This document shows positions 1-25,083 of a DNA stretch of 25,083 nt, in pieces (positions within the stretch are counted from its first letter, which is position 1; every line of letters starts with the position of its first letter). Origin of the DNA: a virus; the IMG/VR virus record IMGVR_UViG_3300042383_000516, positions 1-25,083 of that record, one strand, 5' to 3'. The translations under genes were made by a program, and so were the position numbers. The notes below the pieces were generated by a model. That model saw nothing but the letters and a program-made list of their open reading frames with translations, did not search any database and was not told where the DNA came from.

Positions 1-1693
<1,693 letters not shown>

Positions 1694-1697
1694 TTAT

Positions 1698-4613
1698 TTA
1701 TATGGCTATTACAGCCATTCCAGAACCGGAACCATTCGCAAAAGTTAATCCTTCAGAACTCAAAGAAACATTTCGTCCAAACCAACTTGTATAACCAGCT
1801 CCGGTATTATTGAATATGGATATTACATTTGTACTATGTGTTGTTAATATACTATTAACGGTTGCCGTTTTTCCGGAAAGAGATCCTGTAATAATTTCAT
1901 TTGCAGTAAATCCTATAGAGCCTATTCCAATTTGAGTAGTTCCTCTAAATCCAGTTATAGAAGCAATAGTTCCGCTGCTTGATCCTGTAATGTTTTCATT
2001 TAACAAGAAACCAGAATTTGTAGACACACTCAAACATTTAGTATCGGTACCAACAACATTTCCGTAAGTTACGGCTTTTCTTGCATGTGTTACCAAAATA
2101 TCAGCTCTTGTTCCTGTACTTAAATTTGCTGTCTGTAAACCATTTAAAACTGTATTATCTGAAACTTGGGCATTTTCTACATAACCATTCCAACCAAGTA
2201 AAGTTCCACCCTGCCCAGATAAGGATATTGCAGATTCGATTCCACCTGCAGGTTGATTTGTTCCCGATGTACGTGTACCATCTACTATATTGTTTTTGCA
2301 AACAATAGATTTTTTAACTGGTCGGCAATATAATGCAGTACCATCATAAGAATTTAAAATTTTATTTCCTTCAAACATAACATAATTGGCCATTATCATA
2401 CCGGGAGCATGTATAAGCATGCCGCCAGCATTGTTACAAACATTGTTTGAAAAATTTATTGTATTAAACATTGCTTGACACAATCCGGCAGCAGCAGCAG
2501 ATGCTCCAGCGCCAATGTGTGCTGCACCCTGTGGATAATTTTTTCCAGAAGAAATAATATTACCAACAATATTTACATCTACGTCTTCTCCAGCATAACC
2601 ATTATTTACAAGCGATAGCCACATTCTTCTGTCGGTATCACCAGCAGTTCTTGTTTGTATTTCATTTCCATATTCCATCACATTATTAGAAATATTAATT
2701 ATTCCACCCTGTGCTGTTGTAAAACCGAGAGAATCAAATTGACCACCTATATTAACGAACACCCCGATAGTATTTTGATTTGGAACATAAGATGTTCTCA
2801 TGTAATTATTTTTAATATCAAAATTAGTTCGAACCATATAACCAATATATACTAGACCAGTATTTTCTCCACGGATTTGGCAACCGTCAATTGTAATCTT
2901 GTCTCCAGCTACAACAAATCCACCATCAACAAAACAATTTACAAATTTAATATATTCAGATCCTACGTGCGTGTCTACTGCACCAATAATATTATTGGAA
3001 TTTTGTGAATCACTGATTCTTAAAGCAGACATTCCATTAAATGTTATATTTCTATTTACTATTCCCAGAGATGGAATGTATCTTCCACTCCCTGTTAATC
3101 CGGTATTAACAGTTCCCATACTGGTAGCATGTCTTGCAGCAGAATAATAACCGCCATTTATAAACATATTTTGGCAATTATAGAGTACTAAGCCATAATC
3201 CAGTCCATATTGGGCTCCTCCCACGTCTTCACCATAACAATTGTTTACAAATACATTATCACATTGCCCCAAACATAAAGCTTCTGCTGAACAGTTTGTG
3301 ACTTTTACGTTTTCTATCGCAGTATCTTTTAAATAACGCAACTCTATTCCAATATCATAACTACCAGCTGCACCATTACCTTTTACACCTATATTTTTTA
3401 TACTTCCGTTCGAATAATTCCAAACTTTATATAAACACAATCCGGACAAAGGATAATTATCATAAAATGTTCCTTGAATAACCGCGCCCGTTGTACCTTG
3501 AATCAATCCAACTCTTCTTATTTCACCTTTATTTGGTGAATTTTGACCAAGATATCTGGTCCAAAATGTATTTCCTGTTATCCAAATCATATCTCCTGCA
3601 GATAAACCATGTGCTGTAGAAAAGTTTAATGTTCTGTCTCCTTCGGATAAACCTGCAACTAAATTTGGAAGTTGTGTAAAAGTTATTCCAGCAACAGAAT
3701 TTTTTAATACAGGTAATTGAAACCCCCAGCTTATACCAGAACTTCCATCGATTACCGATATATCAGGACCATCACCAAATAAATTTACATCTTTCGGTAT
3801 TGTTAAAGTATTATTTACTTTATAAGTCCCCACAGGAAAGTAGACATTTTTATATCCCGAATTTAGTGCGTTTTGTATTGCGGTAGTATCGTTGTTTATA
3901 CCGTCACCAACAGCACCATATTCTTTTACAGATACAGAATAATTTATCAGAGCACCGATAATTGCTCCTGTTTTTCCATTTACAGAATTTACAATATTGT
4001 TTGCTTGAATGTTCCCATTTACTTGAGCAGTACCACCAGATGGCGTTATTACTAAATTTCCTACAGAACTGACATCTAAATCAACATAATTTGTTAGGCC
4101 AACTGGAATATTATATCCCAGTCTTATATTTTTTCCGGTACTATGATTTACGAATAGTGCAGAAGTTGTGTTAGATGTTCTATTAATATTAAAATTAATA
4201 TTATAGGTTCCACCACGGGAATCTGTGGCTCTTATTCTATTACTATCGGATTCTACATATAGTCCTGTAATCTCACCAACTGTAACAGATGCCGATCCCA
4301 CTGACAAACTACTTGGTGAATAAATCTCAAACAAATTGCTGGTATTTATTCCTTGAGAATTTATATATGTAGTTGTACCCGCACCAATTAAAGTTATTCC
4401 AGCAGTGCTTATTCCAGATAAAAAGTTTTGTACTCCAGAAAAATTTTGAGAACTGTTTGTTACAGCTAAATTTGTTATAACACCAGTTTGTCCATTTACA
4501 GACGTTACTGGTCCAGCTGGTCCAGCTGGTCCAACAGGTCCTTGAATCCCCTGTGGTCCTTGTAATCCGTATGGTGCCGTATATACAGTTACATTAGGAA
4601 TTCTATTGCTCAT
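1698..4613 (-). CDS. Tailspike/tail-fibre-like protein with pectate-lyase-type beta-helix
   Basis: 971 residues. Residues 1-37 hold VTVYTAPYG followed by a short collagen-like run (GLQGPQGIQGPVGP). SVNGQTGVIT at 39-47 and SVNGKTGAII at 210-219 are repeated linker motifs typical of phage fibres. From about 227 the sequence VKEYGAVGDGINNDTTAIQN is the hallmark start of the Pectate_lyase_3/tailspike right-handed beta-helix, followed by about 600 residues rich in N, G and V with regular beta-strand spacing (for example NNVMEYGN, NNICNN-type turns). Near the C-terminus NENITGSSSG and NEIITGSLSG form an internal repeat. Such proteins bind and often cleave surface polysaccharide; no catalytic residues can be assigned by eye. 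Start ATG at 4613 lies one base after the stop of the upstream gene, so translation is probably coupled. Likely a late gene. Confidence 0.85.
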   Translation of the reverse strand: MSNRIPNVTVYTAPYGLQGPQGIQGPVGPAGPAGPVTSVNGQTGVITNLAVTNSSQNFSGVQNFLSGISTAGITLIGAGTTTYINSQGINTSNLFEIYSPSSLSVGSASVTVGEITGLYVESDSNRIRATDSRGGTYNINFNINRTSNTTSALFVNHSTGKNIRLGYNIPVGLTNYVDLDVSSVGNLVITPSGGTAQVNGNIQANNIVNSVNGKTGAIIGALINYSVSVKEYGAVGDGINNDTTAIQNALNSGYKNVYFPVGTYKVNNTLTIPKDVNLFGDGPDISVIDGSSGISWGFQLPVLKNSVAGITFTQLPNLVAGLSEGDRTLNFSTAHGLSAGDMIWITGNTFWTRYLGQNSPNKGEIRRVGLIQGTTGAVIQGTFYDNYPLSGLCLYKVWNYSNGSIKNIGVKGNGAAGSYDIGIELRYLKDTAIENVKVTNCSAEALCLGQCDNVFVNNCYGEDVGGAQYGLDYGLVLYNCQNMFINGGYYSAARHATSMGTVNTGLTGSGRYIPSLGIVNRNITFNGMSALRISDSQNSNNIIGAVDTHVGSEYIKFVNCFVDGGFVVAGDKITIDGCQIRGENTGLVYIGYMVRTNFDIKNNYMRTSYVPNQNTIGVFVNIGGQFDSLGFTTAQGGIINISNNVMEYGNEIQTRTAGDTDRRMWLSLVNNGYAGEDVDVNIVGNIISSGKNYPQGAAHIGAGASAAAAGLCQAMFNTINFSNNVCNNAGGMLIHAPGMIMANYVMFEGNKILNSYDGTALYCRPVKKSIVCKNNIVDGTRTSGTNQPAGGIESAISLSGQGGTLLGWNGYVENAQVSDNTVLNGLQTANLSTGTRADILVTHARKAVTYGNVVGTDTKCLSVSTNSGFLLNENITGSSSGTIASITGFRGTTQIGIGSIGFTANEIITGSLSGKTATVNSILTTHSTNVISIFNNTGAGYTSWFGRNVSLSSEGLTFANGSGSGMAVIAI

Positions 4614-4614
4614 T

Positions 4615-5010
4615 TTAGTTTTCTGTTACCTGTAAGAGACTATTGATTGTTCCTCTCAATAGTGTGACTATCCCACCATTGTTTGGATACTGCATTTGAA
4701 TGTCGTAGAATACTGGAACATAATCTGGAAATTGGTTTGTATAATTTGACCCTATGGTTATATAAATAAGTCCACCAGTTCCAGTTACCGCTATACCGCC
4801 TGTAATGCCATCTGGTGGAGTAAATACAGTTCCAGAAGTTACGCCCTGAACATATTTTACAATCTCATTTCCGGGATAATAAGATTTTCTAATTTCCATA
4901 GTCAAAGTGACCCCAGTGAGGTTATAAGCGGCTCCTGTGCCACCACAGACCCCCATGGCCCATGTTACGGTATCACCTTTTACTATAGTAGGATTGTACG
5001 AGTCTGCCAT
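4615..5010 (-). CDS. Small probable virion protein (BppU-N-like)
   Basis: 131 residues from the ATG at 5010, which has GGGAG eight bases upstream; a longer frame begins with TTG at 5022 but that would include the ribosome site, so I reject it. The pattern VKGDTVTWAMGV, then NLTGVTLTMEIRKSYY, then a beta-rich C-terminus (YDIQMQYPNNGGIVTLLRGTI) resembles small phage proteins with a BppU-N-like beta-sandwich, often found next to tail-fibre genes. It is followed after one base by the tailspike gene and preceded by a terminator and late-type promoter motif, so it appears to open the late structural operon. A role in attaching or assembling the spike is inference from position. Confidence 0.7.
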   Translation of the reverse strand: MADSYNPTIVKGDTVTWAMGVCGGTGAAYNLTGVTLTMEIRKSYYPGNEIVKYVQGVTSGTVFTPPDGITGGIAVTGTGGLIYITIGSNYTNQFPDYVPVFYDIQMQYPNNGGIVTLLRGTINSLLQVTEN

Positions 5011-5024
5011 TTTTGCTCCCAAAA

Positions 5025-5053
5025 AATAATAGCCTTTATTAGAGGCTATTATT
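5025..5053 (-). terminator. Rho-independent terminator of the replication operon
   Basis: A perfect 10-bp stem (AATAATAGCC / GGCTATTATT) with a 9-base loop is followed on the minus strand by TTTT. It lies 24 bases after the stop of the glycosyltransferase gene and just before the ribosome site of the next gene. It is the only convincing terminator hairpin I find on the minus strand of the window. Confidence 0.8.
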
Positions 5054-5056
5054 AAG

Positions 5057-5063
5057 TATTTAG
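5057..5063 (-). promoter_or_regulatory. Candidate T4-type late promoter
   Basis: Minus-strand CTAAATA resembles the T4 late -10 element TATAAATA recognised by gp55. By T4 spacing, transcription would begin near 5051, inside the first arm of the terminator hairpin and about 41 bases before the ATG at 5010, leaving room for the GGGAG site. It sits exactly at the boundary between early/middle-type and structural genes, which supports it. The short AT-rich motif alone could occur by chance. Confidence 0.5.
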
Positions 5064-5076
5064 GTCTTTTTAAAAA

Positions 5077-6294
5077 TTAAAGAGTTACTGCAACTTTTTT
5101 GGGATCGATGTCTAAAGTCGTTTTATTTACGTTCTTTGAGACCTTTTCAGCCCAATCTTTTTGTTGTTCGGCAACCTGTTCTTGGAATTTTTGGAAAGCC
5201 TGCATGTAAATTTTGTAGTTATTTTCTACTCTGGGTCTGTGTTCGTTGGGCAAGTGTGGCTCACTCAACAATTTTTGACATGCTGACATACCAATTTGTG
5301 GTCTTCCGGCATAGAATGCCGTAGTTCCGATTTCATCAAAAATGCCCCAAAGATAATTTGCGTTATCAACGAACAAAATATCATTTTGTGGAAGAGGAGT
5401 ACTCAAACCCAAAGAGGCAACCAAGAATGCATTTCGTGGTCTATCATATTTTCTATAGATGCAAGACAGATGATAAAGAGGCTCAACTCTGTTGGGGGCA
5501 CTTTCAAATGCCATCATAAATGCATCTGCAATTTGTTCGACTGGCTTGCCCAAAAATTCTCTGCACATACCAACGCGCATCCATGAGAAGAACACCTCTT
5601 CATGCCAGCCGCCTTGCTTAATACGCTTTAGGTATTCTTCTTCAGCGATTGCAAACATTCTTGCATCAAATGCCGATTGCGCTGCATAAAATTGCTTTCT
5701 TGGTTGATTCGGATCCTTATCCAAATAGCCCTTAAGGATGTAATAATCTTTGGTATACTTTTCGATGTCGTTTGATACAGACCGAGAACGACATCCTTCT
5801 GTCCTCACTTCCCAAGCATAATCGCCTTCAAGCTTCTGGACATTCATTGGCTGTTCGCAAATAGCATATTCGTGAAGTGGCTCTTCATACCACCACTTCT
5901 TCTTTGCTAGATTGAACAATTGGGCTCTCAGCCACTTAAACTCTCCACGCTTGATTTGGACAACATAGCCATCCAAATTATCATCAAACTTGTCAACTGG
6001 TAGAGTTCCAACGATAAAGTCATCGGCATCGATCATCATAGCCCACTTAGTTTTGCCTAGGCAAAGCTCAAGTGCCCTTGATCTGTTTGTTCCGAAGTCA
6101 GACCATTCATGGTCATGAATCTCACCCGGAATACCCTTTTCATCAAAGAACTTTTTGATGATCTCCTTTGTATTGTCGGTGGATCCTGTATCACAGATTA
6201 CATAGTAATCGATGAATGGTGCGCATGAAGCCAAGCATCTTTCAATGTTTGGAGCCTCGTTCTTTACGATCATACTCAAAGTCAATTTGTGCAT
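5077..6294 (-). CDS. Glycosyltransferase family 2 with helical TPR-like C-terminus
   Basis: 405 residues from the ATG at 6294, which has AAGGA five bases upstream; the ATG at 6300 overlaps that site and is less likely. The N-terminus shows GT2 features: SMIVKNEAPNIERCL, then CDTGSTDNTKEII (nucleotide-sugar binding), then MMIDADDF (metal-binding DXD). Residues about 190-370 are helical with repeated W/Y/F spacing, as in bacterial GT2-TPR proteins. Unlike the sugar island at 12.6-22.2 kb, its base composition matches the replication genes and it sits eight bases after regA, so it looks long resident in this operon. Acceptor unknown; the adjacent fibre genes make a virion protein possible, but that is inference. 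Confidence 0.85.
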   Translation of the reverse strand: MHKLTLSMIVKNEAPNIERCLASCAPFIDYYVICDTGSTDNTKEIIKKFFDEKGIPGEIHDHEWSDFGTNRSRALELCLGKTKWAMMIDADDFIVGTLPVDKFDDNLDGYVVQIKRGEFKWLRAQLFNLAKKKWWYEEPLHEYAICEQPMNVQKLEGDYAWEVRTEGCRSRSVSNDIEKYTKDYYILKGYLDKDPNQPRKQFYAAQSAFDARMFAIAEEEYLKRIKQGGWHEEVFFSWMRVGMCREFLGKPVEQIADAFMMAFESAPNRVEPLYHLSCIYRKYDRPRNAFLVASLGLSTPLPQNDILFVDNANYLWGIFDEIGTTAFYAGRPQIGMSACQKLLSEPHLPNEHRPRVENNYKIYMQAFQKFQEQVAEQQKDWAEKVSKNVNKTTLDIDPKKVAVTL

Positions 6295-6302
6295 AGTCAT
6301 CC

Positions 6303-6728
6303 TTATGAATTAAAAAACTTACGAAGAGAACCGGGATTAAACTTTGGAATCAAGTCCCAATCATCCCGTTCATTATATTTAATGATTTTTAAACCTGCCA
6401 CTGGCATCTTTTCTTTTACTTTTTGCTTGTCTACGATCTCTAGTAGATCCCAATCTTCAAGGAGTTGAATAATTGCATTTCTTCTCTTAATGTCATCTTC
6501 CGAGACATTTGATGGGAGTCCATCTAAAGCAAATAATTCTTTGAAGTGCGCCACAATGTATACATCATTTTTATGAATAAGATGGCATGATTGATAAAGT
6601 ATTTTTTTACCTTTTGGAGACACACCTATACGGGATAGGGTTTCTCTTACAACCATAAAATCTTCAGGATCAAATAAGTTTACATGAACGCCTACATTAT
6701 TAAAAATTTTATCTGAGTTTTCTGACAT
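6303..6728 (-). CDS. regA: RegA translational repressor
   Basis: 141 residues. The stretches PEDFMVVRETLSRIG, LYQSCHLIHKNDVYIVAHFKE, DGLPSNVSEDD and LLEDWDLLEIV align closely with T4 RegA (PEDFLKVKETLTRMG, LYQSCHILQK, IVHFKE, LLEDWGLIEIV). RegA binds the start regions of a set of early phage mRNAs, including its own and the clamp and clamp-loader genes, and blocks their translation. It is about 19 residues longer than T4 RegA, with an extended N-terminus (MSENSDKIFNNVGVH) and a different tail. It lies six bases after gene 62, the same order as in T4, and a GAGTGAGG sequence overlapping the gene 62 stop serves as ribosome site. Confidence 0.95.
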   Translation of the reverse strand: MSENSDKIFNNVGVHVNLFDPEDFMVVRETLSRIGVSPKGKKILYQSCHLIHKNDVYIVAHFKELFALDGLPSNVSEDDIKRRNAIIQLLEDWDLLEIVDKQKVKEKMPVAGLKIIKYNERDDWDLIPKFNPGSLRKFFNS

Positions 6729-6734
6729 ACAGCC

Positions 6735-7124
6735 TCACTCTTTATTATTAAGTCCACCCTTTTGTAAGAAAAGCTTTAACTTTTCTATATCACTGGGTCC
6801 AAGTATATTTAGGACTTCTTGAGCTTTGGCATCTGTATATCCGTAAACCTCTTTAATTATAGCTAGATTGTCTTCAGTTTCTTTTTTGATCCAAGGAGAA
6901 AACCTCTTCTTTTTTCTCACAGAAAGACGATAAAAATCAAACTGCATTTTTTTATCTGTCCACCAGTGGCAGTTTATCTCGTTGGCGTGAAATATAGTAT
7001 CTGCAAAATATGAAAGACATTTATTGACGATAAATGGCGGATAGATTTTATCCGCCTTTTCATCCTGATCAAACAGGGGCTTTTTATCGTAATTTATGCT
7101 GTTTAAAAAATCTTTAAGCTTCAT
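6735..7124 (-). CDS. 62: Clamp loader small subunit gp62
   Basis: 129 residues. In T4, gp62 joins four gp44 subunits to load the gp45 clamp at primer-template junctions. Identification rests on position between 44 and regA and on the stretch PFIVNKCLSYFADTIFHANE, which I recognise from marine T4-like phage gp62; T4 gp62 itself is longer (187 residues) and only distantly similar. The protein therefore seems a compact version. Its ATG shares one base with the stop of gene 44 (TAATG), so the two are translationally coupled. A run of basic residues (RKKKRFSPWIKK) lies mid-protein. Confidence 0.85.
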   Translation of the reverse strand: MKLKDFLNSINYDKKPLFDQDEKADKIYPPFIVNKCLSYFADTIFHANEINCHWWTDKKMQFDFYRLSVRKKKRFSPWIKKETEDNLAIIKEVYGYTDAKAQEVLNILGPSDIEKLKLFLQKGGLNNKE

Positions 7125-8065
7125 TAGGCAAACTCACAATCCATCATCAGCTGTACGACCATTGCCATTGTATTGATCTCTTGGTCCGCAGCAAAAGAAG
7201 ACTTATACTGATATTCTGCAATAATAAGAATTGCCTGTGGTACTGAATTTGGTTTGAGAGATGTGTACATTTCATTGTACAGTTTCTTAAAAAAGTCAGC
7301 CGTATTCAAATCAATATTTTGCACAATCCACTTACGGCATGAAGCAAAATCTTTGTTCTTCATGTACCCGATAAGCTCTTTGTAAGATTCACTGCTTCCC
7401 TGAGAAAGAATGCCTATATCAATTTTACCAGAAGAAGAATACTTTTGTAGTTCGTTGATTATTCTTCGAATATCTGGAAAATGCTTTTTGATTAGGTTCG
7501 CAAGAACACTCTTCTCATACGAGATAGATTCTTTTTCAAGAATATACTCAATACGTTTCATTATCGCTGTTGCGATTTGAGCTTTTTCTTGAGAAGGGAC
7601 AGTAAAATCTACACCAGTACATCTTGAGTGCAGTGGATCGATTACTCTAGTCTTGTAGTTGCACGTGAGAACAAATCTACAGTTATTTGCAAACTCCTCA
7701 ATTGCCCCACGCAGGCCAGTTTGAACTGCAGTAGTAGCGTAATCAAACTCATCAAGAATTATCAGTTTTCCATTACCACTCAAAGATACTGTAGATGCAT
7801 ACTGACGAATTTTAACTCTGAGAGTATCGATTCCATTGTCTTCCGAGCAGTTTATAAGCATAGAATCCATACCAAGATCCTGTGCCAGTGCTCGGGCTAC
7901 AGTGGTCTTTCCTGTACCAGCTTTTCCATAAAAAAGCATGTTTGGCATTTTGCCTTCCTTGACCATACCATTAAAAATGGTGGTAAGATCAATTGGCAAA
8001 ATGCAATCAGACAGCGTTTTTGGGCGGTATTTTTCCACCCAAATCAAATTAGACACATCGGTCAC
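7124..8065 (-). CDS. 44: Clamp loader AAA+ ATPase gp44
   Basis: 313 residues. AAA+ features are clear: VEKYRPKTLSDCILP at the N-terminus, Walker A GKAGTGKT (47-54), Walker B LIILDEFD (101-108), the SRC motif with the arginine finger (147-149), and NFPDIRRIINELQKYSS-like sensor 2 helix (here FPDIRRIINELQ). Length is close to T4 gp44 (319). It drives ATP-dependent loading of gp45. The start is GTG, with GAGG seven bases upstream that overlaps the end of gene 45; no upstream ATG is available. Confidence 0.95.
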   Translation of the reverse strand: MTDVSNLIWVEKYRPKTLSDCILPIDLTTIFNGMVKEGKMPNMLFYGKAGTGKTTVARALAQDLGMDSMLINCSEDNGIDTLRVKIRQYASTVSLSGNGKLIILDEFDYATTAVQTGLRGAIEEFANNCRFVLTCNYKTRVIDPLHSRCTGVDFTVPSQEKAQIATAIMKRIEYILEKESISYEKSVLANLIKKHFPDIRRIINELQKYSSSGKIDIGILSQGSSESYKELIGYMKNKDFASCRKWIVQNIDLNTADFFKKLYNEMYTSLKPNSVPQAILIIAEYQYKSSFAADQEINTMAMVVQLMMDCEFA

Positions 8066-8067
8066 GA

Positions 8068-8739
8068 TTAACCTCGCTTAATTGCGATGTAGTAGGAAAG
8101 GTTTTGAGTTTGGTGAGTAAATCGGGAAATAATAGTGTTTGTCAGTTCGACCCTGTATGAGCCCGGAAGGAACTTAATCTCAGAGACATTAAAGGTTCCT
8201 TCGTAATCCGCTCCGCTGTAGTTTTCATCAATCAAGACAGAGAAACTATTTGAGGTGTCGTTCTTTGAATCGTCAACAACAATCTTAAGAACTCCGTTTT
8301 CTCCTACGATTTTCAAATCGCTGACCTGTAGGATACTTGAAGCCTTAAGAATCTCGTTTAGATTGTGCTCATCCAAATCAAAGCTCAGAGAAACTTCTGG
8401 CATCTTGAGCTCTCTATTTGGAACAGTAAGAAGCGATGGCTCGGAGTAGTAATACCTAACCGAAGACTTTCCGTTTGAAATGTCTACGTGAGTATCACAA
8501 AATTCAAGATCCGGGTTTGGAAACAGGCTAACTACACCCAAGAACTTATTAAGATCCCAAATGGGGATATCGGTGTCAAAGTCTTCCTGAACCGTAGCTT
8601 CTGCATAAATGTTCTTACCAGAAGATACGGTGCGAATTACATTTCCCGGCTTGATCAAGATATTTGAATTGATTGCCGAAAAGTTCTTAAGAATGGATAG
8701 GGTTTCTTTAGATAGTCTCATTTTTGTCACAGTTGTCAT
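8068..8739 (-). CDS. 45: Sliding clamp gp45 (DNA polymerase processivity factor)
   Basis: 223 residues, close to T4 gp45 (228). The N-terminal stretch MRLSKETLSILKNFSAINSNILIKPG matches T4 (MKLSKDTTALLKNFATINSG), and YAEATVQEDFDTDIPIWDLNKFLGVVSLF matches the T4 segment with DLNGFLGILSL. The trimeric ring tethers the polymerase and, in T4, also activates gp55-dependent late transcription. ATG at 8739 with AAGGA seven bases upstream decides the start; a second in-frame ATG at residue 7 corresponds to the T4 start. Followed by gene 44 after two bases. Confidence 0.95.
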   Translation of the reverse strand: MTTVTKMRLSKETLSILKNFSAINSNILIKPGNVIRTVSSGKNIYAEATVQEDFDTDIPIWDLNKFLGVVSLFPNPDLEFCDTHVDISNGKSSVRYYYSEPSLLTVPNRELKMPEVSLSFDLDEHNLNEILKASSILQVSDLKIVGENGVLKIVVDDSKNDTSNSFSVLIDENYSGADYEGTFNVSEIKFLPGSYRVELTNTIISRFTHQTQNLSYYIAIKRG

Positions 8740-8756
8740 ATAAATCCTTTTGTAAA

Positions 8757-8915
8757 TTATTCAAAATCACGGTCTTTACGATACATAACATCATTGAGCT
8801 GCTGCTTTTGCTCATGTCTACTTCCCCGCTTGTTTCTTTTTATCTGCTTCTTACTGAATCCAGACGGCTTATTCTTGCGGCGATTGGTAAACTTTTCAAA
8901 ACTGTCTTCATTCAT
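8757..8915 (-). CDS. 52-residue highly basic protein in the 46-45 interval
   Basis: An ATG at 8915 opens a 52-codon frame (MNEDSFEKFTNRRKNKPSGF..., ending YRKDRDFE) with about 16 Lys/Arg residues, nearly all in the central stretch, and acidic ends. T4 carries small ORFs (45.1, 45.2 and rpbA) in this interval, but I cannot align this one confidently to any. Charge suggests nucleic-acid binding; that is inference. It ends 17 bases before gp45 and leaves no gap otherwise unexplained, which supports it as a real gene. The ribosome site is weak (TAGAG close to ATG), and a sigma70-like promoter at 8922-8949 would start transcription at or next to the ATG. Confidence 0.6.
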   Translation of the reverse strand: MNEDSFEKFTNRRKNKPSGFSKKQIKRNKRGSRHEQKQQLNDVMYRKDRDFE

Positions 8916-8921
8916 GGCTCT

Positions 8922-8949
8922 AGTATAACTCCGTTGTTTAGTAAATCAA
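8922..8949 (-). promoter_or_regulatory. Candidate sigma70-like promoter for the gp45-44-62-regA block
   Basis: Minus strand: TTGATT (8949-8944), 16 bases, TATACT (8927-8922), then six bases to the ATG at 8915. The -10 matches consensus in five of six positions and the -35 in four. It would drive the small basic ORF and the replisome genes. Spacer length equals that of the two strong promoters at 22172-22237. Start of transcription would fall on or beside the ATG, giving a leaderless first gene. Confidence 0.4.
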
Positions 8950-9230
8950 GTTTCAATCCACTGAAAACTATTACCATCTTTAAACCAAACATAAGACACA
9001 CCATTTGTTGATGTCCAAATTTGTCCTTCTGCAGGATTTATTGGTGGTTGTTCGGAAACAGTGTTTTCGGTGAGACCTACAAAATACCATTTTTTAGAGG
9101 CTTGAAGTGGGCTTTTCTCTGTTTGAATTTTGCACTCGTAAACCTTTCCTTGATATGATATGACATCACCACGGGTATAAGTAATGGGTTTACCATTAAC
9201 ATTTTTGAGTTTGTATTCGCCTCTAAACAT
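8946..9230 (-). CDS. 94-residue protein with carbohydrate-binding-like module
   Basis: The N-terminal half (ITYTRGDVISYQGKVYECKI ... SPLQASKKWYFVG) follows the pattern of small chitin-binding-type modules: GD-V-x-Y-x-GK-x-Y, then P, then WY. The C-terminal half (PAEGQIWTSTNGVSYVWFKD) resembles the short beta motifs common in marine phage fibre and baseplate proteins. Such a structural-looking protein is out of place between recombination gene 46 and clamp gene 45. The ATG at 9230 has no Shine-Dalgarno and lies seven bases after CTAAATA, a late-promoter-like motif that contains the stop of gene 46. It could be a minor virion protein expressed late from inside an early operon. Family assignment is by pattern only. 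Confidence 0.65.
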   Translation of the reverse strand: MFRGEYKLKNVNGKPITYTRGDVISYQGKVYECKIQTEKSPLQASKKWYFVGLTENTVSEQPPINPAEGQIWTSTNGVSYVWFKDGNSFQWIET

Positions 9231-9236
9231 TTAAAA

Positions 9237-9243
9237 TATTTAG
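9237..9243 (-). promoter_or_regulatory. Late-promoter-like CTAAATA overlapping the gene 46 stop
   Basis: Minus-strand CTAAATA overlaps the TAA stop of gene 46 and ends six bases before the ATG of the structural-looking 94-residue gene. By T4 geometry transcription would start one or two bases from the ATG. No other ribosome signal is visible for that gene. The motif is short and AT-rich, so chance remains possible. Confidence 0.3.
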
Positions 9244-10961
9244 ATATTTTGTTTAATCTTTGAGAAATTATTTTTCTTTTCAAAATGCATCTGCTGATCA
9301 AATTTGTCAGCCAATTGATCCGATTTGTGGCTAATGATGAATATGGAGCACTTTGTCTTCATCTTGTTCAATAGCTTTAAGAAAGATTCTGTTCCAGATG
9401 AATCAAGAGAAGAATCTAAAATTTCATCAAAGATCAATAGATTGCAGTTCAAGCTATTCTTCATCTTTGCAATTTCTCGCCAAGTCAACAATATGGCCAG
9501 ATCGATACGCTGCTTTTCTCCCTCAGAGAAAGAGGAATATGAAAATTCATCTCTGTATCTAGATTTGATTGTTTCCTTGAACTCCTCATCGATGTTGAAG
9601 TCAACGAACAAATTAAGTTTTCCGAGATACTTATTGACGAGTCCATTGATGATGGGAACATAATGCTTGATAATGCGGCTCTTAAGGCCACCATCTTTGA
9701 GGATATCGTATACAACATCGTGGTGAATCTGTTCATTGATTAAACTTTGTAACTTGTTCGAAATGTCTTGTTTTTCGGATTCAGACTTATTTAAACTTTC
9801 TTCCAACGAAGAAATGTTATTGGCTGCTTGCTTGTCTTTCTTTTCCTTTTGCAAGCGCTTTACATTTTCTTCTCCGTTGCCAATTCTATAGTCAATACCC
9901 ATGATGTCGTCTGAAGTTGTTTCAATGCTTATATTGTAAGCATTGTATTCGTCTTGTGCATCTAAAAGTTTTTGATTTTTATCTTGAGCAATTTTTATTG
10001 CCTTTTGGCACTCCACAAGCTTTGCTTCTTTTTCACTAATATGTTTTTGTTTTTGTTCATGTGGAAGTTCTTGTCCACAGCACTTACATGTAGCAGAGGT
10101 CTTTAAGGAATCTATTTCTTCCTTAATAGTGCTCTCCATCGCTTCTGTCTTAGCTAGCATCAAAGGAACATCTTTTAGGGATTTAATTATCTTTTGGTAC
10201 TTTGCTTGTTCATCAAAAAGTTGTTGTAACTGTTTAGTGTGTTCAGCTTTTTCGGACTTGCTAAGTTTGATGTTTTCTTCAAAGGATTGAATTTTTTCAT
10301 CAATCGCCTTTATGTCATCAGCATTGTGATTTTTAACTTGTTCGATAAACTGCTTTTGTGATTTGATTCTTTCATGCGATATCTTTAAAAGCGATTCATT
10401 TTCCGCAATGCTTACCTTTAGCGAACCAAGCTGACCTTTTACATATTGATTCATATCAGCCAAAATATCAAGATCTAACAGTCCTTCAATGATCTTTCTC
10501 CGCTCCGCAGGCGTCAATTGCATGAAGGGAATGAAGTTAGACTTGCCAAGAATGACTACCTGCTTAAATGCTGCGTAGTTGAATCCAAGAATCTGCTCTT
10601 CAAAGTAATCTTGGTAGTCTTTTGACTTTGCGTGTTGGTCTATCATTTCTCCATCTTTATAGATTTCGAATATTTTTGGACTGATACCACGCTTAACAAT
10701 GTACGTTGAGTTTGAACGCTTAAACTCAATCTCAACCAAACAGTTTCTATTGTTTATGCTGTTGACTAACTGTGGGATGTTAATCGGTCTGAATGGCTTT
10801 CCGAACAAACCAAAACACAAAGAATCCAACAAAGCAAAAGACTTTCCATGACCGTTGGTCCCGGTCACAAGAGTTGTTTTGTTTGTGTTGAGTTTTATCT
10901 CTGTTGGATTTGAACCAAACGAACCAAAATTTTTAAACTTTACTGACACAAACTCAATCAT
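9240..10961 (-). CDS. 46: Recombination nuclease ATPase subunit gp46 (SbcC/Rad50-like)
   Basis: 573 residues, close to T4 gp46 (560). Walker A GTNGHGKS at 34-41; Q-loop region near QVVILGKSNFIPFMQL; coiled coil from about 170 to 410 broken by a zinc hook CKCC at 292-295; ABC signature FSEGEKQR at 478-485; Walker B LLIFDE at 508-513. With gp47 it resects DNA ends, feeding recombination-dependent replication and host DNA breakdown. Its ATG overlaps the gp47 stop by four bases (ATGA), so the two subunits are coupled. Confidence 0.95.
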   Translation of the reverse strand: MIEFVSVKFKNFGSFGSNPTEIKLNTNKTTLVTGTNGHGKSFALLDSLCFGLFGKPFRPINIPQLVNSINNRNCLVEIEFKRSNSTYIVKRGISPKIFEIYKDGEMIDQHAKSKDYQDYFEEQILGFNYAAFKQVVILGKSNFIPFMQLTPAERRKIIEGLLDLDILADMNQYVKGQLGSLKVSIAENESLLKISHERIKSQKQFIEQVKNHNADDIKAIDEKIQSFEENIKLSKSEKAEHTKQLQQLFDEQAKYQKIIKSLKDVPLMLAKTEAMESTIKEEIDSLKTSATCKCCGQELPHEQKQKHISEKEAKLVECQKAIKIAQDKNQKLLDAQDEYNAYNISIETTSDDIMGIDYRIGNGEENVKRLQKEKKDKQAANNISSLEESLNKSESEKQDISNKLQSLINEQIHHDVVYDILKDGGLKSRIIKHYVPIINGLVNKYLGKLNLFVDFNIDEEFKETIKSRYRDEFSYSSFSEGEKQRIDLAILLTWREIAKMKNSLNCNLLIFDEILDSSLDSSGTESFLKLLNKMKTKCSIFIISHKSDQLADKFDQQMHFEKKNNFSKIKQNI

Positions 10962-12004
10962 TCGTCTTCCTTTGACAAGGCAACATTATACGCCGAATTA
11001 ATTATAGATGCAAGTGCTGTTTTATCTATAGATTTATCGGTTATAGTATCTAGCTCCTCATGGAGCAATTGCAAGGTATCTTTGTGGATATCTACAGCAA
11101 CTAACTCTGGGTTTGCAGAAACTTCTTCTGCAACGGCCAATTCAGCCACGCCAACTTCATAGAACTTGTCGATATACTTCTCAAACAAAGGTTGCTTAGT
11201 TTTGTTTTTAATGAATATCTTTACATACTTGTCTTTGAAGTTTTCAAAGTTTAACTTTTCTTTTGAATCTTCGTTGTAGTCAAGCGTATAGAATAGGCTG
11301 TCTGTATTCTTGACAAATTCAAGAGTGCGATCCTTGAAATCAAAGACATGGAAGCCCTTCTCTTCCCAAACGTCCGAAAAAGCCATTTGATATTGCGTAC
11401 CGAGATAATGAATGTTATCGCGGCTAGACTTAACATGATAATGCCCAGAAAGAACAAATTCAAACTTGCTGAAGTGCTTGGAATCATATCCTTGCTCCAC
11501 AAATACTCCACGAATACTTTGAAACCCACATAACTCCAGATGACCAAGCAGAATAGAACAAGATGTGTTTTCCAAGAACTTAGCTGCATCGGATTCATTC
11601 TCTGGGTTGACCCAAGGAAGCAATGCGACACAACCTGTGCTAAGTTGGATTTCAGTCGGTTCAGAGTAGACTGACCAGTTTCCATAATGTGCAATAAGTT
11701 CATCAAGAGAATTTACTTTATTTGTATTTTTATAGTAAGTATCGTGGTTCCCACAGATAATATTACATTTTACACCCATTTCAAGAAGTGGGTTTAAAAA
11801 TCTTTTTTGTACTTGATTCAGGGTTTTAAAATTTATGTATTTACGACGATCAAAAAGATCACCAAGATGAAATATCGTTTTGATATTGTTTTCCTTCATA
11901 TATGGAAACAACTGTTTTTCAAAAAACGATAAAAAGTATTCAAGCATAATTGGGGAATCATTTTTAACCCCAAAATGCGTGTCGTTTAAAATTACTGCTT
12001 TCAT
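10958..12004 (-). CDS. 47: Recombination nuclease subunit gp47 (SbcD/Mre11-like)
   Basis: 348 residues, near T4 gp47 (339). Metallophosphoesterase motifs are complete: NDTHFG at 7-12, GDLFDRR at 48-54, GNHD at 85-88, GHLE at 154-157 and SGHYH at 186-190. It is the nuclease partner of gp46. The ATG overlaps the gp55 stop (ATGA), so 55, 47 and 46 form a coupled trio. This order matches the T4 arrangement in which 55 and 47 are close. Confidence 0.95.
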   Translation of the reverse strand: MKAVILNDTHFGVKNDSPIMLEYFLSFFEKQLFPYMKENNIKTIFHLGDLFDRRKYINFKTLNQVQKRFLNPLLEMGVKCNIICGNHDTYYKNTNKVNSLDELIAHYGNWSVYSEPTEIQLSTGCVALLPWVNPENESDAAKFLENTSCSILLGHLELCGFQSIRGVFVEQGYDSKHFSKFEFVLSGHYHVKSSRDNIHYLGTQYQMAFSDVWEEKGFHVFDFKDRTLEFVKNTDSLFYTLDYNEDSKEKLNFENFKDKYVKIFIKNKTKQPLFEKYIDKFYEVGVAELAVAEEVSANPELVAVDIHKDTLQLLHEELDTITDKSIDKTALASIINSAYNVALSKEDE

Positions 12005-12567
12005 AGATCAAAGGCGTCTTTTTTGACTTTCTTCTTTCTTTTAGCCTTCTTTGGTGCACACATGTCTTCAAATCTTTCCATATCCAGATCAGTAAGGCCA
12101 AAGAAATCTCTGCGACCAACATCGATCCCTGCATAGGTTTCATTAAACCAGTTTTGGAAATCTTTGTTGTTTTGCTGTTCTGCAAATTTATATTGAATAA
12201 ACTTTTCTTTCTTTTCTTTGTTTATAATACGAACAAAAGAAAACCAGCATATTTGGGTTAGATATCCAAACGGGCTGGTTGAAAGCTTCGGATCAAAATT
12301 ATCAATATATGTTATGCAGTTTAAAACTCCGTCTGATACCATTTCTTCTCTATAAGGGTAGTTGGCAAAATTTGGTCTGTATGAAAGTCTTGATGCTATC
12401 TTTAGTATGCATTCGCCAATGTAATCTGGTAACTTTGGCTTTTTTCTTCCTGCATTTTCAGCATCTTTACACTTACTTTTATATTCAACCAAGGCATCGT
12501 ACAAGGCTTGATTATCTACGTAATCAGCATCAGATGGTTTGGCTTTCTTCTTTTTTAGTTTTTTCAC
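12001..12567 (-). CDS. 55: Late-transcription sigma factor gp55
   Basis: 188 residues, close to T4 gp55 (185). The stretch YREEMVSDGVLNCITYIDNFDPKLST...GYLTQICWFSFVRIINKEKKEK corresponds to T4 [26 protein letters not shown]...[21 protein letters not shown], the region-2-like core that recognises TATAAATA. N-terminus YVDNQALYDALVEYK matches YVNNKELLQAIIDWK. Both ends are lysine-rich. T4 gp55 ends in a hydrophobic/acidic clamp-binding tail; here the end is KKDAFDL, a shorter candidate for the same role. The start is GTG with no Shine-Dalgarno; the homology begins about 16 residues in. It is the first replication-type gene after the sugar island. Confidence 0.93.
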   Translation of the reverse strand: MKKLKKKKAKPSDADYVDNQALYDALVEYKSKCKDAENAGRKKPKLPDYIGECILKIASRLSYRPNFANYPYREEMVSDGVLNCITYIDNFDPKLSTSPFGYLTQICWFSFVRIINKEKKEKFIQYKFAEQQNNKDFQNWFNETYAGIDVGRRDFFGLTDLDMERFEDMCAPKKAKRKKKVKKDAFDL

Positions 12568-12573
12568 AATAAC

Positions 12574-12601
12574 AATATAGCTTTTATTTCTTATAAAGCA
12601 A
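12574..12601 (-). promoter_or_regulatory. Candidate sigma70-like promoter for gene 55
   Basis: Minus strand: TTGCTT (12601-12596), 16 bases, TATATT (12579-12574), then six bases to the GTG start at 12567. The -10 matches five of six consensus positions, the -35 only three. Spacer and distance to the start codon are identical to the candidate before the 52-residue ORF at 8915. It overlaps the end of the dehydratase gene and would separate gene 55 from the island. Confidence 0.35.
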
Positions 12602-13571
12602 ATTTATTTAACTTGTTTAGCCAATAGTCAACCATTTCTTCCATCATATCATTAAAATTAATTTTTGGTGACCAGTTAAGCTTTGTTCTTGCTTTAGTGA
12701 AATCACCTTTAAGATAATGAAGCTCTTCTGGTCTCATATATTTTTTATCTGTAAAAACATATTTTTTATAATCTAAATCAAGATAAGAAAACACCTTTTC
12801 TACCATTTCTCTTACTGTCCGCGTTTCTCCAGTAGAAATAACAAAAGATTCAGGTTTATCTGTTTGTAGCATTTTCCACATAGCTTCTACATAATCTTTT
12901 GCATGACCCCAATCTCTTTGTGCATCTAGATTTCCCAAAACTAATTTGTTAGATAAACCCAATTTAATCTTTGCAGCTTCTAATGCTACTTTATTAGTAA
13001 CAAAGTTTATTCCTCTTCGCGGAGATTCGTGATTAAAAAGTATCCCAGAGCATGCAAATAAATTATAAGACTCAGAATAATTCCTGCAAAGCGTATGTGC
13101 GTACAATTTAGCACACCCATATGGACTTACTGGGATCATTTGGGTTGTTTCTCTCTGAAAGCCATCCTCATCCTTTGAATTACCGAACATTTCAGATGTT
13201 CCCGCATGGTATATTTTCGAATGTGGGGAAAATCTTCTTACTGCTTCCAACACAGTAAGTGTGCCGTTTCCATTTACTTCCAATGTGTAATGCGGCAAAT
13301 CAAAGGATATCTGAACGTGAGATTGCGCTCCAAGATGGTATATTTCATCCGGATTACTTTTTTTTATGACACTTTGTATGCTTAAAGGATCTGTTAGATC
13401 GGCATAACATACATCAATGTGATCTTTAATATGATCTATTCTTGTAGTTTGTGATTCGGGAACAGAATTTCTTCTTATCGTTCCGTAGATTTTATAATTT
13501 TTTTCTAATAAAAATTCTGAAAGATACGAGGCATCTTGGCCATTTACACCTATTATTAGAGCTGTTTTCAT
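12591..13571 (-). CDS. gmd: GDP-mannose 4,6-dehydratase
   Basis: 326 residues, slightly short of the usual 340-370. Extended SDR with GVNGQDASYL (8-17, nucleotide binding), TSEMFG (125-130, catalytic Thr and Glu), YxxxK at 151-155 and NHESPRRG (180-187), all typical of GMD. It converts GDP-mannose to GDP-4-keto-6-deoxymannose, precursor of GDP-fucose, GDP-rhamnose or GDP-perosamine. I find no recognisable GDP-fucose synthase in the window. It is the last gene of the sugar island, 23 bases before gp55. Ribosome site weak. Confidence 0.92.
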   Translation of the reverse strand: MKTALIIGVNGQDASYLSEFLLEKNYKIYGTIRRNSVPESQTTRIDHIKDHIDVCYADLTDPLSIQSVIKKSNPDEIYHLGAQSHVQISFDLPHYTLEVNGNGTLTVLEAVRRFSPHSKIYHAGTSEMFGNSKDEDGFQRETTQMIPVSPYGCAKLYAHTLCRNYSESYNLFACSGILFNHESPRRGINFVTNKVALEAAKIKLGLSNKLVLGNLDAQRDWGHAKDYVEAMWKMLQTDKPESFVISTGETRTVREMVEKVFSYLDLDYKKYVFTDKKYMRPEELHYLKGDFTKARTKLNWSPKINFNDMMEEMVDYWLNKLNKFAL

Positions 13572-13580
13572 TTTAATATT

Positions 13581-14483
13581 TTAACCATTTTGTAAATAAT
13601 TCATCAAATCTATTTTTGGTTCCCAACCAAAAGTGTGTTTTATTTTTTCAATATTTGCTTTGGTGTCCCTACATTCCATAGGTCTTTGAGGAACATGGAC
13701 ATGAAAAGATTTATCCTCTTGTATTGCTTCAGCGATACCATTTATAGAATAATTCTTTGATGTTCCTACATTAAATACATCACCGTAAAATGTTTTATTC
13801 GAATTAGATACGATATAGTTTGCCTTTACTATATCTGTAACGTGGACAAAATCTCTTGTTTGTTGACCATCACCAACTATAGTTAGTTTGTCGCCATTTG
13901 ACTTTTGTTTTTGAAACACTCCTATTACTGGAGAATATTGTCCCTTTGTTGGGTTTCTGGGACCATAAACATTAAAATATCTCAAGCATACACTTTGAAC
14001 TCCATACATTATTCCATACATCTGACAATATTGCTCTGCATGAAATTTGCTAAGAGAATAAGGATTTAAGCAGTCTGGCTGCATGCTTTCTATTTGTTCT
14101 AAATTTTTGTTACCATAAATTGCAGAAGTACTTGATAAAATTAACTTCTTTACTGAATATTTTTTACACAAGTCTAGCATTGTTATGGTTCCACCCGTAT
14201 TGACATTAAACGCTTTACTTGGGTCTTCAATACAATTTTGTATTCTTGCTTCAGCAGCAAAATGCAAAATAACATCGGGCTTATGTCTCTTGAAGACATC
14301 AGAACACATAATAAAATCTGTTACGCTATATTTGTAGTATTTTGCCTTTTCATTAAAATAAAAAGTGTCGTGCACATCTGAAGATAGATCGTCTATAACA
14401 GCAACTTCGTGGCCGTTGTTTACTAAAAAATCTACAGCATTTGAACCGATAAAACCACAACCACCCGTAACAATATATTTCAT
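13581..14483 (-). CDS. NAD-dependent sugar-nucleotide epimerase/dehydratase
   Basis: 300 residues. Rossmann motif GGCGFIGS (7-14), ID at 30-31 for NAD preference, SSTSAIYG (117-124), YxxxK at Y142-K146, then RYFNVYGPR and QTRDFVHVTDIVKA, the features of UDP-glucose 4-epimerase and UDP-glucuronate decarboxylase relatives. The exact sugar cannot be named. ATG overlaps the stop of the upstream glycosyltransferase by four bases. Confidence 0.88.
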   Translation of the reverse strand: MKYIVTGGCGFIGSNAVDFLVNNGHEVAVIDDLSSDVHDTFYFNEKAKYYKYSVTDFIMCSDVFKRHKPDVILHFAAEARIQNCIEDPSKAFNVNTGGTITMLDLCKKYSVKKLILSSTSAIYGNKNLEQIESMQPDCLNPYSLSKFHAEQYCQMYGIMYGVQSVCLRYFNVYGPRNPTKGQYSPVIGVFQKQKSNGDKLTIVGDGQQTRDFVHVTDIVKANYIVSNSNKTFYGDVFNVGTSKNYSINGIAEAIQEDKSFHVHVPQRPMECRDTKANIEKIKHTFGWEPKIDLMNYLQNG

Positions 14484-15571
14484 AATGCAGCCTGCTCTAA
14501 TATTTTAATAATTTTATTTAAATTATTATCTATACTTAGATCATTCAAAAACCTATTTTTTGAATTGTCTGATCTAAATTTGTAATATTCACCATTTTCT
14601 TTTAATTTTTTCATTTCTTCAACATATGAATCAAGGTTATCACAGACAATACCACCATCTCCTATAGTTTCTACGTGACCCATATTTGGTGAACGGTGTG
14701 ATATAACTGGCAATCCATAAGACATTCCTTCTGCTATTGCCTGTCCATATGTCTCACCATCAGCTCGCCCGTGAGCATACACATTTAAAGTTCTTAAAAA
14801 TGAATTTAAACTTTCAACATTCGATGAGTGTTCTAAAAAATACACATTTTTTAAATTCAACGTTTTACTTTGCTGTCTGTATTTTTCTCCACCACCCATT
14901 ATAATAAAAGCCGTGTCTTCATTTTCTATCTTGCTGTATGCTTCCAGAGGAATTGAAGAAAAAATATTGTCATCATTTCTTTGGTGCATGCCGTAAACAA
15001 ATTTGGAATCTAAATTAAACAAAGCTCTCAAATTATTTCCCGAGTATGGCTTGTGTTCTGTAAATAAAAATACCACATCCGATCTAGTGGCATCTCCACC
15101 AGCACGTACCCACGATTGCTCTTGAAACTTTGAAATATGAATATACTTTTTTACATTTGATTTTGTTTCTGACATTCCTGCTAGAGTAATAAATGCAACC
15201 TCTGGTACGTCTGTTATGTGGCAGAATGGATATTCTTGATGTCCCGCTCTTGCAGATACTATTAAATCATATTTTTTTGAATTGTATATTTCCCAAAAAT
15301 TTGTATCAACCCAATCGTGTGTCGATGAATACAAATTTTTTGCTTTTACAGCAACATGTTTTAAATTAACTTTATTGTCCAACATATATTGCTTTCTATC
15401 TGGATCTGTATCTGGGTGAATCCAGTTTGAACCAATATATGGGGCGCTATCAGTGTAAAGATAATCTACTTCAAATTTATCTTTAGGCAAATTAGCTAAA
15501 ATAGTTTGAAACCATTTTTCTGTTCCACCAGCTGCCAGCCCACCGAATTTAATTGCTGCTATTTTTATCAT
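14480..15571 (-). CDS. Glycosyltransferase, GT4 type (GT-B fold)
   Basis: 363 residues. An N-terminal FGGLAAGGTEKW segment resembles GT4 acceptor-side loops, and the C-terminal half has GRADGETYGQAIAEGMSYG with the E-x7-E pair (E273, E281) and later SHRSPNMGHVETIGDGG, diagnostic of GT4 retaining enzymes. Donor and acceptor unknown. Overlaps both neighbours by four bases (ATGA), so it is translated as part of a chain. Confidence 0.85.
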   Translation of the reverse strand: MIKIAAIKFGGLAAGGTEKWFQTILANLPKDKFEVDYLYTDSAPYIGSNWIHPDTDPDRKQYMLDNKVNLKHVAVKAKNLYSSTHDWVDTNFWEIYNSKKYDLIVSARAGHQEYPFCHITDVPEVAFITLAGMSETKSNVKKYIHISKFQEQSWVRAGGDATRSDVVFLFTEHKPYSGNNLRALFNLDSKFVYGMHQRNDDNIFSSIPLEAYSKIENEDTAFIIMGGGEKYRQQSKTLNLKNVYFLEHSSNVESLNSFLRTLNVYAHGRADGETYGQAIAEGMSYGLPVISHRSPNMGHVETIGDGGIVCDNLDSYVEEMKKLKENGEYYKFRSDNSKNRFLNDLSIDNNLNKIIKILEQAAL

Positions 15572-16179
15572 ATTACTTTTTTAAATATTAAATCTTGTTG
15601 TAAAAGTTTTCCACCCCATATCAGATTATCTAATACACCGTCAACGACAAAACCAATTGAGTTTAGGTAGTCTACAACCTCTTGCTGTTTTGGCGCACCT
15701 ATATTATACCCCGAAACATCAGTTTCAGCCACAATAAGTCTAATATTTTCTAGAGTCTTTGAAGCTCCCTTTAAAATATCCAATTCACTTCCCTGTGTAT
15801 CGATTTTTAAAAAATCAAATTTGATATTTGGTTGTTGTGTTTGTAGCAGTTCATCAAGAGTTATTGTATCGACTTCTTCACAAATTATTTTATCATCAGA
15901 ATAGTGTTTTGTGTTTTCTCTATAAAGAGAATTTCCGGTACATATTAAATTTTCTTTTGTTTTATAAAAAATTTTTTTATCTTTTTTTTCTGATAAACAA
16001 GCAATAGTTGAATTTGGATTTTTTTGTTTTAATAAAAATTCACAATCTTTATTTGCTTCAACACTAAAAACATATACATCAGGTTTTGCCGACTTGATCA
16101 AATCAACATACTCTCCTATAAATGCACCTATATCCAAAACACAATTTATATTATAATTGTATAAGTAATTTTTTAACAT
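15568..16179 (-). CDS. FkbM-family methyltransferase
   Basis: 203 residues. SAM-binding motif VLDIGAFIGEY (14-24), acidic loop VEANKD (40-45), and the family signature FLKIDTQGSELDILKGA (123-139). FkbM enzymes O-methylate sugars or hydroxyls. One of two FkbM genes in this island; the two differ strongly and are not a recent duplication. Very AT-rich, no clear ribosome site; overlaps the next gene by four bases. Confidence 0.88.
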   Translation of the reverse strand: MLKNYLYNYNINCVLDIGAFIGEYVDLIKSAKPDVYVFSVEANKDCEFLLKQKNPNSTIACLSEKKDKKIFYKTKENLICTGNSLYRENTKHYSDDKIICEEVDTITLDELLQTQQPNIKFDFLKIDTQGSELDILKGASKTLENIRLIVAETDVSGYNIGAPKQQEVVDYLNSIGFVVDGVLDNLIWGGKLLQQDLIFKKVI

Positions 16180-16180
16180 A

Positions 16181-17083
16181 TTATTTTAAAAATTTATTTC
16201 TTAACTGTGGAATATGCCAAATATGAAGATCTTTAAAATATTCTACTCCATATTGATCAAACATTTTATAGATTGATGGGAGCAAATCATTTCTTAAAAA
16301 ATATTTTTCATCCCATGTTTCATCATAGTTGGGGATATTTGGGACAGGTATTCCATAAATCCAGTCTTCTGGAATTTCTCTTAACCCAACATTTTCATCC
16401 ATCATAGTAATACTATATGTTGAATTGATGCTATTTGCATGTTCTTTACCTCTGGCCACCAGCTCACAGCATTTATACCAACACTGTTTTAATTGAAATG
16501 TATTCCAAACTGAAAACTGATAATGCAAAACGCCACCATATTGTAATGGCAAAGTGACCCAAGAGCCATTGTTGTGTCCCGGTGTTCTGCCTACAGTGTG
16601 AGACGAAATACCATCCCAAGAATAAGACAATTCAGGAGAATCACAAACAATAAAATCTTTCCAATTATTACTCCACGGGGTATTATCTTCTCTATATTGT
16701 TTATAACTTTTCCATAGCGCCAGCCACTGCATAGCCAGTTTTTGTCCCGGCTTTAAGCTAGATATTATATTTTTAGCATTTATTAAAAAATTAGTTGTAA
16801 ATGTTTCGTCCGCATCAAGCATAATAAAATGCGTTCCACCAGCTTCTCTGCCTTTTTGTAATAAAATGTCTCTATGCGTTTTTGAAACACTCCATTCTTT
16901 TGGTTTTAATTCTTTTTCCAGTTGGTAAACAGTAACACCAGAATTTTTTAAAATTTCTGATGAGTTGTCTGTAGAATTATCATCAAGAGCTATTATTTCG
17001 TCACTAATAGGTTTAACGTTTGATAAAAACGTAGGCAGTATCCAAGATTCATTTTTAAAAGGCAAAAGTGTTATTATTTTCAT
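16181..17083 (-). CDS. Glycosyltransferase, GT2 type
   Basis: 300 residues. LPFKNESWILPTFL, then DDNSTDNSSEI (34-44), then MLDADETF (88-95) are the GT2 nucleotide-binding loop and DXD. The remainder is aromatic-rich (WLALWKSYKQY, LHYQFSVWNTFQLKQCWYKC), as in GT2 enzymes acting on phage- or capsule-type glycans. Start overlaps the upstream GT2 stop by four bases. Confidence 0.85.
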   Translation of the reverse strand: MKIITLLPFKNESWILPTFLSNVKPISDEIIALDDNSTDNSSEILKNSGVTVYQLEKELKPKEWSVSKTHRDILLQKGREAGGTHFIMLDADETFTTNFLINAKNIISSLKPGQKLAMQWLALWKSYKQYREDNTPWSNNWKDFIVCDSPELSYSWDGISSHTVGRTPGHNNGSWVTLPLQYGGVLHYQFSVWNTFQLKQCWYKCCELVARGKEHANSINSTYSITMMDENVGLREIPEDWIYGIPVPNIPNYDETWDEKYFLRNDLLPSIYKMFDQYGVEYFKDLHIWHIPQLRNKFLK

Positions 17084-17856
17084 TTTAAATATTTTCCCAC
17101 ACTAATAGCTGTACCATTATTATGTATATGTCCTATATCATATTTTTTTGCATCATCAATGTATGATGGCTCCAATACATTAAGACCGTATCTAAGTTCT
17201 ATTACAGTTCTTTCTAAAGGCTGTTTACTATTTGGGCGTGTGCTGGCTCCCATACCTTCATTTAAATAAAAGCCAAGTATATGTGGTATGTGCTTTCCCT
17301 TTCCATTAAAAGCCAACCTAAGAGCCAAATCAAAATCTGCACCGGAAACTAACTGCTCATCAAACAGCCCGCATTTTTTTATTGCAGACTTTCTAAACAT
17401 AAAAAATGGACCGAGCACCATTCCCTTTGTTAATAAATTTTCTTTTCCTGTTTCGTCAACCAAGTATCCATATTGACTTCCAAAAGAAGAAACTACCAAA
17501 TAGTTTCCATAACAAAAATCTACATCTGGATTGTCATCTAATGTTTTTGCCATTAATTCTATGGAATATGGTGTTCTTAAATCATCTACATTCCAGATAC
17601 AAAGATATTCACCTTTAGATTCATTTATACACCTATTCATCGAAACACCGATTGGATCAACTTTGTCAACGACAATGTGATTTATATTGCTGTATTTAAA
17701 CGATTTAACCAGATCAATTTCTTCTTTTGCTGGCTCATTATGATCCAATACAACTTCTATATCATTAAATGATGTTTGCTTTGGTAGATCATTTAAAAAA
17801 GTTTTTAAATATTTTCCCATTCTATAGCAGGGTGTAATGGTGCTTACTTTACACAT
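17080..17856 (-). CDS. Glycosyltransferase, GT2 type (WcaA-like)
   Basis: 258 residues. STITPCYRMGKYLKTFLNDL, CINESKGEYLCIWNVDD (76-92, with the DXD-equivalent VDD) and RKSAIKKCGLFDEQLVSGADFDLALRLA are classic GT2 motifs (acceptor-side loop ED/GADFD). It overlaps the upstream epimerase by eight bases. Distinct in sequence from the other GT2 genes in the window, so not a local duplicate. Confidence 0.87.
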   Translation of the reverse strand: MCKVSTITPCYRMGKYLKTFLNDLPKQTSFNDIEVVLDHNEPAKEEIDLVKSFKYSNINHIVVDKVDPIGVSMNRCINESKGEYLCIWNVDDLRTPYSIELMAKTLDDNPDVDFCYGNYLVVSSFGSQYGYLVDETGKENLLTKGMVLGPFFMFRKSAIKKCGLFDEQLVSGADFDLALRLAFNGKGKHIPHILGFYLNEGMGASTRPNSKQPLERTVIELRYGLNVLEPSYIDDAKKYDIGHIHNNGTAISVGKYLK

Positions 17857-18676
17857 TTTTATAATACTTTATTATTTCTTGGATTCCGGTATCCAACGAT
17901 GTTTTTGGAGACCAATATTTTAAAATATTTTTATTTGGATCATTTTTTAAATTTTTTTGAACATCATCTGAATTGTTGCTGGGTACAATTTCACATGGAA
18001 TATATTTTGATATTATTTTAGCAATATCAATAACTTTTGTCCATTCAAAATTAGAAACATGATACTCGTCTTTTCTATCGATATCGTTATAAATTTGTGA
18101 AAGCTTTAACAGACATTCACAACAATCTTCTGCAAAAAGAAATTGTCGTTCTTCGACCCCGTCTGTAATCATATCTATTTTTTTTGTTTTAATAGCTTTT
18201 TGTATAAAATCAGTGATTACGTGAGATTTTTCAAAATCTTTTTCTATACCATACACATTCCAAAATCTTGTATTTAATCCACCTAAAGACTTTGTATAGT
18301 ATTCACCAATTTTTTTTAATGTTCCGTATGATGAATAATCCATAGCAGACATTTGTGATGAGGCGAATATAAATGGTTTTTTATATTTTTTAAGCGATGT
18401 AAAAGTTACATCCATTATTTTTGAATTGTTGTTAATAAATTCAAACGTATTTTGATATTGTTTTAAATATCTTGAGCCACCTACATCAAAAGCTAAGAAA
18501 TATACAAAATCACTATTTTTAATTTTTAAATCAAGCAATTCATTATTTTGAATTCTTAAATCTTCTTTTTCAGAATTTACTATATCAAACCCATCTACTT
18601 GGTAACCTTTTTGTTTTAAGTAATTAAATAAATGAGAACCAATTTGTCCTTTTGAACCTAATATTAAATATTTCAT
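17849..18676 (-). CDS. NAD-dependent epimerase/reductase (RmlD/epimerase family)
   Basis: 275 residues. GSKGQIGSH (7-15) is a Rossmann motif, ASSQMSAMDYSSYGTLKKIGE contains the YxxxK pair (Y117, K121), followed by RFWNVYGIEKDF and ERQFLFAEDCCECL. GSKGQIGSHLFNYL resembles the start of RmlD-type 4-keto-reductases, so it might reduce the product of the dehydratase at 12591, but the body reads more like an epimerase; the substrate is unresolved. Overlaps both neighbours. Confidence 0.8.
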   Translation of the reverse strand: MKYLILGSKGQIGSHLFNYLKQKGYQVDGFDIVNSEKEDLRIQNNELLDLKIKNSDFVYFLAFDVGGSRYLKQYQNTFEFINNNSKIMDVTFTSLKKYKKPFIFASSQMSAMDYSSYGTLKKIGEYYTKSLGGLNTRFWNVYGIEKDFEKSHVITDFIQKAIKTKKIDMITDGVEERQFLFAEDCCECLLKLSQIYNDIDRKDEYHVSNFEWTKVIDIAKIISKYIPCEIVPSNNSDDVQKNLKNDPNKNILKYWSPKTSLDTGIQEIIKYYKNV

Positions 18677-19302
18677 TTTGTTTGCTTTGAATAAAATGCG
18701 TCTCCCCAGCCATATTCTGTTGGAGCGGTAAATAGTCTACTAAAGCCATATTGACTTAAAAATTCATCCAATTTGTCTGCCAAAACACAGTTTTCATACA
18801 AATGTTCAAAATTAATTTCAGTCATAATGTGATCTATTGACTTTAATGTTTCTACACTTCCTTTTAATGCCTCAAGCTCGTATCCCTGAATGTCCATGTT
18901 TATGAAGTTGTAAACATTTAAATCTATGCCTTTAGACATTACATATTCATCTAAAGAAATTTGATTTATTTGTTTTTCTGATTCAAACTTGATATGTGGA
19001 TAATACTCCAAATGTTTTTGTGGTTTTAAAAGTGAACAAGACATCGCTTGATTGGCAGTTTCGCAATATAAAGTCTTTGTTGTGCTTTCCGGACCTACAG
19101 CTACATTTTCTAAAATAACATCTTCTGCATTATCAAATTTATATGTTAAAATTTTATATGAGTCTGGATGAGGTTCAAAAAGAATTGAAGGAACCTTTAG
19201 TGCTCTGTATACAGCAACTTCTTGTCCGTGATGTGCACCAATATGCAAAACACCTTTTATATTAAAACCACTATTAACAATTTCAAATAAGTTCATCAAC
19301 AT
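18673..19302 (-). CDS. FkbM-family methyltransferase
   Basis: 209 residues from the ATG at 19302, which has AAAGGA about seven bases upstream. GVLHIGAHHGQEV (17-29) is the SAM motif, FEPHPDS the acidic loop, and NMDIQGYELEALKGS (135-149) the FkbM signature. Probably methylates a sugar hydroxyl of the glycan built by this island. Its start lies inside the end of the upstream glycosyltransferase (20-base overlap). Confidence 0.88.
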   Translation of the reverse strand: MLMNLFEIVNSGFNIKGVLHIGAHHGQEVAVYRALKVPSILFEPHPDSYKILTYKFDNAEDVILENVAVGPESTTKTLYCETANQAMSCSLLKPQKHLEYYPHIKFESEKQINQISLDEYVMSKGIDLNVYNFINMDIQGYELEALKGSVETLKSIDHIMTEINFEHLYENCVLADKLDEFLSQYGFSRLFTAPTEYGWGDAFYSKQTK

Positions 19303-20122
19303 AAATTTTTCCTTTGATCAGTTCGACATAACTAAATGCTTGTTTCTTAAGATTTAAATTATCCAATATATATTTTCTAGGATTATATTTAAATATATTG
19401 TTATAAAACAATTCAAATTTATTTGAATCATGTTCTACAATACCACAGTTTTCATCAAAATATGGAACTGATGATGCTGGAACATCTATTCCATAATCAT
19501 CCCACACTGGTTTATTTATCACATAACAGGGAACTCCCATAGATAGGATTTCCTGATATGCTATTCCTTGGGATTCTGTTTTTGTTAAAAGAATTGCGCA
19601 TTTAGATGCATTTACATTAAATATAAATTCATCTTCATTGTATTGACCATACACTAATACAGTATAAGTCAACCCAAGTTGTTTTAAAAAGTTTTCTACA
19701 TGTGGTAATTTGTCTTTTGTATTTTTACAATAAATTAAAACATCATATTTTTTTGTTTGATTCAAATCACAAAACTTTTCAGTATCTATTCCTACTGGCC
19801 ATATGTGCATGGATTTATTTTTTGTTATTTCAAAAAGACTATAAAAATCATAAACCCATTGACATGGAACATTAAAACTATTATATCTTTTCCATACCTC
19901 AGCTGCTTCTGTTGGCAATACTGAAATATTTGGACCAATAAATGAATTCAAAGGTGCGTTGTAGATATTTTTACAATTAAGTTGCAATATACCATTATAT
20001 TCACATATTTCATTTGGTACAACTTCTATATTTAAAGAGTGAAGTCCTTTAATTAAATTTTGTGCAACTTTACCGGGACCATTGTTGTTTGCTGTAGTAC
20101 TATAATGTAATCCAATTTTCAT
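19283..20122 (-). CDS. Glycosyltransferase, GT4-like
   Basis: 279 residues from the ATG at 20122, which forms a four-base ATGA overlap with the fucosyltransferase stop; an upstream in-frame GTG at 20134 is less likely. GLHYSTTANNNGPGKVAQNLIKGL at the N-terminus and LTKTESQGIAYQEILSMGVP, with the E-x7-E pair (E183, E191), give a GT-B retaining transferase. It is shorter than usual GT4 enzymes (about 350), with a reduced C-terminal helix. Substrate unknown. Confidence 0.8.
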   Translation of the reverse strand: MKIGLHYSTTANNNGPGKVAQNLIKGLHSLNIEVVPNEICEYNGILQLNCKNIYNAPLNSFIGPNISVLPTEAAEVWKRYNSFNVPCQWVYDFYSLFEITKNKSMHIWPVGIDTEKFCDLNQTKKYDVLIYCKNTKDKLPHVENFLKQLGLTYTVLVYGQYNEDEFIFNVNASKCAILLTKTESQGIAYQEILSMGVPCYVINKPVWDDYGIDVPASSVPYFDENCGIVEHDSNKFELFYNNIFKYNPRKYILDNLNLKKQAFSYVELIKGKIYVDELI

Positions 20123-20907
20123 ACTACAATCCACCTCTCACAATATATGTCTCTCCAGTCCTTTGGCATTCCTTCACCGGAACCAAACCACCGTGCTGGT
20201 GCAATGGTCTTCTTACTTTCAGAAAGCCAAGCCCCCCACCAGCTAAAAGAACTATTTGCAATAATATGATAATCACACAAAGACATTAAACACATATCAA
20301 TGTATTTATCAGTATTATCAGGGATAACCATTTTTTTATTTAACTTTGAAAACAGTTCTTCTGCTTTCTTTGGTTCATCACTAAAAACAAACAGCACCAT
20401 ATCGTCTGGTAGAAGACTTAAAGCCTCGGTGTAATATTCTTCAGAACAGACTGGATGATTGTGTTGTTGGCCGACATAATCTCCTAGACGCAAATGAATT
20501 GATATTACTGGTTCTCTTGTCAAAGACCTAATATCTCGGGCCTTGTCATAAATTTCTTGTTTAAAAGAAAATTGTTTTAACAAATCATTTCTATAATCTT
20601 TAAAATACTTTTCAGTTTGAAAATAACCAATGATGTCAGAGTGATCTGGTATTCCAAATAAACCCGGATTATATCCAAATTTTGGTTCTGCAATTCTGTA
20701 TTTTACTGGATGACCGGAAGATTCCTCGGCTTGAAGCTTGTCGAAAGCTTCATCCAAACAAAAATGCTCATATTCATTCTCAGATTTATTCTTATAAGGT
20801 ATACCATAACGATATTTCGCTGTTCTTGCTATACCATATAAGGCAGCATATTGGAACATCTGATTTCCAAACCTACCATATCGTCCTATATTTGAAAATG
20901 TTATCAT
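20119..20907 (-). CDS. Alpha-1,2-fucosyltransferase-like protein, GT11 family
   Basis: 262 residues. GRFGNQMFQYA (11-21), ISIHLRLGDY (135-144, the HxR-G-D donor-binding motif), FVFSDEP (173-179) and SSFSWWGAWLS (219-229) are the four conserved blocks of GT11. The family uses GDP-fucose, which fits the GDP-mannose dehydratase at 12591. Base composition is less AT-rich than its island neighbours. Fucose in alpha-1,2 linkage is the family norm; donor specificity here is inferred. Confidence 0.9.
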   Translation of the reverse strand: MITFSNIGRYGRFGNQMFQYAALYGIARTAKYRYGIPYKNKSENEYEHFCLDEAFDKLQAEESSGHPVKYRIAEPKFGYNPGLFGIPDHSDIIGYFQTEKYFKDYRNDLLKQFSFKQEIYDKARDIRSLTREPVISIHLRLGDYVGQQHNHPVCSEEYYTEALSLLPDDMVLFVFSDEPKKAEELFSKLNKKMVIPDNTDKYIDMCLMSLCDYHIIANSSFSWWGAWLSESKKTIAPARWFGSGEGMPKDWRDIYCERWIVV

Positions 20908-20908
20908 A

Positions 20909-21526
20909 TTATTCTATTGGTGTATTTGTCCAAACTTTGTTTCTTGAACAATTTTGATAAAAAAAGTGTTTTGGGGTTGCAAAAACATTGTATTCATTTT
21001 GTAGTTTTGCATAAACTACGTCACAATGTCTGTTACCAGTTGGGTCCGTCAGATACTTTAAAGCCCCATCTGCGCAAGCTTGTTTATATTTTTTTGAAAT
21101 ATAAATTATGGCGTGTGCAGATGTGACATTTCCTATTTTGTAATATTCTTTAATTTTAACAAATGTAGATGGACCCGACAATAAACTCATCTGTGCTCTG
21201 ATTGGATGTGCTGCCCAATTACTATATCCCAAATACAAAGCATCCATGTCCGTAATATCAGATAAATCTATCGTATTTTTGTAAAACTCTGTTTCCTGTA
21301 TATCGTCTTCTACGATCAAAACTGGGTTGTCATCCATATTCTCCTTTAAAACATTAATTTGAGACATGGCACAACCTTCTATGTGATCGGAAGAAATTAT
21401 TCCATCGTAAAATGACCAATTTTTAAAATTTAAACGGTTTGCCATTTGTTCAAAATTACTTCTTCTTTCAATAGAAGATTTTAAACTTATACAAACTATT
21501 TTTAAATTCTGAAAATCAATCAGCAT
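20909..21526 (-). CDS. Glycosyltransferase, GT25 (LPS beta-galactosyltransferase) family
   Basis: 205 residues. IVCISLKSSIERRSNF is the characteristic GT25 N-terminus, PVLIVEDDI (68-76) the conserved EDD metal-binding motif, and SAHAIIYISKKYKQA the later block. GT25 members transfer galactose in lipo-oligosaccharide synthesis. Starts within the end of the GT32 gene (11-base overlap) with no obvious ribosome site, so probably coupled. Confidence 0.85.
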   Translation of the reverse strand: MLIDFQNLKIVCISLKSSIERRSNFEQMANRLNFKNWSFYDGIISSDHIEGCAMSQINVLKENMDDNPVLIVEDDIQETEFYKNTIDLSDITDMDALYLGYSNWAAHPIRAQMSLLSGPSTFVKIKEYYKIGNVTSAHAIIYISKKYKQACADGALKYLTDPTGNRHCDVVYAKLQNEYNVFATPKHFFYQNCSRNKVWTNTPIE

Positions 21527-22157
21527 AGTTAAAAGGACTCTGGGGAGTACTTCCCCAAAGTTGCGTACAATAAGGCTTAAATGCTCCAGTATATTCTAAA
21601 CCAGTATAATGTCTTGGTATAAAATATTGACTTGGATATATTGAAATATTGTTGTAATGGGTTTCATGAATTGTTTTAGTCAAAAATACCGGACCTACAG
21701 TTTTCCATGCTGTAAGATTTCCTTCCCACAGACTAAACCCATCAAGATTGTGTAATCTTTCAACCAAAGAGTTTATTAAAGGGTTGTTTGGTGTTGTTGC
21801 TAGATAGCCAGCTGCAACCAAGTTCCCACGAAGCCATTCATTTTCGTAACAACTGAATGCATCATTTTCCAAAAGATAATCATCTAATGATCTTAATGCA
21901 GTACAATCTGCATCAAGAAAAAATCCTCCAAATTTTTGGAGAATTTCATAACGGGCAATATCACATTTGCCATTCCATTCTGGCATGGCATCATATTGTG
22001 ATTGATTATAAAGTCCATTTGGAAATTGTTCCTTCAAAGTTGACTCATTCCAAAACATATGAGTCCATGAAGGATTTTTATCTTTCCAAGTTTGTATTTG
22101 TTCTAAAGGCGGCTTCTTTGGTCCTACCCACAGTTGGTGTAAAATTTTTGGAATCAT
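21516..22157 (-). CDS. Glycosyltransferase, GT32 type (DXD sugar-binding)
   Basis: 213 residues. IPKILHQLWVGPKKPP at the N-terminus and KCDIARYEILQKFGGFFLDAD (64-84, the DXD at D82/D84) are diagnostic of the Gly_transf_sug/GT32 family, which includes Och1-like mannosyltransferases and capsular galactosyl- and mannosyltransferases. It is the first gene of the island and follows a strong sigma70-like promoter by 14 bases, with GAG as a weak ribosome site in a very short leader. Confidence 0.88.
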   Translation of the reverse strand: MIPKILHQLWVGPKKPPLEQIQTWKDKNPSWTHMFWNESTLKEQFPNGLYNQSQYDAMPEWNGKCDIARYEILQKFGGFFLDADCTALRSLDDYLLENDAFSCYENEWLRGNLVAAGYLATTPNNPLINSLVERLHNLDGFSLWEGNLTAWKTVGPVFLTKTIHETHYNNISIYPSQYFIPRHYTGLEYTGAFKPYCTQLWGSTPQSPFNYAD

Positions 22158-22171
22158 AAGATCTCACAGTC

Positions 22172-22199
22172 ATTATAAATCTTGAAATACTAAAGTCAA
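22172..22199 (-). promoter_or_regulatory. Sigma70-like promoter of the sugar island
   Basis: Minus strand TTGACT (22199-22194), 16 bases, TATAAT (22177-22172). Predicted start near 22165 leaves a leader of about eight bases before ATG at 22157. Faces the plus-strand promoter; their -35 boxes share a palindrome. Confidence 0.75.
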
Positions 22200-22214
22200 A
22201 TATATTTATTTGAC
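22195..22214. promoter_or_regulatory. Palindrome joining the two divergent -35 boxes
   Basis: GTCAAATA, four bases, TATTTGAC is a perfect 8-bp inverted repeat that overlaps the -35 elements of both divergent promoters. It could be an operator for a dimeric regulator, or a by-product of two back-to-back -35 boxes. Confidence 0.6.
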
Positions 22215-22237
22215 ATTATCTAGAGTTACTTTATAAT
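22210..22237 (+). promoter_or_regulatory. Consensus sigma70 promoter of uvsY-uvsW
   Basis: TTGACA (22210-22215), 16 bases, TATAAT (22232-22237): both hexamers are perfect consensus. Predicted start near 22244, about six bases before the uvsY ATG at 22250. Strong early promoter recognised by the host polymerase. Confidence 0.85.
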
Positions 22238-22249
22238 ACATCTTAAAAG

Positions 22250-22687
22250 ATGAATCTAGAGAACCTTAAAGAACTTATTACTAAAGACTCTCAAATAGAC
22301 TCTACAGAGTTAGGAATAGAGTCTCTTAAGATACCTCAAATACACGGAAAGTATCTTAATATTTTGACAGATCTTAAATTACTTTTGGCAAAACAGCAAA
22401 GTGATTTTGCTGTCATGAAACTTCGTAAGTGGAAAATTTACACCGGTAAAGCTTCTCAAGAAGAACTCCAGCATTGGAATGAAGATCCATTTGATTTGGA
22501 TATTCTTAAAACTGATGTAGATAAATTTATGGAAGCTGATCCAAAATTGATTGAGCTTAAAGCAAAGATTTCAGTCAATGAAGTAAAAGTAAAGATGGTT
22601 GAAGAATTTTTGAAAGCACTCAATAATAGAAACTTTGCCATAAAGTCGGCAATCGACTGGCAAAAAATGATGAATGGTATCGTATAA
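22250..22687 (+). CDS. uvsY: Recombination mediator UvsY
   Basis: 145 residues (T4 UvsY 137). MNLENLKELITKDSQIDSTELGIES aligns with T4 MRLEDLQEELKKDVFIDSTKLQYEA, and the C-terminal RNFAIKSAIDWQKMMNGI with RGFAIKHIQDMRAFEAG. UvsY hexamers load UvsX recombinase onto gp32-coated single strands. The homology begins at the first residue, so the ATG at 22250 is right despite having no good ribosome site and only about six bases of leader from the perfect promoter. Followed by uvsW after seven bases. Confidence 0.92.
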   Translation: MNLENLKELITKDSQIDSTELGIESLKIPQIHGKYLNILTDLKLLLAKQQSDFAVMKLRKWKIYTGKASQEELQHWNEDPFDLDILKTDVDKFMEADPKLIELKAKISVNEVKVKMVEEFLKALNNRNFAIKSAIDWQKMMNGIV

Positions 22688-22690
22688 ATA
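22683..22690 (+). promoter_or_regulatory. TATAAATA late-promoter motif at the uvsY stop
   Basis: An exact T4 late consensus TATAAATA contains the uvsY TAA stop and ends four bases before the uvsW GTG. T4 uvsW is a late gene, which fits. T4 spacing would however put the transcript start inside the GTG, so either initiation is shifted or the match is accidental. Confidence 0.4.
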
Positions 22691-22694
22691 TTGA

Positions 22695-24191
22695 GTGGAT
22701 ATAGATGTTGAATCTATTGATGAAGTAAGATACTATGTAAAGACTGAAAAGGGACTAAAACAAGAATTGAGAGATTACTTCTCATTCATGGTCCCCGGTG
22801 CCCAATACATGCCTATGTTTAAACGGAGGCTGTGGGACGGAAAAATTCGTCTATACGATATTCTTTCATCCACTCTTCCAAGAGGTTTGAAAACATATCT
22901 TGAAAAATTTTGCAATGATCGTGGATACAGTTTAAACGTAAAGGAGAGCAAAAACCCACTATGCGTAACAGAGGCCCAACTTATGGCTTTTTACGAATCC
23001 TTGAAGGTTTCCGTGCGCAAACAGGCTGTGCAGATGCACGACCACCAGAAACAGGGTATTTTGCATGCATTGAACAACCATCGTTCGGTCTTGATCTCTC
23101 CGACTGGCTCAGGCAAAAGTCTTATTATATACGTCTTGGTTCGGTTTCTTCAAAAGGTATTACCTACAGATCGCAAAATATTAATTTTGGTTCCAACAGT
23201 AGGTCTCGTAAATCAGATGGAATCTGATTTTTTTGATTATTCAAGTCAAGACAAATCTTGGTCCTGCAAAAAATACATACACAAAATCTCTGCTGGCGTA
23301 GATAAAGAAACCGATAAACAGATAGTCATATCAACTTGGCAGTCAATATACAAGTTACCAAAACAGTGGTTTGATAAATTTGACGCAATCTTTTTTGATG
23401 AATGTCATCAAGCAAAAGCGGAATCGATAAACTTTATCGGTCAAAAACTTTCAAAGGCTTGGTTTAGAATTGGGACCACTGGTACATTACAACAGACACA
23501 AGCACACAGATTAAGCATAGAAGGAATACTGGGTCCAGCTGTCCAGTTTATTCATACAAAAAACTTGATGAATAAGGGGCTATTAGCAAAACTTGGTATA
23601 GATTGCATTTTGCTTAAATATACAGAACAAGAAAAACAATTACTTAAAAAGCAAAAATACGTCGATGAAATAAAGTGGATCGTAGATAATGAAAAAAGAA
23701 ACGAATTCATCAAAGAACTCGCACTCCGCACCAAAGGGAATACCCTTATCCTCTTTAATTATGTCGAAGCGCACGGGAAGCCCCTTGCCGCTCTCTTGGA
23801 AGCAGCGGGAACGAATAGAAAAGTATATCTCATTCACGGAAAAACAGAAGCAGACGCAAGAGAATATATCCGCCGGGTTATCGACAAAGAAAAAGACGCG
23901 ATCCTTGTTGCCTCCTATGGCACTACCTCTGCTGGTATCAATATTGTTAATCTCGACAATATTATCTTTGCTTCACCTACTAAATCAGTAATAAGACTTT
24001 TGCAAAGCATCGGTCGTGGGCTTCGTGTTTCCGAGAAAAAGAAAACACTTAAAGTCTATGACATTGTTGACGATCTTTCTTGGAAAGCTCACAAAAATCA
24101 CGTGCTTAGACATTTTGAAGAACGTGTTAAAATATACAATAAAGAAAAATTTGATTACAAGATATGTTCAATGTCATTCGACAGCCTTTGA
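22695..24191 (+). CDS. uvsW: Recombination DNA/RNA helicase UvsW
   Basis: 498 residues, T4 UvsW about 503. Superfamily 2 helicase: Walker A SPTGSGKS at 135-142, DECH box at 235-238, motif III GTTGTL (260-265), motif V/VI SAGINIVNLDNIIF and QSIGRGLR (437-444). The N-terminal LRDYFSFMVPGAQYMPMF...WDGKIRLYD matches T4 UvsW LRDFFSFEADGYRFNPRF...WDGRIRLLD. UvsW unwinds R-loops and branched recombination intermediates, and in T4 shifts replication from origin- to recombination-dependent mode. Start is GTG at 22695; an in-frame TGA directly before it excludes anything longer. Patches of higher GC occur, notably near 23700-23900. Confidence 0.95.
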   Translation: MDIDVESIDEVRYYVKTEKGLKQELRDYFSFMVPGAQYMPMFKRRLWDGKIRLYDILSSTLPRGLKTYLEKFCNDRGYSLNVKESKNPLCVTEAQLMAFYESLKVSVRKQAVQMHDHQKQGILHALNNHRSVLISPTGSGKSLIIYVLVRFLQKVLPTDRKILILVPTVGLVNQMESDFFDYSSQDKSWSCKKYIHKISAGVDKETDKQIVISTWQSIYKLPKQWFDKFDAIFFDECHQAKAESINFIGQKLSKAWFRIGTTGTLQQTQAHRLSIEGILGPAVQFIHTKNLMNKGLLAKLGIDCILLKYTEQEKQLLKKQKYVDEIKWIVDNEKRNEFIKELALRTKGNTLILFNYVEAHGKPLAALLEAAGTNRKVYLIHGKTEADAREYIRRVIDKEKDAILVASYGTTSAGINIVNLDNIIFASPTKSVIRLLQSIGRGLRVSEKKKTLKVYDIVDDLSWKAHKNHVLRHFEERVKIYNKEKFDYKICSMSFDSL

Positions 24192-24193
24192 AA

Positions 24194-24201
24194 GATAAAT
24201 A
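24194..24201 (+). promoter_or_regulatory. Late promoter GATAAATA of the LSm-like gene
   Basis: GATAAATA differs from the T4 late element at one position. Predicted start near 24207 gives a leader of about 17 bases holding a strong purine-rich ribosome site (AAGGAAGGGAGG at 24204-24215) before ATG 24224. Best-placed late promoter in the window. Confidence 0.6.
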
Positions 24202-24223
24202 GTAAGGAAGGGAGGACATCACT

Positions 24224-24889
24224 ATGTCCGATTCACTTCCTGAGAATGAATTCTCAGGCGCGTTGCGAGTAGTTAAGTTGACTTCTGGGGAAGAATTGAT
24301 TGGAATGGTTAGCGAAGCAGCGCCTGATAAAATCACTATTAAACTACCAGCTCTTTTGGAAAATTATTATACAAAAGATCAAACTGGGCAGACTGTAGAA
24401 TATGTAAAACTAACAAACTATTTACTGAACATTAGAGGGTATGAAGTTAATCTACCCAGATCCGTAATAGTTTATATTGGATTGCCTGCAATAGAATTAG
24501 AAAAAATGTATGAAGTTTATTTTATGGCAATGCAGACTGATCCGAAATCAATTGTAAGTTCTTCTCCCGATGCACCCCACGGCGTAGAAAATGGATTAGA
24601 ACTTTTAAACGAACTTTTTAATAATGAAGATTTTGTAAATTTTGTTAATGATATGATAGAAAGTTTTGAAGGGGTTGAAATTTTGGAAGATGCTGAAGGG
24701 GATGAAGAATGGGATGATGTCGTTGCAGAATCGCCTATAAGCCCTTCTGTAGAAGAAGAGCCCGAGCCTGCACCCAAGCGAAAGAAACGCAAGGTGATGA
24801 AGCCTGAAACGAATAAGCTGCCTTATAAACCGGATGCCAACCCGAACACCGCAGAGGGCTGGTCAGACAACCCCCTAGATTACATTTAA
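24224..24889 (+). CDS. Sm/LSm-like protein with acidic and basic tail
   Basis: 221 residues. Residues 14-45 (LRVVKLTSGEELIGMVSEAAPDKITIKLP) follow the Sm1 pattern: a strand, G-E-x-hydrophobic-x-G-x-V, a turn, and a strand of alternating hydrophobics. A similar small Sm-like protein is, as I recall, widespread in marine T4-like phages. The middle (about 120-160) is acidic helix, then comes a low-complexity acidic stretch, a basic cluster (KRKKRKVMK, about 185-193) and a Pro/Asn-rich tail. It may bind RNA, but this is inferred from the fold pattern. It has its own late-type promoter and strong ribosome site, and ends in a 4-base overlap with a convergent gene. Confidence 0.7.
   Translation: MSDSLPENEFSGALRVVKLTSGEELIGMVSEAAPDKITIKLPALLENYYTKDQTGQTVEYVKLTNYLLNIRGYEVNLPRSVIVYIGLPAIELEKMYEVYFMAMQTDPKSIVSSSPDAPHGVENGLELLNELFNNEDFVNFVNDMIESFEGVEILEDAEGDEEWDDVVAESPISPSVEEEPEPAPKRKKRKVMKPETNKLPYKPDANPNTAEGWSDNPLDYI
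24239..24258 (+). promoter_or_regulatory. Hairpin at codons 6-12 of the LSm-like gene
   Basis: CCTGAGAA, loop TGAA, TTCTCAGG: an 8-bp perfect stem with a four-base loop, 15 bases after the A of the start codon. In RNA it would be stable and lie close to an initiating ribosome. Confidence 0.6.
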
Positions 24890-25083
24890 ACTTGATTTTT
24901 TAAATTTGACGGAACTGGATCTTCTTGATTTCCGGTCCACAGATCAAAATATGAATATTTAAATGTGCATGTGGTTTTTTGAATTATTGCATCTGAGCTA
25001 TCTGCTTGAAAATTTAAACCATTTAATTTTACCGGGATGATGTAATTAAACTTTGCTCTCAAAATTTCACAGTTTGTGGCAGG
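24886..25083 (-). CDS. C-terminal end of a probable tail/baseplate protein (5' end outside window)
   Basis: A minus-strand frame is open from the right edge to TAA at 24886 (65 residues seen). The stretch ending FKYSYFDLWTGNQEDP, preceded by AKFNYIIPVKLNGLNF, has alternating hydrophobic strands like tail-tube or baseplate tube-associated T4 proteins (gp48/gp54/gp19 type). T4 places baseplate genes near uvsY-uvsW, which fits. The exact gene cannot be named from this fragment. It converges on the LSm-like gene, sharing four bases, with no terminator between. Confidence 0.6.
   Translation of the reverse strand, partial: PATNCEILRAKFNYIIPVKLNGLNFQADSSDAIIQKTTCTFKYSYFDLWTGNQEDPVPSNLKNQV

Follow-up and report, generated by a model that had tools for sequence, protein, structure and literature searches.

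A conserved hairpin at the start codon of a late gene for a predicted Sm-fold protein in a T4-like phage

The gene for a predicted Sm-fold protein in a T4-like phage starts inside a perfect 6-bp hairpin, H1 (24214-24229, + strand), whose arms at 24214-24219 (GGACAT) and 24224-24229 (ATGTCC) enclose a CACT loop and pair the 3′ part of the Shine-Dalgarno (SD) sequence with the start codon. The 3′ arm reads AUG UCC, and the 5′ arm is non-coding. In phage T4, the SD and/or AUG of genes e, soc, 49 and I-TevI lie within a helix and are sequestered by RNA structure (PMC3014915), as is predicted here. By analogy, H1 may act in cis as a brake on translation initiation of this late gene, a reading to which we assign a probability of roughly 50%. 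The stretch analyzed (the window) is an entire virus record of 25,083 bases, and the gene is an ORF of 221 aa with an ATG start (24224-24889, + strand) that the sequence-only reading had correctly delimited.

Eighty loci with homologues, nearly all full length, were kept from IMG/VR; they are mostly metagenomic fragments, and neither tblastn in cultured phages nor a scan of genome_contigs gave close relatives. Within the window's branch, 33 of the 35 distinct leaders found by their protein carry H1 (loci fetched by the hairpin DNA pattern being excluded), compared with none of the 11 sister-branch leaders, and the hairpin is kept in a member with only 44% protein identity (L132). In alignment A2, which comprises 46 distinct leaders and includes pattern-fetched loci, H1 is intact in 45 and 99.6% of cells are paired, while its loop, counted on the same basis, takes 31 sequences of 3-4 nt. 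The codon for Ser2 is TCC in 50 out of 50 cases (TCC usage is 12%). In one relative's contig, about 1.2% of the ATG triplets have a hairpin of this kind, and a search for the exact pattern in five incomplete records located H1 once in each of the three partial contigs containing it, only at the Sm-like gene. The pairs of H1 hardly vary and show no covariation in A2, so the case is built on three features: conservation of the non-coding arm, variation in the loop, and how rarely ATGs have such a hairpin. The conservation of H1 through one large branch suggests a translation control built into the leader. SD-AUG spacing could itself limit the length of the loop. In eight leaders (L012, L023, L024, L026, L029, L079, L085 and L256) the loop sequence gives rise to an additional in-frame ATG, six bases 5′ of the usual start (GGACATGNNATGTCC or similar).

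Among the points that speak against a brake, the sister branch does without H1, and there is no covariation to support pairing over a linear motif. Arms that are invariant without covarying also fit the view that it is the linear sequence of GGAGGACAU and of the first codons that is conserved, with complementarity being secondary. Such a signal could serve ribosome binding, be recognized by a protein on RNA or DNA, or protect the 5′ end of the mRNA. The start codons of uvsW are nearly as frozen, and the H1 sequence is also a DNA dyad. However, it is uncommon (about 1% of ATGs) for six bases to be complementary across a loop that varies freely, and a rigid DNA operator would resist a loop length that varies between 3 and 4. 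We regard a purely linear signal as unlikely.

Taken alone, H1 has a folding energy of −5.5 kcal/mol and a pair probability of 0.74-1.0. In a relative's 137-kb contig, the energy needed to open the ribosome-binding site of the Sm-like gene ranked 2nd among 96 called genes (16.1 vs a mean of 5.3 kcal/mol), and it was the highest among the six late-box-matching genes of this contig. The gene call used there begins at an in-frame ATG located six bases before the usual start, and some called genes are possibly spurious. Opening costs were above the mean of a recoded null in all 27 leaders tested, sister branch included, yet single leaders were not extreme, with 2-38% of nulls being as high. The RNAalifold consensus adds a possible lower part to the sequestering helix (GGGA/UUCCU, 24210-24213 with 24238-24241, + strand), for which pairings in the window alone are split among alternatives with probabilities of about 0.2-0.4. 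An Rfam search returned nothing credible, with snoR137 (E 0.07) falling below its gathering score.

The sequence-only reading had placed a late promoter and a very strong ribosome site ahead of the gene, and both were borne out. The box GATAAATA (24194-24201, + strand) fits the cyanophage late box, known as NATAAATA from S-PM2 (PMC2984593), and it is kept upstream of homologues: an ATAAATA box recurs in front of those that we read. Within the window, the motif count is not above chance. From the geometry of T4 late promoters (PMC2988020), we predict a late transcript start at 24206-24208 (+ strand), about one helical turn past the box and about 17 nt before the AUG. The SD, GGGAGGA (24210-24216, + strand), is strong, and GGAGGA is invariant in the 46 leaders. 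The starts of uvsY (22250) and uvsW (22695), in contrast, have no recognisable SD.

A late box directly upstream brings to mind the switch of T4 gene e: the start site would be hidden in transcripts reading through from uvsW, and translation would come from late transcripts devoid of the 5′ arm. An SD and AUG held in a helix, as such a switch requires, are predicted here too. But while the late transcript of gene e loses its 5′ arm, the arm of H1 lies after the predicted late start and would be kept, and in the window's branch the two transcripts differ in opening cost by only about 1 kcal/mol. The sister branch offers more, with 11.1 kcal/mol for read-through against 7.0 kcal/mol for late transcripts, and some of its leaders have, 5′ of the box, an arm able to base-pair with the SD (in L047, AGCAACCUUCC with GGAGGGCUGCU). 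Still, shuffling the upstream sequence leaves nearly the same cost (9.6 kcal/mol; in the median leader, 13% of shuffles reach the observed value), so this 5′ arm is only a lead, and we hold a switch of this type to be very unlikely. In sister-branch leaders L047, L052, L055 and L059, the SD GGAGGG has a possible pairing partner, CCUUCC, 5′ of the late box, which would place the promoter in the loop as in T4 gene e.

Besides H1, which the sequence-only reading had missed, the leader contains the hairpin that it did report: a perfect 8-bp stem found exactly where it had been placed (24239-24246 with 24251-24258, + strand; loop TGAA, CCTGAGAATGAATTCTCAGG). H1 is far better conserved, and the 24239-24258 stem is the lesser hairpin. 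Its own energy is −9.8 kcal/mol, but the folding energy of the 24190-24320 region is only modest (z −1.3), and hence energy alone does not single it out. Across the 46 leaders, 87.8% of its cells are paired. As for the covariation proposed as a check, the E7-F10 wobble pair occurs as GC, GU and AU, a compensatory GC/AU change that reached p=0.028 (uncorrected) in a tree test of correlated change, while the other testable pair, P6-S11, gave no significant signal on the tree; two pairs having been tested, the support from E7-F10 is borderline. Selection on the stem beyond codon constraint likewise left some sign, which is weak once relatedness is corrected for, and which part of the family lacks. 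Overall, support for this stem is modest. Synonymous conservation at codons 2-8 (0.83 in the Sm-like gene) is much alike in uvsW (0.79) and uvsY (0.71), so frozen early codons prove nothing alone and we rejected them as evidence of structure. We also discarded a bistable switch between this stem and the lower helix: the two share bases, but their pair probabilities are split, and we found no support for switching.

The genetic neighborhood is that of a T4-like phage. The window, a fragment of such a genome, encodes a late sigma factor, a sliding clamp, a clamp loader, a RegA-like translation repressor, uvsY and uvsW. The Sm-like gene lies downstream of a uvsW-like helicase gene (22695-24191, + strand; phrog_16, E 2e-91), which follows a gene for a uvsY-like recombination mediator (22250-22687, + strand; phrog_231, E 6e-40). 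On its other side is the 3′ end of a convergent gene cut by the end of the window (24886-25083, − strand), probably for the tail tube, as its translation (...SNLKNQV) resembles the C-terminal end of the phrog_45 tail tube protein encoded at L350:14886-15413. A long run of genes on the − strand (12591-22157), with translations resembling glycosyltransferases, sugar epimerases and methyltransferases, lies between the sigma factor gene and uvsY.

This position is shared with known phages. The PHROG 471 profile matches 52 of 52 aligned homologues (best E 2e-11; 1.5e-5 for the window protein), and PHROG 527 likewise matches all 52. PHROG 471 proteins of P-TIM40 (PTIM40_144), S-WAM1 (P090810_126) and Melnitz-3 (_213) have a domain related by profile and sit in the identical slot after uvsY-uvsW, ahead of the late sigma factor in P-TIM40, S-WAM1 and Melnitz. 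The window gene fills this slot of the Kyanoviridae, and the best explanation is that it is the counterpart of the small Sm-like gene adjoining uvsW in that family. The two are not identical in build: the Kyanoviridae proteins have 131-140 aa and no long conserved C-terminus, whereas the window protein adds an extension of ~110 residues; in P-TIM40 and Melnitz the gene overlaps the end of uvsW, whereas the window gene has a late box of its own; and a strong SD with a start-codon hairpin, both present in the window gene, was not seen in those Kyanoviridae genes. The label of PHROG 471, 'methylamine utilization', is probably wrong, and on the cyanophage and Melnitz proteins (L356:4945-5367, L357:4955-5350 and L358:5014-5409) it probably hides Sm-like proteins. 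We know of no established role for Sm-like genes adjoining uvsW in T4-like phages.

An Sm fold for the window protein is well supported as a prediction, since Foldseek and profile searches both put the same structure, 3BY7, first. The AlphaFold monomer model, built from alignment A1, shows the five-stranded bent sheet of the Sm/LSm superfamily over residues 14-105 (24263-24538, + strand), with a pLDDT of about 84-94 over most of the domain. With this N-terminal domain, Foldseek ranked 3BY7 at the top (E 3e-6, TM (target) 0.86), followed mostly by spliceosomal Sm/LSm chains, with archaeal Sm proteins lower; among viral models, its matches include cyanophage proteins already named Sm-like. In the profile-sequence search 3BY7 was also best, at a marginal E of 0.024. 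3BY7 is an Sm/LSm-like chain of 100 residues from a marine metagenome, with 22-26% identity to the window protein and without its C-terminal extension. It is said to have been described by Das and colleagues in 2009 as a homopentamer of putative cyanophage origin. The fold had thus been read correctly from the sequence, but the epithet 'Hfq-like' was not upheld: the window protein had no match in Pfam or NCBIfam, even with E-values up to 10 allowed, LSM and Hfq models were absent among the Pfam hits of 52 family members, and no Hfq appears in the list of the 50 best fold matches from the PDB.

Past the Sm domain, residues 121-148 (GLELLNELFNNEDFVNFVND...; 24584-24667, + strand) form a conserved pair of AlphaFold helices with residues invariant in A1. 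The remaining tail (24668-24886, + strand) is mostly disordered (pLDDT below 50 at 151-183 and 188-197) and is acidic, then basic. Its highly conserved tip, WSDNPxDYI (24857-24886), includes W213, D215, P217 and Y220, all invariant in A1. The tip resembles the acidic tips by which single-strand binding proteins recruit partners.

A predicted Sm fold raises the question of autogenous control, in which the protein or its ring would bind the leader (the purine-rich SD, H1 or the second stem) and repress its own late translation. T4 genes 32 and 43 are under such control (PMC3014915), and an exact H1 occurring once per contig, only at the Sm-like gene in three partial contigs, is as would be found for a gene-specific operator. 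Yet loops this variable offer few bases by which a protein could recognize them specifically, the protein persists in the sister branch without H1, and searches against Hfq and LSM models gave no sequence match. We consider autogenous control unlikely. The bolder form of this idea, in which a widespread phage Sm-like protein holds the start-codon hairpin closed to repress its own late translation, as a phage counterpart of Hfq-type post-transcriptional control, appears to us quite improbable.

For H1 as a cis-acting brake, we infer the transcript start, the formation of the hairpin in the cell and its effect on translation as follows. A late transcript starting about 17 nt before the AUG would fold at once into H1, hiding the AUG together with the 3′ half of the SD. 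The 24239-24258 hairpin would come next, and it shares bases with the possible lower part of the H1 helix. The strong SD would let ribosomes compete for the hidden site, and output would be limited; it would become conditional if some factor held H1 closed or open.

Several T4-like phages that infect marine bacteria have an Sm-like gene adjoining uvsW, which goes under a misleading label ('methylamine utilization'). A branch in which such a gene has its own late promoter and a conserved hairpin at its start site offers a testable handle on which RNA the protein meets and on whether its synthesis is limited.
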